The notes beneath the pieces were generated by a model, which saw nothing but the letters and a program-made list of their open reading frames with translations, had not been told where the DNA came from and ran no database searches. Both the position numbers and the translations under genes were made by a program. From Candidatus Delongbacteria bacterium (lineage in GTDB: Bacteria; UBA4055), in contig JAFGVM010000005.1 of assembly GCA_016937995.1 (NCBI GenBank), forward strand, positions 1-55,870: a DNA stretch of 55,870 nt, given 5' to 3'. How positions within the stretch are numbered: position 1 is the stretch's first letter; each line of letters begins with the position of its first letter. Shown piece by piece: positions 1 to 55,870 of the stretch.

Positions 1-158
1 GACTTTTTGTTCATTTTTTGATTCTCCTCTGTTTCTTTAACACAATTTAAGAAAATTTTGTGTCTAAAAACAGGGGGACACTATATTAAACATCATTATT
101 AACTTTTAATTCATAAATTTATCTTGATTTTGGTTTTGTTAATGATTTAATTTACTGC

Positions 159-575
159 ATGGAAAAGATCATTCAGGCTAAATATGAGGATTATAAAGAA
201 TCCATTATCAATGTTCGTCATACAGTCTTTGTGATCGGTCAAAATGTCCCTGCAGAGATCGAGATCGACGGAAAAGATCCTGATTGTTTTCATGTTCTAA
301 TACTCAAAGATAACAAAGCAATTGCCACAGGTCGTATGGAAAAAGATGGCCATATTGGAAGAATTGCTGTTCTTGAGGAATTCAGAGGACTTCATTACGG
401 TCAGAAAATAATGAAAAAACTGGAAGAAATAGCAGTAGAGAACAATATCAAAAGAGTATATCTGGGATCCCAGGTCCATGCTATGGGTTTTTATTCGGTA
501 CTTGGTTATGAACCTTACGGGGATTTCTATTTTGAAGCAGGTATCGAACACAAAAAAATGGAAAAGATATTTTAG
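159..575 (+). CDS. GNAT family N-acetyltransferase (ElaA/YjcF-like)
   Basis: This 138-residue protein is a single GNAT domain, the fold that moves an acetyl group from acetyl-CoA to an amine. The acetyl-CoA binding motif A is visible at about residues 67-85 (GRIAVLEEFRGLHYGQKIM), followed by the usual C-terminal segment with GFYSVLGYEPYGDFYFE, which resembles the ElaA/YjcF subgroup. The substrate cannot be predicted. The gene stands alone: it is convergent with clpC and has no close upstream gene in view. The ATG at 159 has no good ribosome binding site (upstream bases TTTACTGC), so start and expression level are uncertain. Family assignment is firm; the biological role is not. Confidence 0.85.
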   Translation: MEKIIQAKYEDYKESIINVRHTVFVIGQNVPAEIEIDGKDPDCFHVLILKDNKAIATGRMEKDGHIGRIAVLEEFRGLHYGQKIMKKLEEIAVENNIKRVYLGSQVHAMGFYSVLGYEPYGDFYFEAGIEHKKMEKIF

Positions 576-925
576 CTGAAAATTCCAATTTATCTACACT
601 TTATTCACATAGTAGTTCACATTGTAATTAAAAGTAATGAAATTTTGATAAGTTAGAGAATTGTAATAAAATATTTGCAAAATGTTAACGAAATCACAAA
701 AAATTATTTTTATTCAAAACTATGGTATATCAGCCTGAATAAGCACTAAGATGATTAAAATTACCTATTTCAAAACTAACAGTATCTTCATTTTAGCTAC
801 TAAATCCTGTCAAGGAAAATTTTAACAAAAATTTAAAAAAAATCTGATTGTCAACAGGTTATTCACACTACCTTTGGAAAATGTGCGTATAACAGTGATC
901 GGATAAATAATGATATAATAGCAAA
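576..925. other. AT-rich intergenic region without a recognised gene
   Basis: This 350-base gap lies between the convergent acetyltransferase and clpC genes. I see no open frame of note, no tRNA-like sequence and no clear hairpin-plus-T-run terminator for either gene. It is very AT-rich. Confidence 0.5.
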
Positions 926-3367
926 TTATTTTTTATTTTTTACAACTTTCAGGTTTTTATATTGAACTACATCGTTCTTTATTGATATTTTTACAGTATC
1001 TCCATAAGAAAATTTACCGGAGATAATATTTTCAGCAATTGGGTCCTGAATAATATTTTCAACTGCTCTTTTTAAAGGTCTTGCCCCGTTATCAATATCA
1101 AAATACTCTTTCATAATATATTTTATAACTGCAGGTGCCACTTCTAATTCGATATTGATAGAATTTAATTTGATCTTGCATTCATTTACATGATTGTTGA
1201 TAATTTTCATGACAGCATTTTCAGATAAATGGTTAAATATGATCGTTTCATCTATCCTGTTAATGAACTCAGGTTTGAAATTCTGGGTTATGCTCTTATG
1301 AAGGTTTTCCTTCATGCTCTTTTGTTTTTCCTCATAACCTGTCTTTGAGCCAAAACCGATATTGTTTGAGTTACTGAGAATCTTATTTGCTACATTTGAA
1401 GTAAATATTATTATCGTGTTCCTGAAATCAATTTTCCTTCCGTTACCGTCAGTAAGATTACCTTCATCAAGCACCTGTAACAACATTCCGAATACGTCAG
1501 GATGTGCCTTTTCAATTTCATCGAACAGAACAACAGAATAAGGATGCCTTCTTACTTTTTCACTCAACTGGCCGCCTTCACCGTATCCAACGTATCCCGG
1601 AGGTGAACCGATCATTCTGGAAACATTGAATTTTTCCATATATTCCGACATGTCTATCTTGATGAGTGAATGATCTGACTCAAAGATCTCTTCAGCCAAT
1701 ACTTTTGCAAGTTCCGTTTTACCAACTCCTGTAGGTCCAAGGAACAAAAAAGAACCGATAGGTCTGTTCGGGTCTTTGAAACCAGCCCTGGCTCTCTTAA
1801 CTCTCCGGACAACTGCTTCTATCGCTTCTTCCTGATCGATTATCTTTTTAGATATATTTTTGGTTATTTTTTGAAGCCTTTTACTTTCTGAAACGGCCAG
1901 TCTGCTGATAGGTATGGATGTCATCATTGAAATAATGTCGGTTATATCATCGACTGAGATATTAAGGAATCTACTTGAAGTAATATTATGCCATTTTTCC
2001 ATTTCTGATCTCAGATCATCTTTAAGAGGAGTAATTTTATCTCTTAACTCAGCAGCTTTTTCAAATTTCTGTTTTTCAATGTTCATGTTCTTTTCTTTTG
2101 TCAAAGCTTCTATCTTATTTTCCAGCTCAGTGATCTTTGTAGGTACTTTTAAAGACAGATGTTTTTTTGCTCCTGCTTCATCCATAACATCAATTGCTTT
2201 GTCAGGAAGGAATCTGTCGGTTATATACCTGTCACTTAATTCAGCTGTAGCAATAAGACTTTCATCAGAGAATTTTACTTTGTGGTGTTTTTCATATTTA
2301 GGTTGCAAACCTTTCAGTATCTCAATGGTCTCATGGATGGTGGAAGGATCGACCAATACTTTCTGGAATCTTCTTTCAAGTGCACCGTCCTTTTCAATAG
2401 TAGTTCTGTATTCATCCAGTGTTGTGGCACCGATACACTGTATAACTCCTCTTGCGAGAGCGGGTTTGAACATATTTGAGGCATCCATTGATCCTGAAGT
2501 GCTTCCGGCACCGACTATAGTATGTATCTCATCAAGGAAAAGAATAAGGTCCTTCTCATTTTCTATCTCCTTAAGGATAGTCTTTATTCTTTCTTCAAAT
2601 TGTCCGCGGTATTTAGTTCCGGCGATCAATAATCCCAAGTCAAGAGAAACTACTCTTTTATCCAGTAGATATTTAGGAACGTTCCGATTGATAATTCTAA
2701 GGGCCAGGCCCTCAACTATCGCTGTTTTTCCTGTACCCGGCTCTCCAATTAAAATGGGATTATTCTTCTTTCTTCTCGAAAGTATCTGTATGATCCTGCT
2801 GATCTCTTTTTCTCTGCCGATAACCGGATCAAGTAAACCTTTCTTAGCATGCTCTGTCAGATCAACTGAAAAAGTATCAATAGACGGAGTAGGAGAGGTT
2901 TCATCCTCAATAGGTTCATTGAATTCCTGTTTACCGTTCACTCCCATAAGTAATATTTGTTTAACTTTCTGATAACTTACCCCATGAAATCTAAGTATCC
3001 TCTCAGTATATGAATTAACTGCTTTGGTTAAAGCAAGAAGTAAATGTTCACTTCCGGTATACATATTGTTCAATTCGCGGGACTCATGCGAAGCCTGTGA
3101 TAAAATACGGTCACTTTCATGGCTTATAGGTACAAATCCTAATTTTAATATATTTCTTTCTTTTATCATCCCGTTCTCAATATCTTTTTGCAGCGCGATA
3201 AGATCAACGCTCAGTTTTTTTAATATATTTATAGCTGTTCCTTCATTAGCTCGCAATATCCCAAGCATAAGATGTCCCGGATAAACAGTATCCTGACCTA
3301 ATTTAAGAGTAATTTCTTTTGAAAGTCTTATTATCTTTGACATTCTTGAAGATAGATTATTGTCCAT
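926..3367 (-). CDS. clpC: ATP-dependent Clp protease ATP-binding subunit ClpC
   Basis: ClpC is a cytoplasmic AAA+ unfoldase that feeds substrates to ClpP. From the start chosen here the protein has 813 residues, close to the B. subtilis ClpC length. It has paired Clp-N repeats (about 1-140), a first AAA module with Walker A GEPGTGKT (208-215), a UVR-type coiled middle region (about 426-460), and a second AAA module with Walker A GPTGVGKT (544-551) and Walker B LFDE (614-617). An IGF tripeptide at about 670-672 matches the ClpP-docking loop, so a ClpP partner is expected elsewhere in the genome. The frame is open back to a TTG at 3406, but that codon lies in a hairpin; the ATG at 3367 has AGAGG seven bases upstream and is preferred. 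The gene follows the cvpA-like gene on the minus strand, probably in one transcript. Confidence 0.95.
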   Translation of the reverse strand: MDNNLSSRMSKIIRLSKEITLKLGQDTVYPGHLMLGILRANEGTAINILKKLSVDLIALQKDIENGMIKERNILKLGFVPISHESDRILSQASHESRELNNMYTGSEHLLLALTKAVNSYTERILRFHGVSYQKVKQILLMGVNGKQEFNEPIEDETSPTPSIDTFSVDLTEHAKKGLLDPVIGREKEISRIIQILSRRKKNNPILIGEPGTGKTAIVEGLALRIINRNVPKYLLDKRVVSLDLGLLIAGTKYRGQFEERIKTILKEIENEKDLILFLDEIHTIVGAGSTSGSMDASNMFKPALARGVIQCIGATTLDEYRTTIEKDGALERRFQKVLVDPSTIHETIEILKGLQPKYEKHHKVKFSDESLIATAELSDRYITDRFLPDKAIDVMDEAGAKKHLSLKVPTKITELENKIEALTKEKNMNIEKQKFEKAAELRDKITPLKDDLRSEMEKWHNITSSRFLNISVDDITDIISMMTSIPISRLAVSESKRLQKITKNISKKIIDQEEAIEAVVRRVKRARAGFKDPNRPIGSFLFLGPTGVGKTELAKVLAEEIFESDHSLIKIDMSEYMEKFNVSRMIGSPPGYVGYGEGGQLSEKVRRHPYSVVLFDEIEKAHPDVFGMLLQVLDEGNLTDGNGRKIDFRNTIIIFTSNVANKILSNSNNIGFGSKTGYEEKQKSMKENLHKSITQNFKPEFINRIDETIIFNHLSENAVMKIINNHVNECKIKLNSINIELEVAPAVIKYIMKEYFDIDNGARPLKRAVENIIQDPIAENIISGKFSYGDTVKISIKNDVVQYKNLKVVKNKK

Positions 3368-3399
3368 TGTATACCTCTCTATACTTGTTTCTATAGGGA

Positions 3400-3421
3400 G
3401 ACGCAAAGTGTTGCGTCTTTA
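3400..3421 (-). repeat. GTA-hairpin intergenic repeat between cvpA-like gene and clpC
   Basis: A perfect inverted repeat, GACGCAA (3400-3406), loop AGTG, TTGCGTC (3411-3417), begins right after the cvpA-like stop codon. No T-run follows on the minus strand, so it is a poor terminator and more likely an RNA processing or attenuation element. Read on the minus strand it starts GTAAAG and resembles the GTAG-type hairpins seen near 28590, 35890, 41200 and 52640. Confidence 0.6.
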
Positions 3422-4111
3422 CAGATCCAGTTTTTCTTTTGTTTCTTCAACAGTTTCCGTAAGTAATTTTTTTACACTTCCGATAAACGGGTCCATCAGA
3501 GTTGAAATCTTATAAGCTCCGTATCCAAGTCTTGAATATGCGGGAGAATTATTGTCAGTTGTTCTATCATAGTTCAGGGAATTATTCCATTTTTGATTTT
3601 CAAGTGAATCTTTCATTGCTTTAACACTCTCATCATCTTTTGTAGCTTTTAAAGCAAGTTCAACACCTCCCTCAATAAGTTCATCTGTGTCGAGATCGGG
3701 AGTCACATTTCTTTGAATAAAGTCATCTCCGGCAGGAACCAATCTTATCAGTAATAAGACTACAGTAGCTACCATAAAACCTTTTATGCCACCAAAGAAA
3801 GATCCGATCAAACGGTTGGGGATAGAGGTAAGTATCAAATTTGTTGTTTTAGTCAGAATACGTCCTATAGTAAAAAATACCATAAAAATTAGTATAAATG
3901 CAATTATTCCTGACAGAAATCCGATCAGTTCATTGTGTGTATCCAAAGTATCTTTAGTATAACTGTTGATCAATTTGCTGATCGGAGTGTTCAGGGCAAT
4001 TGCAGCAAATATACCAATGATCTGAAAGATCTCTGTAATAAACCCCCTTTTGAACCCTATGACAGTGAAGATGCCCATTATCACAAGAACTATTATATCA
4101 ATGTAATGCAT
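3419..4111 (-). CDS. CvpA family inner-membrane protein
   Basis: This 230-residue protein has four predicted membrane segments in the first 130 residues, starting with IDIIVLVIMGIFTVIGFKRG, which is the typical opening of the CvpA family (colicin V production, Pfam PF02674). Two later segments include FLSGIIAFILIFMVFFTIG and GFMVATVVLLLIR. The last 100 residues are polar, with a charged tail. CvpA proteins are linked to envelope homeostasis, but their molecular role is unclear. The ATG at 4111 has ACAGGA upstream. The gene lies between the rpsU terminator and clpC, so it probably starts the cvpA-clpC transcript. Confidence 0.8.
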   Translation of the reverse strand: MHYIDIIVLVIMGIFTVIGFKRGFITEIFQIIGIFAAIALNTPISKLINSYTKDTLDTHNELIGFLSGIIAFILIFMVFFTIGRILTKTTNLILTSIPNRLIGSFFGGIKGFMVATVVLLLIRLVPAGDDFIQRNVTPDLDTDELIEGGVELALKATKDDESVKAMKDSLENQKWNNSLNYDRTTDNNSPAYSRLGYGAYKISTLMDPFIGSVKKLLTETVEETKEKLDL

Positions 4112-4160
4112 TTATTTTTCCTGTTTTCAATTCTAGATACAATGTAACTAAACAAAGGTA

Positions 4161-4192
4161 AAAAAAAAAGAGTGAATTTAATTCACTCTTTC
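4161..4192 (-). terminator. Intrinsic terminator of rpsU
   Basis: On the minus strand, AAGAGTGAAT, a three-base loop and ATTCACTCTT form a perfect 10-bp stem that runs directly into a T tract (the A-run at 4161-4169 on the plus strand). It lies just after rpsU and separates it from the cvpA-clpC unit. Confidence 0.85.
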
Positions 4193-4219
4193 CTTATATC
4201 TTGATCATAGAACGCGGGA

Positions 4220-4423
4220 TTAAAATCCTCTGTTATTCATTCTTGTAAGCTTTTGTTGTTTTCTTGTAGCTTGAATTCTGTTTCTTCTGTTAACCCAGGT
4301 AGGTTTATCGTATCTTTCTCTTCTTCTAAGTTCAGCTAGAACACCACTTTTTTCAAATGTCTTAGTGAATCTTTTCAAAGCTCTTTCGAAAGGTTCGTTA
4401 TCTCTAATTTTTACGTGTATCAT
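4220..4423 (-). CDS. rpsU: Small ribosomal subunit protein bS21
   Basis: The 67-residue basic protein has the bS21 pattern: an N-terminal [16 protein letters not shown] helix, then [20 protein letters not shown] and an Arg/Lys-rich tail. bS21 binds the 30S platform next to the anti-Shine-Dalgarno region. The frame extends to a GTG at 4435, but that GTG is part of the very strong ribosome binding site AGGAGGTGAT, so the ATG at 4423 is the start. A well-formed promoter lies upstream at 4462-4492 and a strong terminator downstream, so the gene is probably monocistronic. Confidence 0.93.
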
Positions 4424-4461
4424 TGTTTTAATCACCTCCTTCTAACAGAATAATTCGATGC

Positions 4462-4492
4462 CAAATATAAACATGCTCTGCACTATTGTCAA
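4462..4492 (-). promoter_or_regulatory. Promoter of rpsU
   Basis: On the minus strand TTGACA (4492-4487) is followed after 17 bases by TATATT (4469-4464), and the box continues as TATATTTG. This fits a sigma-70 pattern and also the Bacteroidetes-type TTG ... TAnnTTTG pattern with 20 bases between TTG and the -7 box. The -10 box lies about 40 bases from the rpsU start. Confidence 0.65.
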
Positions 4493-4503
4493 GTAATATA
4501 ATG

Positions 4504-7047
4504 TTATTTCAACAATGTCATTTTTTTCATCTGCTTCAAACCGCTTTCAGTTTCTATACCGTAATAATATATTCCTGAAGAAAGCTCTTTCCCTGAGTTC
4601 CAGTTGATAGTATAATTACCGGAATTGAATTTTTTATTATCAAAGAGTGTATCTACTATTTCACCTTTGATATTATAAATGTGCATAGAAAGCTTATCAT
4701 TATTGATCACAGAGAAATTTATCGTAGTTACAGGATTGAACGGATTAGGGTAGTTCTGCTCCAATTGTAAATTATCAACTGTAAACTGTCCATTGTCATC
4801 AATGCCTGTTGAAGTTGAAAATACCAGCTCTTTAAAAGCTGAGATATTCTTATCATCAGTAACTCTGAACATCAGGTCCCAGCTTGTGTCACCGGTGTTA
4901 ATTATACCGCTGAAAATACCGTTACTGCTTATTTCAATTCCGTACGGGTATGGATCAGTTGAAAAAGAAGTTTTCATATCCGAAGGATCATCTGTGTTTG
5001 AAAGTTCAGAAATTAAAGCACTGATAACTGATCCGTTCGATATACCGGCACCCCATTCAATACCAGTCGTAAAACCGCTTCCATAGAAAAATTCAATTTT
5101 TCCGTCTGAGTGCAGTTTGGCAGTAAAATCAAGATCAACTTCAGGCAGATCGAACATTGATGTGATCCATCTTACAAGTACATAATCTTCATTCTTGTAA
5201 TAAAAGATCCCTTCACCATCCTCCGGGTAGCTCATCAGGTCAGTAACGTAAGGTGCGATAGTTTTGGTTTCCCTGATGTCAGATTCATCTCTGACATCCT
5301 CGAAGTTCTCACCAAAAGAGATGGATCCGTTAGTTGAAACATTTATGTAGTCATATGTCTTGCCAAAGAACGGGAAAGCAAAATCAAGCTGAATAATAGC
5401 ATATCCGTCATCATCATTTGACATAGTTAACTCGATAACATCATCGTAAGGAAATGGACTTTCATTTGTTACTTCGGAATAATCTATCAGCATATCCCAG
5501 TAATACGGCGGAGTACCGTTCTCAGCGGTTAATGTATAAGAATATTCCTGTCCGGGTGCTGCAATAGGAAGATCAGTAGTAGTAATGTTTGCTTTATCGA
5601 AAGTCGCTGAAGCATCAACATAGGCATAAGTAGTTACACCATTAATGATGGCAACACCTGTTTGAGAACTCGGAGTTTCAGTTCCTTCCTCGTCAACAAT
5701 AGCAAAAGAAGCAATGTTACCTCTGCCTCCAGCGTTGCCGTTATGTTCAACGCAAATGAAAAATCTAGCGTCAGAATCTGAATTTGCATAGCTGAGCAAA
5801 GGAGTTATATCCAATCCTAATTCAAGAACATCTCCGTCACCTTTCATACCCAGTCCGTCACCACCCTGAAAATTAAAATGTGGAAAAGTGATAGTATGTT
5901 CAGGGACAGTTGCTTCAAGATCATTTGCAATACCAGCCATTATCTTTATATCGTTCCTTTCACTGTAATTGATAGTTGCTTTTAATTTAAGGGTCGGAAC
6001 AAAAGATTCTCTGGTCTTTATAGAATGAGCGATATTATTATAAATACCGCCGTCCGCCAAACTTTGTGCAAGAGTTCTATACATAACCCAGGATTTACCG
6101 GAATTTGCCCAGGAAGTACCCCATGAATTCGCCATTTTAAGACCGCCTATCTCCCAGTCACGCATATCTACAATACCATCGCCTGTAATATCTATATCAT
6201 TCGTATATTTGCCATCTGTATTGTAATCCCATCGAATAGAGTCATTGTATCCTATGAATGTCATAGCATGATTCACGTTCTCATCCCATTTTAATACAAC
6301 AGATTCACCTGGACAGAATGAGTTCATAGGTAGAATACCTCTCTGAAAAGTATAGCTGACACCAGCAGCAAATACTGCGATCCCGCCTGCTTCAGACCCG
6401 TCACAATGGTCATTCATCCATTGTTTAAGAACTTCAAGACCCTCGGGAGTGTTCAACGGCATTGCTATCTGCTCAAGAACACGGTTATTCATACCGTTTT
6501 GATATTTTGAATATCCGTCCATCCATAATGAATTTGCAAGAGTGTAATCTGTTGAAGGCCAAAGCATTCCACCATAATCAGTAACGTTGGGTATTCCACT
6601 TGCTTTGATTATATCCCATCCGTCCCAATGCCAAGAACCGTTACCGCCGCTTCCGCTGTTAAGGAAGTTATATGTGTAGTGGGTCGGGTATTGATTGTCG
6701 GTTATATCGGCAGATGTACCTCTTTTAAAATTCTGTTCGTAAGTATAAGTATACCCAACACCGCTTGCCTGTCCGCAACTTCCTCCAACCTGATTGAAAA
6801 TAGGGCGGAAATAGGGTTGGGTCGAGTTGTCAACAGTATAAGGCAGCTCTTCTTTTCTGTTCTTGTATTCATCAGGAAGCAGCAGAACCGGTATTTCATC
6901 AATTTTTTTCTGCTGTTCCGGAGTCAGAGGAGAGACACCGCCTGATATCCATGGTTCACCGTTGGGATCAGGATTATTATTGATCAGTTCAGCCGAGACA
7001 AATGAGAAAAGCAGCAATGTCGTTAGAACCAAGATTAATTTTTTCAT
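4504..7047 (-). CDS. Secreted papain-like (C1A) cysteine protease with type IX sorting domain
   Basis: An 847-residue secreted protein, the last gene on the minus strand of a four-copy array. In order: signal peptide (1-19); a conserved DPNGEPW segment near 26-33; a papain-like catalytic domain with oxyanion Gln86, Cys91 (QVGGSCGQASG), His260 (VNHAMTFIGY) and Asn307 (NSWG); a two-loop calcium-type insertion between His and Asn (274-297); a beta-rich region (about 350-480); an Ig-like He_PIG-type domain in two halves (492-520 and 700-747) around a nidogen-like segment (about 530-690); and a type IX secretion sorting domain (762-847, YPNPFNP, ending in a Lys-rich MKKMTLLK). It probably acts outside the cell or on the surface. 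AGGAG precedes the ATG. Substrate unknown. Confidence 0.85.
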   Translation of the reverse strand: MKKLILVLTTLLLFSFVSAELINNNPDPNGEPWISGGVSPLTPEQQKKIDEIPVLLLPDEYKNRKEELPYTVDNSTQPYFRPIFNQVGGSCGQASGVGYTYTYEQNFKRGTSADITDNQYPTHYTYNFLNSGSGGNGSWHWDGWDIIKASGIPNVTDYGGMLWPSTDYTLANSLWMDGYSKYQNGMNNRVLEQIAMPLNTPEGLEVLKQWMNDHCDGSEAGGIAVFAAGVSYTFQRGILPMNSFCPGESVVLKWDENVNHAMTFIGYNDSIRWDYNTDGKYTNDIDITGDGIVDMRDWEIGGLKMANSWGTSWANSGKSWVMYRTLAQSLADGGIYNNIAHSIKTRESFVPTLKLKATINYSERNDIKIMAGIANDLEATVPEHTITFPHFNFQGGDGLGMKGDGDVLELGLDITPLLSYANSDSDARFFICVEHNGNAGGRGNIASFAIVDEEGTETPSSQTGVAIINGVTTYAYVDASATFDKANITTTDLPIAAPGQEYSYTLTAENGTPPYYWDMLIDYSEVTNESPFPYDDVIELTMSNDDDGYAIIQLDFAFPFFGKTYDYINVSTNGSISFGENFEDVRDESDIRETKTIAPYVTDLMSYPEDGEGIFYYKNEDYVLVRWITSMFDLPEVDLDFTAKLHSDGKIEFFYGSGFTTGIEWGAGISNGSVISALISELSNTDDPSDMKTSFSTDPYPYGIEISSNGIFSGIINTGDTSWDLMFRVTDDKNISAFKELVFSTSTGIDDNGQFTVDNLQLEQNYPNPFNPVTTINFSVINNDKLSMHIYNIKGEIVDTLFDNKKFNSGNYTINWNSGKELSSGIYYYGIETESGLKQMKKMTLLK

Positions 7048-7172
7048 TAAGAACTCCTATATAAAAAATTTTTATTCTGCAATCGGCAATTAATTATACA
7101 ACATAATCATCCACTTTAAAGATAATAAAAAATTTTATTAATAATATGATTTTAATGATAAAATGTTAAAAA

Positions 7173-7203
7173 ACAGTGGTCAGTGGTCAGTTAACAGTGG
7201 CCG
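7173..7203. repeat. CAGTGGTCAGTGG-type dispersed repeat
   Basis: Short tandem units of CAGTGGT and a further AACAGTGG. Related strings occur at 19880-19893 (CAGTGGACAGTGG) and 42301-42318 (GTGACCAGTGATCAGTG), always between genes. Confidence 0.5.
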
Positions 7204-7230
7204 GAAGGGAGTTAATACATTATTACTTGT

Positions 7231-7262
7231 ACAAAAAGAAAAGGGCGTTATAATAACGCCCT
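7231..7262 (-). terminator. Terminator of the second protease gene, made from a repeat hairpin
   Basis: On the minus strand AGGGCGTTA, loop TTA and TAACGCCCT form a perfect 9-bp stem followed by TTTTCTTTTT. It begins 18 bases after the stop codon. The same stem, with the same GTAATTG lead-in, recurs after the lipoprotein gene at 28632-28651. Confidence 0.8.
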
Positions 7263-7279
7263 GGCAATTACAAAAGATA

Positions 7280-9754
7280 TTATTTAACGTTGTCAGCTGT
7301 GACGTAGTAAAAGTATTTATCACCAGTTAGAATTATATCCGAATCGCTGAATGTATTAGTCAAGGATGTACCGACCTCAGTAAAAACACCATATGGATCG
7401 TTAGATCTGTAAATATGGTAGAGATTTGCAGAAGGTACAGCATCCCAGTTCAATAAAATCGAATTACTGGAAACTGATATTATGAAGTTGGAAGTTGGTT
7501 CTATTATTACACCGCTACTCAGTGAAAAAGGGATTACTTTTATTGCTGAAATATTATTTCCGTCAGTAACTCTAAAGTTGATATTCCAAGTGTTATCAGC
7601 ACCGGTTAATGTTCCGCTGAAAATTCCATCTTCACTTAAAGCCATTCCATAAGGAAAATCAGTAGTTGAGAATGAAGTTTTCAGACCACTTGGATCATAT
7701 GTATTTGCAATTTGAGATATTTTACAATTTGCTGAATTACCGTTTGATACCCCGTTTGACCATACAAGTCCGGGAGTCATGTTATCACCGTAGAAGAACT
7801 CTATGTCTGAATTAGCAAATATTTTTGCAGCAAATTCAACATTCACTTCAGGAATGCCGCAAAGAGAGGATTTCCATCTTATGGTCAAATGATCCGAATC
7901 CATGAAGTAAAATATTCCTTCACCGTCAGCTGGATAGCTTTGCAGGTCTTGTGAATATGCAGTGATAGTCTGAGTTGAAACTATATCACCTTCATTTCTT
8001 ACATAAACGAACTTGTCTCCAAAAAGCAATGAACCGTCAGTACAAACAGTAATATGATCGTAAAGTTTACCATAGAATGGAAAGTCGAAGTCAAGATCAA
8101 TTATAGCAATTCCATCGTCATCATTTGTCATAGTTAACTGATCAACAGCTTCTGTAGGAAAAGAATTGGAATTGGCTGTTTCTGTATAATCAAAAATAAC
8201 GTCCCATGAGTAAGGAGGAAGACCACCTGTAACTGCAAAACTTTCTGAGTACGGGATCGACGGCAGTGCGTCAGGCAGGGTGGATGTACTTATTAGCGGA
8301 GCATCAAAAGTAACGGAGGTGATCACAGACATGTAGGTGATATCATTCGTAATTATAGCTTTATTTGACTCAGTACTTGTATACTCTACAGAGTCATTGT
8401 CTTTTACTCCCATTGAAACGATGCTGCCAGATCCTGATCCACCTGCATCTTTCTGTTCAACTCCGATAAAGAATTTTGCAGGTACACCGCTTTCAACATA
8501 GCTGAGAAGTGGACTAATATCAAGTCCAAGCTCAAGTAGATCTACAGTTCCTTCCATACCTATATTATCTCCTCCTTGATATGCAAAATATGGGAATGAT
8601 ATAGAATGTTCAGGTTCAGTGTCTGAAGTATTACCTGAAACACCAGCAGTTATCTTAAGCTCTTTACGGTCAGAATAACTTATACTTGCTTTAAGTTTTA
8701 ATTGAGGATAGAATGATTCTTTTGTTCTCATCGTATAGACTGTATTTCCGTTTATACCTCCTTCCGAAACATCTAAAGCTAAAGTTCTGTACATGACCCA
8801 TGCTTTACCTCCGGTACCCCATGATGTGCCCCATGAATTGACCATAAGAAGTCCTCCGATCTCCCAGTCCCTCATATCAATTATACTGTCACCGTTCAGA
8901 TCAATATCGTTAGTATATTTTCTATCTCCATTGTAATCGTAACGTATAGTATCACTATATCCTACAAAGGTCATTGCATGATTGACGATCGGATTCCAGT
9001 TGGCAACAACATATTCACCCGCATGAGGAGTATTGTTCTTTAAAGTTGCAAGTGTCCAACCGGTAACTCCTGCCGAGAAATTAACTATACCACCTGCAGC
9101 AGAACCATCACAATGATCATTAAAATATTGCTTTAAAGTTTCAAGACCTTCAGGTGTGCCGACCGGAATAGAAATAACTTCATCAACTCTATTGTTCATT
9201 CCTGTTTCATAGATATCAAATCCGTCCTGCCATAAAAGATTTTGCGTTGCCGGATCAGAAGATGCCCACAACAATCCTCCGTAAGTCGTAACATCAGGTA
9301 TACCACCGTTCTTGGCAATATCCCATCCCTGAAAATATGTAGAACCGTTAGCACCGCTTCCATCGTTAACAAAGTTATAAGTAAAATGACTTGGGAATTG
9401 GTTGTCTGTTATGTTTGCACTGGTTCCTCTCATGAAATTCATTTCATATGTAAAATTATATGCAATACCACTTGCCTGGGCACAACTTCCACCAACCTGG
9501 TTGAAGATAGGTGGAAAATATGGCTCATTTGTATTGTCAATTTCAGTTACAAGTTTTTCTTTTCGGTTCTTGTAAAACTCAGGTAAGGTTAATTTGGGTA
9601 GAGCATCAATTTTTTTCTGTTCTTCAGGAGTAGGTTGTTTCCAGCCTCCAGCATACCATGGTTCTCCATTAGGGTCAGGGTTTAAGTTTACCATCTCTGC
9701 ATTTAAAAATACAGACATGAGAATAATTGTAAGGAACATCGAGATTTTTTTCAT
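7280..9754 (-). CDS. Secreted papain-like (C1A) cysteine protease with fibronectin-like C-terminus
   Basis: An 824-residue paralogue of the 4504-7047 protein. Signal peptide (1-19), DPNGEPW segment, catalytic Cys91 (GGSCAQASG), His259 (VNHAMTFVGY) and Asn306 (NSWG), and the two-loop calcium-type insertion (DYNGDRKYTNDID, then DLNGDSIIDMRDW) are all present. The Ig-like halves and nidogen-like insert follow. The protein ends differently: instead of the type IX sorting domain it has about 70 residues of fibronectin type III-like sequence (ILLNWDAVPSANLYHIYRS, ending YFYYVTADNVK). How it reaches the outside beyond the Sec pathway is therefore unclear. Start ATG at 9754 with AAGG upstream; its own terminator follows. 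Confidence 0.82.
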   Translation of the reverse strand: MKKISMFLTIILMSVFLNAEMVNLNPDPNGEPWYAGGWKQPTPEEQKKIDALPKLTLPEFYKNRKEKLVTEIDNTNEPYFPPIFNQVGGSCAQASGIAYNFTYEMNFMRGTSANITDNQFPSHFTYNFVNDGSGANGSTYFQGWDIAKNGGIPDVTTYGGLLWASSDPATQNLLWQDGFDIYETGMNNRVDEVISIPVGTPEGLETLKQYFNDHCDGSAAGGIVNFSAGVTGWTLATLKNNTPHAGEYVVANWNPIVNHAMTFVGYSDTIRYDYNGDRKYTNDIDLNGDSIIDMRDWEIGGLLMVNSWGTSWGTGGKAWVMYRTLALDVSEGGINGNTVYTMRTKESFYPQLKLKASISYSDRKELKITAGVSGNTSDTEPEHSISFPYFAYQGGDNIGMEGTVDLLELGLDISPLLSYVESGVPAKFFIGVEQKDAGGSGSGSIVSMGVKDNDSVEYTSTESNKAIITNDITYMSVITSVTFDAPLISTSTLPDALPSIPYSESFAVTGGLPPYSWDVIFDYTETANSNSFPTEAVDQLTMTNDDDGIAIIDLDFDFPFYGKLYDHITVCTDGSLLFGDKFVYVRNEGDIVSTQTITAYSQDLQSYPADGEGIFYFMDSDHLTIRWKSSLCGIPEVNVEFAAKIFANSDIEFFYGDNMTPGLVWSNGVSNGNSANCKISQIANTYDPSGLKTSFSTTDFPYGMALSEDGIFSGTLTGADNTWNINFRVTDGNNISAIKVIPFSLSSGVIIEPTSNFIISVSSNSILLNWDAVPSANLYHIYRSNDPYGVFTEVGTSLTNTFSDSDIILTGDKYFYYVTADNVK

Positions 9755-9832
9755 TACTTGGCCTTATAATTTAATTAATTGACTTTTACAATTTGAGTAT
9801 AAGAAAATAAAAGCTCTTTGTAAACTATGAAA

Positions 9833-9859
9833 ATAAAAAAAAGGATGCACCGCATCCTT
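9833..9859 (-). terminator. Intrinsic terminator of the broken protease gene
   Basis: On the minus strand AAGGATGC, loop GGT and GCATCCTT form a perfect 8-bp stem that runs into an eight-T tract. It lies 24 bases after the stop codon of the 9884-12391 gene. Confidence 0.85.
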
Positions 9860-9883
9860 GATATGGTAAATATTTTAACAGGA

Positions 9884-12391
9884 TTATCTTTTAGAATTAT
9901 CTGCTGTTACATAGTAGAAACATCTTTCTTCATTTGAAAAATCCATATCTTCATATGAAAGTGAAGTTGCAGTTCCGATCTTTATAAATCCCTGATAAGG
10001 ATCTGTAGATCTGTAAATATGGTACATAGTTGCACCGGGGACAGCATCCCATCTTATGACAGAAGAAATTTCACCTGTCTCGGTTCTAAGGTTATTTGGA
10101 GATGCTAAAGTCATTGAAAGATCGACAATTGAAAAAGTAAGCTCTTTAACTGCAATCAGGTTATTACTGTCATTTGCTCTGAATATAATATCCCAGGTAG
10201 TTTCATCTGTAGGAGAAATATTGCCGTTGAACACACCGTCTTCGCTAAGTTCTATACCATACGGATACGGTGGTTTTATGAAAGATGTCTTAAATCCTGA
10301 TGGATCCCAATAATTAAAGACCTTCGTGATATATGTGCTTAAAGCAGTACCGTTAGAAATTCCTGACGGGTAATATTTTCCTGCAGTAACATCTCCGTAA
10401 TAGAACTCAATTGTTCCATCAGAAAATAATTTTGCGGCAAAATTAAAGTATGATGTTGGTGGTACACCTCCACCTCCGCCACCATTTCCATTTCCGGTGC
10501 CGCTGGTACCTGTCCCGGTAATAGATGTATCCCATACTATAATTACATAATTATCATTTCCAAAGTACGTTACATCAGCTTTATCAAAGTCAGCGGCACA
10601 TGGTGCAATTGTTTTTGTTTTACTTATATCATCAGCGGTTTTAACAGATTCGTAAATACCGTTAAAAGTGATCGCACCGTTCGATGTAACAGTTATTGAG
10701 CTGTATAATTTGTCAAAGAAAGGGAAAGGGAAATCAAGATTAATAATACCGTATCCGTCATCAGAATTTGTCATACTGATTTCTTGAAATGTTTCAGATG
10801 GGAATATAGTTGTGATTTCTGTTTCAGTATAGTTAATTACTATATCCCACTTATATGGAGTTGTGCCTTTTTCTGCAGTCAGGGTTTGATTGTATGTTTC
10901 ATTTGGTACAGCAGCCGGCAGATATTCAGTTGTGATCTTAAACGGTTGAGGCATAAAAAGACCAACATGAGTAGTGTTGTTTGATTTTATATCAACATTT
11001 TTTTGCAGGCTAGTGAATTCTGTGCCTTCATGATCAATTACAGAAAAAGAAATTACTTTCCCGATACTCAATGTATCCCCGGTGTGTGTTACACTGAGAA
11101 ATAAAGTTCCGCCTTCTCCTTCCGGGATAAGATCGAGCAAATTACTGATATCCAGTCCAAGTTCAATAATATCAGAGGATCCTTCTATTCCGATTGAATC
11201 TCCTCCCTGATAGTTGAAAAGAGGGAATCCTATAGAGTATCTTGGTTCAAATGCATTTGGTTCCTGAGATATACCCGCAGTAATTCTTATATTATCTCTG
11301 TCACTGCATGCAATAGTTGATTTTAATTTCAGAGTTGGTTTAACATTTTCTTTTATCCTGACCGTATGGCAGATGTTATTATAAATACCGCCGGAGTATA
11401 GATCCTGAGCAAGAGTTCTGTACATGACCCATGATTTACCTTCATCGGCCCAGTTTTCTCCCCATGAATTGACCATAAGAAGTCCTCCGATCTCCCAGTC
11501 CTTCATATCAACAATACCATCACCGTTAGTATCAATATCATTGGTATATTTTCCATCCCCGTTATAATCATACCTTATAGAATCATTATATCCAGCGAAT
11601 GTCATAGCATGGTTTACAGATCTATCCCATCTGATGATAACCGCCTCTTTCGGGCAGAAGGAATCCTCAGGTAAAACTGTCCTTTCATATGTCCCGTAAA
11701 CTCCTGCTGAAAAAACTGCTATCCCTCCTTCAGAAGATCCGTCACAGTGGTCATTCATCCATTGTTTAAGGACCAGAAGGTCTTCAGCGGTTCCAATAGG
11801 TATTGCAAGCTATTCCAGGACACGGTTCTCCATTCCGCTTTGATATTTGTCGTATCCGTTCATCCAGAGTTTGAACATAAGATCAGGATCTAAAGAAGGC
11901 CAAAGCATGCCTCCGTAAGTCGTTACATTAGGGCATCCGCTTGATGAAATTATATTCCATCCGTCAAAATACCAAGACCCCCACGATCCGCTTCCATGGT
12001 TTAAAAAATTGTAGGTATAATGAGTTGGAAATTGATTCTCAGGTACATCGGCTGAAGTTCCTTTCGAAAAATTGTATTCGTAGGTGAATAAATATCCAAC
12101 ACCGCTTGCCTGTCCGCAACTGCCGCCCTGTTGGGAAAAAACAGGTCTGAAGTATGGCTGCAATGAATTATCGACAGTATATGGAAGTTCAACTTTTGAA
12201 TTCTTATATTTATCAGGAAGATTTAATCTAGGTATGGCTTCGATCTCTTTTTGTTTTTCTACTGAAATAGGGCTCAAACCTCCGGAAAATAACTGAACAC
12301 CTTCAGTATTCGGGTCAATATCAAAAAATTCTGCTTTTGAAATAATTGCATAGATAAATACCAACAAAATTATCAATGATCTTTTCATCAC
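9884..12391 (-). pseudogene. Papain-like (C1A) protease gene split by an in-frame TAG
   Basis: The third member of the array. Codons on both sides of 11810-11812 are in the same frame and align with the paralogues without gaps, but codon 194 is TAG. The sequence reads NRVLE, stop, LAIPIGTAEDL, where the 4504-7047 gene has NRVLEQIAMPL with CAG, so one C-to-T change explains it. The stop separates Cys92 (GGSCGQASG) from the catalytic His (VNHAMTFAGY) and Asn (NSWG). The first part keeps a signal peptide; the second part (11758-9884) has none. The full frame would give 834 residues plus the stop codon. It ends in a fibronectin-like domain, lacks a sorting domain, has a Gly-rich linker near 10480-10510 and a degenerate DPN segment. 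TAG is a normal stop elsewhere here (ends of the 159-575 and 16568-17776 genes), so general recoding is unlikely. Confidence 0.85.
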
Positions 12392-12468
12392 ATATCCGTA
12401 CAGGTTGTTTTTTTAACTATAGTTAGTATAGTCATAATAATTTAAAAAGTAAATAACAAAATTAAAAT

Positions 12469-15006
12469 TTATTTGATCATCGTCATTTTTTTGATCATTT
12501 TATGACCTCCGTCAGAAGTAATTTTATAAAAATATATGCCTGATGAAAGATCTAGTTGAGGATCCCAGGAAATTGAATGTTCTCCTTTTTTTAATAGTTT
12601 ATTATCGATCAAAGAAGTTACCAGTTCACCTTTTAAATTGTATACTTTAAGGGTTATTATATCATCATTCTTCAGTGTGAACCTAATGTTTGTTGTTGGA
12701 TTGAACGGATTTGGGTAATTCTGTTCCAAATGTAAATTATCAACGGCTTGATGTTCATTGCCGGTTATTCCGCTTGAAGTAAAAAGAGAAAGTATTTTTG
12801 TTGAAGAAAATCCGTTCCAGTCAGTGATCTTAAATTCGAGATCCCAGCTTCTTTCTAGATCATTTGATAAAATTCCAGATAATAGTCCCTGGTCATTCAG
12901 AATTAAACCGAAAGGATGGTCCGGATGTATGAATGTTGTTTGAAGGTCTGAGGGATCTTCAGAATTGGAGCTTGAAGAGATAATAAAATTTTCAGAACTA
13001 CCGTTTGAAATCCCGCTTACCCATGAGTTGTTGACAGGCTGATCATCCGTATGATAAAATTCTATTGTACCATCATTATAAAGTTTGCAGATAAAGTTAT
13101 ATTTTGCATCTTTATCCATTCTTAATGCAGTTCTCCATAAAATGGTCACATGGTCAGGATCCATAAAATAAAAAGTGCCTTCATTTAATGTCGGATCTGC
13201 CATAAATTCAGCAGCATGAGGTACAATAACTTTGTTCTCAACGATATCGATATCATCTCTTACGAATTTATAGCCCTCTGATAAAGCTAAATAGCCGTCA
13301 GTGCAAACAAATATCGAATCGTAAAAATTTCCGTAGAACGGGAATTCGAACGGTATTGCTAAAGGCAGTACATCATTGTCGTAATTATGTTCGGGAATGA
13401 GCTCTATAAGATCTTCAACTATCAACGGGTCATTATTTACATTTTCGGAATAATCTATCAGCCAGTCCCATTGTAAAGGTTCCCTTTCTGCTCTTGCAGT
13501 TAGCTGAAACAAATAAAATTCATCTATAGAAATATCAGGTAACGAAGATGTAGTTATATTTGGTGTGTAGTAATAGATGTTAGCTACTGTACTGATATAG
13601 GTCGTATTATTGTTATTTATCACTGTTGAGTCAGGATAGCCTGCTGTTAAATTGCCGTATTTATCTTCAAGTTTCATTGATAAGATATTTCCGTTTCCTG
13701 ATCCGTCAGGATCATCTTCATCTATACACAGAAAAAATTTGGCATAAGATCCGCTCTCCATGTGGACAAGAAGAGGGGTTATATCAAGACCTATATTAAT
13801 GTATGTACTGTCTCCGGTCATAGGATTGGGACCTCCGGAATTATTATACATCAGAAATTCAATAGTGTGTTCGGGTATTAATGAACTTGTGTCTGTTGAT
13901 ATGCCGGCATATATTTTTAACTTATCCCTGAAGTTATGTTCTATCTCAGTATTTATCTTAAGTAAAGGTTCATAGTTTTCAAAAACTTTGACAGTATTTG
14001 TTCTCTGGGCCCAGATGCCTCCTTCTGTATGATGATAACCGAGAGTGTTGTACATTACCCACGCTTTTCCATAGTTTCCCCATCCGGTACCCCAGCTGTT
14101 CACCATTAGAAGACCGCCTATTTCCCAGTCACGCATATCTACAATATCGTCACCGGTTATATCAATGTTATTAGTGAATTTCCCGTCACCGTTATAATCG
14201 TATCTTATAGAATCGTTATATCCTGCAAATGTCATAGCGTGATTTACTGATGTATGCCATTTTGTGATAACCATTTCATTCTCACATTCAGTTCCTGCAG
14301 GAAGGTATCCGGTCTGCCAACTTCCGTACACTCCTGCGGCAAAAGTTATAACTCCACCTTCAGCAGATCCATTTCCATGATCGTTCAACCAGTGTTTTAG
14401 AATATCCAGACCCTCAGGTGTGTCTACAGGAATTGTAACTACTTCCTGAACTCTGTTCTGCATAGCGTTCACATATTTGTCATATCCTGACATCCAGATC
14501 TTTTCCATCATTGAAGGATCGGAAGTAGGGACCATTCCACCGTAATCTGTACTGTAAGGTATACCGCTTCTCATTGCGATCTCCCATCCGTCGAAATAGG
14601 AAGAACCGTTAATGCCGTCACCATCATTCAGGAAATTGTAGGTGTAATAAGTTGGATATTGATTCCGATTGAAATTACCGTTCTCTCCGCGCATATAATT
14701 CATTTCATATGTAAAATTGTATCCAATCCCGGCAGCCTGACCGCATTCATTGGCGTATTGTGTAAAAACAGGTCTGAAATAAATTTTATAAGAATTATTT
14801 ACTTCGTAAGGAAGATCAGTGTTCTTACTGGATCGAGTTAACTGTAATTTCGGATAAGCTTTGATCACTTCCAGCTGGTCATCTGATGGTATTACCCAGC
14901 CTCCACTTATCCACGGCTCCCCGTTTGGATCAGGATTGTGGTTGATGATCTCAGAAAAAAGAATTGAGGCAAAGATAAAAATATGTAGAAAATATATCAA
15001 TTTCAT
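12469..15006 (-). CDS. Secreted papain-like (C1A) cysteine protease with type IX sorting domain
   Basis: The fourth, first-transcribed member of the array, 845 residues from the ATG at 15006. The frame is open to a TTG at 15060, but MKLIYFLHIFIFASILFS is a clear signal peptide and makes 15006 the better start. Catalytic Cys88 (ANECGQAAG), His256 (VNHAMTFAGY) and Asn303 (NSWGTGWG) are present, with the calcium-type double loop between His and Asn. The segment before Cys (TQYANECGQ) differs from the GGSCGQ of the others. Ig-like halves and the nidogen-like insert follow, and the protein ends in a type IX sorting domain (LEQNYPNPFNPTTNIRF, ending MIKKMTMIK). Probably exported and anchored or released at the surface. 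Substrate unknown. Confidence 0.84.
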   Translation of the reverse strand: MKLIYFLHIFIFASILFSEIINHNPDPNGEPWISGGWVIPSDDQLEVIKAYPKLQLTRSSKNTDLPYEVNNSYKIYFRPVFTQYANECGQAAGIGYNFTYEMNYMRGENGNFNRNQYPTYYTYNFLNDGDGINGSSYFDGWEIAMRSGIPYSTDYGGMVPTSDPSMMEKIWMSGYDKYVNAMQNRVQEVVTIPVDTPEGLDILKHWLNDHGNGSAEGGVITFAAGVYGSWQTGYLPAGTECENEMVITKWHTSVNHAMTFAGYNDSIRYDYNGDGKFTNNIDITGDDIVDMRDWEIGGLLMVNSWGTGWGNYGKAWVMYNTLGYHHTEGGIWAQRTNTVKVFENYEPLLKINTEIEHNFRDKLKIYAGISTDTSSLIPEHTIEFLMYNNSGGPNPMTGDSTYINIGLDITPLLVHMESGSYAKFFLCIDEDDPDGSGNGNILSMKLEDKYGNLTAGYPDSTVINNNNTTYISTVANIYYYTPNITTSSLPDISIDEFYLFQLTARAEREPLQWDWLIDYSENVNNDPLIVEDLIELIPEHNYDNDVLPLAIPFEFPFYGNFYDSIFVCTDGYLALSEGYKFVRDDIDIVENKVIVPHAAEFMADPTLNEGTFYFMDPDHVTILWRTALRMDKDAKYNFICKLYNDGTIEFYHTDDQPVNNSWVSGISNGSSENFIISSSSNSEDPSDLQTTFIHPDHPFGLILNDQGLLSGILSNDLERSWDLEFKITDWNGFSSTKILSLFTSSGITGNEHQAVDNLHLEQNYPNPFNPTTNIRFTLKNDDIITLKVYNLKGELVTSLIDNKLLKKGEHSISWDPQLDLSSGIYFYKITSDGGHKMIKKMTMIK

Positions 15007-15139
15007 ACAACAAATATATTTAACCGGACTGATTTTTCCAAATAAGAAAGTAAAATACAAAAAGATTTAGTTTGCATTTATATCCTAATACTTCTTAACT
15101 TTTTGACTACTGATAAAACAAAAACATATGGGAAATAAA

Positions 15140-15862
15140 ATGACTGATGATCAAAATATTACTTTCGGGAATAATTGTGCTATAGGCAAAAACGTAAAGA
15201 TCGGTATGAACTCTATCATAGGTAATAATGTGGTAATTCACGATGATACAGTAGTCGGTGAAAATGTGAGGATAGATGATAATACTGTAATAGGTAAAAC
15301 ACTGATGAAAGCTGCAAATTCAGCTATGGCAAAAGATCTCGAACTTGAAGGTGCGAAAATCGGAGATAATTCGATAATCGGAACAGGAGTTGTTATTTAC
15401 AGAGGGGCTACTATCGGTAAAAAGGTCCTTGTTGCTGATCAGGCTGCAATACAGTTCAAAACTTCAGTAGGTGACCTTACTATTATCGGTAGGGGAGTCC
15501 TGATAGAGTCAAACTGTACAATAGGAACAAAAACCAAGATAGAGTCGAATTCATATATTACTGCTCTTTCAACTATCGGTGATCACTGTTTCATAGCTCC
15601 CTGTGTTGCCACAAGCAACGATAATTATGCAGGAAGGGATAAAGAACGGTTTGAGCATTTCAAAGGAGTAACAGTAAAAAATGGTGGAAGGATAGGTGTT
15701 CATGCCACTATATTGCCGGGAATAACCATAAATGAAGATGGATTGGTGGCTGCAGGTGCAGTTGTCACTAAAGATGTTCCTGAAGGTAAAATAGTCGCAG
15801 GTGTTCCGGCAAAGATATTTGGAGATGTACCGGCAAAACAATTGTTAAAGAACAATCTTTAA
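15140..15862 (+). CDS. Hexapeptide-repeat (left-handed beta-helix) acyltransferase
   Basis: About 240 residues made almost entirely of hexapeptide repeats ([LIV]-G-x4, such as IGKNVKIG, IGNNVV, IGDNSIIG, IGVHATILPG), ending in the VAAGAVVTKDVPEGKIVAGVPAK motif typical of sugar O- or N-acetyltransferases of the WbbJ/WlbB and NeuD type. Such enzymes acetylate nucleotide sugars or glycans used in surface polysaccharides. The neighbouring gmhA also serves surface-sugar biosynthesis. An ATG at 15128 is in frame, but the ATG at 15140 has GGGA six bases upstream and is slightly preferred. The acyl donor and acceptor cannot be named. Confidence 0.8.
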   Translation: MTDDQNITFGNNCAIGKNVKIGMNSIIGNNVVIHDDTVVGENVRIDDNTVIGKTLMKAANSAMAKDLELEGAKIGDNSIIGTGVVIYRGATIGKKVLVADQAAIQFKTSVGDLTIIGRGVLIESNCTIGTKTKIESNSYITALSTIGDHCFIAPCVATSNDNYAGRDKERFEHFKGVTVKNGGRIGVHATILPGITINEDGLVAAGAVVTKDVPEGKIVAGVPAKIFGDVPAKQLLKNNL

Positions 15863-15874
15863 TTAGAGGTGAAT

Positions 15875-16462
15875 ATGCTGAACAAACTGATAAGATCATC
15901 TTTCGGAGAAGGACTCATTCTTCTAAAGGATTTTATTGAAAATGATGAGAACTTTGATAAGATCACACAAATGATAGAAATGATCGTAAATTCATTAAAT
16001 AACGATGGTAAGATAATTATCTGCGGTAACGGTGGATCAATGACGGACGCAATGCATTTTGCCGAGGAATTGACCGGAAGATTCAGAAAGGATAGAAAAC
16101 CGTTAGCAGCCATATCACTTTCTGATCCTTCACATATTTCATGTGTAGCAAATGATTACGGATTCGACAAAATATTTTCAAGAGGTGTGGAAGCATACGG
16201 CAAACCGGGTGATATATTTATCGGATTATCCACCAGCGGAAATTCTGAGAATATTATCAATGCTGTTAATTCAGCCTTAGGATCAGATATGAAAGTACTT
16301 CTTTTTCTTGGAAAAGATGGTGGAGAACTCAAAGGAACAGGTGATATTGAAATAATTATTGGTGGTAAGACTTCCGACAGGATCCAGGAAATTCATATGT
16401 TCATACTTCACACAATAGTTGAAGGAATTGAAAGATCGTTATTTCCGGAAAATTATTTATAA
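15875..16462 (+). CDS. gmhA: Sedoheptulose-7-phosphate isomerase (SIS domain)
   Basis: GmhA turns sedoheptulose 7-phosphate into heptose 7-phosphate, the first step toward the heptose of lipopolysaccharide core or other glycans. The 195-residue protein has the SIS-domain signatures GNGGS (51-55), ELTGRFRKDRKPLAAISL, the STSGNS phosphate-binding loop and the C-terminal IQEIHMFILHTIVEGIE helix. A GTG at 15869 is also in frame but is part of AGAGGTG; the ATG at 15875 sits five bases after AGAGG and is preferred. Only 12 bases separate it from the acyltransferase gene, so the two are probably co-transcribed. Confidence 0.88.
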   Translation: MLNKLIRSSFGEGLILLKDFIENDENFDKITQMIEMIVNSLNNDGKIIICGNGGSMTDAMHFAEELTGRFRKDRKPLAAISLSDPSHISCVANDYGFDKIFSRGVEAYGKPGDIFIGLSTSGNSENIINAVNSALGSDMKVLLFLGKDGGELKGTGDIEIIIGGKTSDRIQEIHMFILHTIVEGIERSLFPENYL

Positions 16463-16481
16463 CCAACAAAAAAATAATTTA

Positions 16482-16516
16482 TTTGTTGTAAGTTGATAGA
16501 TCAACTACTATATTTG
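16482..16516 (+). promoter_or_regulatory. Probable promoter and palindromic operator upstream of the OmpP1 gene
   Basis: TTG (16486-16488), 20 bases, then TATATTTG (16509-16516) repeats the spacing and box seen at rpsU and matches the Bacteroidetes-type TTTG ... TAnnTTTG pattern. A perfect 16-base palindrome, AGTTGATAGATCAACT (16491-16506), lies between the two boxes, where a repressor would block polymerase. No regulator can be assigned from sequence; two Crp/Fnr-type proteins are encoded in the window, but the spacing is shorter than the classic FNR site. Confidence 0.45.
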
Positions 16517-16567
16517 TCATATTGTTGAACTAAAAATAAATATTTAAAATTATAAAATGGAGGTTTT

Positions 16568-17776
16568 ATGAAAAAGGGTTTACAATTGATACTTTTTCTA
16601 GCTATTGCAGCAGGTGCTTTTGCTAACGGTTTGAGCTTGAACAGTATTGGTTCGAAGGCATTTGGAATGGGTGGAGCTTTTGTCGGTCTGGCTAACGATG
16701 CTTCAGCGATTCATTGGAATCCTGCCGGAATGATCGGACAAAAAAACACTGTGCAGCTTTTTGCAACAGACGTGATGCCAATGGCGTCCTACTCTTACTC
16801 TAACACTGCATACGGGATCGATGTTGATGCAAATACTGAGATGAATCATTATCTAAGTCCGAATCTGTTTGGTGTTTATAATTACAAAGATTTTGCTTTT
16901 GGATTAGGGGCTTACGTTCCTGCAGGTCTGGGTGCTGAATGGGTCGGTGCTGATCTTGCAGACTTTAGTGGTCCTGCTCAAACAGAATTTGAATGGATGA
17001 GTGAGATAGCTGTCTTTAACTTTAGCCCGGCAGCAGCTTACAAATTTACAGAGAACATTTATCTTGGTGCAGCTGTAAATATTTATTATGGTATGATGGA
17101 ACTTAAGAGACCTGAAGACATGAATGGAGATGGTGCAGTTGAAACACAAACTGCTATTGATATTTCCGGTGTTGGTTTTGGTTCTGTATTAAGTCTTAAG
17201 CTGACAAACGATCTGCTAGATTTCGGTTTGACATACAAAACTCCTATTATGGTTGATTTCTCTGGAACTATGACTGTTGCAGAAGTCAATGAACATGACT
17301 TAGATTTAAGTATTGAATGGCCTACATGGATAGGTGCAGGTTTAGCAGTTAAACCTTATAAAGAGCTTATTGTTGAATTTGATGTTCAGTACACTAACTG
17401 GAATGAAATGAAAGCTTTGCATCCCGTAGTTGATGGAAATACATCAGAACCAATGGAGCTTTACTGGAATGATGCTGTACAATACCGTTTAGGTGCTGAA
17501 TACATGATAAATAAGGAATATTCAGTACGCGGAGGATATTATCTGGATCCTGCACCTTGTGGAGACGGTACTTTAAATATTCTTTTCCCTTCATCAACCA
17601 ACCATGCTCTAACAGGCGGGGTTTCATATTATAACAGAGACCTTACAGTAGATTTTGGAATGGAATATCTAATGGGAATGAGCAGACAAATAGCTCCTTC
17701 AGGTGACAATATGCCGGGTTCTCATAAAATGGATATCTTCGCATTCAGTATTGGCGGAAGTTACGCTTTCAGGTAG
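16568..17776 (+). CDS. OmpP1/FadL/TodX family outer-membrane transport protein
   Basis: A 402-residue outer-membrane beta-barrel of the FadL family, which moves hydrophobic molecules such as long-chain fatty acids or aromatic compounds across the outer membrane. A signal peptide (1-19, ending AGAFA) is followed by the diagnostic N-terminal segment SKAFGMGGAFVGLANDASA and HWNPAGM, where the hatch of FadL proteins lies. The rest is alternating beta-strand sequence ending GGSYAFR. TGGAGG precedes the ATG. A promoter-like pair of boxes is seen upstream and a terminator downstream, so it is probably a single-gene unit. The cargo is unknown. Confidence 0.88.
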   Translation: MKKGLQLILFLAIAAGAFANGLSLNSIGSKAFGMGGAFVGLANDASAIHWNPAGMIGQKNTVQLFATDVMPMASYSYSNTAYGIDVDANTEMNHYLSPNLFGVYNYKDFAFGLGAYVPAGLGAEWVGADLADFSGPAQTEFEWMSEIAVFNFSPAAAYKFTENIYLGAAVNIYYGMMELKRPEDMNGDGAVETQTAIDISGVGFGSVLSLKLTNDLLDFGLTYKTPIMVDFSGTMTVAEVNEHDLDLSIEWPTWIGAGLAVKPYKELIVEFDVQYTNWNEMKALHPVVDGNTSEPMELYWNDAVQYRLGAEYMINKEYSVRGGYYLDPAPCGDGTLNILFPSSTNHALTGGVSYYNRDLTVDFGMEYLMGMSRQIAPSGDNMPGSHKMDIFAFSIGGSYAFR

Positions 17777-17796
17777 ATCAAAGATATGATGAATTT

Positions 17797-17825
17797 AAAA
17801 GGGACATTTTGTCCCTTTTTTTTAT
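17797..17825 (+). terminator. Intrinsic terminator of the OmpP1 gene
   Basis: AAAAGGGAC, loop ATTTT and GTCCCTTTT form a 9-bp stem that ends in a T tract. It starts 21 bases after the stop codon. Confidence 0.85.
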
Positions 17826-17925
17826 TATAAATATCATAATTAATTTCTTTATTATTTGCATAAAAAAAATTACTTTTAGATACTTAAGTGTTAAACAGTA
17901 TTACTTAGAAACCTGTGAGGGATAA

Positions 17926-19377
17926 ATGAGAGAGTTCAGAACAAGATTTGCGCCAAGTCCGACCGGATACATGCATATCGGCAACTTAAGAACAGCATTG
18001 TATGCATATATGATCGCAAAAGGTCATAAAGGCAAGTTCATATTAAGGGTGGAGGATACCGATCAGAAGAGGACAATTGCTGAAGCATTTAAAGTAATAT
18101 TCGACAGTTTAAATATCGCAGGTCTGGAGTATGATGAAGGTCCTGATAGAGACGGTGGTTTTGGGCCATATATACAAAGTGAAAGAAAAGAGATCTATCA
18201 AAAGTATCTTTCAGTATTGCTAGAGAAGAATTTTGCATACAGATGTTTTTGCAGTTCTGAAGATCTTGAAGAGCAAAGAAAAGATTTTAGTGAAAACAAA
18301 GGGACAGTTTTCAGAGACAGGTGTAGAAACTTATCGCAGGATGTAATTGATAATAAGTTATCCAATAATCTACCATTTGTGGTCAGGCAAAGGATCCCTG
18401 AATCCGGTCAAACTACAGTGAATGACATTGTGTTTGGTTCTATAACAGTGGAAAATAATACTCTTGATGAACAGGTCCTAATGAAATCAGATGGTTTTCC
18501 GACCTATAATTTTGCTAATGTTATTGATGATCATCTTATGGAAATATCTCATGTGATAAGAGGTTATGAATATCTGTCATCAGTTCCAAAGTATAATTTG
18601 CTGTACCAGAATTTCGGATGGGAAATACCTTCCTATATTCACTTGCCCCACATAATGAGGGAAGACGGTAAGAAATTAAGCAAAAGGAACGGTGATGCTT
18701 CTTTCGAAGATCTGATCCAGGCAGGATATTTGACAAGTGCGATCATCAATTACATCGCCATGCTCGGTTGGAATCCGGGCACAGAGGAGGAAATATTTAC
18801 TTTAGACGAACTGGTTGTAAAATTTTCTCCTGAGAGAATAAATAAATCCAATGCCGTTTTCTCAATAGATAAACTTAACTGGATAAATGCACAGCATATT
18901 AAAAAGCTTACGATGGAGGAATTCCATTCTATAGCTGATAAATATTATTCTGATGAACTTAGATCAAAGATCGATGTTTTCAAAGTAAGCGAAATAATAC
19001 AGAACAGACTGGAAAAATTAACAGACATACCTGAAATGGTCAGATTCCTGATCAAAGTTGAAAGTTATAATGCTGATGATTTCTTTCATAAAAAAATGAA
19101 ATCTGATACAGCTTCCAGTTATATGTATCTTCAAAAAATATTACCGGTGTTCCGAGAACTTACAAAATGGAATAATGAAACGATATTTCAGGCTATGAAC
19201 GATCTGATCGAAAAGGAAGAATGCAAAAAAGGAGCAGTTCTTTGGCCTGTTAGAATAGCTATGACTGGACTGCAATCTAGTCCTGGTGGAGCCAGTGAAG
19301 TGGGAGAACTGATAGGAAAAGATGAAAGTTTAAAGAGAATTGAAAATGCAATAGATTTCTTAAAAGATAAAATTTAA
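17926..19377 (+). CDS. gltX: Glutamate--tRNA ligase
   Basis: GluRS charges tRNA-Glu with glutamate in the cytoplasm. The 483-residue length is normal. The class I signatures are clear: FAPSPTGYMHIGN (8-20) at the N-terminus with HIGN as the HIGH motif, RVEDTDQKR after it, and KLSKR near residue 250 as the KMSKS loop. A CFC ... RDRC pattern in the connecting domain resembles the zinc site of E. coli GluRS, but the fourth ligand position (His in E. coli) is Asn, so zinc binding is uncertain. GAGGGA precedes the ATG. The dCMP deaminase gene follows by 18 bases. Confidence 0.95.
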   Translation: MREFRTRFAPSPTGYMHIGNLRTALYAYMIAKGHKGKFILRVEDTDQKRTIAEAFKVIFDSLNIAGLEYDEGPDRDGGFGPYIQSERKEIYQKYLSVLLEKNFAYRCFCSSEDLEEQRKDFSENKGTVFRDRCRNLSQDVIDNKLSNNLPFVVRQRIPESGQTTVNDIVFGSITVENNTLDEQVLMKSDGFPTYNFANVIDDHLMEISHVIRGYEYLSSVPKYNLLYQNFGWEIPSYIHLPHIMREDGKKLSKRNGDASFEDLIQAGYLTSAIINYIAMLGWNPGTEEEIFTLDELVVKFSPERINKSNAVFSIDKLNWINAQHIKKLTMEEFHSIADKYYSDELRSKIDVFKVSEIIQNRLEKLTDIPEMVRFLIKVESYNADDFFHKKMKSDTASSYMYLQKILPVFRELTKWNNETIFQAMNDLIEKEECKKGAVLWPVRIAMTGLQSSPGGASEVGELIGKDESLKRIENAIDFLKDKI

Positions 19378-19395
19378 TAACGGTCAGGATGATTT

Positions 19396-19878
19396 ATGAG
19401 TGAAGAAAAATATATTAGACCCACCTGGGATGAATATTTCATGGAAGTTATGAATGCTGTATCAAAGAGAGCTACCTGCGACAGAGGAAGGAGCGGATGT
19501 GTTATAGCACGTGAGGGTCAATTACTTACTACCGGATATGTTGGATCACCAAAAGGTTTGCCGCATTGTGATGATGTGGGGCATCAAATGAAGAAGATGC
19601 TTCATGAAGACGAAAGTATTTCAGAGCATTGTGTAAGAACGGTTCATGCAGAGCAGAATGCTATATGTCAGGCTGCCAAACTGGGTGTTTCGATCAATGG
19701 AGCAACATTATATTGCAGGATGACACCGTGCAGGACATGTGCTATGCTAATAATAAACAGCGGCATTAAAAGAGTTGTAGTTGAGAGAAAATATCAGAGG
19801 GGACAGGAATCAGAGGAAATGTTCAAACAGGCCGGTGTTGAACTAGTGATAATTTATGATGAGATACAAAAGTATTAG
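19396..19878 (+). CDS. dCMP deaminase (ComEB family)
   Basis: A 160-residue zinc-dependent deaminase that converts dCMP to dUMP for thymidylate synthesis. The catalytic zinc site is complete: His84-Ala-Glu86 (HAEQNAI) and Cys112/Cys115 (PCRTC). The insertion with C28, H57 and C58 (GLPHCDD) is typical of dCMP deaminases and ComEB, and separates them from cytidine deaminases. CAGGA lies upstream of the ATG. tmk, a later step of the same pathway, lies 4.5 kb downstream. Confidence in the family is high; whether it also acts on other deoxynucleotides is not visible. Confidence 0.88.
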   Translation: MSEEKYIRPTWDEYFMEVMNAVSKRATCDRGRSGCVIAREGQLLTTGYVGSPKGLPHCDDVGHQMKKMLHEDESISEHCVRTVHAEQNAICQAAKLGVSINGATLYCRMTPCRTCAMLIINSGIKRVVVERKYQRGQESEEMFKQAGVELVIIYDEIQKY

Positions 19879-19879
19879 A

Positions 19880-20065
19880 ACAGTGGACAGTGGTAGCGAG
19901 CGCAGGAATGCGTTCCTTTACCGAATATTCAATATTCAACACGGAATGATCAAGGTTCAAGGGTTTCATAGGGGACGATTCCCATTCGTTCCAAAAAAAA
20001 CTTAGGGAACAGTTTCAAAATTTACCCGGAATAAAGATCCTGAAATAAATTCAGGATGACAAAAT
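19880..20065. repeat. Cluster of four intergenic repeat elements between dCMP deaminase and dnaG
   Basis: The gap is packed with repeat units: CAGTGGACAGTGG (19880-19892); CGCAGGAATGCGTTCC (19901-19916), the exact reverse complement of 16 bases of the hairpin at 41233-41252; a GTAG-like hairpin ATAGGGGACGA ... TCGTTCC (19968-19992); and a minus-oriented GTCAT hairpin (20035-20065) with arms CCTGAA/TTCAGG around TTTAT and ends GTCAT and ATCT. No gene is seen. Confidence 0.65.
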
Positions 20066-20081
20066 TAAGAACGGATAATAA

Positions 20082-21896
20082 TTGATCTCAAAAGAGCAAA
20101 TAGAAAGTGTGGTTAACACAGCGGATATTGTTGATGTGATCGGTGAAAGGATCGATCTGAGAAGATCGGGTGCCAATCATAAAGCAAACTGTCCTTTTCA
20201 TGACGAAAAGACAGCTTCCTTCATGGTATCTCATGCAAAACAGATCTTCAAATGTTTTGGATGTGGAGTAGCTGGAGATGTGATCAAATTTATTATGCTT
20301 TATGAAAATATTTCATATCCGGATGCTATAAGGATGCTGGCAGGACGTTATGGTATAGAGATAAAAGAGTCATTCAATTATCAGGATCACAATAAATCTG
20401 ATGATGATAAAAAAGAAACAATGCGGAGAGCAATGGAACTTGCAGCAGAATTTTATCATCAGAATCTGATTGCAGAGATAAAAAATGAAAATTCCAGTTT
20501 TACTGAATATATTAGATCTAGAGATATTTCTGAAGAAGATATAAAACTGTTCAAGTTAGGATATGCTCCGGACAAATGGAATGCTTTAAAAGAGAATGAT
20601 CCTTTTAAAAATATAGATGATAAGTTACTTATCGAGATCGGTCTCAGGAAACAAAATGAAAAAGGGAACGTGTATGATCTATTCAGGAACAGACTGATGT
20701 TCCCTGTTTTTGATGTCCTGGGTAATGTAATTGCTTTCAGTGCAAGAACGCTTGATGATGAGGTACAACCCAAATATGTTAATTCTCCTGAGTCTATAAT
20801 TTATAAAAAAAGCAAAGTTTTCTTTGGATTTTATCAATCAAAAGATACTATCAGGAAAAAACGTTCAATGATATTGGTCGAAGGTAATATGGATATGGTT
20901 TCGATGTTCAAGAACGGTTTTACTAATACGGTCGCTTTGTGTGGAACAGCCTTTACAGAAGATCATGCACAGATCATGAAAAGGAATGCTGATAAGATCA
21001 ACATTCTTTTCGATGGAGATCCTGCAGGTATAAAAGCCGCAGCGAAAACTTCAGAAATTCTACTTGCAGCAGGTGTTGATAATACTATCACAATGTTGCC
21101 ACCGGAAGAGGATCCTGATACTTATGCGAAGAAATATGGCAACTCAGAATTACAGAATCTGATAGACGGTGCAATGAATTTAATAGATTTTAAGCTTAAA
21201 GTCCTGGGGAGTGTGAAAAAAGTTGATGCAAAGATAATTGCATCTAAATCAATTATTGAATCTCTGAAAATGATAAATGATGAACTTATACTGGAGCAAT
21301 ATATCAAAGAAGCTTCTGAAAAATTGAATATTGAAGGATATCTTATCAGAAATGCATTGAAAAAAGGTAATAAACCAAGGTCTGTATCTACTGTAAAGCC
21401 GGAAAGATCTGATAAATATATTTATAACAGGAGCGACATTCTCGAATTCAATATTATTTATTTAATGCTTAGTAATACAAAAGTTTGCACTGAATTTCTG
21501 AAAAGGATAGATGAATCTTATTTCCTGAATCATGAAACGGCTAAGTTATATTTACGATTTTTTGAACTGTATGAAGAAGGTGAAGCGATAAATATAAATA
21601 ATATTTTGGTTGACTTTGACGATAAATTCAAGGATTTTTTTATAGACTATACTGCAAGTCAGGAAAGTGTATTTCTGGCTGATGTAAATGAGGACGATGA
21701 CAAAAGCTTTGAAGAAAAGATATATCACGCTTATAGAGATAGTTACATTAAAATAAAAAAGCGACAGATAAAAAAGGATATCAAACAAAGAAAAGATGAG
21801 TTGAAGTTCACTTCAGAACTTTCAGAACAGGATCGTTTAATGAATGAGATAAATGATCTAAAAAAACAAGAGATGGAAATAGAAAATAATTTATAA
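20082..21896 (+). CDS. dnaG: DNA primase
   Basis: DnaG makes RNA primers at the replication fork. The 604-residue protein has the N-terminal CHC2 zinc finger (C37, H40, C58, C61; NCPFH and CFGCG), the central DnaG catalytic core with the TOPRIM domain (LVEGNMDM near residue 265, then FDGDPAG), and a helical C-terminal region for DnaB contact ending in a Lys/Glu-rich coil. Translation must begin at the TTG at 20082, since the protein sequence ISKEQIESVV aligns with the normal DnaG N-terminus and no ATG is near. A Crp/Fnr regulator follows after 18 bases. Confidence 0.94.
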   Translation: MISKEQIESVVNTADIVDVIGERIDLRRSGANHKANCPFHDEKTASFMVSHAKQIFKCFGCGVAGDVIKFIMLYENISYPDAIRMLAGRYGIEIKESFNYQDHNKSDDDKKETMRRAMELAAEFYHQNLIAEIKNENSSFTEYIRSRDISEEDIKLFKLGYAPDKWNALKENDPFKNIDDKLLIEIGLRKQNEKGNVYDLFRNRLMFPVFDVLGNVIAFSARTLDDEVQPKYVNSPESIIYKKSKVFFGFYQSKDTIRKKRSMILVEGNMDMVSMFKNGFTNTVALCGTAFTEDHAQIMKRNADKINILFDGDPAGIKAAAKTSEILLAAGVDNTITMLPPEEDPDTYAKKYGNSELQNLIDGAMNLIDFKLKVLGSVKKVDAKIIASKSIIESLKMINDELILEQYIKEASEKLNIEGYLIRNALKKGNKPRSVSTVKPERSDKYIYNRSDILEFNIIYLMLSNTKVCTEFLKRIDESYFLNHETAKLYLRFFELYEEGEAININNILVDFDDKFKDFFIDYTASQESVFLADVNEDDDKSFEEKIYHAYRDSYIKIKKRQIKKDIKQRKDELKFTSELSEQDRLMNEINDLKKQEMEIENNL

Positions 21897-21914
21897 TAAA
21901 ATCAAGAAGTAGTT

Positions 21915-22610
21915 ATGAATGAGAAAATAGAGTATCTAAAAAACAGTAAGATGTTCAAAGGTTTACGTGATAAAGATCTGGAAAATATTCTCGACATGTG
22001 CTCTTTTGAAGAACAGGTAAAGGGAAATTTTCTGTTTGAAGAAGGGGTTTCGTGTCACTGGGTATATTTTGTTTGTGAAGGTAGAGTGAAACTGCTTGCG
22101 CATTCCTCATCAGGAAGAGATTTTATATTAAAGATAGTATCAACAAATGATCTTCTGTCTGACAATAATGTCCTTTTCGATAGAGTACCGGAATGTATAT
22201 ACAGTGCACAATCTCTGGAAGATTCAATTTTGATGAAGATAAGAGCCAATGATTTTTCTGCTTTACTGGAAAAATATCCTGAAATAAATAAAAACTATAA
22301 TGTAATAATTGACAAGCATTTAAGAGAAGCTTATGCAAGTCTTAAAAACATGGCATTTGAAAAAGTAGAGAGAAGGATAGCAAGACATTTGATAAAATTT
22401 GCCAACAACACAGGAGAACAGTTGGAGTCAGGTTTGAAACTTGGTGTTAAACTCTCAAGACAGGAAATAGCTAATCTGACCGGCACAACTATTGAAACTG
22501 CGATAAGAGTCATGAGTAAATTCAAGAAAGACAAAATTATAGCTGAAAAAGCCGGATATATATATATCAAAAATAAACACGGATTGGTTAGACTTGCGGA
22601 TGATTTCTAA
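21915..22610 (+). CDS. Crp/Fnr family transcriptional regulator
   Basis: A 231-residue protein with an N-terminal cyclic-nucleotide-binding-like beta barrel (about 15-120; FLFEEGVSCHWVYFVCEGRV) and a C-terminal winged helix of the Crp type (LSRQEIANLTGTTIETAIRV, about 175-195). No four-cysteine iron-sulfur pattern typical of FNR is seen at the N-terminus, and the sugar-phosphate loop of true CRP is not obvious, so the effector is unknown. It sits between dnaG and a TPR gene on one strand with gaps under 20 bases. Confidence 0.85.
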   Translation: MNEKIEYLKNSKMFKGLRDKDLENILDMCSFEEQVKGNFLFEEGVSCHWVYFVCEGRVKLLAHSSSGRDFILKIVSTNDLLSDNNVLFDRVPECIYSAQSLEDSILMKIRANDFSALLEKYPEINKNYNVIIDKHLREAYASLKNMAFEKVERRIARHLIKFANNTGEQLESGLKLGVKLSRQEIANLTGTTIETAIRVMSKFKKDKIIAEKAGYIYIKNKHGLVRLADDF

Positions 22611-22625
22611 AGAAAAGGATCTTTT

Positions 22626-23867
22626 ATGAGCGCAAATCAAAAAAAAATATTAAAGAAGCTAAAAAGATATTACAAGAGCAATAATAAATATTTTGCTTTT
22701 CTTGCAGACTACCTATTTAAAAACGGTTATGATCAGCAGGCTCAGGATATATTGGAACAAAATTGTGATAAGTATCCCGATTATACTTCCGGATGGTTGA
22801 TATTAGGAGAAATATTTTACTCCAGAAAAGAATATTTAAAAGCTGAAGAGATGTTTAAGAAAGTATTAGAGGTCAATAAAAAATCTGTTAAAGCTTTAAA
22901 ATATCTTGCAAATATTGAAAGTTTGAGAAAAAATAAAAAAGCTCAATTTGATTATTTAACTGATGCTTTAAGGTATGATGCTTTTGATCAGGATGCAAAA
23001 AACTTCATTCTTATGTATTCAGGTCTATATTCTGACGAAAAAGTAGTTGGCAGCAGTTATTTTTCAGAAAGGATGTCACAATTACTGGATAAGGATATAG
23101 TAAATCAGGCTATTGAAGGTTCAAACAGCTATAAGTCTACTTATGATCTTGAAGAAATTTCCAGAATAGCATTGGAAGAAAAAGAAAAACTGGATAAAGA
23201 AGCAGGTATTATCAATGATCCCGAGGATGATGAACTAACTGACATTAAGTTGAAAGACAGTTCTTTTGATGGTTTAGAGAATGAAGATCCGGTAGACACA
23301 GCAATAATGAATGAGCAGATAGAGCTCGAAATCAAAAATGAATTTAAACATAATGTAGAAATAGTCAGGGATAAATCAGATGAGTTCGAACTTTCTCTGG
23401 ATAGCGATGATCATGTTACTGAGGAAGTACTTGAAGAATTCGAGAGAGAACTGGAAGAGATGAAAACTATATCAAACATTGAAATACCGGTCCCTGATGA
23501 TATCTCTGAGATATTTGAATCTAATGAAATATCAGAAAGTGAGAGTGAATCACAGAATTTTGAACCTTTAGTTACCAGAATTCCTTTGAAGGACGTATAT
23601 TCACCCTCAAACAAGAATCTCAAAACACTTGAGAAATATTCGAAACTATTAGATAAAGCTCCTGATAATTTAAATTTTAGATCAGAATTTCTTCTGGCAA
23701 GGTCTGCGTTTATCAAGCAGAGATTAATGATAGAGGTTGAGTATTATAGGGACATGCAGGAAAGATATCCTGCAAACCCGAAGTATGGCTCAAAGCTAAG
23801 ATCGTTCTTAAAATTACAGGATACTGTGGATGATTATAATTTAAAAAACTGGGATCAGAAAAAATGA
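22626..23867 (+). CDS. Tetratricopeptide repeat protein
   Basis: A 413-residue protein without a signal peptide. At least three TPR units lie in residues 15-130 (for example GWLILGEIFYSRKEYLKAEE and KALKYLANIESL). The middle third is very acidic and low in complexity (runs of Glu, Asp, Ser), and the C-terminus again looks helical (RSAFIKQRLMIEVEYYRDMQ). This suggests a cytoplasmic scaffold. Its last four bases overlap the start of the SPOR gene (ATGA at 23864), so translation is probably coupled. AAGGA precedes the ATG. No specific function can be given. Confidence 0.75.
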   Translation: MSANQKKILKKLKRYYKSNNKYFAFLADYLFKNGYDQQAQDILEQNCDKYPDYTSGWLILGEIFYSRKEYLKAEEMFKKVLEVNKKSVKALKYLANIESLRKNKKAQFDYLTDALRYDAFDQDAKNFILMYSGLYSDEKVVGSSYFSERMSQLLDKDIVNQAIEGSNSYKSTYDLEEISRIALEEKEKLDKEAGIINDPEDDELTDIKLKDSSFDGLENEDPVDTAIMNEQIELEIKNEFKHNVEIVRDKSDEFELSLDSDDHVTEEVLEEFERELEEMKTISNIEIPVPDDISEIFESNEISESESESQNFEPLVTRIPLKDVYSPSNKNLKTLEKYSKLLDKAPDNLNFRSEFLLARSAFIKQRLMIEVEYYRDMQERYPANPKYGSKLRSFLKLQDTVDDYNLKNWDQKK

Positions 23868-24364
23868 ATTTAAACAGGTTGGTTTTACTTCACCTTTGTA
23901 CAGGTCTGTTATTTACTTTATTCTCACAAAAAGTATTGCGTTCTGAGTATTCAAACGATTTTATTCCTGTAAAATATTCAAAACAAAAAATTGATGGTGA
24001 TAAAATTATTACATTGCAGGATAAATCAGATTTGCCTGAGCTGTTCAAATCTAAAAGTACTGAAAAGCAGGAAGTAAGGGAAGACAGTGTTCTACAGGAA
24101 ATTAATGGTTACAGAGTACAGGTTTTTAAATCTGAAGATATGATGGATTCTAAAAATATGGAAAGCATGTACATTGAAATGTTCGGAGAGGATGAAGTGA
24201 AATTGATCTTTGAACAGCCATTTTACAAAATAAGGATAGGAAATCTTAGAAACAGAGAAGAGGCTGAAGATTTTCAGGAAGTTATAAGGCAGAGGGGGAT
24301 CCGGAACACTATTCTTGTTCCTGATAAGGTCAATGTTCTTATGCCTTCCGGTAAAGTTAATTAA
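23864..24364 (+). CDS. SPOR domain protein
   Basis: A 166-residue protein with a hydrophobic N-terminal segment (about 5-22, LVLLHLCTGLLFTLFSQ), a linker, and a C-terminal SPOR domain (about 83-160; NGYRVQVFKSEDMMDSKNM and FYKIRIGNLRNREEAEDFQ). SPOR domains bind peptidoglycan stripped of stem peptides at division sites, so the protein probably lies in the periplasm, anchored or exported. It overlaps the upstream TPR gene by four bases and precedes tmk by 21 bases. A link with cell division is inferred from the domain only. Confidence 0.8.
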   Translation: MNLNRLVLLHLCTGLLFTLFSQKVLRSEYSNDFIPVKYSKQKIDGDKIITLQDKSDLPELFKSKSTEKQEVREDSVLQEINGYRVQVFKSEDMMDSKNMESMYIEMFGEDEVKLIFEQPFYKIRIGNLRNREEAEDFQEVIRQRGIRNTILVPDKVNVLMPSGKVN

Positions 24365-24385
24365 TACGGAATATAAGCAGTAGAT

Positions 24386-25009
24386 ATGATAATTTCTTTC
24401 GAAGGTTTGGACGGTTGTGGAAAATCAACTCAGATAATTAAATTAAAAGAATATTTGGAACGATCCGGAAAAAAGGTCAAGATTTTAAGAGAACCCGGTG
24501 GAAACAGTATCAGTGAAAAAATTAGGGATATTCTTCTTGATAAGAAAAATCTTAACATGACTAATGAGACTGAATTATTGTTGTACATAGCAAGCAGAGC
24601 TCAATTGGTTAGAGAAGAGATAATCCCATTACTTGATGATGGTATTATAGTCCTTCTGGATAGATTCATTGATTCCACTACAGCTTATCAGGGTTACGGA
24701 AGAGAAATGGATACTGATCTGATAAACAGACTAAACCTTTTTGCTACACACAATGGAGTATATTTTCCTGACCTGACATTTTTTATTGATCTTGACCCCA
24801 GGATATCTTTGAACAGGATAAATACAAGAGGGGAAGAGCTTAACAGAATGGAAGCTGTAAAGTTTGAGTTCTTTGAGAAAATTTATAAAGGATTTAATGA
24901 AATAAGAGATAAAAATCCTGATAGAATCGTAAGGATAGATGGCTCTTCAAGTCCTGATAATGTGTTTGACAAAGTGAAATTAGAAGTTACGGAAAGATTG
25001 AACCTATGA
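24386..25009 (+). CDS. tmk: Thymidylate kinase
   Basis: Tmk phosphorylates dTMP to dTDP. The 207-residue protein has the P-loop GLDGCGKST (7-15), the REPGG motif (35-39), DRF (92-94) where DRY/DRF holds the nucleotide, and the lid region RINTRGEELNRME. Length is normal. Its last codons overlap the start of the downstream protease gene by four bases (ATGA at 25006). Confidence 0.94.
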   Translation: MIISFEGLDGCGKSTQIIKLKEYLERSGKKVKILREPGGNSISEKIRDILLDKKNLNMTNETELLLYIASRAQLVREEIIPLLDDGIIVLLDRFIDSTTAYQGYGREMDTDLINRLNLFATHNGVYFPDLTFFIDLDPRISLNRINTRGEELNRMEAVKFEFFEKIYKGFNEIRDKNPDRIVRIDGSSSPDNVFDKVKLEVTERLNL

Positions 25010-26631
25010 AAAAAACGATTTTAACCATACTTTTTTATTTTACCCTGCTGTTTTCAACTGAGAAGACAGATTATTATGCGGAAATGTCAGAAAATATAAA
25101 GCTTTTTTTTGATGTGATGAGAACATTGAACGAACAGTACGTAGATACACTTGATGTTGAAAAATTAATGTCTGACGGGATTAGTTCAATGCTGAAAACA
25201 CTTGATCCTTACACTGTTCTTCTGGATGAGGATGAAGCTTCACATTATGATGAATTGAATTCCGGTAATTATAGCGGTATCGGTATTCATGTAGGAACCA
25301 GCGGACCTGATAAAAGATTAACAGTTGTATCTCCTATGGACGATACACCTGCATCGAGAGTCGGTCTGAAAGCAGGTGACAGAATAATGTTCATAGGCGA
25401 TAAATCAACAGATGGAATGACATCAAAAGAAGCTTCGAAATATCTTCGTGGAGATGAAGGTACAAAAGTTCTTATTAAAATAGAAAGACTCGGTCGGAAT
25501 GATCTGTTGAAATTTGAGATCACCCGTGAGAAGATAGATATTAAAAATATACCTTATACAGGAATGCTGGATAATAATGTGGGTTATATAAAGGTCAGCC
25601 AGTTCATGTCCACAACGTATCATGATTTCTCCATGGCAATGGAAAAGTTGATAGCAGACGGAGCTCAGTCTTTAATTATTGATCTTAGATATAATCCAGG
25701 AGGTTTATTGGGTGCAGCTGTTAAGCTTGCTAATACTGTTCTTGATAAAAATAAGCTTATTGTTTCAACTAAAGGTAGAAATGGCACTAAAGACAGTGAA
25801 TATTTTACTTATCTTACACCGATAGATACCGAGATCCCTCTGGCAGTGCTGATAAATGGTTCCAGTGCTTCTGCGTCAGAAATATTAAGCGGTTCTCTTC
25901 AGGATTATGACAGAGCAGTTATAATAGGTGAACCTTCATTCGGAAAAGGACTGGTTCAGCAGATATTCAATGTTGGAAGATTATCCTCAAAATCACTGAA
26001 GATAACTGTGAGAAAATACTTTACTTCAAGCGGAAGGTTGATACAAAAAGAGGATTACTTTGATGATCAGGAGCTGGATAATGATGAAATATTATTTAAT
26101 TCTCTTATCAATGAAAGAAAAGTGGTTTCGGGTCAGGGTATAATTCCGGATGTTCTCGTTGAAAATCCAAAAGAACCTTTATATATACTGAATCTAAAAA
26201 TGATGAACAAGTTCAATGATTTTTTATATTATTACTTCAAAAAATATCCTGAATATAAATATGAGGATAAGATAACTGATGATCTGTTGAATTCATTTAA
26301 AAAATATATTGATGAATGCGGTTTCGAATATGATCTCAAAGGTGAAAGGGAGATAGATTCATTATTTGTATATTCTGAAAAAAATGATTATTCCTCAGAC
26401 ATTAAACAAAAATTGAAAGACCTAAAAAATGATTTTCAAGCTCAAAAAAGTTCAGACTTTGACGAAAATATCGATCATATAAAAAAATATCTTGCAATAG
26501 AATTCGGAGTGTTTACTCACGGTAATCAGGAAAAATATAAAATATTGTTAGAAAATGATGAGCAGATCAAAAGAGCAGTAAATATTCTTTCGAGAAGAAA
26601 AGAATATTACGAGATCTTGGGTTATAAATAA
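25006..26631 (+). CDS. C-terminal processing peptidase (S41 family)
   Basis: A 541-residue exported serine protease of the CtpA/Prc family, which trims C-termini of periplasmic proteins. It has a short signal peptide (1-18), a PDZ domain (about 85-165; GIGIHVGTSG, SRVGLKAGDRIMFIGD), and the S41 core with the Ser/Lys dyad at Ser289 (NGSSASASEI) and Lys314 (GEPSFGKGLVQ). The C-terminal 130 residues are charged and helical, beyond the core. Translation is coupled to tmk by a four-base overlap. Targets are unknown. Confidence 0.9.
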   Translation: MKKTILTILFYFTLLFSTEKTDYYAEMSENIKLFFDVMRTLNEQYVDTLDVEKLMSDGISSMLKTLDPYTVLLDEDEASHYDELNSGNYSGIGIHVGTSGPDKRLTVVSPMDDTPASRVGLKAGDRIMFIGDKSTDGMTSKEASKYLRGDEGTKVLIKIERLGRNDLLKFEITREKIDIKNIPYTGMLDNNVGYIKVSQFMSTTYHDFSMAMEKLIADGAQSLIIDLRYNPGGLLGAAVKLANTVLDKNKLIVSTKGRNGTKDSEYFTYLTPIDTEIPLAVLINGSSASASEILSGSLQDYDRAVIIGEPSFGKGLVQQIFNVGRLSSKSLKITVRKYFTSSGRLIQKEDYFDDQELDNDEILFNSLINERKVVSGQGIIPDVLVENPKEPLYILNLKMMNKFNDFLYYYFKKYPEYKYEDKITDDLLNSFKKYIDECGFEYDLKGEREIDSLFVYSEKNDYSSDIKQKLKDLKNDFQAQKSSDFDENIDHIKKYLAIEFGVFTHGNQEKYKILLENDEQIKRAVNILSRRKEYYEILGYK

Positions 26632-26642
26632 AAGGAAAAAAG

Positions 26643-27209
26643 ATGTTACATGAACAGGTTCAAATACTTCTTTTAAATATTGTACGTAAATACATTATTG
26701 CGGCAGTTAATGGTAAAGACATCAGAGAAGAATTAAAAGCTGAAAGATTACCCGAGGTATTACAGGAAAAATGTGCTACATTCGTTACTTTGACCAAAGG
26801 TGGTCTTCTGAGGGGTTGTATCGGGTCGTTAGTAGCTCATCAATCGTTGCTGGATGATATTCTTGATAATTCATTTAATGCTGCGTTCAGGGACTCAAGA
26901 TTTGCCAAAATAGTTAAAGGTGAAATGAAAGATGTTAAAATAGAGATATCTCTATTATCTGAACGAAAGCAGATAGAATATTATACGTTCAATGATCTGA
27001 AGAAAAAGATCAAACCCAAGGTGCATGGAGTATATCTGACCTATGCAGGGCATTCCGCTACTTTTTTACCTCAGGTATGGGATGAGCTTGTTTCACATGA
27101 AACTTTTTTTGTCCACCTGGCAAAAAAAGCAGGATTATCTCCAGATTTTATATTTCATAAACATCCCAAAATAGAAGTTTACACTGTGGAAAAATTTAAA
27201 GAAGTGTGA
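26643..27209 (+). CDS. AMMECR1 domain protein
   Basis: A 188-residue protein made of one AMMECR1 domain with the signature LRGCIGSL (56-63), followed by DSRF and the C-terminal LPQVWDELVSHETFF segment. AMMECR1-like proteins are widespread in archaea and bacteria, often next to a MEMO-like gene or a radical SAM gene; none is adjacent here. The molecular function is not established. AAAGGA lies before the ATG, 11 bases after the protease gene. Confidence 0.85.
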   Translation: MLHEQVQILLLNIVRKYIIAAVNGKDIREELKAERLPEVLQEKCATFVTLTKGGLLRGCIGSLVAHQSLLDDILDNSFNAAFRDSRFAKIVKGEMKDVKIEISLLSERKQIEYYTFNDLKKKIKPKVHGVYLTYAGHSATFLPQVWDELVSHETFFVHLAKKAGLSPDFIFHKHPKIEVYTVEKFKEV

Positions 27210-27285
27210 ACATTATCTACCGGAGAAATCAAGAACATATATTTCATTATTAAAAATAAAATGGTAACATTCTCATAAAATCGTT

Positions 27286-28569
27286 ATGAAAAAAATCAAA
27301 ATAATAACTTTAGGCTGTGACAAGAATCTTGTTGACAGCGAGATTTTAGCAGGTCAACTTGCAAATAATTACGATGTTTCTCCTGAATTCAATGAGGGAG
27401 AAGCAATAATCGTAAATACCTGTGGTTTTATCGGAGATGCAAAGGAAGAATCAATTAACACTATTTTCAGAGCTGTTGAGCAGAGAGATCTTGGTAAATT
27501 CAACAAAGTATTTATTACAGGTTGTCTGGCTGAAAGATATTATAGGGATTTGAAAAGAGATCTGAAGGAAGTAGACGGAGTTTTTCATTTAAAAGATTTT
27601 CAGGGAATAATAAAAGAACTTATACCTGACTATAAACCCTCAAAGGATCTTTTCAATCAGAGACTTGCGCTTGAAATGGGCCATCTGGCCTATGTTCGTA
27701 TAAGTGATGGCTGTAACCATAACTGCAGCTATTGCGCAATACCTTCTATAAGAGGCAGATATACTTCCAGAGAAATGGAATCGATCTTATCTGAGGTTAA
27801 AATGCTGAAGAAAGCAAATGTCAAAGAGATCATTCTGATCGGACAGGAAGTTTCTTCTTACGGAACTGATCTGTACAAAGAGAACAGATTGATAAAGTTA
27901 CTCTCAGATATCTCAAAGATAGCCGGAAAAGATATGTGGATAAGATTACTCTACACACATCCACCTTTAGTAACAGAAGAATTCATAAAGTTCATTGCAA
28001 AGACTGATAATATTTGTAATTACCTTGATTTCCCGATAGAACATTCCGAAACTGAAATATTAAAAGCGATGTATAGAAAAGATACGAGAGAAGGTTTGCT
28101 GAAAAAGATAGCTTTCATGAGAAAAACCATCCCGAACATAGTATTAAGAACTTCTATTATCACCGGATTCCCTGGAGAAACCAGAAAAGTCTTCAATTCA
28201 ATGCTTAAATTCATTAAAGAGGTAAAATTGGAAAGGCTTGGCGTTTTTGCATATTCACCTGAGGAGGATACCGACGCGTTTGATCTCCCAAACAGAGTTA
28301 CCCGTAAAACAGCTTTGAAAAGAGTCTCAGAGATCATGGATATACAGCAGAAAATATCTTACGAATATAATCAAAAACTTATTGGTAATGTAGAAAAAGT
28401 TCTCATTGACAGGATAGAAGGAAAACAATCTGTTGGAAGAACATTCAGAGATACTCCTGATGTTGACTGTGAAGTACTGATTGAAGGCAGGCTTAAAGTC
28501 GGAGAGTTTTATAATATCAAGATAGTAGATGCGACAGAATTTGACTTATATGGGGAGAGTGTTAATTAA
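27286..28569 (+). CDS. rimO: Ribosomal protein uS12 methylthiotransferase RimO
   Basis: RimO adds a methylthio group to an aspartate of ribosomal protein uS12. The 427-residue protein has the N-terminal UPF0004 domain with three cluster-binding cysteines (C11, C46, C80), the radical SAM motif C143-x3-C147-x2-C150 (CNHNCSYC) and a C-terminal TRAM domain (about 365-427). ITLGCDKNLVDSE at the N-terminus separates RimO from the related MiaB. No ribosome binding site is evident before the ATG. Confidence 0.93.
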   Translation: MKKIKIITLGCDKNLVDSEILAGQLANNYDVSPEFNEGEAIIVNTCGFIGDAKEESINTIFRAVEQRDLGKFNKVFITGCLAERYYRDLKRDLKEVDGVFHLKDFQGIIKELIPDYKPSKDLFNQRLALEMGHLAYVRISDGCNHNCSYCAIPSIRGRYTSREMESILSEVKMLKKANVKEIILIGQEVSSYGTDLYKENRLIKLLSDISKIAGKDMWIRLLYTHPPLVTEEFIKFIAKTDNICNYLDFPIEHSETEILKAMYRKDTREGLLKKIAFMRKTIPNIVLRTSIITGFPGETRKVFNSMLKFIKEVKLERLGVFAYSPEEDTDAFDLPNRVTRKTALKRVSEIMDIQQKISYEYNQKLIGNVEKVLIDRIEGKQSVGRTFRDTPDVDCEVLIEGRLKVGEFYNIKIVDATEFDLYGESVN

Positions 28570-28583
28570 TAATTGTTAATAAA

Positions 28584-28656
28584 ACCGTAGGGGTGTAATT
28601 TAACACCCTAAACCAACGGTGAAAATAAAAAGGGCGTTATGAATAACGCCCCTACA
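28584..28656. repeat. Pair of facing GTAGGGG hairpin repeats
   Basis: Two elements face each other: GTAGGGGTGT ... ACACCC (28588-28606) on the plus strand and, on the minus strand, GTAGGGGCGTTA ... TAACGCCC (28654-28632). The second also acts as the terminator of the minus-strand lipoprotein gene. ACCGT (28584-28588) and ACGGT (28616-28620) give an outer pairing around the first. Confidence 0.6.
28622..28651 (-). terminator. Terminator of the small lipoprotein gene, made from a repeat hairpin
   Basis: On the minus strand GGGCGTTA, loop TTCA and TAACGCCC form an 8-bp stem followed by TTTTTATTTTC. It starts about 20 bases after the stop codon. Stem and lead-in match the terminator at 7231-7262. 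Confidence 0.8.
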
Positions 28657-28672
28657 ATTACCAACAAATATT

Positions 28673-29014
28673 TTACGGTTTGTTCTTTATCTTCAGTACC
28701 TTATCACCTTTAGCAGTGATAAGAACTCTGTCTCCAACGTAATAAAGATCTCGGCTGAGATATTCAAAGACTTCTCCAGTCTCTGCTCTAAGATTCAGTT
28801 TGAATCCTTCCCAGGTAATTATATCACCGGCAATATTACCTTCTACGACTTTAGGTCCTTCCTTATATTCACCTACAAGAACACCTTTCTGTCCGACCAC
28901 TTCACCAACATAAGTTCTGGTGGGTACTTCTTTCTTTACAGGTGCACTGGCACATCCCCAGAAGATAGTGAATAGGAATGTTAAGAGAACAGCCAATTTT
29001 AAAGATTTCTTCAT
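28673..29014 (-). CDS. Small lipoprotein of unknown function
   Basis: A 113-residue protein with a lipoprotein signal peptide: hydrophobic segment from about 7, then FWGC with Cys21 as the lipidated residue. The mature part is about 90 residues with beta-strand character (RTYVGEVVGQKGVLVGEY, LYYVGDRVLITAKGDKVLKI). I do not recognise a family. GAGGAGA lies close before the ATG, a promoter-like pair of boxes lies at 29057-29087, and a terminator follows, so it is probably expressed alone and well. Confidence 0.7.
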   Translation of the reverse strand: MKKSLKLAVLLTFLFTIFWGCASAPVKKEVPTRTYVGEVVGQKGVLVGEYKEGPKVVEGNIAGDIITWEGFKLNLRAETGEVFEYLSRDLYYVGDRVLITAKGDKVLKIKNKP

Positions 29015-29056
29015 GATGTATCTCCTCTACTTATTTTACTTAATTTGATCGTCAAC

Positions 29057-29087
29057 ATAAATTATGTTCTATCAACAATTAAAACAA
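29057..29087 (-). promoter_or_regulatory. Possible promoter of the small lipoprotein gene
   Basis: On the minus strand TTG (29087-29085), 20 bases, then TAATTTAT (29064-29057). The spacing is the same as at rpsU and ompP1, and the box matches the one upstream of the 34690 gene exactly. Confidence 0.35.
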
Positions 29088-29161
29088 CATAAAAATGATT
29101 AATTTTGCTATTATATTTCTTTCTTAATATATTGCAACAGATAATAAAAACAGGAAATAAA

Positions 29162-30139
29162 ATGTTCGTTGATTTTGTAAATATTAGCATTCGTTCAGGC
29201 AATGGCGGTAAAGGAAAGGTAGCTTTCAGGAAAGAAAAATTTGTTGCTAAAGGTAATCCGAACGGTGGTGACGGTGGAAAAGGTGGAGATATTATTTTTA
29301 TCGGTGATGTAAACTTGAATACTTTGCTTGATTTTACATTACACAGACAATTTTTTGCAGAAAATGGGCAAAACGGTGGTCTTAATAATATGACAGGTAA
29401 GGATGGAAAAAGCATTACAATTAAAGTACCGCTAGGAACGGTGGTGAAAGATAAAACTACCGGCGAGATATTATTGGATATTTCTGAGGATGGAATACCT
29501 CTTAAACTTTTACATGGAGGTAAAGGCGGAAAGGGTAATTTCCATTTTAAAACTTCAACTAATCAGGCACCAACATATGCTCAGCCGGGTTTGCCGGGTC
29601 AGGAAATTGATGTTAATTTAGAATTAAAAGTTCTAGCAGATGTAGGTCTGGTCGGTTATCCAAATGCAGGAAAGTCAACTTTACTGTCTGTTCTATCCAA
29701 TGCTAGACCTAAAATCGCTGATTATCCGTTCACTACTCTTGTTCCGAATTTAGGTATAGTTAAATACGGTAATTATAAAAGTTTTGTTATGGCTGATATA
29801 CCAGGACTTATTGAAGGAGCGAGTCATGGAAAAGGCTTGGGTCATCAATTTTTAAGGCATGTGGAGAGGACAAGAGTATTAGTTTATCTGATCAGCACTG
29901 AATCAGAAGATTTTGAAAAAGATTTTGATATACTTCAGAATGAATTATTCGTATATGATGAAAAAATGAAAGACAAGCCAGTGATAAAAGTATTGACAAA
30001 GACTGATCTGCTTACTGAGGAAGTGGATCGTAGTTTCTTTGATATCTGTATATCCTCATTCAGCTATGAAGGATTAGAAGATCTGAAATTGATGATCGCG
30101 GAGAAAATAAAAGTACTTGATACCCCGTTGGATTTTTAA
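29162..30139 (+). CDS. obg: GTPase Obg
   Basis: Obg (CgtA) is a GTPase needed for late 50S ribosome assembly. The 325-residue protein starts MFVDFVNISIRSGNGGKG, the usual Gly-rich Obg fold opening (about 1-155), followed by the G domain with G1 GYPNAGKST (164-172), G3 DIPGLIEGA and G4 TKTD. There is no long C-terminal extension. The frame is open upstream to 29105, but the ATG at 29162 has ACAGGAAAT before it and matches the family start. A terminator follows. Confidence 0.94.
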   Translation: MFVDFVNISIRSGNGGKGKVAFRKEKFVAKGNPNGGDGGKGGDIIFIGDVNLNTLLDFTLHRQFFAENGQNGGLNNMTGKDGKSITIKVPLGTVVKDKTTGEILLDISEDGIPLKLLHGGKGGKGNFHFKTSTNQAPTYAQPGLPGQEIDVNLELKVLADVGLVGYPNAGKSTLLSVLSNARPKIADYPFTTLVPNLGIVKYGNYKSFVMADIPGLIEGASHGKGLGHQFLRHVERTRVLVYLISTESEDFEKDFDILQNELFVYDEKMKDKPVIKVLTKTDLLTEEVDRSFFDICISSFSYEGLEDLKLMIAEKIKVLDTPLDF

Positions 30140-30170
30140 AATAAAGAAAAAAATATAGAAGTTTTTTATT

Positions 30171-30201
30171 AAAAGGTCATTATTTGACCTTTTGTTTTTT
30201 G
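30171..30201 (+). terminator. Intrinsic terminator of obg
   Basis: AAAAGGTCA, loop TTATT and TGACCTTTT form a perfect 9-bp stem followed by GTTTTTTG. It starts 31 bases after the obg stop codon. Confidence 0.85.
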
Positions 30202-30244
30202 TATTTTACCTGAATAAATTAAAATATAAAAAATGGGGATAATA

Positions 30245-31360
30245 ATGAGCAGAAAATTAAGAGAAATATTCAGACTTGAAAAAGTTAAGCATCTTACTCC
30301 GGTCTCAATAAAAGCATTGCTGACCTATAATGAGACAGCTGAAGAATGTAAGTATCTTTCTGATGAAGAACTGATAAAATCAGGTGTAAGCAAATCAGGA
30401 AGAAAAAATCTTAGGAATATTATTTTTGACGACATGGTCCTGGATGAACAATTCGAAATTTTAGAAAAACATGGGAAAGTAAAAATCATCACATATTTTG
30501 ATGATGAGTATCCCAAAAATCTTAGAAATATTTTCGATCCTCCACTTTATCTATATTTTAATGGAGAACCCTCAGAGAAAGATGATATTTCGATATCAAT
30601 TGTAGGTTCAAGGACTTTATCAAGGACAGGAATTCAAACAATTAAAAAATTATCCCGGGAATTAGCATCCGAGGGATTTGTCATAATAAGCGGTTTGGCA
30701 ATGGGAGCAGATACAGTGGCACATATTGGAGCAATAGAAGCAAATGGCAGAACTGTTGCTGTACTTGGTTCAGGTTTAGATAAAGATGTAAATGTATGCA
30801 GTAGAAGTACAAGAAGGAAGATAATTGAAACCGGGGGGGCAGTAATATCTCCTTTCAAATTAGGTGTTGACGGTACTGTATATACTTTTCCTGCAAGAAA
30901 TAGAATTATCAGCGGGATGAGTTTAGGTGTGGTCATTGGTGAGGCAAAAATGAAATCCGGATCATTGATTACAGCTTCATTCGGGTTGGAGCAGGGAAGA
31001 GAAGTATTTGCATTGCCGAATTTAATCTATAAAGAACAATTTGAAGGCAGTAATAATTTAATAAAGACCGGTCAGGCTAAATTAGTAATGGGGGTTCAGG
31101 ATATTATAGATGAAATGCCAGAATATGTCCAGAATCTTCTTTCTAATTCTGCAAAAAAAGTAGAAGATAATATTGTGCAATTCGGTGACAAACTGGAGGA
31201 AAAAATATACAGGAGCCTGATAAAAAATAAAATGAATATTGATGAATTAAGTGAGAGATTAGCTTTAGATACAGGTACTTTGATGAGCAAATTATTAATT
31301 CTGGAGTTGAATGGACTTATCCTTCGTGAGCCGAATAATTATTTTTGTATTAATCGCTGA
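30245..31360 (+). CDS. dprA: DprA/Smf-like DNA processing protein, divergent
   Basis: DprA protects incoming single-stranded DNA and loads RecA during transformation. The 371-residue protein has an N-terminal helical region, the Rossmann-like DprA core (SIVGSR, IISGLAMGADTVAH, VAVLGSGLD, FPARNRIISGMS, SGSLITASF) and a C-terminal winged-helix-like tail. It differs from most DprA at three conserved places: the YPxxN motif after GLD is replaced by a basic stretch (CSRSTRRK), the SExP motif by SPF, and the Pro-Gly after VFAxP by Pro-Asn. An ATG at 30233 is in frame, but the ATG at 30245 has GGGGAT before it. No competence genes are nearby. Confidence 0.8.
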   Translation: MSRKLREIFRLEKVKHLTPVSIKALLTYNETAEECKYLSDEELIKSGVSKSGRKNLRNIIFDDMVLDEQFEILEKHGKVKIITYFDDEYPKNLRNIFDPPLYLYFNGEPSEKDDISISIVGSRTLSRTGIQTIKKLSRELASEGFVIISGLAMGADTVAHIGAIEANGRTVAVLGSGLDKDVNVCSRSTRRKIIETGGAVISPFKLGVDGTVYTFPARNRIISGMSLGVVIGEAKMKSGSLITASFGLEQGREVFALPNLIYKEQFEGSNNLIKTGQAKLVMGVQDIIDEMPEYVQNLLSNSAKKVEDNIVQFGDKLEEKIYRSLIKNKMNIDELSERLALDTGTLMSKLLILELNGLILREPNNYFCINR

Positions 31361-31516
31361 TCACTTTTGTTGTGTTAGCTTACAGTTACAGAAAAAGCTT
31401 ACACAATTGACTCAGAGTATTCTTTAAGATAGAAACTTTATAAAATCTTACCTTGAAAAAATTTAATAAAGAGGGTATACTTATACTGATCTAAGATGTT
31501 TATAAAGGGTATTAGC

Positions 31517-32191
31517 ATGAGTAAAGCAATAGTATTACTGTCAGGAGGTTTGGATTCTACTACTTGTCTTGCAATAGCGTGCTCAAAATTTGACGAGGTA
31601 CATACTGTTTCTTTTGATTATGGACAAAAACACAGTTTTGAGCTTGAATTGGCCGAGTTTAATTCCAAAAGATTTAATGCAAAAGTTCATAAAGTCGCTA
31701 AACTGGATCCTGCATTTTTTAAGAATTCTTCTCTCACTAATACTGATATGACAGTTCAGAAAGATTCATTGAACTTAGATATGATACCTGACACATATGT
31801 TCCGGCAAGGAATACTGTTTTTCTAAGCTATGCTTTAGCTTATGCTGAATCTATTAAGTGTTCAAATATTTTCATAGGTGTCAATAGCGTTGATTATTCA
31901 GGTTATCCTGACTGTAGACCTGAATATATAGAAGCTTTTGAAATAATGTCGAACTTAGCCATAAAAGAATCTGTAGAAGGTAACTTGACCATAAAGATCG
32001 AGACTCCATTGATCGATATGTCTAAATCCGAAATAATAAAAATAGGTAAATCGTTAAATGTAGATTATTCAAAAACTTTATCTTGCTATGATCCAGAAAA
32101 TGGAAAAGCATGCGGACATTGTGACAGCTGTTTACTGAGAAAAAATGGATTTGAACAAGCTGGAATAGCTGATGAAACTCAATATGTATAA
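31517..32191 (+). CDS. queC: 7-cyano-7-deazaguanine synthase
   Basis: QueC makes preQ0, the precursor of queuosine in tRNA, from 7-carboxy-7-deazaguanine. The 224-residue protein has the ATP-pyrophosphatase loop SGGLDST (9-15) and the four-cysteine zinc site near the C-terminus (SCYDPENGKACGHCDSC). An upstream ATG at 31496 would add MFIKGIS, but the ATG at 31517 gives the family start MSKAIVLLSGG and has AGGG in place. No other queuosine gene is in the window, and I found no preQ1 riboswitch upstream. Confidence 0.92.
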   Translation: MSKAIVLLSGGLDSTTCLAIACSKFDEVHTVSFDYGQKHSFELELAEFNSKRFNAKVHKVAKLDPAFFKNSSLTNTDMTVQKDSLNLDMIPDTYVPARNTVFLSYALAYAESIKCSNIFIGVNSVDYSGYPDCRPEYIEAFEIMSNLAIKESVEGNLTIKIETPLIDMSKSEIIKIGKSLNVDYSKTLSCYDPENGKACGHCDSCLLRKNGFEQAGIADETQYV

Positions 32192-32214
32192 ATTTTAATT
32201 AAATAACGGATATT

Positions 32215-33216
32215 ATGAAAGTTAGAATAATAATATTAATTACTATAATTTTTACTTCTAATACACTACTATCAAAGTATAAAAATGTTGAGAATATAGG
32301 ACCTGACAGTTTGAGGAATTATATTCCAAATAATAAATACACTTCATTACTCAACTTTAAGAGTGAGTTTAAATCAAGGTTCAAGGATTATAATAATGTA
32401 ATGCTGGTCGATCTGACACATCAGCAGATATTATATGAAGAAAATGGATATGAGATGTGTGAAATAGCATCTCTTACTAAAATGATGTCTATTTTATTGG
32501 TGCTGGAGGAGATCAAATCAGGTAAGTTGTCGTATGATGATACTTTACAAGCTTCAACTAAAGCTTCGAAAATAGGTGGATCTCAAATATTCTTAAGAGA
32601 ATATGAACGTATGAGGGTAGAGGACCTTCTTAAGGCTGTTGTGATAAAATCAGCAAATGATGCTACATTTACTTTTGCGGAAAAGATAGGTGGTGAAAAA
32701 AAGGTTGACGGCTTTGTAGAAATGATGAATATGAGAGCTAAAGAAATTGGGATGATGAATACATATTTTTATTATCCTCACGGACTGCCACCGACATGGC
32801 AGGAAAGAAAAAAAGAGAAAGTTCGCGGTAATAGATCAACTTGTTATGATTTAATTTTATTAGCGGAAGAAATGCTAAAATATCCTAAACTTATAGAATT
32901 AAGTTCTACTTGGTTGGATTATATTCGGGATGAGCCGGGTAAAAAGAAATTTATGTTGCGAAATACAAGCAGATTAATAAAAGATTATCCTTATTTTGAT
33001 GGTTTGAAAACAGGGTTCTATGATAAAGCCGGATTTAACATAGTTGCCACTGCAAAGAAAGATGGTGTAAGATTGGTTGCAGTTGTTCTTGGGACCAGAT
33101 CTATGAAAGGTAGAGATAAATTTGTAAATAAACTTGTTACCTGGGGTTTTGATCAGGTAATTGATGAAGAGGCAGAGGAAGCAGCATTCCAAGAAGATAT
33201 AAAACCAGATCATTAA
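32215..33216 (+). CDS. D-alanyl-D-alanine carboxypeptidase (S11, PBP5-like)
   Basis: A 333-residue exported penicillin-binding protein that trims the last D-alanine from peptidoglycan stem peptides. All three active-site motifs are present: S86-LTK89 (IASLTKMM), SAN (146-148, IKSANDA) and KTG near residue 265 (GLKTGFYDKAGF). A signal peptide covers about residues 1-20. The protein ends soon after the catalytic domain; the second PBP5 domain and membrane-anchor helix are missing, so it is probably soluble in the periplasm. The GTCAT hairpin after it may end the transcript. Confidence 0.9.
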   Translation: MKVRIIILITIIFTSNTLLSKYKNVENIGPDSLRNYIPNNKYTSLLNFKSEFKSRFKDYNNVMLVDLTHQQILYEENGYEMCEIASLTKMMSILLVLEEIKSGKLSYDDTLQASTKASKIGGSQIFLREYERMRVEDLLKAVVIKSANDATFTFAEKIGGEKKVDGFVEMMNMRAKEIGMMNTYFYYPHGLPPTWQERKKEKVRGNRSTCYDLILLAEEMLKYPKLIELSSTWLDYIRDEPGKKKFMLRNTSRLIKDYPYFDGLKTGFYDKAGFNIVATAKKDGVRLVAVVLGTRSMKGRDKFVNKLVTWGFDQVIDEEAEEAAFQEDIKPDH

Positions 33217-33220
33217 ACTT

Positions 33221-33260
33221 ATTTTGTCATTCTCGTGCTTGACACGGGAATCTGTTTTTT
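33221..33260 (+). repeat. GTCAT hairpin repeat, left of the GIY-YIG gene; possible terminator
   Basis: ATTTTGTCAT, arm TCTCGTG, loop CTTGA, arm CACGGGA, then ATCT. The arms pair with one wobble. A T-run (TGTTTTTTAT) follows, so it can also stop transcription after the carboxypeptidase gene. An inverted copy lies at 33567-33599. Confidence 0.75.
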
Positions 33261-33262
33261 AT

Positions 33263-33558
33263 ATGAATAATCAGTATTTTATATATATATTTTGTCTAAT
33301 AAGAAATATGGTGTTTTATATGTTGGAGTTACTTCTGATTTGGTAAAAAGAGTATATCAGCATAAATCAAAATTGATCGAGGGATTTACATCAAGATATA
33401 GTATTGATAAGCTCGTATATTATGAGTATTGTAATGATGTAAAATCAGCTATACAAAGGGAAAAGAATATAAAAAAGTATTTAAGACAGTGGAAAATAGA
33501 TTTGATAGAAAAAGCTAATCCAGAATGGAATGATTTATATTCAGAAATTGTTACTTGA
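33263..33558 (+). pseudogene. GIY-YIG nuclease family gene, frameshifted at an AT tract
   Basis: The frame from the TTG at 33292 encodes most of a small single-domain GIY-YIG nuclease (COG2827 type): KYGVLYVGVTSDLVKRVYQH, then EYCNDVKSAIQREKNIKKYL with the conserved catalytic-domain Glu. The expected N-terminus is present but in another frame: the ATG at 33263 reads MNNQYFIYI, then runs off frame at the dinucleotide tract 33281-33290. Removing one AT unit joins the two as NQYFIYILSNKKYGVLYVG, a normal family N-terminus. The catalytic Tyr of the first motif is therefore lost in the current state. The gene may be dead or switched off by slippage. It is bracketed by inverted GTCAT hairpins. Confidence 0.75.
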
Positions 33559-33566
33559 AGAGCTTT

Positions 33567-33599
33567 AGATCTCCGGATCAAGTCCGAAGATGACAAAAT
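33567..33599 (-). repeat. GTCAT hairpin repeat, right of the GIY-YIG gene
   Basis: On the minus strand: ATTTTGTCAT, arm CTTCGGA, loop CTTGA, arm TCCGGAG, then ATCT. Ends and loop are identical to the copy at 33221-33254, while both arms differ and still pair. Confidence 0.75.
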
Positions 33600-33605
33600 G
33601 ATTAT

Positions 33606-34511
33606 TTAAGTTTTACTTCCCTGATACAAACCATGATGATCCATATATTCTTTAAAAATATTTTTAAACTGTTCGGTAGAAATACCCCATTTTGGAGCGA
33701 TCAGCTCATTCGAATGAGCTCTGGAAAGTAATCTTTGGATCACTATATCTTTTTTTAAATAACTTAGTGAATTACAAAACAATTCTAAATATTTTTCAAG
33801 TGTTAATGGGTTATATGAACCACTTGAATATAAATTTGTAAGTTCTGTATTATTTAAAACTTGCAAATGATGAAATTTTAGATAATCCGGTTTTACCTCA
33901 TTGATCTTTTTCATTGAAGAATAGATCATTGAATCAGTCTCATTTGGAAGACCAATGATCATATGAATACCAATTTTAAAATCTGTATTTTCTCTGATCA
34001 AATTGTAAGCATTCATAAATTCCTGGAATGTATGACCTCTCTTAATATCAGATAAAGTTGAATCATGGATAGATTGGAGACCAAGTTCCAGCCACACCGG
34101 CTTATTATTTGAAGCTTTTTTTAGCATTTCCAAAATTCCAATACTGACATTATCAGGTCTTGTGGATATAGCTAAGACCTTAATGTTTTCAGGATTCATC
34201 GCCTCTGAAAAAGATTTAAATAAATATTCTATATTGCCAAATGTTGAAGTATTATCCTGGAAGTATGCAATAAATTTATCGGTTTGATATTTTTTTTTCA
34301 AATATGGTAATGCGTCGTCGATCTGTTCTTTCACTGTGAATAATTTCTTAGATGTATGAGGAAGGAAAGATGTCTGATTGCAATAAATACATGGTGGGTC
34401 ATTTGGACAAGGAGTATGAAGTGTAAGGCCGATCTTTCCGTATTTCTCTCCAAATGTCTTTTTTAGGTATGAAATAAAGTCTGTGTAATAATATCTTTCA
34501 TTTTTTTTCAT
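33606..34511 (-). CDS. Radical SAM protein (YhcC/TIGR01212-like)
   Basis: A 301-residue radical SAM enzyme similar to the YhcC family, whose reaction is not known. The [4Fe-4S] cysteines are C35, C41 and C44 (CPNDPPCIYC), a shortened version of the longer Cys spacing in YhcC. Other family hallmarks follow: FIAYFQDNTSTFGN, ISTRPDNVS, WLELGLQSIHDSTLSDIKRG and KIGIHMIIGLPNET. The C-terminal 70 residues contain VIQRLLSRAHSNELIAPKWG. The gene runs against its neighbours; the gap to the next gene (34512-34689) must hold divergent promoters. Confidence 0.83.
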   Translation of the reverse strand: MKKNERYYYTDFISYLKKTFGEKYGKIGLTLHTPCPNDPPCIYCNQTSFLPHTSKKLFTVKEQIDDALPYLKKKYQTDKFIAYFQDNTSTFGNIEYLFKSFSEAMNPENIKVLAISTRPDNVSIGILEMLKKASNNKPVWLELGLQSIHDSTLSDIKRGHTFQEFMNAYNLIRENTDFKIGIHMIIGLPNETDSMIYSSMKKINEVKPDYLKFHHLQVLNNTELTNLYSSGSYNPLTLEKYLELFCNSLSYLKKDIVIQRLLSRAHSNELIAPKWGISTEQFKNIFKEYMDHHGLYQGSKT

Positions 34512-34617
34512 GTTTGAAATATATGAAAGAAATTAATAATTTCCACATATATCACGTTTATTTCGAATCATTTAAAAAAAATACTGAAAATGGACTTTTG
34601 CAGAAGTTTTTATCTAC

Positions 34618-34648
34618 TTGCAATTCATTCTTATATATCATAATTTAT
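34618..34648 (+). promoter_or_regulatory. Possible promoter upstream of the phosphodiesterase gene
   Basis: TTG (34618-34620), 20 bases, then TAATTTAT (34641-34648), 41 bases before the start codon. Same spacing as the rpsU and ompP1 promoters and the same box as upstream of the lipoprotein gene. Confidence 0.35.
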
Positions 34649-34689
34649 ATAGCTTATAGTGTCATAGACTATTAATAGGTGTTCCTAGT

Positions 34690-35853
34690 ATGAAGTTCAA
34701 GCCAGACTATAACGGTGGAAGTATTGTTAACCTGATGAGTACGATATCAGGATGTTTCAATGTTGATTCAAAATATTCTGAACTCAGAGATTTACCTTCA
34801 AGTGACCTAAAGAAATATGATAATATCGTTACACTTGTGATCGATGGTCTTGGATATAAGTTCGTTGATAATACCAGAGATAATTTGATAAAAGACAACG
34901 TTATCAGTAAGATCACATCAGTATTTCCTACGACAACAGCAGCTTGTATTACAAGTTTTGCAACCGGGTTAGCTCCTCTGAATCACGGAATAACAGGCTG
35001 GTTCATGAAAGTTAAGAAAGGTAGAAAAGTTTTTCCGTCCACGATACTGCTTTTTAATAACAGGAGAACAGGAAAGCTTTTAACAGAATACCGGATCGAT
35101 CCAATAGATGTGTTCATCGATAACAGGTTATCCAGAAAGATAAATGATATCACTGTGATCCATCCGGAAGCAATCAATAACTCTACATATTCGAACTATA
35201 TGCTTGACGGTGCAACGAAGCTGAATTATAAAGATCTTAAGGATTATTTTTCAGTAACAGCCCAAGCAGTTAAAAAGAGAAGTAAAACAAAAAAATACAT
35301 TTACTCTTACTTGCCTGATTTTGATGGTTATTTCCATGAATTGGGCGGCAAAAGCAAGGAAGTGAAAGATCTATATGCTAAGATCAACTCCGAGTTGGAG
35401 ATTTTTCTGAAGAACATTAAAGATACAAATACTCTTGTGCTGATCACCGCTGATCATGGACTGAAAAATAATGACCATGCCTCAAGATTCAATATGAATG
35501 AGTTTCCTGAGATCGTTGATCTACTCAATTTCCCGCTTTGTGGTGAACCGAGAGCAGCATATTGCTATGTAAAGAGAGGGAAAAAAGAGGAATTTGAAAA
35601 TCTGGTAAAGAAAAAATTGGGCCATGCTTTTGATATTGTAAAAAGTACTGATATGATCGATCAAGGATATTTTGGGTTATATGATGCACTTCCAGCCTTC
35701 AAATACAGGGTTGGAGATTATATCCTAATGGCTAAGAAAAATTATATAATCAAAGATTTTCTTCCAAGAGAGGAAGTTAAACATCATATGGCTGATCATG
35801 GTGGACTGAGTGAAGAGGAATTATTTGTACCATTGTGTGTATTCGAGGTATAA
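34690..35853 (+). CDS. Type I phosphodiesterase/nucleotide pyrophosphatase family protein
   Basis: A 387-residue metal-dependent hydrolase of the alkaline phosphatase superfamily. The metal and nucleophile sites are recognisable: D52 (LVIDGLG), the nucleophile Thr in FPTTTAACITSFATG (79-93), DFDGYFHELG, ITADHG and the C-terminal MADHGG. There is no signal peptide, so it appears cytoplasmic, unlike many secreted relatives. The substrate (nucleotide, phosphonate or lipid phosphodiester) cannot be told from sequence. nadC follows after a repeat-filled gap. Confidence 0.82.
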   Translation: MKFKPDYNGGSIVNLMSTISGCFNVDSKYSELRDLPSSDLKKYDNIVTLVIDGLGYKFVDNTRDNLIKDNVISKITSVFPTTTAACITSFATGLAPLNHGITGWFMKVKKGRKVFPSTILLFNNRRTGKLLTEYRIDPIDVFIDNRLSRKINDITVIHPEAINNSTYSNYMLDGATKLNYKDLKDYFSVTAQAVKKRSKTKKYIYSYLPDFDGYFHELGGKSKEVKDLYAKINSELEIFLKNIKDTNTLVLITADHGLKNNDHASRFNMNEFPEIVDLLNFPLCGEPRAAYCYVKRGKKEEFENLVKKKLGHAFDIVKSTDMIDQGYFGLYDALPAFKYRVGDYILMAKKNYIIKDFLPREEVKHHMADHGGLSEEELFVPLCVFEV

Positions 35854-35886
35854 ATAAATTGACAGTTGGCAATGGACTATTATTCT

Positions 35887-35963
35887 GTAGGGGGAAGGCT
35901 CCTACGTCTTCCCGCATCGTAGAAAACAAGATTGCAGCGGATCAAAGGTCCTCGCAATGACAA
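35887..35963. repeat. GTAGGGG and GTCAT hairpin repeats joined upstream of nadC
   Basis: GTAGGGGGAAG ... CTTCCCGC (35887-35915) pairs GGGAAG with CTTCCC. A minus-oriented GTCAT element (35929-35963) follows: GTCAT, TGCGAGGA ... TCCGCTGCA, ATCT. Its last bases touch the nadC ribosome binding site AAAGGA (35962-35967). Confidence 0.65.
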
Positions 35964-35973
35964 AGGAAAAAAC

Positions 35974-36813
35974 ATGGAATTAAAATACAAAGAACTGATA
36001 AAATTAGCATTCGATGAGGATCTTGATAAGATCGGGGATATAACTACAAATTCAATTATACCTGTAGAACAGGAAGGTAAAGCGATCCTTAAAGCTAAGG
36101 AAAATGGGGTAGTATCAGGTATTCAGGTTTTTAAAGATTGCTTCGAATATATCGATGAAACTGTAAAGGTAGAATTTTTTATCTCTGATGGTGATAAAGT
36201 AGCTGTTGGAGATATTGTAGCTACTATCAACGGTAAGTTGAATTCGATCCTGAAAGCAGAAAGAACAGCTTTGAACTTTATTCAGAGAATGTCGGGTATT
36301 TCTACTCTAACTTCGAAATTCAGCAAAAAACTGCAAGGGACTGATACTAAAATTCTCGATACAAGGAAAACATTACCGGGGTTCAGATCTCTTGACAAAT
36401 ATGCAGTTAAAATGGGTGGTGGCAAAAATCACAGGATTGGACTATTTGATATGTTCCTTATCAAGGATAATCATGTAAAAGCTGCAGGATCAGTTGGAGA
36501 TGCTATCACAAAAGCCAAAGAATATAAAATGAAAAACTCACTTGACGTAAAGATCGAAGTAGAGATCAGGAATATTGATGAATTCAAAGAAGCTTTACAG
36601 TTCGGTGCTGATATTATTATGCTTGACAATATGAGCAGAGAAGAAATCATTGAGTGTGTGAAGTTAAACGCCGGAACTTCAAAGCTAGAAATCTCCGGAA
36701 ATGTTACACTGGATAATATTGAGAGAATAGCTGATACAGGTGTAGATTATATTTCATCAGGAGCGTTGACGCACAGTGTAAAAGGGTTGGATCTAAGTTT
36801 GTTGGTAACGTAA
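35974..36813 (+). CDS. nadC: Nicotinate-nucleotide pyrophosphorylase (carboxylating)
   Basis: NadC joins quinolinate and PRPP to give nicotinate mononucleotide in de novo NAD synthesis. The 279-residue protein has the family motifs NFIQRMSGIST, DTRKTLPGFRSLDKYAVKMG, the HRIGLFDMFLIKDNH segment, EVEIRNIDE, MLDNMS and the C-terminal ISSGALTHSVKGLDLS. The frame is open upstream to 35932, but those codons come from the repeat; AAAGGA before the ATG at 35974 settles the start. nadA and nadB are not in the window. Confidence 0.94.
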   Translation: MELKYKELIKLAFDEDLDKIGDITTNSIIPVEQEGKAILKAKENGVVSGIQVFKDCFEYIDETVKVEFFISDGDKVAVGDIVATINGKLNSILKAERTALNFIQRMSGISTLTSKFSKKLQGTDTKILDTRKTLPGFRSLDKYAVKMGGGKNHRIGLFDMFLIKDNHVKAAGSVGDAITKAKEYKMKNSLDVKIEVEIRNIDEFKEALQFGADIIMLDNMSREEIIECVKLNAGTSKLEISGNVTLDNIERIADTGVDYISSGALTHSVKGLDLSLLVT

Positions 36814-36825
36814 ATAAAATGCATC

Positions 36826-36858
36826 TGTCATCCTCGTGCATCGGGATCTGCATGACAG
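36826..36858. repeat. GTCAT-type repeat downstream of nadC
   Basis: CTGTCATCC at the left and ATCTGCATGACAG at the right give GTCAT ... ATCT on the plus strand plus a second inverted ATGAC. The inner arms are imperfect. It lies 15 bases after nadC and 30 bases before the lipoprotein start. Confidence 0.55.
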
Positions 36859-36888
36859 AACAATAAGTCAGCAATGACATGGGAAAAT

Positions 36889-38514
36889 ATGAAAATAAAA
36901 ATCTTTAAATACATATCAATGATTTCAATGATCATTTTAGTATCATGTGCAACTGACTATAGGCGATGGCCATCGGGTGGTATTGAAGATAGGATATCTC
37001 CTACTATCACATACTTTACTCCTGAGATAGGATCTTTAAACCAAGATAAGGATATTGTTGCTGAAATAGAGTTTGATGAATTCATTGATTATGCTTCGAC
37101 AAGAAATGCTATCACAATATCTCCATATTCAGCACAAGACAGAAGCAGGATCACATGGTATGAAAAGAGCGTAAAGATAGAATTTTCTGAACTAGGAGAA
37201 GATCAAACTGTATTGATAGTAGTTAATACATCATTGAGCGATCTGAGAAAAAACACATTGAAGAATAATTTCATTTTGAATTTTTCTACGGGTTCAAAAA
37301 TTGACACGAAGGAATTTGCAGGAAAAGTGGATGGTGCAATAATAAACAAAAAAATAGAATTCCTGAATTATTCAAAACTCAAAGTTAACCTGTACAGAAA
37401 AGGTGATTTTCGTTTTTACGATATAAATAAGATAAATCCCGAGTATAGCATTGGAGTATCCTCGGATATGTCATATAAGTTCACCAATGTTTCGGCTGAT
37501 AATTATGTTCCGGTAGTTTGCTATGATAAAAATAACAACTCAAAGATCGAGCTTGATGATGAATATATTGCCCTGACAGATGTGATCGACCTTAAAACAA
37601 ATGATAAGCTGGACCACGATTTTACACTGGCTAAAATAGATACAATACCCCCTTTTATCAAAGATATTGTGATGAAAGAGTCTGATATTCTGGAGATTGT
37701 TCTCTCTGAAAATGTAAAAAATATCAAAAATATACTCTCAGAAATTACTCAAACGGATAATGTTATTGAGTATGAAGAGCTGTATGATATTGACATAAGG
37801 GATAAATTTTATATCAAGTCGAACAACCTTGATATCTCAAAAGAGATAACTGTTGTATTGAATGAAGTAACTGATATCTACTCAAATTCCATAAATGAAA
37901 AAATGCGATCAAAATCTGTTTTTGTTGGTGATAGTGTAAAAAGATCAATCCTCAGAATTAATTCGGATTTCAGCAGCAGTATTTTCAATGATCAAAAAAT
38001 TGCTGTAAAATACAATCTGATCGATCCTGATAGTTTATTTATAGAGTTGATCAGCAATGTGGATAGTTCAATAATTAATTTGAATGATATTGCTGAAAAA
38101 AAACTTTTTAAAACAGAAATTGATCTGTCTAAAAAAGTTATTGAAGATGGAAAATATTTATTGGCTGTAAAACGTGGAGAAAAATTAATTTTTTCAAAAA
38201 ATGTAAATCTTGAATCCGAGTTGGGATATGGTATTGTTTCAGGAGTAATGGAAGGTAGTTCAGGTTCGGTAAATATTATTTTTCAAAATTGTAAAAACAC
38301 GAACCTTTCATATTGCGAGAATGTTCAAACAACAGATTACAAGATCAAATTGAGACCGGGCAAATATCTTTGTGCAGCATACGAAGATACAAATAGTGAT
38401 GGAATATTCAGTTTGGATCATAATCAAAAGAGTATGGAAAGGTCAGTGTTTTTAAAAGATACTGTCCTAGTGAGGAAAAACTGGGAATCAGGAGATATTA
38501 ACTTTAAATTTTAG
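36889..38514 (+). CDS. Lipoprotein with SbsA-type Ig-like domain
   Basis: A 541-residue lipoprotein: signal segment 1-19, lipobox LVSC with Cys20, then an Ig-like domain of the SbsA/Big_5 kind (about 38-135; PTITYFTPEIGSLNQDKDIV, ISPYSAQDRSRITWYEKSVK, VNTSLSDLRKNTLKNNFILN). The rest is beta-rich and may hold more Ig-like units; near the C-terminus KIKLRPGKYLCAAYEDTNSD resembles the carboxypeptidase-regulatory-like fold seen in Bacteroidetes proteins of this type. GGGA lies before the ATG at 36889; an earlier ATG at 36874 belongs to the repeat region. It probably faces the periplasm or surface. Function unknown. Confidence 0.78.
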   Translation: MKIKIFKYISMISMIILVSCATDYRRWPSGGIEDRISPTITYFTPEIGSLNQDKDIVAEIEFDEFIDYASTRNAITISPYSAQDRSRITWYEKSVKIEFSELGEDQTVLIVVNTSLSDLRKNTLKNNFILNFSTGSKIDTKEFAGKVDGAIINKKIEFLNYSKLKVNLYRKGDFRFYDINKINPEYSIGVSSDMSYKFTNVSADNYVPVVCYDKNNNSKIELDDEYIALTDVIDLKTNDKLDHDFTLAKIDTIPPFIKDIVMKESDILEIVLSENVKNIKNILSEITQTDNVIEYEELYDIDIRDKFYIKSNNLDISKEITVVLNEVTDIYSNSINEKMRSKSVFVGDSVKRSILRINSDFSSSIFNDQKIAVKYNLIDPDSLFIELISNVDSSIINLNDIAEKKLFKTEIDLSKKVIEDGKYLLAVKRGEKLIFSKNVNLESELGYGIVSGVMEGSSGSVNIIFQNCKNTNLSYCENVQTTDYKIKLRPGKYLCAAYEDTNSDGIFSLDHNQKSMERSVFLKDTVLVRKNWESGDINFKF

Positions 38515-38530
38515 AAATTGAGGAGATTTT

Positions 38531-39598
38531 ATGTACGCATTGATCATGGCTGGAGGTGTCGGAGCGAGATTCTGGCCGAAAAGCCGTTTGAGAACACCTA
38601 AACATCTTTTAAAAATAATAAACGATAAAACCATGCTTGAAAACACAGTCTCTCGCCTTGATTCTTTGATAAAACGGGATGATTGTTATATAATCACCAA
38701 CAAGGAGCAAAAAACGAATGTTGCTACAAATGTAGAGAATTTCAATATGGAAAATATTATTTCCGAACCTTTAGGAAGGAATACTGCTGCAGCGATCGGT
38801 TATGGAGCAATAAAACTTCTGCAAAAGGATAAAGATGCAATTATGGTCGTTCTACCCGCTGATCATTACATAAAAAACGTGGATGAGTTTTCAAAAATTG
38901 TAACTACTGCTGCTGATTACTGTGAAAAAAATGATGATTGTCTGATCACGATCGGGATCGAACCGACCCACCCTGAAACGGGATACGGTTATATCCAGAT
39001 CGGAAAGGATGCGGGATATGGAGCATTCGAAGTGAAATCTTTTGCTGAAAAACCAAATTTTGAAACGGCAGTGAGATTTCTTGAGAACGGAGATTTTTAT
39101 TGGAACAGTGGTATGTTCATCTGGAAAGCATCTACGATCTTGAATGAGATAAAAAAACATATTCCTGATCTTTTCGAAAGTTTAATGAACCTGAAACAGG
39201 CTTTGGAAGACAATGATTCAAATGATGTTATTGAAAGGATATATTCAGAAATGAAATCAATTTCAATTGATTACGGTGTGATGGAGAAAGCTGAAAATGT
39301 AAAAGTATTTGTTGGTGATTTCGGATGGTCTGATGTTGGAAGCTGGTTTGAAATATACAGGATGAAAGATAAAGACAGTGATGAAAATGTTATTGATGCA
39401 AATTTTATCTCAGTTGATACAAAGGGATGTTATATAGTATCGGATAACAAGGAAAAACTAATAACCACGATAGGGATTCAGGATATGGCTGTTATTGATA
39501 CCGATGATTCACTTTTGATAACTCCTTTATCAAGATCACAGGATGTAAAAGAACTTGTAGAGAAGCTTAAGGCAAAAAAATACATCGATGTACTTTAG
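38531..39598 (+). CDS. manC: Mannose-1-phosphate guanylyltransferase
   Basis: This enzyme makes GDP-mannose from GTP and mannose 1-phosphate for glycan synthesis. The 355-residue protein begins with the nucleotide-binding signature MAGGVGARFWPKSR (6-19) and PKHLL, and has EPLGRNTAAAIG, LPADHYI, ETGYGYIQ, FAEKP and WNSGMFIW in the expected order. It lacks the C-terminal cupin isomerase domain of bifunctional ManC proteins, so it is monofunctional. GAGGAGA precedes the ATG. The other GDP-mannose genes are not nearby. Confidence 0.9.
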   Translation: MYALIMAGGVGARFWPKSRLRTPKHLLKIINDKTMLENTVSRLDSLIKRDDCYIITNKEQKTNVATNVENFNMENIISEPLGRNTAAAIGYGAIKLLQKDKDAIMVVLPADHYIKNVDEFSKIVTTAADYCEKNDDCLITIGIEPTHPETGYGYIQIGKDAGYGAFEVKSFAEKPNFETAVRFLENGDFYWNSGMFIWKASTILNEIKKHIPDLFESLMNLKQALEDNDSNDVIERIYSEMKSISIDYGVMEKAENVKVFVGDFGWSDVGSWFEIYRMKDKDSDENVIDANFISVDTKGCYIVSDNKEKLITTIGIQDMAVIDTDDSLLITPLSRSQDVKELVEKLKAKKYIDVL

Positions 39599-39667
39599 TT
39601 AACTCTCAACTGCGAACTTTAAGTTTTGCAGAAGATATGTTGATTTAAGTGTTAAATGGAGGTAATC

Positions 39668-40366
39668 ATGGATGATAAAAGAAAACAGGAATTTTTAAAA
39701 TCGATATCATTATGTGAAAATATGAATGATAATGATATTCAGACAATATCAGAGCATTGCAGGATCAAGAGTTATAAAAAGAAGAACGTAATTTTTCTTG
39801 AGAGTGATCAGGGAAGTATGTTGTATCTGATATATTCAGGGCGTGTTAAAATAACAAAATTGAACGAAGAAGGCAATGAAGTGATACTGACTATTCTGGG
39901 TGACGGTGATTATTTTGGAGAAATGTCCTTACTAGACGATCAGGATAGAAATGCAAATGCAATTGCAATGGATGATGTAGAGTTATTGACTATAACAAAA
40001 AACGAATTCGTTAATCTAATCATTACAAACCCAACTTTATCACTAAATCTTCTAAAAACTTTTGCGATAAGACTGAGAGTCACAGACATCAGAATGAAAA
40101 GTTTCTTTTTAGATGATGCTCAGAAAAAAGTAATAATCACTCTTCATAATCTTGCAGAGAACATGGGTATAAGGGACGGGGATGATATCATAATCGTTGA
40201 AGTCCCAAATCAGACAGATCTGGCAAATATGACCGGAATATCAAGAGAGACACTTTCCAGGATCATAAATAAATTTGAAATAAACAATATAATTGAAAGA
40301 CAGAATAAGAACTTCAAAATACTGAAATACAAAGAATTCGTCCAGAGATTCATCGATAATGACTAA
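39668..40366 (+). CDS. Crp/Fnr family transcriptional regulator
   Basis: A 232-residue regulator, the second of this family in the window. The cyclic-nucleotide-binding-like domain (about 10-125) contains GSMLYLIYSGRVKI and GDGDYFGEMSLLDDQDRNAN, closer to the CRP phosphate-binding cassette than the copy at 21915. The C-terminal winged helix has QTDLANMTGISRETLSRIIN. An ATG at 39656 is in frame, but GGAGG (39658-39662) serves the ATG at 39668. Its end overlaps the PHP gene by eight bases, so the two are probably co-translated. Confidence 0.86.
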   Translation: MDDKRKQEFLKSISLCENMNDNDIQTISEHCRIKSYKKKNVIFLESDQGSMLYLIYSGRVKITKLNEEGNEVILTILGDGDYFGEMSLLDDQDRNANAIAMDDVELLTITKNEFVNLIITNPTLSLNLLKTFAIRLRVTDIRMKSFFLDDAQKKVIITLHNLAENMGIRDGDDIIIVEVPNQTDLANMTGISRETLSRIINKFEINNIIERQNKNFKILKYKEFVQRFIDND

Positions 40367-41195
40367 ATATGCAGATCTTCATATTCATTCAACACATTCT
40401 GACGGTTTGTTGACTGTAAAAGAGATCTTTGAGTATGCGAATAAAAGAAAATTAAAAGCAATAAGCATTACAGACCATGATTCAATTAGCGCTAATTTAG
40501 ATGCGGAGCAGTATTCTGATAAATTTAAAATTGAGTTCATTAAGGGAATTGAACTCTCTTCAGAATACAACAATATGGACATACACTTACTGGGCTATTT
40601 TTTTGATCACAGAAATAAAAAGCTTAATCAATATATTAAAAAATTCAAAGAAGTCAGGGTTGACAGGGCAAAAAAAATAGTAAAACTTCTACAAAAGGAT
40701 AAGATCGATATAACTTTTAAGGAAGTTGAGGAGATCTCAGATAACGGTGCGATCGCAAGACCACATTTAGCACATCTGTTGGTTAAAAAAAAATATGCAT
40801 ATAATTTCCATGATGCATTTAGCAGATATTTAAATGAAAATTCAAAATATTATGTAAAAAAATTTAAAATAAGTATTCCTGATGCAGTAAATCTAATTCA
40901 TGAAGCTGGTGGTCTTGTTTTTGCTGCTCATCCTCTGTATTTAAGAGATCATCCTGAAATGATCGATATTCTGATCGAATCGGGTATAGATGGTTTAGAA
41001 ACGATACATTCTTCCTATGATGAGGACTTTGAAAGGAAGATCAATGACCTTGCAGATCTTCATAAATTATTAAAATCAGGTGGGAGTGATTGTCACGGTG
41101 GAAGAAAATATGGAAAACTCATACTCGGAAAATTCAAAATTACTTACGATAGAATTGAAAAAATGAAGTATGCTTTAAAAAAAATTAAATCGTAG
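40359..41195 (+). CDS. PHP domain phosphoesterase (RNase AM/TrpH family)
   Basis: A 278-residue metal-dependent phosphoesterase. The PHP motifs are DLHIHSTHSDG (6-16, with H8, H10 and D15), ITDHDS, GIELSSEYNNMDIHLLGYFF, AHP and GGSDCHGG near residue 245. Characterised relatives (YciV/RNase AM) trim oligonucleotides or 3',5'-nucleoside bisphosphates; which activity applies here is not visible. The start overlaps the Crp/Fnr gene by eight bases. Confidence 0.85.
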   Translation: MTKYADLHIHSTHSDGLLTVKEIFEYANKRKLKAISITDHDSISANLDAEQYSDKFKIEFIKGIELSSEYNNMDIHLLGYFFDHRNKKLNQYIKKFKEVRVDRAKKIVKLLQKDKIDITFKEVEEISDNGAIARPHLAHLLVKKKYAYNFHDAFSRYLNENSKYYVKKFKISIPDAVNLIHEAGGLVFAAHPLYLRDHPEMIDILIESGIDGLETIHSSYDEDFERKINDLADLHKLLKSGGSDCHGGRKYGKLILGKFKITYDRIEKMKYALKKIKS

Positions 41196-41254
41196 AGGAT
41201 GCAGGTATGCATCCCAGAAGTGATGTATAAGAGGAACGCATTCCTGCGTTCCGT
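41193..41254. repeat. Two tandem hairpin repeats upstream of gpsA
   Basis: GTAGAGGATGCA, loop GGTA, TGCATCC (stem 41198-41204 with 41209-41215), then AAGAGGAACGCA, loop TTCC, TGCGTTCC (stem 41233-41240 with 41245-41252). Both stems are perfect. Sixteen bases of the second recur inverted at 19901-19916. Confidence 0.65.
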
Positions 41255-41287
41255 ATGAATGTTAATGATTTAGGAAGGGTGTTAGAA

Positions 41288-42289
41288 ATGAAAATTGCAG
41301 TTCTAGGAGCAGGGGCCTGGGGTCTGGCCATAGCTGATGTTGTTGCAAAAAAAGACTTTGATGTTTCAGTGTGGGAATTTGATAAAAAAATATGCGACGA
41401 ACTTAATAAAAAGCGTTCAGTTGAGGATAAACTACCAGGTTATATAATACCAAAAAAAGTTATAATCACTAACGATATAGTAAGAACAGTTGAAGAATCT
41501 CAGATCATAATAAATGCAGTTCCAACACAATTTATTAGGAGCTATTTTGACAGGATCAGAGACATAGATTTTACCGAAAAAATAATTGTTAATGTTTCCA
41601 AGGGTATAGAAGTTTCAACTGGGAAAGATATCCGTCAAATGTTCATAACAGAATTCAAAACTATAACAGATGAGAATTTTGTAATTCTTGCAGGACCGTC
41701 ATTTGCAAAAGAGGTGGCTGTTGATTCAACCCCGACAGCTATGGTAAGTGCAAGTAAAAATCTGGAAGCTGCAGATTTGATCAGAGATGTATTCTCTTCA
41801 CCGTATTTTAGAGTGTATTCCAATGACGATGTTATAGGTGTTGAGATCGGAGGAAGTATTAAGAATATCATGGCCATTTCTGCCGGAATGATCGATGGAC
41901 TGGGCCTTGGGAATAATACGAAAGCAGCTTTATTGACCAGGGGATTAGCTGAAATGGTGAGATTCGGGATGGCTGAAGGAGCCAAAAGAGAAACATTTTC
42001 AGGCCTTTCTGGAATAGGTGATCTAATACTCACTTGTAATTCAAGTTTATCGAGAAACTGGCAGGTGGGCAACAGACTTGCCAAGGGAGAAACACTTGAG
42101 CATATATTAAGTACAATGAACATGGTGGCAGAAGGTGTTGAAACAACAAGGATCGTGTACAAATTGGCAAATGATAAAAATATTGAAATGCCGATAGTTA
42201 ACAGTGTATTTAAAATACTGTTTGAAGGTCTTGAACCAAAAAAAGGTTTATCCGAATTAATGACCAGAGAGAACAAGAAAGAGGATTAG
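41288..42289 (+). CDS. gpsA: Glycerol-3-phosphate dehydrogenase [NAD(P)+]
   Basis: GpsA reduces dihydroxyacetone phosphate to sn-glycerol 3-phosphate for phospholipid synthesis. The 333-residue protein has the Rossmann motif GAGAWG (7-12), NAVPTQFIR, VSKGIE, LAGPSFAKEV and the C-terminal segment with ISAGMIDGLGLGNNTKAALLTRG carrying the catalytic-site Lys. The frame is open upstream to an ATG at 41255 directly after the repeat, but the ATG at 41288 gives the family start MKIAVLGAGAWG, with AGGAAGGG upstream. Confidence 0.94.
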   Translation: MKIAVLGAGAWGLAIADVVAKKDFDVSVWEFDKKICDELNKKRSVEDKLPGYIIPKKVIITNDIVRTVEESQIIINAVPTQFIRSYFDRIRDIDFTEKIIVNVSKGIEVSTGKDIRQMFITEFKTITDENFVILAGPSFAKEVAVDSTPTAMVSASKNLEAADLIRDVFSSPYFRVYSNDDVIGVEIGGSIKNIMAISAGMIDGLGLGNNTKAALLTRGLAEMVRFGMAEGAKRETFSGLSGIGDLILTCNSSLSRNWQVGNRLAKGETLEHILSTMNMVAEGVETTRIVYKLANDKNIEMPIVNSVFKILFEGLEPKKGLSELMTRENKKED

Positions 42290-42382
42290 GTAAGTTAAAA
42301 GTGACCAGTGATCAGTGTCCTGCGGTATGTTTACATGGTGGATCGAAATCACAATGTCAGTTAAATAAACAGGTACGAATTT
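42290..42382. repeat. Short intergenic region with a CAGTG-type repeat
   Basis: The gap between gpsA and the ChaN-like gene contains GTGACCAGTGATCAGTG (42301-42317), a variant of the CAGTGGTCAGTGG repeat at 7173 and 19880. The rest shows nothing recognisable. Confidence 0.4.
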
Positions 42383-43258
42383 ATGAAAAAATACAAGCTC
42401 TTAATACCGATCATCATCTTATGGAGTTCAATTATGATTGCAGAAACAAAGAGTTTTAAACTCTACAATTCAAGTTTGGACAGCGTTGATTATAGCACAA
42501 TGATCTGTGATCTAGCTGATTGTGATGTTTTATTCTTTGGAGAACTTCATAATAGTATTGAAGCTCATGATCTTGAACTGAAGATCACAAGGGATCTTTT
42601 TGAAAAGAGAGATGGTAAATTAACCCTCGGGGCAGAGATGTTCGAGACAGACAATCAGCTTACTATTGACGAATATTTCAGCGATTTTTATAAAGCCGAT
42701 AAATTTGAATCTGATGTTCGATTATGGCCAAATTATAAGACAGATTATAAACCTTTAGTTGAATTCGCCAAAGAAAACAGCCTAAGGTTCATAGCAACAA
42801 ATATACCTAGGAGATATGCCTCAATGGTATTTTACGGGGGATTTGAAGCTCTTGCTAAGTTGTCTGAAAGAGCAAAAGAGTATGTTGTTCCAGATCCGGT
42901 GGAATTCGATCCTGAACTTTCATGTTATAAAAAAATGTCTCAAATGAGCATGCCTTCAATGGGGCACGGTACTGATAAAAAGTATTTCGCTCAGGCACAG
43001 GCAATTAAGGATGCTACTATGGGTTATTTTATAGCTGAAAATATTGAAAAAGAAAAAATGTTCATTCATTACAACGGTAGTTTTCATTCAGACGATCATG
43101 TTGGAATAATCTGGTATTTAAATAAATACAAACCCGGTTTGAAGATCAAGACCATTACTACTATTTTAGAGAAAGATATAAACACGCCTGATATAGTCAA
43201 TGCAGGTAAGGCGGACTATATATTAGTTGTAGACGAAAACGCAAAAACCAGTTATTAA
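42383..43258 (+). CDS. ChaN family (DUF399) probable haem-binding protein
   Basis: A 291-residue protein with an N-terminal signal or anchor segment (about 1-21) and a ChaN domain (Pfam PF04187): DVLFFGELHNSIEAHDLELK, LGAEMFE, IATNIPRRYASMVFYGGF, AQAQAIKDATMGYFIAE and IHYNGSFHSDDHVGI. Campylobacter ChaN is an iron-regulated haem-binding lipoprotein; the fold is related to the Tiki/TraB proteases, so a hydrolase role is also possible. No lipobox is evident here. No iron-uptake genes are adjacent. Confidence 0.8.
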   Translation: MKKYKLLIPIIILWSSIMIAETKSFKLYNSSLDSVDYSTMICDLADCDVLFFGELHNSIEAHDLELKITRDLFEKRDGKLTLGAEMFETDNQLTIDEYFSDFYKADKFESDVRLWPNYKTDYKPLVEFAKENSLRFIATNIPRRYASMVFYGGFEALAKLSERAKEYVVPDPVEFDPELSCYKKMSQMSMPSMGHGTDKKYFAQAQAIKDATMGYFIAENIEKEKMFIHYNGSFHSDDHVGIIWYLNKYKPGLKIKTITTILEKDINTPDIVNAGKADYILVVDENAKTSY

Positions 43259-43278
43259 ATATAGTTGAGATTTATAAA

Positions 43279-44007
43279 TTGAAAATTGAGAATTCAGGTA
43301 AATTATATATTGTTTCAACTCCGATAGGTAATCTGGGGGATATGACATTCAGAGCAGTGGAAACCTTAAAGAACTGTGATCTGATTGCCTGTGAGGATAC
43401 AAGGCGTACAGGTCTGTTGCTGAAAGAATTTGATATAGATACAAACCTTACAAGTTATCACGATCACAATAAGAACTACAGATCAGATCAGATCCTCCAG
43501 AAAATTCTCAACGGTCAGAATATCGCTATTGTTTCTGATGCCGGGACACCATGTATTTCAGATCCCGGTTTTGTTATAGTAAGAGCAGCGAGAGAGCAAA
43601 ACATAGAAGTCATTGGAGTTCCCGGAGCAACTGCTGCAATAAATGCCTTAGCAGTTTCGGGTATGCCGACAGACAGATTTGTATTTGAAGGTTTCTTACC
43701 CCACAAAAAAGGAAGAAGGTCCAGACTGGATGCAATAAAAGATGAGGAAAGAACGTTAATACTATATGAATCAGTTCATAGGATAGTTAAAACTGTTGAA
43801 GAGTTAAAGCTCTATTTCAATGATAGAAAAGTGGCTGTTCTCAGAGAAATGACAAAGACATATGAAGAATTTATCTCAGGTACTTTTGATGAGGTAATAT
43901 CACATTTTAATGAAAGTGATCCTAAAGGAGAGTTCGTTATAGTCATTGAAGCCAGAAGATCAGAGAAAAAAGTTAAGATCAATAAATATAAAAGCAGTGA
44001 CCATTGA
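43279..44007 (+). CDS. rsmI: 16S rRNA (cytidine(1402)-2'-O)-methyltransferase
   Basis: RsmI 2'-O-methylates C1402 of 16S rRNA. The 242-residue protein has the tetrapyrrole-methylase-like fold with IVSTPIGNLGDMTFRAVETL, CEDTRRTG, SYHDHN, VSDAGTPCISDPG, GVPGATAAINAL and FVFEGFLPHKKGRR, all typical of true RsmI. Translation seems to start at the TTG at 43279, since no ATG or GTG is present before the conserved N-terminus. A related gene lies at 45722. Confidence 0.9.
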   Translation: MKIENSGKLYIVSTPIGNLGDMTFRAVETLKNCDLIACEDTRRTGLLLKEFDIDTNLTSYHDHNKNYRSDQILQKILNGQNIAIVSDAGTPCISDPGFVIVRAAREQNIEVIGVPGATAAINALAVSGMPTDRFVFEGFLPHKKGRRSRLDAIKDEERTLILYESVHRIVKTVEELKLYFNDRKVAVLREMTKTYEEFISGTFDEVISHFNESDPKGEFVIVIEARRSEKKVKINKYKSSDH

Positions 44008-44064
44008 GAGATAGATCTGAATTCTAACTTTTAATTGTTAAATTTTAAATAAATGGAGATCACC

Positions 44065-45558
44065 ATGAAAAAGATCGTCACAGTATTTATTATCAGTCTG
44101 ATTCTCTCAATACAGGCTGATGTGTCTAAAATGGCGGTATTGAATTTTTCTATCAACAACAGTACCGAGGATATGAACTATCTTTCGAACGGTATTAGTG
44201 ATATTCTGATCACAAATCTGGCGGAAAAGAATAACATAACTATAATCGAGAGAGAAAAAATACAAAACCTGATCGAAGAGTTGAATTTTAAGAATAGCGG
44301 TCTTGTTACAGAGAAAGAACAATCAAAGATCGGAAAACTTTCAGGTGCAAAATACATATTGACAGGAAGTATTACATTTGTTAATTCAGCTTACAGAATG
44401 GTCAGTAAAGTTCTTGATGTGGAAACCGGTGACGTGATCTCAACTCAGTCAGTGAAAGGAAAAGGGAAGGATAATATTTTTGATTCTGCGGATGAACTTT
44501 CAAGTAAGGTTTATTCTGATATCCTGGGAGCAACAAATTTACCGGGTTCAGGACCTGAGCTTGAAGTTGCTTTCATCATTGATACTACAGGTAGTATGGG
44601 AGATGAGATCAACGTTGTTAAAGAAAAAATAATCATTATGATCGATGAAATACTCCAGGGTGTACCTAAACCTGTTGTAAAATTCGCAGTTGTTGATTAT
44701 AAGGACAGGTCTGATCCTTATGTCACAAAGATCTATGATTTTAAATCTGATATCAAAGCTATCAAAGATGATATTAACAGGCTTTCTGCTTCCGGTGGTG
44801 GTGATTTTCCCGAATCAGTTAAAGAAGCTCTTTTTATGGGTGTAAATAAGCTTAACTGGTCGAAGGACAATACAAAAGTAGGTAAATTATGTTTCCTGAT
44901 AGGAGATGCTGAACCTCATATGGATTATAAGGACGATTATAAATTAAATGATATTGTTAAACATGCCAAGGACTTTTCATTGTCTATAAGCAGTATATCC
45001 TGCTCTGGTAACAGCAGTAAAGGGGTAGAGTATTTTCAGGATATTGCTAATCAGACAAACGGTACGTTCTCTTACTTAACTTACACACAAAATGTTACTG
45101 ACGATAAGGGAGAGGAATACGTGGTCGTTACAGAGGGTGATCACGAAGTTGTTCTCGACGAAATGATAGTTGAAAGTGCTGAAGGAGAAAGAGTATCATC
45201 TTCATTTAAGTTTATGGAAGACAGAGCAAAGAAAAAAGCAGACAGAGCTAGAAATGAGGATAAAACTGTTGAACAGGCAAAAGAGGATGCGGATGATTTT
45301 ATGGCTACAGCACCTTCTGTTTCCGAAGAAAAAGCCCGTAAAATTAAATCTTCAAGTACCAACAAGGGTGAAAAGAAAAACAATCTTGATAAGATCATGA
45401 GTGAGCAGATAAAGGTTCTGGCAGAAAAACAGGGGATCAAGTACGATAAACCTAAACCAAAGAAAATTAAAGATAAAGAGATCAGCAAAGAAGAAATTAA
45501 AAAAGAGGAAGTAAAAAAAGATTCAGTGAAGAAAGAAGTGAAAATATTAAAGAGATAG
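44065..45558 (+). CDS. CsgG-like domain fused to a von Willebrand A domain, exported
   Basis: A 497-residue protein with a signal peptide (1-18), a CsgG/FlgO-like domain (about 20-155; KMAVLNFSINNSTEDMNYLS, IIEREKI, GAKYILTGSITF), and a VWA domain (about 165-350) whose metal site DTTGSMGDE starts at D173. The last 100 residues are Lys/Glu-rich and low in complexity (IKKEEVKKDSVKKE). VWA domains bind metal and protein ligands; CsgG-like domains occur in outer-membrane export and assembly proteins. GGAG before the ATG at 44065 sets the start. The stop codon at 45556 looks premature: the next frame continues with similar Lys/Glu-rich sequence to 45632. Function unknown. Confidence 0.8.
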   Translation: MKKIVTVFIISLILSIQADVSKMAVLNFSINNSTEDMNYLSNGISDILITNLAEKNNITIIEREKIQNLIEELNFKNSGLVTEKEQSKIGKLSGAKYILTGSITFVNSAYRMVSKVLDVETGDVISTQSVKGKGKDNIFDSADELSSKVYSDILGATNLPGSGPELEVAFIIDTTGSMGDEINVVKEKIIIMIDEILQGVPKPVVKFAVVDYKDRSDPYVTKIYDFKSDIKAIKDDINRLSASGGGDFPESVKEALFMGVNKLNWSKDNTKVGKLCFLIGDAEPHMDYKDDYKLNDIVKHAKDFSLSISSISCSGNSSKGVEYFQDIANQTNGTFSYLTYTQNVTDDKGEEYVVVTEGDHEVVLDEMIVESAEGERVSSSFKFMEDRAKKKADRARNEDKTVEQAKEDADDFMATAPSVSEEKARKIKSSSTNKGEKKNNLDKIMSEQIKVLAEKQGIKYDKPKPKKIKDKEISKEEIKKEEVKKDSVKKEVKILKR

Positions 45559-45632
45559 AAGAAAATAAAGCAGTGAAAGAAGTAGAAAAAGAACTTAATG
45601 ATTTACCGAGAGTCAATGGAAAATCACGATAG
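45559..45632 (+). pseudogene. Out-of-frame remnant of the CsgG-VWA C-terminus
   Basis: From 45546 the shifted frame reads IKEIEENKAVKEVEKELNDL and ends PRVNGKSR with TAG at 45630-45632. Composition matches the tail of the protein just before the stop. Adding one A in the GAAAAT run near 45541-45544 would join them and lengthen the protein by about 25 residues. Confidence 0.55.
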
Positions 45633-45674
45633 TATTTGGATGTTTCTATGCATTCACAAAATTGAATTAAATAA

Positions 45675-45706
45675 AGATTTCCAAGGATTGAAATCCTCGC
45701 AATGAC
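45675..45706 (-). repeat. GTCAT hairpin repeat upstream of the RsmI paralogue
   Basis: On the minus strand GTCATTGCG, arm AGGATT, loop TC, arm AATCCT, then TGGAAATCT. It ends 15 bases before the start codon at 45722, next to AAAAGG. Confidence 0.65.
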
Positions 45707-45721
45707 TGATAAAAGGTAAAA

Positions 45722-46396
45722 ATGAATAAAGGTAAATTATATATTGTGGCAATCCCGATAGGGAATAAGGCAGATTTAAGTGAAAGAGCATTGGAAACAT
45801 TAAAAAGTGTTGATGTTATTATAACAGAAGAATCGTCAGCAACTAACAGTTTATTCAGAACACATAAGTTTAGAAAAGAAATTTTTGTCTTCAATGAGCA
45901 TAATGAGGAGAAAGATGCTGACTATGTTACAGAATTTATGCTTAAAGGAGAAAACTGTGCCTTGATCTCCGATTGCGGAACACCTGTTTTTGCTGATCCG
46001 GGTAAAATATTGCTGCAGAAGTGTTATGCAAAGAAAATTACTGTAGTTCCTGTTCCGGGACCATCAGCTTTAATGACCTTGCTTTCACTTTCACCGATCG
46101 ATATCAGGAAATTCCTGTTCGCAGGATTTATTCAAAAAACAAAAAACGAAAGGGTCGATGAATTAAAAAAATTGAAAATGCTCCGTATTCCTGTTGTACT
46201 TATGGACACTCCATACAGAATACTTGATCTGATGGAAGATGTTGCGGATATTTTCAATGATAAGAAGACATTATTCATCTATAAAGCTACTCAGCCTGAA
46301 GAAACTGTTATGTATGATACCTCGGTCAAGATCTATCAATATTGTAAAAAACATGAACTTAAAGGTGAATTTATGATCTTAGTGGAGAATAACTGA
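45722..46396 (+). CDS. RsmI-like SAM-dependent methyltransferase (paralogue)
   Basis: A 224-residue protein of the tetrapyrrole methylase superfamily, clearly related to RsmI: LYIVAIPIGNKADLSERALETL, FNEHNEE, ISDCGTPVFADPG, PVPGPSALMTLLSLS and FLFAGFIQKTKNER. Several RsmI hallmarks are changed: the EDTR motif is EESSATN and the loop before it differs. Many Bacteroidetes carry such a second copy; its substrate is not known. AAAAGG lies before the ATG. Its TGA overlaps the next ATG (TGATG). Confidence 0.82.
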   Translation: MNKGKLYIVAIPIGNKADLSERALETLKSVDVIITEESSATNSLFRTHKFRKEIFVFNEHNEEKDADYVTEFMLKGENCALISDCGTPVFADPGKILLQKCYAKKITVVPVPGPSALMTLLSLSPIDIRKFLFAGFIQKTKNERVDELKKLKMLRIPVVLMDTPYRILDLMEDVADIFNDKKTLFIYKATQPEETVMYDTSVKIYQYCKKHELKGEFMILVENN

Positions 46397-47244
46397 TGAA
46401 GAACTGTACTGAAGAGTTATTAAAGTTGATAAAAAAAATCACTAAAGTATATTCAGAGAGGGAGGAAATAAAAGCAATAGCTGTTACCGGATCAGTAAGC
46501 AGGGGAAATGCCACTGAATACTCTGATACAGATATCGTTCTGATCTATAACAAATTGCCACCGGATGATTTCTTCACTGAAGCATTTAAGATCAACCGTG
46601 GTGAGAACAGAGAGATTTTCGGTAAGGATGAGGATGGTATGGCGGAGCAATATTACGTAGACGGAGTGGAATATCAATTTGCTCACGGTCTTCCCAAATA
46701 TTATGATGAGACATTTGATAAATTGTTAAATGAATATTCCATTGATCCAACTCATCAGCATATAGCTGATTCGTTCGGAGATATTCTGCCGATTTACGGG
46801 GAGGAGTATATAAATAGCCTGAAGAGCAGGTTGAAAGATTTTCCAGAGGAACTTCAGATAAAACTGGTTGAAAGATATCTCAGATTCGGTCCGTTCGATG
46901 AACTTAAATACAGGTTTCAAAAGAAAGAAAACATAATATGGACCACTGACGTATTAAGTATTTATGTTAAAAGGATAATAGCTACACTTCTTGGGGTCAA
47001 TAAAAAATTTATTCCATACGATTTTAGGAAAATTGAAAGAGTTATTGATGGTCTTGAGCACAAACCTGATGATCTTTACAACAGAATTCATAGATTATTT
47101 GAATTTCCCAGAATAAATGCTCTCGATGATCTGTATAAGTTAAAGATGGAAACTATCGAGATAGTTGAAAAAAATCTACCTCGATTTGATACAGCAAAGG
47201 TAAGAAATGAATTAGTGAGATCACAAAGTTATTTGAACATATAA
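46396..47244 (+). CDS. Nucleotidyltransferase domain protein
   Basis: A 282-residue protein with an N-terminal DNA polymerase beta-type nucleotidyltransferase fold: GSVSRGNATEYSDTDIV (32-48), with G32-S33 and the metal ligands D44 and D46. A mostly helical C-terminal domain follows (about 150-280), with LGVNKKFIPYDFRKIERVID as in aminoglycoside-nucleotidyltransferase-like and DUF4037-type proteins. It could modify a small molecule or RNA; there is no partner HEPN gene next to it, so a toxin-antitoxin pair is not supported. Translation is coupled to the upstream methyltransferase. Confidence 0.72.
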   Translation: MKNCTEELLKLIKKITKVYSEREEIKAIAVTGSVSRGNATEYSDTDIVLIYNKLPPDDFFTEAFKINRGENREIFGKDEDGMAEQYYVDGVEYQFAHGLPKYYDETFDKLLNEYSIDPTHQHIADSFGDILPIYGEEYINSLKSRLKDFPEELQIKLVERYLRFGPFDELKYRFQKKENIIWTTDVLSIYVKRIIATLLGVNKKFIPYDFRKIERVIDGLEHKPDDLYNRIHRLFEFPRINALDDLYKLKMETIEIVEKNLPRFDTAKVRNELVRSQSYLNI

Positions 47245-47263
47245 TTTTACAAAGGAGTTGTTT

Positions 47264-47830
47264 ATGCTGAAGGATTTAATCAAAGCTAACCGTAGTTATA
47301 GAAGATTTTATCAGGAAGAAAAGATATCTGAAGATACTCTCAGGGAGCTTGTTGACCTTGCAAGATTATCAGCTACCGGAGCAAACAGACAACCTTTAAA
47401 ATTTATTTTATCCACTGAAAATAATAAAAATGCAAAAGTATTCGAATGCTTGAAATGGGCGGGATATCTTACAGAATGGTCAGGTCCAGAAGAAGGAGAG
47501 AGACCTGCAGGATATATCGTTATTTTAGAAGATAAGAACATCGGTCTCGTCGGAGGTGTGGATCATGGTATTGCAGCTCAGAGCATTCTTCTTGGAGCTA
47601 CAGAGAAAGGTCTTGGTGGATGTATGTTCGGAGCAATTGACAAACCTAAACTAAAGGAAAATCTTAACATAGCTGCCGACTTTGAAATATTGCTTGTAAT
47701 TGCCCTTGGAAAACCAAAGGAGATCGTATCTATTGATCCGGTCAAAGATGGAAATATTAAGTATTGGAGAGATGATGAACAGGTTCATCATGTGCCTAAA
47801 CGGGAATTAGAAGACTTAATCATAAATTAA
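47264..47830 (+). CDS. Nitroreductase family protein
   Basis: A 188-residue flavoprotein of the nitroreductase family. The FMN-contacting segments are NRSYRRF near the N-terminus, ATGANRQPLKF (about 41-51) and GLGGCMFGAID (about 117-127), followed by LVIALGKP. A TTG at 47258 is in frame, but AAAGGAG fits the ATG at 47264. It is followed after nine bases by a second nitroreductase. The natural substrate of these enzymes is seldom known. Confidence 0.85.
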   Translation: MLKDLIKANRSYRRFYQEEKISEDTLRELVDLARLSATGANRQPLKFILSTENNKNAKVFECLKWAGYLTEWSGPEEGERPAGYIVILEDKNIGLVGGVDHGIAAQSILLGATEKGLGGCMFGAIDKPKLKENLNIAADFEILLVIALGKPKEIVSIDPVKDGNIKYWRDDEQVHHVPKRELEDLIIN

Positions 47831-47839
47831 GGACAAATC

Positions 47840-48406
47840 ATGAATGAAGTTTTAAAATGTATCAGAGAACGTAGAAGTTGCAGAAGTTTTAAGTCTGAGC
47901 AGATAAAAGATGATGAATTGCAAGCGATCATAGATGCAGGTCTATGGGCACCAAGCGGTAATAACAAACAACCGTGGTTCTTTACAGTTGTGAAGAATAA
48001 ATCAATAATAGAAACTATTAATGAGTACTCGAAAGAAAACGCAAAAAAGTATTTAACTGATCCGAAAAGATTAGCTTTAGCGAGCAATAAGGATTTTGAT
48101 CTTTTTTATAATGCACCTCTGCTTATCATTATTTCAGGTGAACCTAAAAGTGGTACAATGATGGCTGATTGTTCAGCTGCGATTCAAAATATGCTACTGG
48201 CTGCTGAGTCAATGAATATCGGATCTCTGTGGAACGGAATTATTAAAAGGTTCTGGTTCGATACCGAGGGTGTTGCTGATTTTATAAAGAAATGTGATAT
48301 TCCTGAGGGTTATCAACCTCTCTATGCTGTGGCATTCGGCTACAAAGCTAAAGATAATGCTGATGGACCTCCGAGACGTGAGGGACTTGTTAAAATTTAT
48401 GAATAG
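47840..48406 (+). CDS. Nitroreductase family protein
   Basis: A 188-residue nitroreductase, second of an adjacent pair. FMN-binding features are RERRSCRSF (about 9-17), APSGNNKQPW (about 37-46) and the ALLLxxxSMNIGSLWNG-like segment (AAIQNMLLAAESMNIGS), then YAVAFGYKA. It shares fold and length with its neighbour but the two differ strongly in sequence, so this is an old pair rather than a fresh duplication. Twelve bases later aroB begins on the same strand. Confidence 0.85.
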   Translation: MNEVLKCIRERRSCRSFKSEQIKDDELQAIIDAGLWAPSGNNKQPWFFTVVKNKSIIETINEYSKENAKKYLTDPKRLALASNKDFDLFYNAPLLIIISGEPKSGTMMADCSAAIQNMLLAAESMNIGSLWNGIIKRFWFDTEGVADFIKKCDIPEGYQPLYAVAFGYKAKDNADGPPRREGLVKIYE

Positions 48407-48417
48407 AACAGGTTTAA

Positions 48418-49440
48418 ATGAAAACTATTGCTTTGAACACAGATTTTAGCAGTTCTACGATATACATCGGTCAAAAATTTGAAGATTTTACAGATCATGT
48501 AGACCCGAGTAGAGTTGTTGTTGTTACCGATGAAAATGTATATAAGATATATGAAAATAAATTCAAAGATCTGAGAACTATTGTAATTGGCACTGGAGAG
48601 GGTATCAAATCTATCAGGACGGTAGAATACATTATAAAAAAACTGATAGAGTTCAATGCTGACAGGAATACATTTTTGCTTGGTGCCGGAGGTGGAGTTG
48701 TAACTGATATAACTGGATTTGCTGCTTCAATATTTCTAAGAGGAATAGATTTTGGATTTGTATCAACTACATTACTCAGTCAGGTAGATGCCGGTGTTGG
48801 TGGAAAAAACGGTGTTAATTTTGCAGGTCTAAAAAATATTGTTGGTTTATTCAATCAACCTCAATTTGTTATTTGTGATATTTCAATGCTTAAAACTTTG
48901 CCTGAAAGAGAGATCCGTTCAGGGATTGGTGAAATAATTAAGCATGGGATCATTGGTGATCCATCTATACTCGATATTTTGGAGAATGAGTATGAGAAGA
49001 TAAACAAAACGGATCTGATGGTATTGGAAAATTTGATAGGTAAATCTGTAAGTGTTAAAGTTAAGATAGTCACTGAGGATGAACACGAATCAGGTGTAAG
49101 GAAAGTACTGAATTTTGGACACACAGTCGGTCATGCTATCGAGCTGTCCTGTGATATTACTCACGGAGAGGCGATAAGTATCGGAATGCTGATATCTTTA
49201 GGAATTTCGGTTAAAAAGTCTTATATTGAATTAAACCTTTTTAAAAAGATCGAAGAACTTATAAAGAAATATGAATTACCTACGGTTTCGCCTTTGGATA
49301 TTGTAAATGTTATTGATCTGATTAAGTATGATAAAAAAAGTGAGCAGGATCATTTAAATTATATTTTAATGAAAGGTATTGGAAATCCTGTGATTGAGAA
49401 GATAGGTATTAGTAAGTTGAAAAACATGATCTTATCTTAA
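48418..49440 (+). CDS. aroB: 3-dehydroquinate synthase
   Basis: AroB closes DAHP to 3-dehydroquinate, the second shikimate step. The 340-residue protein has the NAD-binding GAGGGVVTDITGFAAS segment, TTLLSQVDAGVGGKNGVNF, GEIIKHG and the metal-site NFGHTVGHAIE. Length is normal for the family. It opens a four-gene aro cluster and is 18 bases upstream of aroD. Confidence 0.93.
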   Translation: MKTIALNTDFSSSTIYIGQKFEDFTDHVDPSRVVVVTDENVYKIYENKFKDLRTIVIGTGEGIKSIRTVEYIIKKLIEFNADRNTFLLGAGGGVVTDITGFAASIFLRGIDFGFVSTTLLSQVDAGVGGKNGVNFAGLKNIVGLFNQPQFVICDISMLKTLPEREIRSGIGEIIKHGIIGDPSILDILENEYEKINKTDLMVLENLIGKSVSVKVKIVTEDEHESGVRKVLNFGHTVGHAIELSCDITHGEAISIGMLISLGISVKKSYIELNLFKKIEELIKKYELPTVSPLDIVNVIDLIKYDKKSEQDHLNYILMKGIGNPVIEKIGISKLKNMILS

Positions 49441-49458
49441 TAAAGCGAGGGAAATGTT

Positions 49459-50094
49459 ATGATATGTCTAAGTGTAGGTAAAGCTAAAGTTAATGAGTGT
49501 CTGGAGATAATAAAGGGGTCTGAAATAGCAGAGATCAGGCTTGATCTAAATATTTACACAGATGAAGAGCTTGAACTTATATTTTCTTCACATAATAATC
49601 TGATCGCTACCTGTCGTGAAGGTAAGTACAATCTTGATGAAAGAAAGTTGTTGCTAAGTAAAGCAATAAAATTTGGTGCAAAATATCTGGATATAGAGCT
49701 GGTTTGCGAATATACTATGAGAAGTTTTCTGGTAAACCTGGCAAAGATGTCAAATTGTGAAGTTATAATATCGTATCATAATTATGAAAAGTGCCCGACC
49801 AGAGATCACATGAAAGATATTGTCAAAAGATGTTTTGACGGTCATGCTGACATTGCAAAAATAGTGTGTAAAGTAAATTCAATAGATGATAATATAAATA
49901 TCCTTTCACTTTATGAGCTTGAGAAAAATATCCTGGCATTTGGAATGGGTAAGTTAGGCAGGATCACAAGGATCGCTGCACCATATTTGGGTGCTCCATT
50001 CACATATGCATTTCCAAAAGATATGAAACGGACTGCAGAAGGTCAATTCAGCGTAGATAAATTACAAAATATTATCAACTTGATCGATGACTAA
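49459..50094 (+). CDS. aroD: Type I 3-dehydroquinate dehydratase
   Basis: AroD removes water from 3-dehydroquinate through a Schiff base. The 211-residue protein has the type I active-site residues: His107 in IISYHNYEKCP and the Schiff-base Lys134 in DIAKIV, 27 residues apart as in E. coli. EIRLDLN and the C-terminal GQFSVDKL are further hallmarks. AGCGAGG precedes the ATG. The stop TAA shares a base with the aroA start (TAATG). Confidence 0.92.
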   Translation: MICLSVGKAKVNECLEIIKGSEIAEIRLDLNIYTDEELELIFSSHNNLIATCREGKYNLDERKLLLSKAIKFGAKYLDIELVCEYTMRSFLVNLAKMSNCEVIISYHNYEKCPTRDHMKDIVKRCFDGHADIAKIVCKVNSIDDNINILSLYELEKNILAFGMGKLGRITRIAAPYLGAPFTYAFPKDMKRTAEGQFSVDKLQNIINLIDD

Positions 50095-51287
50095 TGAATA
50101 AATTCATATCACCTTCAATAATATCCGGCAGTATTATCCCGCCTGCGTCAAAATCATTCATGCAGAGAGTTATTGCAGCATCATTTTTATCAGATACAAA
50201 AGTAAATATTATCTACAATTCTACCTGCGAAGATTCTGATGTAGCATTCCGGATCGTCAAAGAACTGGAATCTGAAGCTGTAAAAGAATTAAATTTTGGA
50301 GAATCGGGTTTAGCCCTGAGAATGTTCACTCCTATACTAGCTTTACAAGATAAGGAATTTATAGTTTCAGGTAAAGGAACACTGATGAAAAGACCAATTT
50401 CAATGATGGAAGATCCTCTCAGGCAACTTGGAGTTACAATTGAAAATAACAATGGATTTTTGCCTTTAACGATCAAAGGACCTTTGAAAGGTGGTACTGT
50501 TACCTTAGACGGATCTCTAAGTTCACAATTCCTGACAGGGCTTTTAATGGCACTTCCATTAACAAAAGAAGACTCTGTTATCAACGTAAGTGCTCTGAAA
50601 AGTAAACAATATATTGATATGACTTTAGAGGTTTTAAAGAGCTTTGGAGTTGAAGTTATTAACAAAAAATACAAAAAATTCATTATAAATGGTGGACAAA
50701 CATATTCAGCTGAAAAAATTATAATTGAAAATGACTGGAGCAGTGCTGCAAATTTGGTTGTAGCAGGAGCATTAGCAGGCAGAGTTGAGATAAAAGGTCT
50801 GAATCTGTATTCATCTCAACCCGATAGGAATATAATTAATATTGTCAGAACAGCCGGTGCAAAAGTAGAATTTAAAAACAACTCGATCGTTATCTCAAAC
50901 AGAAAGCTAAATTCTTTTGTTTACAATTCTGCAGATTCTCCTGATCTTTTTCCACCACTGGTAGTTCTTGCATCTGCTTGCAGTGGTAAAAGTAGAATTA
51001 AAGGTGCATTGAGGCTGAAATACAAAGAAAGTAACAGAGCTGAAGTTCTCGTGCAGGAATTCACAAAACTTGGAGTGAAGATTTCTGTCGATGGGGATGA
51101 AATGATCATTGAAGGAGGAAAGATCATTGGTGGAGAAATGAACAGTCATAATGATCATAGAATAGCGATGGCAGGTGCAATTGCAGGTCTTATATCTGAG
51201 AAAGGTATCAATGTTAAAAACGCCGAATGTGTTAGTAAATCGTATCCCGATTTTTTCAAGGATCTTGAAAAAATAATGTACAATTAA
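50094..51287 (+). CDS. aroA: 3-phosphoshikimate 1-carboxyvinyltransferase (EPSP synthase)
   Basis: AroA joins shikimate 3-phosphate and phosphoenolpyruvate. The 397-residue protein has the substrate Lys20 (PPASKSFMQR), GESGLALRMF where most bacteria have GNSGT-x2-R, LDGSLSSQFLTGLLMALP, DWSSAA, KESNRAEV and NDHRIAMAGAI. It is a little shorter than E. coli AroA. The changed GESGLALR loop lies in the phosphoenolpyruvate/glyphosate site. Start overlaps aroD by one base. Confidence 0.93.
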   Translation: MNKFISPSIISGSIIPPASKSFMQRVIAASFLSDTKVNIIYNSTCEDSDVAFRIVKELESEAVKELNFGESGLALRMFTPILALQDKEFIVSGKGTLMKRPISMMEDPLRQLGVTIENNNGFLPLTIKGPLKGGTVTLDGSLSSQFLTGLLMALPLTKEDSVINVSALKSKQYIDMTLEVLKSFGVEVINKKYKKFIINGGQTYSAEKIIIENDWSSAANLVVAGALAGRVEIKGLNLYSSQPDRNIINIVRTAGAKVEFKNNSIVISNRKLNSFVYNSADSPDLFPPLVVLASACSGKSRIKGALRLKYKESNRAEVLVQEFTKLGVKISVDGDEMIIEGGKIIGGEMNSHNDHRIAMAGAIAGLISEKGINVKNAECVSKSYPDFFKDLEKIMYN

Positions 51288-51290
51288 ACC

Positions 51291-51366
51291 GTCATCCTGA
51301 ATTTATTTTATGGTCTAAAAGATTAAAAGATAGATACTGAGCCGATAAACCGGGATCAGCATGACA
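51291..51366. repeat. GTCAT-type repeat between aroA and aroC
   Basis: GTCATCCTGAATTTAT at 51291 matches the 20035-20065 element in ends, left arm and loop, but the right arm is decayed (TTTATGG for TTCAGG). GGGATCAGCATGAC (51353-51366) closes the stretch with an inverted ATGAC, close to the aroC ribosome binding site AAAGGA. Confidence 0.5.
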
Positions 51367-51380
51367 ACAAAAGGAACATT

Positions 51381-52355
51381 ATGAAAACATTTGGTAATAA
51401 ATTTAAAGTTACTATAAACGGTTCGTCTCACGGTGATACTGTCAGTGTTGATATTGTAGGTTGTCCTTCGGGTATACCTGTTTCCCAGGATGAATTTATT
51501 GGGGACCTGTTAAAAAGGAAAAGCGGAGCACCCGGTACAACCAAGAGAATAGAATCTGATATCCCGGATATCATTTCAGGTATCTATCAGGGTCAAACTA
51601 CAGGATCAATGATCTCCATTGCTTTTGATAACAAGGATACTCATTCAAAAGATTATGATAAATTTATTGATGTTCCAAGACCCGGTCATGCTGATCTCAC
51701 TAATAAAGTTAAATACAAAGGGCAGAATGATCACAGGGGTGGAGGACAGGCATCAGGCAGAATGACACTGCCGCTTGTGGCTGCAGGAGTTATTGCTAAA
51801 AAGATCATTCCTGATGTCAAGTTCGATACAAAATTGATAGAAGTTCATGGCAGTAAAAATATTGATTCTCAGGTAGAAAAAGCAGTTGAAGAAAATGACT
51901 CAGTTGGCGGTATAATCGAAAGCAGGATCTCTAATATTGCTGTTGGTTTAGGTGAACCTTTCTTCGATTCTGTTGAAAGTATGATATCTCATATAATATT
52001 TTCTATTCCGGGTATAAAAGGAATAGAATTCGGAACTGGTTTTGAATCTGCAAAGATGAAAGGTTCAGAGTGCAATGATGTTTTTATTGATGAGCAGGGT
52101 TCTACAGCTACGAATAATGCAGGCGGGATCAATGGTGGAATATCGAACGGGAATGAGATAGTATTCAGAGTTGCTGTTAAGCCTACTTCAAGTATTGGGA
52201 AAGCTCAGAGAACTTTTAATTTTAAGACCAAAGAAATGACCGATCTTGTCATTGAAGGCAGGCATGATGTCTGTTTTGCACTGAGAACACCTATTATTGT
52301 GGAAAACGCAGCAGCGATTGTACTAGCGGATCTGTATCTTAGGTATAAGTTATAA
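51381..52355 (+). CDS. aroC: Chorismate synthase
   Basis: AroC makes chorismate from EPSP using reduced FMN. The 324-residue protein is on the short side for the family (usually 350-390), but the hallmarks are there: the SSHGDTVSVDIVGCPSG opening, RPGHAD, DHRGGGQASGRMT and the C-terminal RHDVCFALRTPIIVENAAAI. The aspartate/arginine active-site segments look intact, so shortening seems to be in peripheral loops. AAAGGA precedes the ATG. It closes the aroB-D-A-C cluster; aroE and aroK are elsewhere. Confidence 0.93.
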   Translation: MKTFGNKFKVTINGSSHGDTVSVDIVGCPSGIPVSQDEFIGDLLKRKSGAPGTTKRIESDIPDIISGIYQGQTTGSMISIAFDNKDTHSKDYDKFIDVPRPGHADLTNKVKYKGQNDHRGGGQASGRMTLPLVAAGVIAKKIIPDVKFDTKLIEVHGSKNIDSQVEKAVEENDSVGGIIESRISNIAVGLGEPFFDSVESMISHIIFSIPGIKGIEFGTGFESAKMKGSECNDVFIDEQGSTATNNAGGINGGISNGNEIVFRVAVKPTSSIGKAQRTFNFKTKEMTDLVIEGRHDVCFALRTPIIVENAAAIVLADLYLRYKL

Positions 52356-52374
52356 AGTATAAGGTATGAGTTCG
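52341..52374. repeat. GTATGAGTTCG repeat at the end of aroC
   Basis: AGGTATAAGTTATAAAGTAT then AAGGTATGAGTTCG. It overlaps the aroC stop codon. The reverse complement of the last 11 bases occurs at 53316-53326, with related units around it, on the far side of ogt. Confidence 0.45.
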
Positions 52375-52388
52375 CAGCAGGTGATAAT

Positions 52389-52413
52389 GTCATTGCGAGG
52401 TACGACGCAATCT
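52389..52413 (+). repeat. GTCAT hairpin repeat downstream of aroC
   Basis: GTCAT, arm TGCG, AGGTACGA, arm CGCA, then ATCT. The shortest complete member of the GTCAT ... ATCT family in the window. Confidence 0.65.
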
Positions 52414-52431
52414 TCTTTTAAAACATTTCAA

Positions 52432-52460
52432 ACTTTCTTTTGCTTGTACGAAAAGAAAGT
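52432..52460. repeat. 10-bp perfect inverted repeat
   Basis: ACTTTCTTTT (52432-52441), loop GCTTGTACG, AAAAGAAAGT (52451-52460). The CTTGTACnAAAAGAAA half matches bases 7227-7242. No T-run follows. Confidence 0.55.
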
Positions 52461-52638
52461 TACAGAGAAAATACAGCACGAACGTTAATTTTGGAATCTG
52501 AAAAAGAGGTAACCAAAATTACGTTAAGTGCAAGATAAGTAAAAAGATTAGAACTACAAGAAACCATTAAATATGCGATCAATGTTCGCACAATTGAATT
52601 AGTTGTATATCCATTTACAAATAAGAAATAACAAATTC

Positions 52639-52666
52639 GTAGGGGAGACCTCCCACGGTCTTCCGC
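52639..52666 (+). repeat. GTAGGGG hairpin repeat
   Basis: GTAGGGGAGACC ... GGTCTTCCGC; GGGAGACC pairs with GGTCTTCC through one G-T wobble. Same frame (GTAGGGG, arms, CCGC) as the element at 35887-35915. Confidence 0.6.
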
Positions 52667-52791
52667 AACAGATAAACAGCTTTTCGGGGAAGGTCGAAAG
52701 ATTTTTAATTTTAATAGTTATAGTTTGACAAATAGTTGAATTTAATGTAGTTTTTCAGAGTTAACTTATTTACTTCAAGTGAAATTAAGAT

Positions 52792-53304
52792 ATGAAAAAT
52801 AAAATCCAAATCAAATACTACAAAACACCAGTTGGTGAGCTTATACTAGGTTCTTTTGATGACAAGCTGTGCCTTGCTGACTGGCGATATCGAAAGATGC
52901 GTTCTTCTATTGACAAACGGATCAAATCAGGTTTAGATGCAGATTATGTTGAAGGGAGTTCTGATGTTATCGAAAAGACGATATCTCAGCTTGAAGAATA
53001 TTTTTCTAAAGAAAGAAAAGAATTTGATATTCCTCTGCTTTTCGTCGGTACTGATTTTCAAAGATCAGTCTGGGATGCTTTAATACAAGTTCCTTACGGC
53101 AAAACAGATACTTATTTAGGTTTATCTAAGAAGATCGGGAATGTGAAAGCTATCAGAGCTGTTGCAGGTGCAAATGGAGCTAATGCGATCTCGATCATCG
53201 TACCCTGCCACAGGATCATCGGTTCTAATGGAAATCTTGTTGGTTACGCCGGTGGATTAAATGCAAAGAAAAAATTACTCGAATTAGAATTTTCACTTTT
53301 ATAA
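52792..53304 (+). CDS. ogt: Methylated-DNA--protein-cysteine methyltransferase
   Basis: This protein repairs O6-alkylguanine in DNA by moving the alkyl group to its own cysteine. The 170-residue protein has the acceptor Cys139 in VPCHRIIG, the helix-turn-helix segment with FQRSVWDALIQVPYGKTDTY, the Arg/Ala finger region IRAVAGANGANA, and the C-terminal GYAGGLNAKKKLLELE. Length fits Ogt. It stands alone, flanked by inverted GTATGAGTTCG repeats at 52364 and 53316. Confidence 0.92.
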   Translation: MKNKIQIKYYKTPVGELILGSFDDKLCLADWRYRKMRSSIDKRIKSGLDADYVEGSSDVIEKTISQLEEYFSKERKEFDIPLLFVGTDFQRSVWDALIQVPYGKTDTYLGLSKKIGNVKAIRAVAGANGANAISIIVPCHRIIGSNGNLVGYAGGLNAKKKLLELEFSLL

Positions 53305-53315
53305 AATTTATCGGT

Positions 53316-53349
53316 CGAACTCATACTTCATACCCCATAACTCATACCT
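53316..53349. repeat. Inverted GTATGAGTTCG-type repeat after ogt
   Basis: CGAACTCATAC (53316-53326) followed by TTCATACC, CCATAACTCATACC. It is the inverse of the 52341-52374 repeat at the other side of ogt. Confidence 0.45.
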
Positions 53350-53444
53350 AAAATATTTAAAGTCATGACTTTTAACATTTCCGTTGTGCAAATCAATAAT
53401 ATATCATACATTCCGACCGAGTTTATATAAAAGGACATCGGTAG

Positions 53445-55259
53445 ATGAAAAAATTAAAGAACATCGCGATTATCGCCCATGTAGATCATGGTAAAACAAC
53501 ACTGGTTGACGCAGCACTTAGGCAGACAGGGGTTTTCAGAGCAAACCAGAAGGTCGAAGAAAGAATAATGGATTCCAATGACATCGAAAAAGAAAGAGGG
53601 ATCACAATTTTTTCAAAGAATGCCTCACTGCATTACAAAGATTACAAAATAAATATCGTTGACACACCCGGTCACGCGGATTTCGGTGGTGAAGTGCAGA
53701 GGATCCTGAAAATGGTTGACTCAGTTCTTCTGTTAGTGGACGCTTTTGAAGGAACAATGCCTCAGACAAAATATGTCCTAAAAAAATCTCTTGAACTTGG
53801 ATTAAAACCTATTGTAGTTATAAATAAGATCGATAGACCGAACTGTACTCCGACTGAAGTATTAGAAAATGTATTTGATCTGTTCGTAGAACTGAATGCG
53901 ACTGATGATCAGCTTGATTTCCCTGTGATCTATGCATCTGCAAAAAGTGGTTATGCAAAGTATGAACTGGAGGATGAGAACATTGATCTGACACCATTAT
54001 TTGAAACAATAATTAATTCTGTTGATGAGCCTGAGGGAGATGAAACAAAACCGTTCCAGTTTTTAACATCTGCAATTGAATATGATAATTATCTCGGTAA
54101 GATCGGTACAGGTAAGATCCATAACGGTGTAGTAAGACAGGGAGATGAGGTTGTTCTTTTAAAAAGAGACGGGGAAAGGTTAATATACAGAATTACAAAG
54201 CTGTTCGTTTATGAAGGTTTGAACAAAAAAGACGTCAAGGAAGCTTTTGCGGGTGATATCGTTTCTATTGCGGGTATTACAAAGATAGATGTTGGTGAGA
54301 CAGTTGCAGACAGGTTAAAACCTGAACCTCTAGCTTTGATAGATATAGATGAACCTACACTTTCAATGCTTTTCATGGTTAACGATTCTCCATTTGCAGG
54401 ATTAGAGGGAAGATGGGTGACCTCAAGGAATATCTGGGACAGATTACAGAAAGAACTTCAAACCAATGTGAGTATACAGGTAGAAAAGACTGAAACACCT
54501 GATTCATTTCTTGTGAAGGGTAGAGGTGAGCTTCAGCTTGCAATTTTGATCGAGAATATGAGAAGGGACGGTTACGAATTTGCAGTTTCAAGACCTAAGG
54601 TCATTTACAGAGAACTGAAAGGAAAACGAACAGAACCTATAGAACTTGCTATGATCGATGTTGCCGATGAATATACCGGTGTTGTAATTGAAAAAATGGG
54701 TATCAGAAAAGGTGAAATGCTCAATATGGTAGTTGGATCTGACGGATATACAAGGATAGAGTTCAAAGTTCCGGCAAGAGGTCTGATCGGATTCAGGAAT
54801 GAGTTCATGACAGAGACAAGAGGAACCGGGATATTAAATCATAGTTTTTACGAATATGAATATTACAAGGGTGACATCCCTGGAAGAACAAGAGGCGTTC
54901 TTGTGGCTATGGATAAAGGTGTCTCAGTAGCCTACTCCTTATGGAATTTACAGGAGAGGGGTTCACTTTTCATAAATCCGGGAGTAAATGTTTACGGTGG
55001 TATGATAGTGGGTGAACACAGCAGGGATGGTGATCTTGATGTTAATGTTCTGAAAGGCAAGAAGTTATCAAACGTAAGGTCTTCGGGAGCTGATGATGCT
55101 ATTAAATTGACACCACCGAGAGATCTGACCTTAGAGCAGGCAATAGAATTTATAAATGATGATGAACTGCTTGAAGTTACTCCTGAAAATTTTAGACTGA
55201 GAAAAAGATTTCTGGATATAAATGAAAGAAGAAGAAATGCTCCAAAGAAAGAAAAGTAA
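53445..55259 (+). CDS. typA: GTP-binding protein TypA/BipA
   Basis: TypA/BipA is a ribosome-associated translational GTPase related to EF-G, active under stress and in 50S assembly. The 604-residue protein has G1 AHVDHGKTT (11-19), the switch I segment ERGITIFSKNAS, G3 DTPGHADFGGEV, G4 NKIDRP, domain II, the EF-G-like domains III and V and the family C-terminal domain (RGSLFINPGVNVYGGMIVGE). AAAGGA lies before the ATG. A strong terminator follows. Confidence 0.95.
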   Translation: MKKLKNIAIIAHVDHGKTTLVDAALRQTGVFRANQKVEERIMDSNDIEKERGITIFSKNASLHYKDYKINIVDTPGHADFGGEVQRILKMVDSVLLLVDAFEGTMPQTKYVLKKSLELGLKPIVVINKIDRPNCTPTEVLENVFDLFVELNATDDQLDFPVIYASAKSGYAKYELEDENIDLTPLFETIINSVDEPEGDETKPFQFLTSAIEYDNYLGKIGTGKIHNGVVRQGDEVVLLKRDGERLIYRITKLFVYEGLNKKDVKEAFAGDIVSIAGITKIDVGETVADRLKPEPLALIDIDEPTLSMLFMVNDSPFAGLEGRWVTSRNIWDRLQKELQTNVSIQVEKTETPDSFLVKGRGELQLAILIENMRRDGYEFAVSRPKVIYRELKGKRTEPIELAMIDVADEYTGVVIEKMGIRKGEMLNMVVGSDGYTRIEFKVPARGLIGFRNEFMTETRGTGILNHSFYEYEYYKGDIPGRTRGVLVAMDKGVSVAYSLWNLQERGSLFINPGVNVYGGMIVGEHSRDGDLDVNVLKGKKLSNVRSSGADDAIKLTPPRDLTLEQAIEFINDDELLEVTPENFRLRKRFLDINERRRNAPKKEK

Positions 55260-55282
55260 CTGAGTTTTAAATACAGGTCTTT

Positions 55283-55320
55283 AACAAGGAATAAGCGTGT
55301 TTTATTCCTTGTTTTATTTT
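55283..55320 (+). terminator. Intrinsic terminator of typA
   Basis: AACAAGGAATAA (55283-55294), seven-base loop, TTATTCCTTGTT (55302-55313): a perfect 12-bp stem followed by TTATTTTT. Confidence 0.88.
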
Positions 55321-55448
55321 TAGTGATACCGTTTTTTTGAACAAACATTAGGCGTTATGTGCGCGTGTTATTTTATTAATTATATATTGATTTATGTATC
55401 ATTAGTAGCTATATTAAAAGTCCTTGAATAAATAAGTGGATGATCTGT

Positions 55449-55870
55449 ATGCCAAAAATACTTGTAATAGACGATGAGCAGGAATTAAGGGAATTTGTCT
55501 CAATGAGCCTCGAATTGAATGATTATGATACTGTTGAGGCAGAAAATGGTAAAGATGCTCTTGCAAAAATTGAACAGAATGATTTTGACTGTATAGTTTC
55601 AGATGTTGAAATGCCACATATGACCGGACCGGAATTTTTGAAAGCTTTCCGTGAGAAAAATACCATAATACCTGTGATCATGCTCACAGGAGTAAAGAAT
55701 CTGAATACGGTCATTGAGGTTATGAAGCTTGGTGCCCAGGACTATCTTGTGAAACCCATTAACGTAGACGAATTATTGATCTCTGTAGAAAAAAGTATCG
55801 AGTTCAAAAGACTGAAAGAAGAGAATATTAAGCTTCTTCAAGAAAATAAAAGATATCAGAAACATCTTGA
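55449..55870 (+). CDS. Response regulator receiver protein, 3' end outside the window
   Basis: The frame starts MPKILVIDDEQELRE and runs open to the window edge (140 residues seen). It is a CheY-like receiver domain with the acidic pair DD (8-9), phospho-acceptor Asp52 (CIVSDVEMP), the Thr of LTGV and the Lys of YLVKP near residue 102. After about residue 115 a coiled stretch begins (KRLKEENIKLLQENKRYQKH), which often leads to a further output domain, so the whole protein is probably longer (for example NtrC, HD-GYP or GGDEF type). An in-frame ATG at 55440 is also possible. Confidence 0.85.
   Translation, partial: MPKILVIDDEQELREFVSMSLELNDYDTVEAENGKDALAKIEQNDFDCIVSDVEMPHMTGPEFLKAFREKNTIIPVIMLTGVKNLNTVIEVMKLGAQDYLVKPINVDELLISVEKSIEFKRLKEENIKLLQENKRYQKHL

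Follow-up and report, generated by a model that had tools for sequence, protein, structure and literature searches.

Four tandem protease genes and their catalytic domain

The window analyzed here is a stretch of 55,870 nucleotides from a Candidatus Delongbacteria genome (contig JAFGVM010000005.1). Between positions 4504 and 15060, its minus strand carries four tandem protease paralogues, A, B, C, and D, each of which starts with a signal-peptide-like sequence and also encodes a catalytic domain and beta-rich domains. The main features of copy A, together with the sorting tail of copy D, are as follows.

4504..7047, minus strand: protease copy A, 847 amino acids, with a predicted papain-like domain, beta domains, and a type IX secretion (T9SS) C-terminal tail (open reading frame; Pfam; AF2 model of residues 20-480)
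6775..6777, minus strand: predicted catalytic Cys91 of copy A, with Gln86 ahead of it (Cys in 100/100 and Gln in 99/99 ungapped sequences; papain fold)
6268..6270, minus strand: predicted catalytic His260 of copy A (His in 102/102)
6127..6129, minus strand: predicted catalytic Asn307 of copy A (in the family, Asn 89/102, Asp 8, Gln 5)
4519..4752, minus strand: T9SS sorting tail of copy A, residues 766-843 (Pfam Por_Secre_tail PF18962, E 6e-9)
12484..12717, minus strand: T9SS sorting tail of copy D (PF18962, E 2.8e-10)

By Pfam, copies A and D thus end in the C-terminal sorting domain of T9SS cargo, and copies B and C are without Por_Secre_tail. Copies B (7280-9754, minus strand) and C (9884-12391, minus strand) have mutually similar fibronectin-like ends in place of this tail, and a similar end is found at the terminus of L004, another C1 protease of the same genome. 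L004 is one of several further large C1 proteases of this genome (L001-L004, on contigs C41, C30, and C72), which are of the ordinary PF00112 type and have no calcium loops; by eye, L003 ends in a T9SS-like tail. Copy C contains an in-frame TAG at codon 194 (11810-11812, minus strand), where copy A has a Gln codon, and its frame is otherwise open; a recent pseudogene, a sequencing error, and strain variation are alternative explanations. In copy A, residues ~560-730 form a beta-rich segment apparently inserted into an Ig-like domain, the flanks of which read by eye as one Ig domain; Pfam names neither the segment nor the surrounding domain. A phage or plasmid origin was rejected because tblastn gave no match in either collection, and a role in defense because PADLOC gave none.

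The preliminary description of this locus had proposed a papain-like catalytic domain, and structure prediction agrees. An AF2 model of copy A residues 20-480, based on an alignment of 92 relatives, had a mean pLDDT of 94.6 and a pTM of 0.93. The top Foldseek matches of this model were cathepsins and procathepsins, papain, xylellain, and Cwp84, with a best E value of 7e-9 to procathepsin K and a TM score (target) of up to 0.76 to cathepsin K. The reading as a papain-type enzyme with the triad Cys91/His260/Asn307 holds because of this model and these matches: the predicted fold is that of papain, and Cys, His, and Asn follow in the order characteristic of C1A peptidases, the first two of them invariant. 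Proteolytic activity is predicted from fold and triad. In copy A, Gln86 lies five residues ahead of Cys91; in papain, the corresponding Gln is six residues ahead of the catalytic Cys.

Sequence profiles recognize this domain poorly. None of the Pfam, NCBIfam, and PHROG profiles identified the catalytic domain of the window copies with confidence, the PF00112 model gave no match for them, and a phmmer search of the PDB returned no match. Among the 92 relatives, PF00112 matches five weakly; the loop-less relative L180 passes at 27.1 bits. The only PDB matches of a profile of the 92 members were marginal ones in the region of the NSWG segment, with ervatamin, xylellain, and ficin.

An acidic hairpin insert between His and Asn

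An acidic insert between the papain His and Asn had been described for every copy, and it is indeed present in all four paralogues. In copy A it lies between H260 and N307, where positions 6154-6231 (minus strand) translate to WDYNTDGKYTNDIDITGDGIVDMRDW; the motif first described needs to be extended to an invariant Glu299 (6151-6153).

6151..6228, minus strand: acidic hairpin insert of copy A, D274-E299, DYNTDGKYTNDIDITGDGIVDMRDWE (translation; AF2)
8861..8938, minus strand: the same insert in copy B, DYNGDRKYTNDIDLNGDSIIDMRDWE (translation)
11492..11569, minus strand: the same insert in copy C, DYNGDGKYTNDIDTNGDGIVDMKDWE, in the gene broken upstream by the TAG (translation)
14122..14199, minus strand: the same insert in copy D, DYNGDGKFTNNIDITGDDIVDMRDWE (translation)

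The family was found in Delongbacteria, Bacteroidota, Cloacimonadota, Marinimicrobia, and Fibrobacterota. A scan of genome contigs, among the seeds of which was DM[RK]DWEI, gave matches in Delongbacteria, Cloacimonadota, Bacteroidales and other Bacteroidetes, Lutibacter, Neomarinimicrobiota, Chlorobiota, and Fibrobacterota. Because this seed would make conservation taken from the scan alone circular, the search was repeated with a profile (A3) of the N-terminal half of the domain, which ends ahead of the catalytic His and contains no loop residues, although it was itself built from two-loop members. Hits picked by this profile give the same picture of the loops as the seeded scan. All hits together, including those of the N-half searches, comprise 168 distinct hairpins, about 149 with two loops, 7 with one, and 12 with none, after adjustment of the classes by eye (L147, L053, and L213 are counted as two-loop; L213 has Asn for Asp at loop-2 position 1).

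The domain is present in 9/13 genomes of the window's own phylum. L067, at 83% identity over the domain, is among the nearest relatives. With the N-half profile it was detected in 24/168 genomes from the phylum of genome G016 and in 19/125 from that of G018. It occurred in only 1/396 genomes drawn evenly from the phylum of G013, yet in 9/9 of G013's own family. The family is patchy overall and common within some lineages.

Conservation was assessed in 143 aligned two-loop hairpins of 32 residues each. In loop 1, Asp1 (D274 in copy A) and Asp5 (D278) are present in 143/143, Asn3 (N276) in 142/143, and Thr9 (T282) in 140/143. In loop 2, the counts are 142 for Asp1 (D286), 121 for Asn3 (Thr in 21), 142 for Asp5 (D290), 110 for Asp9 (Asn in 28), and 143 for Asp12 (D297). 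Loop 2 is followed by Trp in 131/143 and then by Glu (E299) in 143/143. Asp1 and Asp5 of both loops, Asp12 of loop 2, and the Glu (142-143 of 143) are more constant than the catalytic Asn (89/102, the remainder Asp or Gln), and the spacer positions of both loops vary. In copies B and D, R, S, or D stands in for Gly6 of a loop, and copies A and D have Thr at loop-2 position 3, replacements that may weaken the predicted calcium sites. In L042 and L190, loop 2 is about 8-10 residues longer (DWAGGIDSNGVNIPDGKVDMKDWE; DIGNDAGVIGTKDNKVGLADWE), so that the putatively nested loop itself contains an insertion.

The ligand spacing is that of an EF-hand loop, as the preliminary description had noted. A strict EF-hand consensus pattern, which we take to correspond to PROSITE PS00018, matched 97/145 two-loop hairpins, every time at the loop-2 position. 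Elsewhere in the same domains it matched once in 50,068 residues, and among shuffled hairpins in 0.3%; the EF-loop motif of the insert is thus far above chance. The further likening of the loops to those of dockerins and EF-hands holds for spacing and does not extend to the structural context. DSSP on the AF2 models gives a strand, the loops, a three-residue helical turn, and a second strand, with a pLDDT over the loops of about 95-96 both in the whole domain and in a 66-residue fragment. Loop 2 and the one-loop relatives have the full 12-residue arrangement with ligands at positions 1, 3, 5, 7, 9, and 12, and loop 1 has it only if E299 is position 12; the flanking E and F helices are absent from the models. 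Because the predicted context is strand-loop-loop-turn-strand, we rejected both a classic helix-loop-helix EF-hand and a dockerin, the latter also for its weak profile scores. Dockerin type I shares the loop consensus DxNxDGxIxxxD, but its paired 22-residue loop-helix segments form a domain of their own, whereas the loops here are adjacent within one hairpin. The Dockerin_1 model reached even E 0.1 in only 3/92 members. Foldseek with the 66-residue loop fragment gave, among the matches listed, papain-family hairpins at E > 0.1 and no EF-hand, a result that speaks neither for nor against a metal-binding geometry. The insert contains a Dx[DN]xDG loop with a later acidic ligand, as in calcium loops outside EF-hands. 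By its motif and the predicted strands, it is a beta hairpin with Dx[DN]xDG loops at its tip, which would bind calcium.

An acidic beta-turn cap or linker that binds no metal would be in keeping with the weak Pfam scores: on the loops or close by, the EF-hand and dockerin models score no better than E 0.04-0.16. Such a cap would, however, hardly account for the exact EF-loop periodicity, nor for ligand positions far more conserved than the spacers across phyla and in one-loop forms, and we regard it as very improbable.

Nested or successive loops

The preliminary description read the insert as two loops in succession. The acidic double-loop insertion stands, but the loops appear, from the alignments and the model, to be nested, with loop 2 inside loop 1 and loop 1 closed by Glu299. 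The elements of this assignment in copy A are as follows.

6196..6228, minus strand: first part of loop 1, D274-x-N276-x-D278-G-x-x-T282-N-D284, positions 1-11; position 12 is proposed to be E299 (conservation)
6154..6195, minus strand: putative nested 14-residue segment, I285-W298, which contains loop 2 (exact length difference of 14 residues from the four 18-residue one-loop hairpins)
6157..6192, minus strand: loop 2, D286-x-T288-x-D290-G-x-V-D294-x-x-D297 (conservation)
6151..6153, minus strand: Glu299, proposed position-12 ligand of loop 1 (conservation; one-loop and loop-less relatives)

Four one-loop relatives have 18-residue hairpins with one canonical EF-hand loop (L207, DFDGNGQFTDDE; L160, DLNRDGKIDERE; L164, DVNQNGSIDDGE; L187, DINNNGLVDRGE), after which come one residue and then Gly-Gly or Gly-Ala. 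Two-loop hairpins exceed this length by exactly 14 residues and share the same Glu-x-Gly-Gly/Ala end, and the 12-residue EF loop of the one-loop relatives sits exactly where the two-loop forms have 26 residues. Alignment of the ends puts Glu299 at loop-1 position 12, and loop 2 would therefore be an insertion between positions 11 and 12. After removal in silico of hairpin residues 17-30, 143/143 two-loop members are left with a 12-residue loop that ends in Glu; excision of 15-28 or 16-29 does equally well as 17-30, because positions 10 and 11 are free. Three further members, L172, L174, and L191, lack loop 2 and retain loop 1 and the terminal Trp-Glu. Glu occupies the E299 site in all one-loop forms and is missing in 11/12 loop-less members, and none of the 168 hairpins has loop 2 without loop 1. 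In the AF2 models, the first strand stops right before D274 and the return strand begins right after E299. The two residues would thus be expected to lie opposite one another at the hairpin base, as an EF loop requires of its positions 1 and 12.

Alternatively, the insert could hold two separate calcium loops in succession, loop 1 being closed near its own end by N283, D284, or a shared D286, and E299 belonging to loop 2 or serving as a plain structural residue. D286, at loop-1 position 13, is nearly invariant too (142/143), and in other proteins there are binuclear sites of the Dx[DN]xDG type that share ligands (PMC3123361). Against such an arrangement, loop-1 position 12 in the two-loop hairpins is a hydrophobic Ile, Leu, or Val and position 11 varies among D, N, and H; moreover, members without loop 2 retain the Glu beside the returning strand, four of them making an exact 12-residue loop with it. 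We therefore consider two successive loops doubtful.

In a tree built without the hairpin, the one-loop L207 is sister to the two-loop L213 (99% SH-aLRT), the loop-less L163 is sister to the two-loop L162 (98), and L191 clusters with L208 and the loop-less L180-L183 (100). This tree, made by a quick method, is unrooted and gives no direction of change. Loop states are mixed across it, and they have therefore changed several times. We somewhat favor, on balance, a true loop-within-loop calcium site in the catalytic hairpin, the inner loop of which has been repeatedly lost or gained as a 14-residue unit.

A proposed calcium module in the catalytic hairpin

The reading that we prefer, with a probability of roughly 0.6, is a nested two-ion calcium module that stabilizes the His-Asn hairpin of a secreted papain-like protease; calcium binding, the ligand assignment, and the stabilizing role are predictions. 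The module would sit at the tip of the beta hairpin linking the His-bearing to the Asn-bearing strand. Loop 1 would bind its ion through D274, N276, D278, the backbone of residue 280, T282 (directly or through water), and E299. A self-closing 12-residue loop 2, inserted between loop-1 positions 11 and 12 with one flanking residue on each side, would use D286, T/N288, D290, the backbone of residue 292, D294, and D297. Because an EF-type loop has its two ends near each other, insertion of loop 2 could leave Glu299 facing D274. The protein is predicted to be exported, with a type IX tail in at least two copies, and would thus work where calcium is available. With calcium plentiful outside the cell, two ions would lock the hairpin and keep His260 and Asn307 in register, and the enzyme would fold, or remain stable, only there. 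Ions that lock this connection between the His and Asn strands would stabilize the active-site geometry or delay folding until export. The lineage also includes loop-less relatives (12/168 hairpins), and some of its proteases thus do without the loops.

Calcium might instead switch activity on and off, as has been reported of the CHAP lysin LysGH15 (PMC4022735) and the fungal protease MOA (PMC4764322). Both have a papain-like fold with calcium in the catalytic domain, calcium-dependent activity, and sites near the active groove, and the insert described here links the strands of the catalytic His and Asn. The LysGH15 site, D45-D56, spans the catalytic Cys54 (PMC4022735), and that of MOA is binuclear and located at the S2 subsite (PMC4764322); neither is a His-Asn hairpin with the motif of the insert. 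The retention of the loops where the catalytic Asn has become Asp or Gln speaks against a switch. Calcium is presumably fairly constant around secreted enzymes of free-living bacteria, and if the hairpin is oriented like the falcipain arm, its tip is directed away from the cleft. A switch thus seems unlikely to us, and a structural or folding role of calcium fits better than a regulatory one.

About 22 members from Bacteroidales and relatives (L101-L143, L216-L236) have Asp, Gln, or Glu for the catalytic Asn (FTDSY, MVQSYG), and nearly all of them retain both loops. Their activity is possibly altered or lost.

Falcipains, which are C1 proteases, likewise have an insertion between their catalytic His and Asn, a 14-residue hairpin that captures hemoglobin and for which no calcium ligands are described in the work cited (PMC6411711). 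By analogy, the insert could be an arm for a substrate or partner, with calcium merely stiffening it. Such arms usually vary with the partner, whereas variation in this insert is confined to the spacers and spares the metal-ligand positions, and we judge a binding arm to be improbable, more so than a switch.

Peptidases of family C1A (papain, cathepsins, PF00112; bacterial xylellain, 3ois, and Cwp84, 4ci7/4d59) resemble the window copies in predicted fold, in the order Gln-Cys, His, Asn, and in the NSWG motif after the hairpin; they differ in that PF00112 does not recognize the window copies. Ordinary PF00112 proteins of Delongbacteria and Fibrobacterota contributed 26 His-Asn hairpins, none with an EF-type loop; a pattern match in L264 proved spurious on inspection. 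Cwp84 holds calcium in a separate lectin-like domain (PMC4089489). Outside this fold, PMC3123361 describes a DxDxDG loop grafted between two beta strands of CD2 that sufficed for a calcium site, and a 25-residue, four-calcium insert that Tk-subtilisin needs for folding. These are similar in having EF-type spacing between beta strands or an insert of ~25 residues in a protease, but they belong to other folds; the binuclear sites of that source share ligands, and the part consulted offers no loop-inside-loop arrangement.

The preliminary description knew of no C1A protease with such an arrangement, and our search of the PDB and the open-access literature, with few subscription papers, likewise found none. 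The consulted parts of two broad surveys of papain-like enzymes (PMC10318531, PMC10380794) make no mention of such an insert. Calcium loops, papain-like proteases, and inserts at the His-Asn hairpin are each already known; their combination and the nested order appear to be new.

The insert marks a secreted protease family that is missed by Pfam, NCBIfam, PHROGs, and PDB sequence searches. If our reading is correct, it would add to the papain family a lineage with a calcium module as its catalytic hairpin, overlooked by the standard family profiles searched. The forms with no loop, one loop, and two nested loops would provide a natural series for studying the gain and loss of calcium loops in enzymes, and the hairpin itself would offer a ready design for calcium-stabilized cysteine proteases.

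Follow-up and report, generated by a model that had tools for sequence, protein, structure and literature searches.

The CGTC-tagged REPs described by Di Nocera et al. in 2013 (PMC3733652) carry a YGTC tag, a stem of 8–9 bp that starts with AT, a loop of 4–5 nt and a short tail, and they occur mainly as inverted dimers, mostly in intergenic DNA and past stop codons. The superfamily includes dRS3 of Neisseria and RPE-4 and RPE-6 of Rickettsia. A dedicated transposase was not found for these REPs in that account, nor a transposase flanked by them; many CGTC species encode tyrosine transposases, and GIY-YIG nucleases go unmentioned (PMC3733652). GTCAT-type palindromes, which also form arrays in numerous Alphaproteobacteria and Bacteroidota, belong to the most widespread short repeats of bacteria, and their mode of spread has been explicitly in question since 2013. 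In the REPtron, a single RAYT nuclease gene is bracketed by inverted GTAG-tagged REPs, and gene-less pairs (REPINs) found elsewhere are presumed to be served in trans. Within the GIY-YIG superfamily, Slx1 cuts branched DNA, and homing endonucleases such as I-TevI spread selfishly; the Seg type comprises free-standing GIY-YIG homing endonucleases. Prokaryotic proteins of the general type studied here have been grouped with Slx1, with a predicted role in break repair (Dunin-Horkawicz et al. 2006, PMC1564403). The same work describes an HsdR gene of Methylococcus into which a GIY-YIG domain was 'very recently inserted', as would fit a mobile unit.

Here we analysed a stretch of 55,870 nucleotides from a Candidatus Delongbacteria bacterium, hereafter the window. 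It contains a putative mobile unit of 371 bp (33225–33595, no strand assigned), in which two inverted REPs enclose a GIY-YIG nuclease gene. The 5' neighbour (32215–33216, + strand) is presumably a D-alanyl-D-alanine carboxypeptidase-like gene and the 3' neighbour (33606–34511, opposite strand, –) is what we take to be a radical-SAM gene, both named from sequence. The left REP (33225–33253, + strand), located by sequence and by a hairpin finder, reads T-GTC-ATTCTCGTG-CTTGA-CACGGGAAT-CT; it forms a 9-bp stem ATTCTCGTG/CACGGGAAT with loop CTTGA and tail CT, and its TGTC tag faces outward. The right REP (33567–33595, – strand) is inverted and reads AG-ATCTCCGGA-TCAAG-TCCGAAGAT-GAC-A, with stem ATCTTCGGA/TCCGGAGAT, loop CTTGA and the tag again facing outward. 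The initial annotation had placed both repeats correctly and assigned them 7-base arms, whereas folding as RNA yields stems of 9 bp, each including one G·T pair, at –10 to –11 kcal/mol. It had also counted the outer ATTTT as part of the shared repeat. Beyond (T)GTC, however, no relation is seen between the bases of this copy and those of the others in the genome, so the element starts at the tag; ATTTT, missing from those copies, is a local likeness and was rejected as part of the terminal repeat. Five tagged hairpins occur in the window, two of which bracket the GIY-YIG gene; simulation with a first-order Markov model of its sequence yields 0.5 per 56 kb. The repeats and the gene between them are real and well beyond chance expectation. 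More GTCAT...ATC repeats, of at least three subfamilies and without a nuclease, lie in the window at 20037–20060, 52389–52411, 35929–35961, 45675–45706 and 51332–51365.

By these sequence features, the two repeats classify as members of the CGTC/TGTC-tagged REP superfamily, as its TGTC variant. Family members carry an unpaired CGTC, or TGTC/CCTC, at one end, and TGTC stands at both outer ends of the unit. The 9-bp AT.../...AT stem with its CTTGA loop agrees with stems of 8–9 bp that have complementary AT in the first two positions and loops of 4–5 nt. The copy number and inverted dimers typical of CGTC REPs were found in the source genome as well: 12 places fit the window REP with at most two mismatches, a broad REP pattern gave 127 matches versus 42 for the reversed control and resolved into several sister subfamilies, and inverted dimers without a gene occur at three loci (L002, L009 and L010). 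While the 2013 description knows neither a dedicated transposase nor a GIY-YIG protein for such REPs, here a GIY-YIG gene lies between them.

The region between the REPs encodes a single-domain GIY-YIG nuclease (33271–33558, + strand; 95 open codons plus stop; PF01541, 49.5 bits), for which NCBIfam gave no named family; Rfam gave no match. The initial annotation of a nuclease gene at this place is right about the domain, but the domain frame has no in-frame ATG. Six-frame reading pointed to 33263–33270 (+ strand) as the probable original start region: the ATG at 33263 is off by one base, and a TAA at 33268–33270 stands in the domain frame ahead of the GIY-YIG domain. In relatives such as L020, an in-frame ATG follows directly past the left REP. 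The displaced ATG and the in-frame TAA imply that the window copy is frameshifted, uses another start or contains an assembly error; it is probably a decaying member of the element. UvrC aside, a single further PF01541 gene occurs in the genome (C56:21413-21691; 59% identity to that of the window). This second gene (locus G000:C56:21312-21839; L014/L040) is flanked by longer GTCATTGCGAGG...GCAATC repeats, another GTCAT subfamily. It starts with ATG GAA TAA and so meets an in-frame stop early; the corresponding gene of a congener (G002) lacks the 5' half. Since the 5' ends of both the window copy and the second copy are broken, the lineage seems to carry decaying copies of the unit.

Sequence and structure comparisons place the enzyme among the Slx1/UPF0213-like GIY-YIG nucleases. 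Besides the Pfam match, the alignment has near-invariant catalytic residues Y6, Y17, R27, H31 and E64, which include the expected Tyr, Tyr, Arg and Glu set. The AlphaFold model (pLDDT 91.9) finds its nearest Foldseek neighbour in the UPF0213 structure 1zg2, followed by Slx1–Slx4, including complexes with branched and 5'-flap DNA. The window enzyme thus shares fold and subfamily with the Slx1/UPF0213/COG2827 nucleases, but it has no RING domain and no Slx4, and here it is tied to REPs. In Bradyrhizobium, median dN/dS values of 0.03 and 0.10 among orthologues, at dS near saturation, indicate strong purifying selection on the nuclease. The unit resembles a REPtron in that one nuclease gene is bracketed by inverted REPs, with gene-less pairs elsewhere and presumed service in trans. 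It is nevertheless not a REPtron, because the only domain encoded between the repeats is that of an unrelated GIY-YIG enzyme of about 95 residues rather than an HUH tyrosine transposase, and the tag is TGTC, of the YGTC type, rather than GTAG.

To compare the arrangement across bacteria, 80 loci were picked from the GTDB genome collection by nuclease similarity alone and not by repeats; they cover Pseudomonadota, Bacteroidota, Planctomycetota, Elusimicrobia, Patescibacteria, Atribacteria, Nitrospirae, Calditrichaeota, Spirochaetes and others, and 75 had enough flank for counting. GTCAT hairpins were found no farther than 250 bp from 61/75 nucleases, compared with 50/717 control ORFs of the same loci; for 57 of the 75 nucleases, at least one flank has a hairpin whose tag points outward. 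Bracketing with tags outward was found for 26/75 nucleases versus 0/717 control ORFs; among random 290-bp intervals, 8 of 27,483 were bracketed. These counts, together with the second copy in the source genome, answer the comparison asked for in the initial annotation: the repeats accompany GIY-YIG genes of this subfamily far more frequently than they do other genes. The best nuclease loci of an evenly drawn Pseudomonadota sample were flanked in 26 and bracketed in 15 of 29 cases. The corresponding Bacteroidota counts, 14/29 and 7/29, are underestimates because the hairpin finder overlooks longer GTCAT repeats (GTCATTCTGAACGAAGTGAAGAATC, GTCATTGCGAG...GCAATC); inspection by eye found GTCAT or ATGAC motifs near all of the other 15 Bacteroidota loci, motifs so short that they also arise by chance. 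Among more distant GIY-YIG genes, 1 of 14 was flanked, although the strict finder accepted only 7 of 16 close ones in this first set of relatives. The simple GTCAT hairpin was not seen near some family members, namely those of Sinorhizobium (L228), Novosphingobium (L315) and Planktothrix (L318).

The bracketed units are uniform in size and matched at their ends. Across 62 of them, a few loci being counted twice via different searches, the tag-to-tag span has a median of 375 bp (IQR 360–405). In 40 of the 62, the left and right stems share the same 7 bases, against an expectation of 11.5 from shuffling the right ends across loci. Furthermore, nuclease distance correlates with REP stem distance over 88 unique nucleases (Mantel r=0.34, p=0.0005), a modest correlation that is uncorrected for species relatedness.

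The presence of the nuclease also predicts the REP load of a genome. In a survey of 349 Pseudomonadota genomes for REPs of the GTCATNCCNG type, at least 10 REPs were found in 46/80 genomes with a close nuclease (E<=1e-25) versus 29/255 without one (OR 10.5, p=5e-16). Among 248 Bacteroidota genomes, the figures were 40/131 with a close nuclease (E<=1e-12) and 0/117 without (p=4e-13). The repeats are therefore not equally common in genomes that lack the nuclease; equal abundance would have spoken against the initial annotation. However, 17 of the 255 Pseudomonadota genomes without a strong nuclease match have at least 20 REPs, which means that REPs can occur without the nuclease. In a looser search of these 17, eight gave only weaker or UvrC-like matches and nine gave none, most being without a close GIY gene at E<=0.01. 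Such nuclease-free REPs may be relics, reflect incomplete assemblies or depend on another mobiliser. More than 100 CGTC REPs and no close GIY-YIG gene were recorded in the Pseudomonadota genomes G188, G225, G241, G250 and G372; the REPs listed for G188 are highly uniform, which hints at another mobiliser or a missing contig.

The roughly 15 REP-rich genomes without a close nuclease would suit an arrangement in which a trans-acting transposase, for instance an HUH enzyme of the IS200/RAYT type, moves CGTC REPs and the nuclease gene merely hitch-hikes while serving a cellular role of its own, all the more as many CGTC species encode tyrosine transposases (PMC3733652). We consider this unlikely: Di Nocera et al. 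saw no transposase flanked by CGTC REPs (PMC3733652), whereas the GIY gene mostly is flanked, nuclease presence goes with REP load in two phyla, and nuclease divergence follows REP type.

Comparison of filled and empty sites revealed that the unit is present or absent as a whole. In the congener (G002, L127), the two genes that flank the unit in the window are adjacent, about 60 bp apart, with neither repeat nor nuclease between them. Azospirillum lipoferum 4B carries a nuclease between two REP pairs in the gap between sufB and sufC, while the same gap holds no REP in A. ramasamyi, A. oryzae, strain B510 and A. thermophilum (Azospirillum flank identity 95–98%). A different nuclease, cleanly bracketed, occupies this gap in Shinella PSBB067; different REP–nuclease units have inserted independently at sufB–sufC in Shinella and Azospirillum (L256 and L229), both right behind a TAG stop. 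At a first site in Bradyrhizobium, the whole unit is present in 2 of 120 genomes and missing from at least 15, whose empty alleles contain no REP; one additional genome (L200) matches the left flank and the unit near a contig end. At a second site close to the first (L233–L252), between a stop codon and a terminator, the unit occurs in opposite orientations with two nuclease lineages, 70% and 85–88% identical to the nuclease of L054. Two further forms occur at this second site: one is a derivative with an internal deletion (L234), the other a single palindrome, near-perfect, GTCATTCCGGGG...CCCCGGAATGAC (L252:2789-2840), which looks like the outer halves of a left and a right REP joined and is possibly an excision scar.

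A recent duplication defines the ends. Genome G082, the source of L087, contains two 410-bp copies that are 99.8% identical, lie 4.4 kb apart (L269) and have unrelated flanks. Their identity runs from TGTCAT to ATGACAGAGA; it is bounded by the outer tags and includes both REPs. With defined ends and a recent copy at a new site, the pair behaves like a transposable element. No target-site duplication was evident in L269 or at the Bradyrhizobium and Azospirillum junctions, most of which are blurred by species-level divergence, and the junction at one Bradyrhizobium site has about 55 extra bases. The unit moves as a whole, bounded by its outer REP tags. The mobile cassette of GIY-YIG gene and inverted repeats that had been proposed from the window thus holds in outline, by flanking association, whole-unit presence or absence and duplication.

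These sites also bear on the idea that REPs spread by other means and that a free-standing GIY-YIG homing gene, a parasite, cuts REP pairs and inserts between them. Homing endonucleases of the superfamily exist (PMC1564403), REP dimers without a gene are common, and two nuclease lineages sit at the same Bradyrhizobium place in opposite orientation. A homing gene would leave an uninterrupted site in the empty allele; if the REP pair is that site, the empty alleles at the window locus, in Azospirillum and at the first Bradyrhizobium site should keep REPs, but they have none. The recent duplicate brought both REPs along, and left and right REPs resemble each other. The unit shares with I-TevI-like enzymes the nuclease superfamily and selfish spread, but its enzyme has no adjoining DNA-binding domain and both repeats travel with the gene. 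Because the empty sites are without repeats, simple homing into REP pairs is disfavoured and the unit does not qualify as a plain homing endonuclease gene; we regard a homing parasite as improbable. That REPs simply gather downstream of small intergenic genes, with the bracket due to chance or a transcription-terminator arrangement, would agree with their location past stop codons (PMC3733652), but this is scarcely credible and already contradicted by the control ORFs, the random intervals, the rarely flanked distant GIY-YIG genes, and the whole-unit presence or absence and duplication.

We therefore read the window feature as probably a copy of a minimal mobile element of about 375 bp, in which CGTC/TGTC REPs with tags outward surround a GIY-YIG gene of about 95 residues and which would be mobilised via this nuclease. 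The repeat–nuclease–repeat unit is found again in many phyla, where it duplicates and is variably present, and this makes its nuclease the strongest candidate so far for the enzyme that spreads CGTC REPs. We infer that it cuts the repeats and mobilises the unit. In the putative model, the nuclease would recognise the hairpin or cruciform with its tag, perhaps while the DNA is replicated, in the way that Slx1-type nucleases act on branched DNA. As a structure-selective nuclease, it might nick or cut at or near this hairpin, which would let the unit be copied or moved to intergenic sites, often right past stop codons. On this model, REP pairs without a gene would be non-autonomous derivatives that depend on the nuclease in trans, much as REPINs depend on RAYTs.

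We lean, with less assurance, towards the broader view that such units are bacterial mobile elements of a hitherto undescribed class, whose sole enzyme, a stand-alone GIY-YIG nuclease of about 95 residues, acts on GTC-tagged hairpins and is the missing mobiliser of CGTC/GTCAT REPs in many phyla. No earlier link between a GIY-YIG nuclease and CGTC REPs was found in the openly licensed literature, which is no proof of priority. The unit could be filed as a REP with its cognate nuclease; on a stricter view, the element class itself could be new. If the proposal is true, a large family annotated just as 'GIY-YIG nuclease family protein' would gain a role, and the enzymes known to move bacterial repeats would include one more type. 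A named candidate enzyme and clear unit boundaries make the question testable with one protein of about 11 kDa and an oligonucleotide.

Nuclease genes were also seen in wider contexts. A GIY-YIG domain in a 1483-residue frame (L258, G252:C133) was considered as an in-gene insertion and rejected, no GTCAT repeats being found there; the frame may be merely a long open one in GC-rich DNA. In Neisseria gonorrhoeae NZ_CP119142.1 (L314), a close GIY-YIG relative lies inside a dRS3-type REP array; this record is labelled a plasmid yet measures 2.17 Mb and is probably a mislabelled chromosome. At L300 (G620:C1:204500-214500), nuclease units lie inside arrays of alternating REPs, with two near-identical nuclease copies 6 kb apart.
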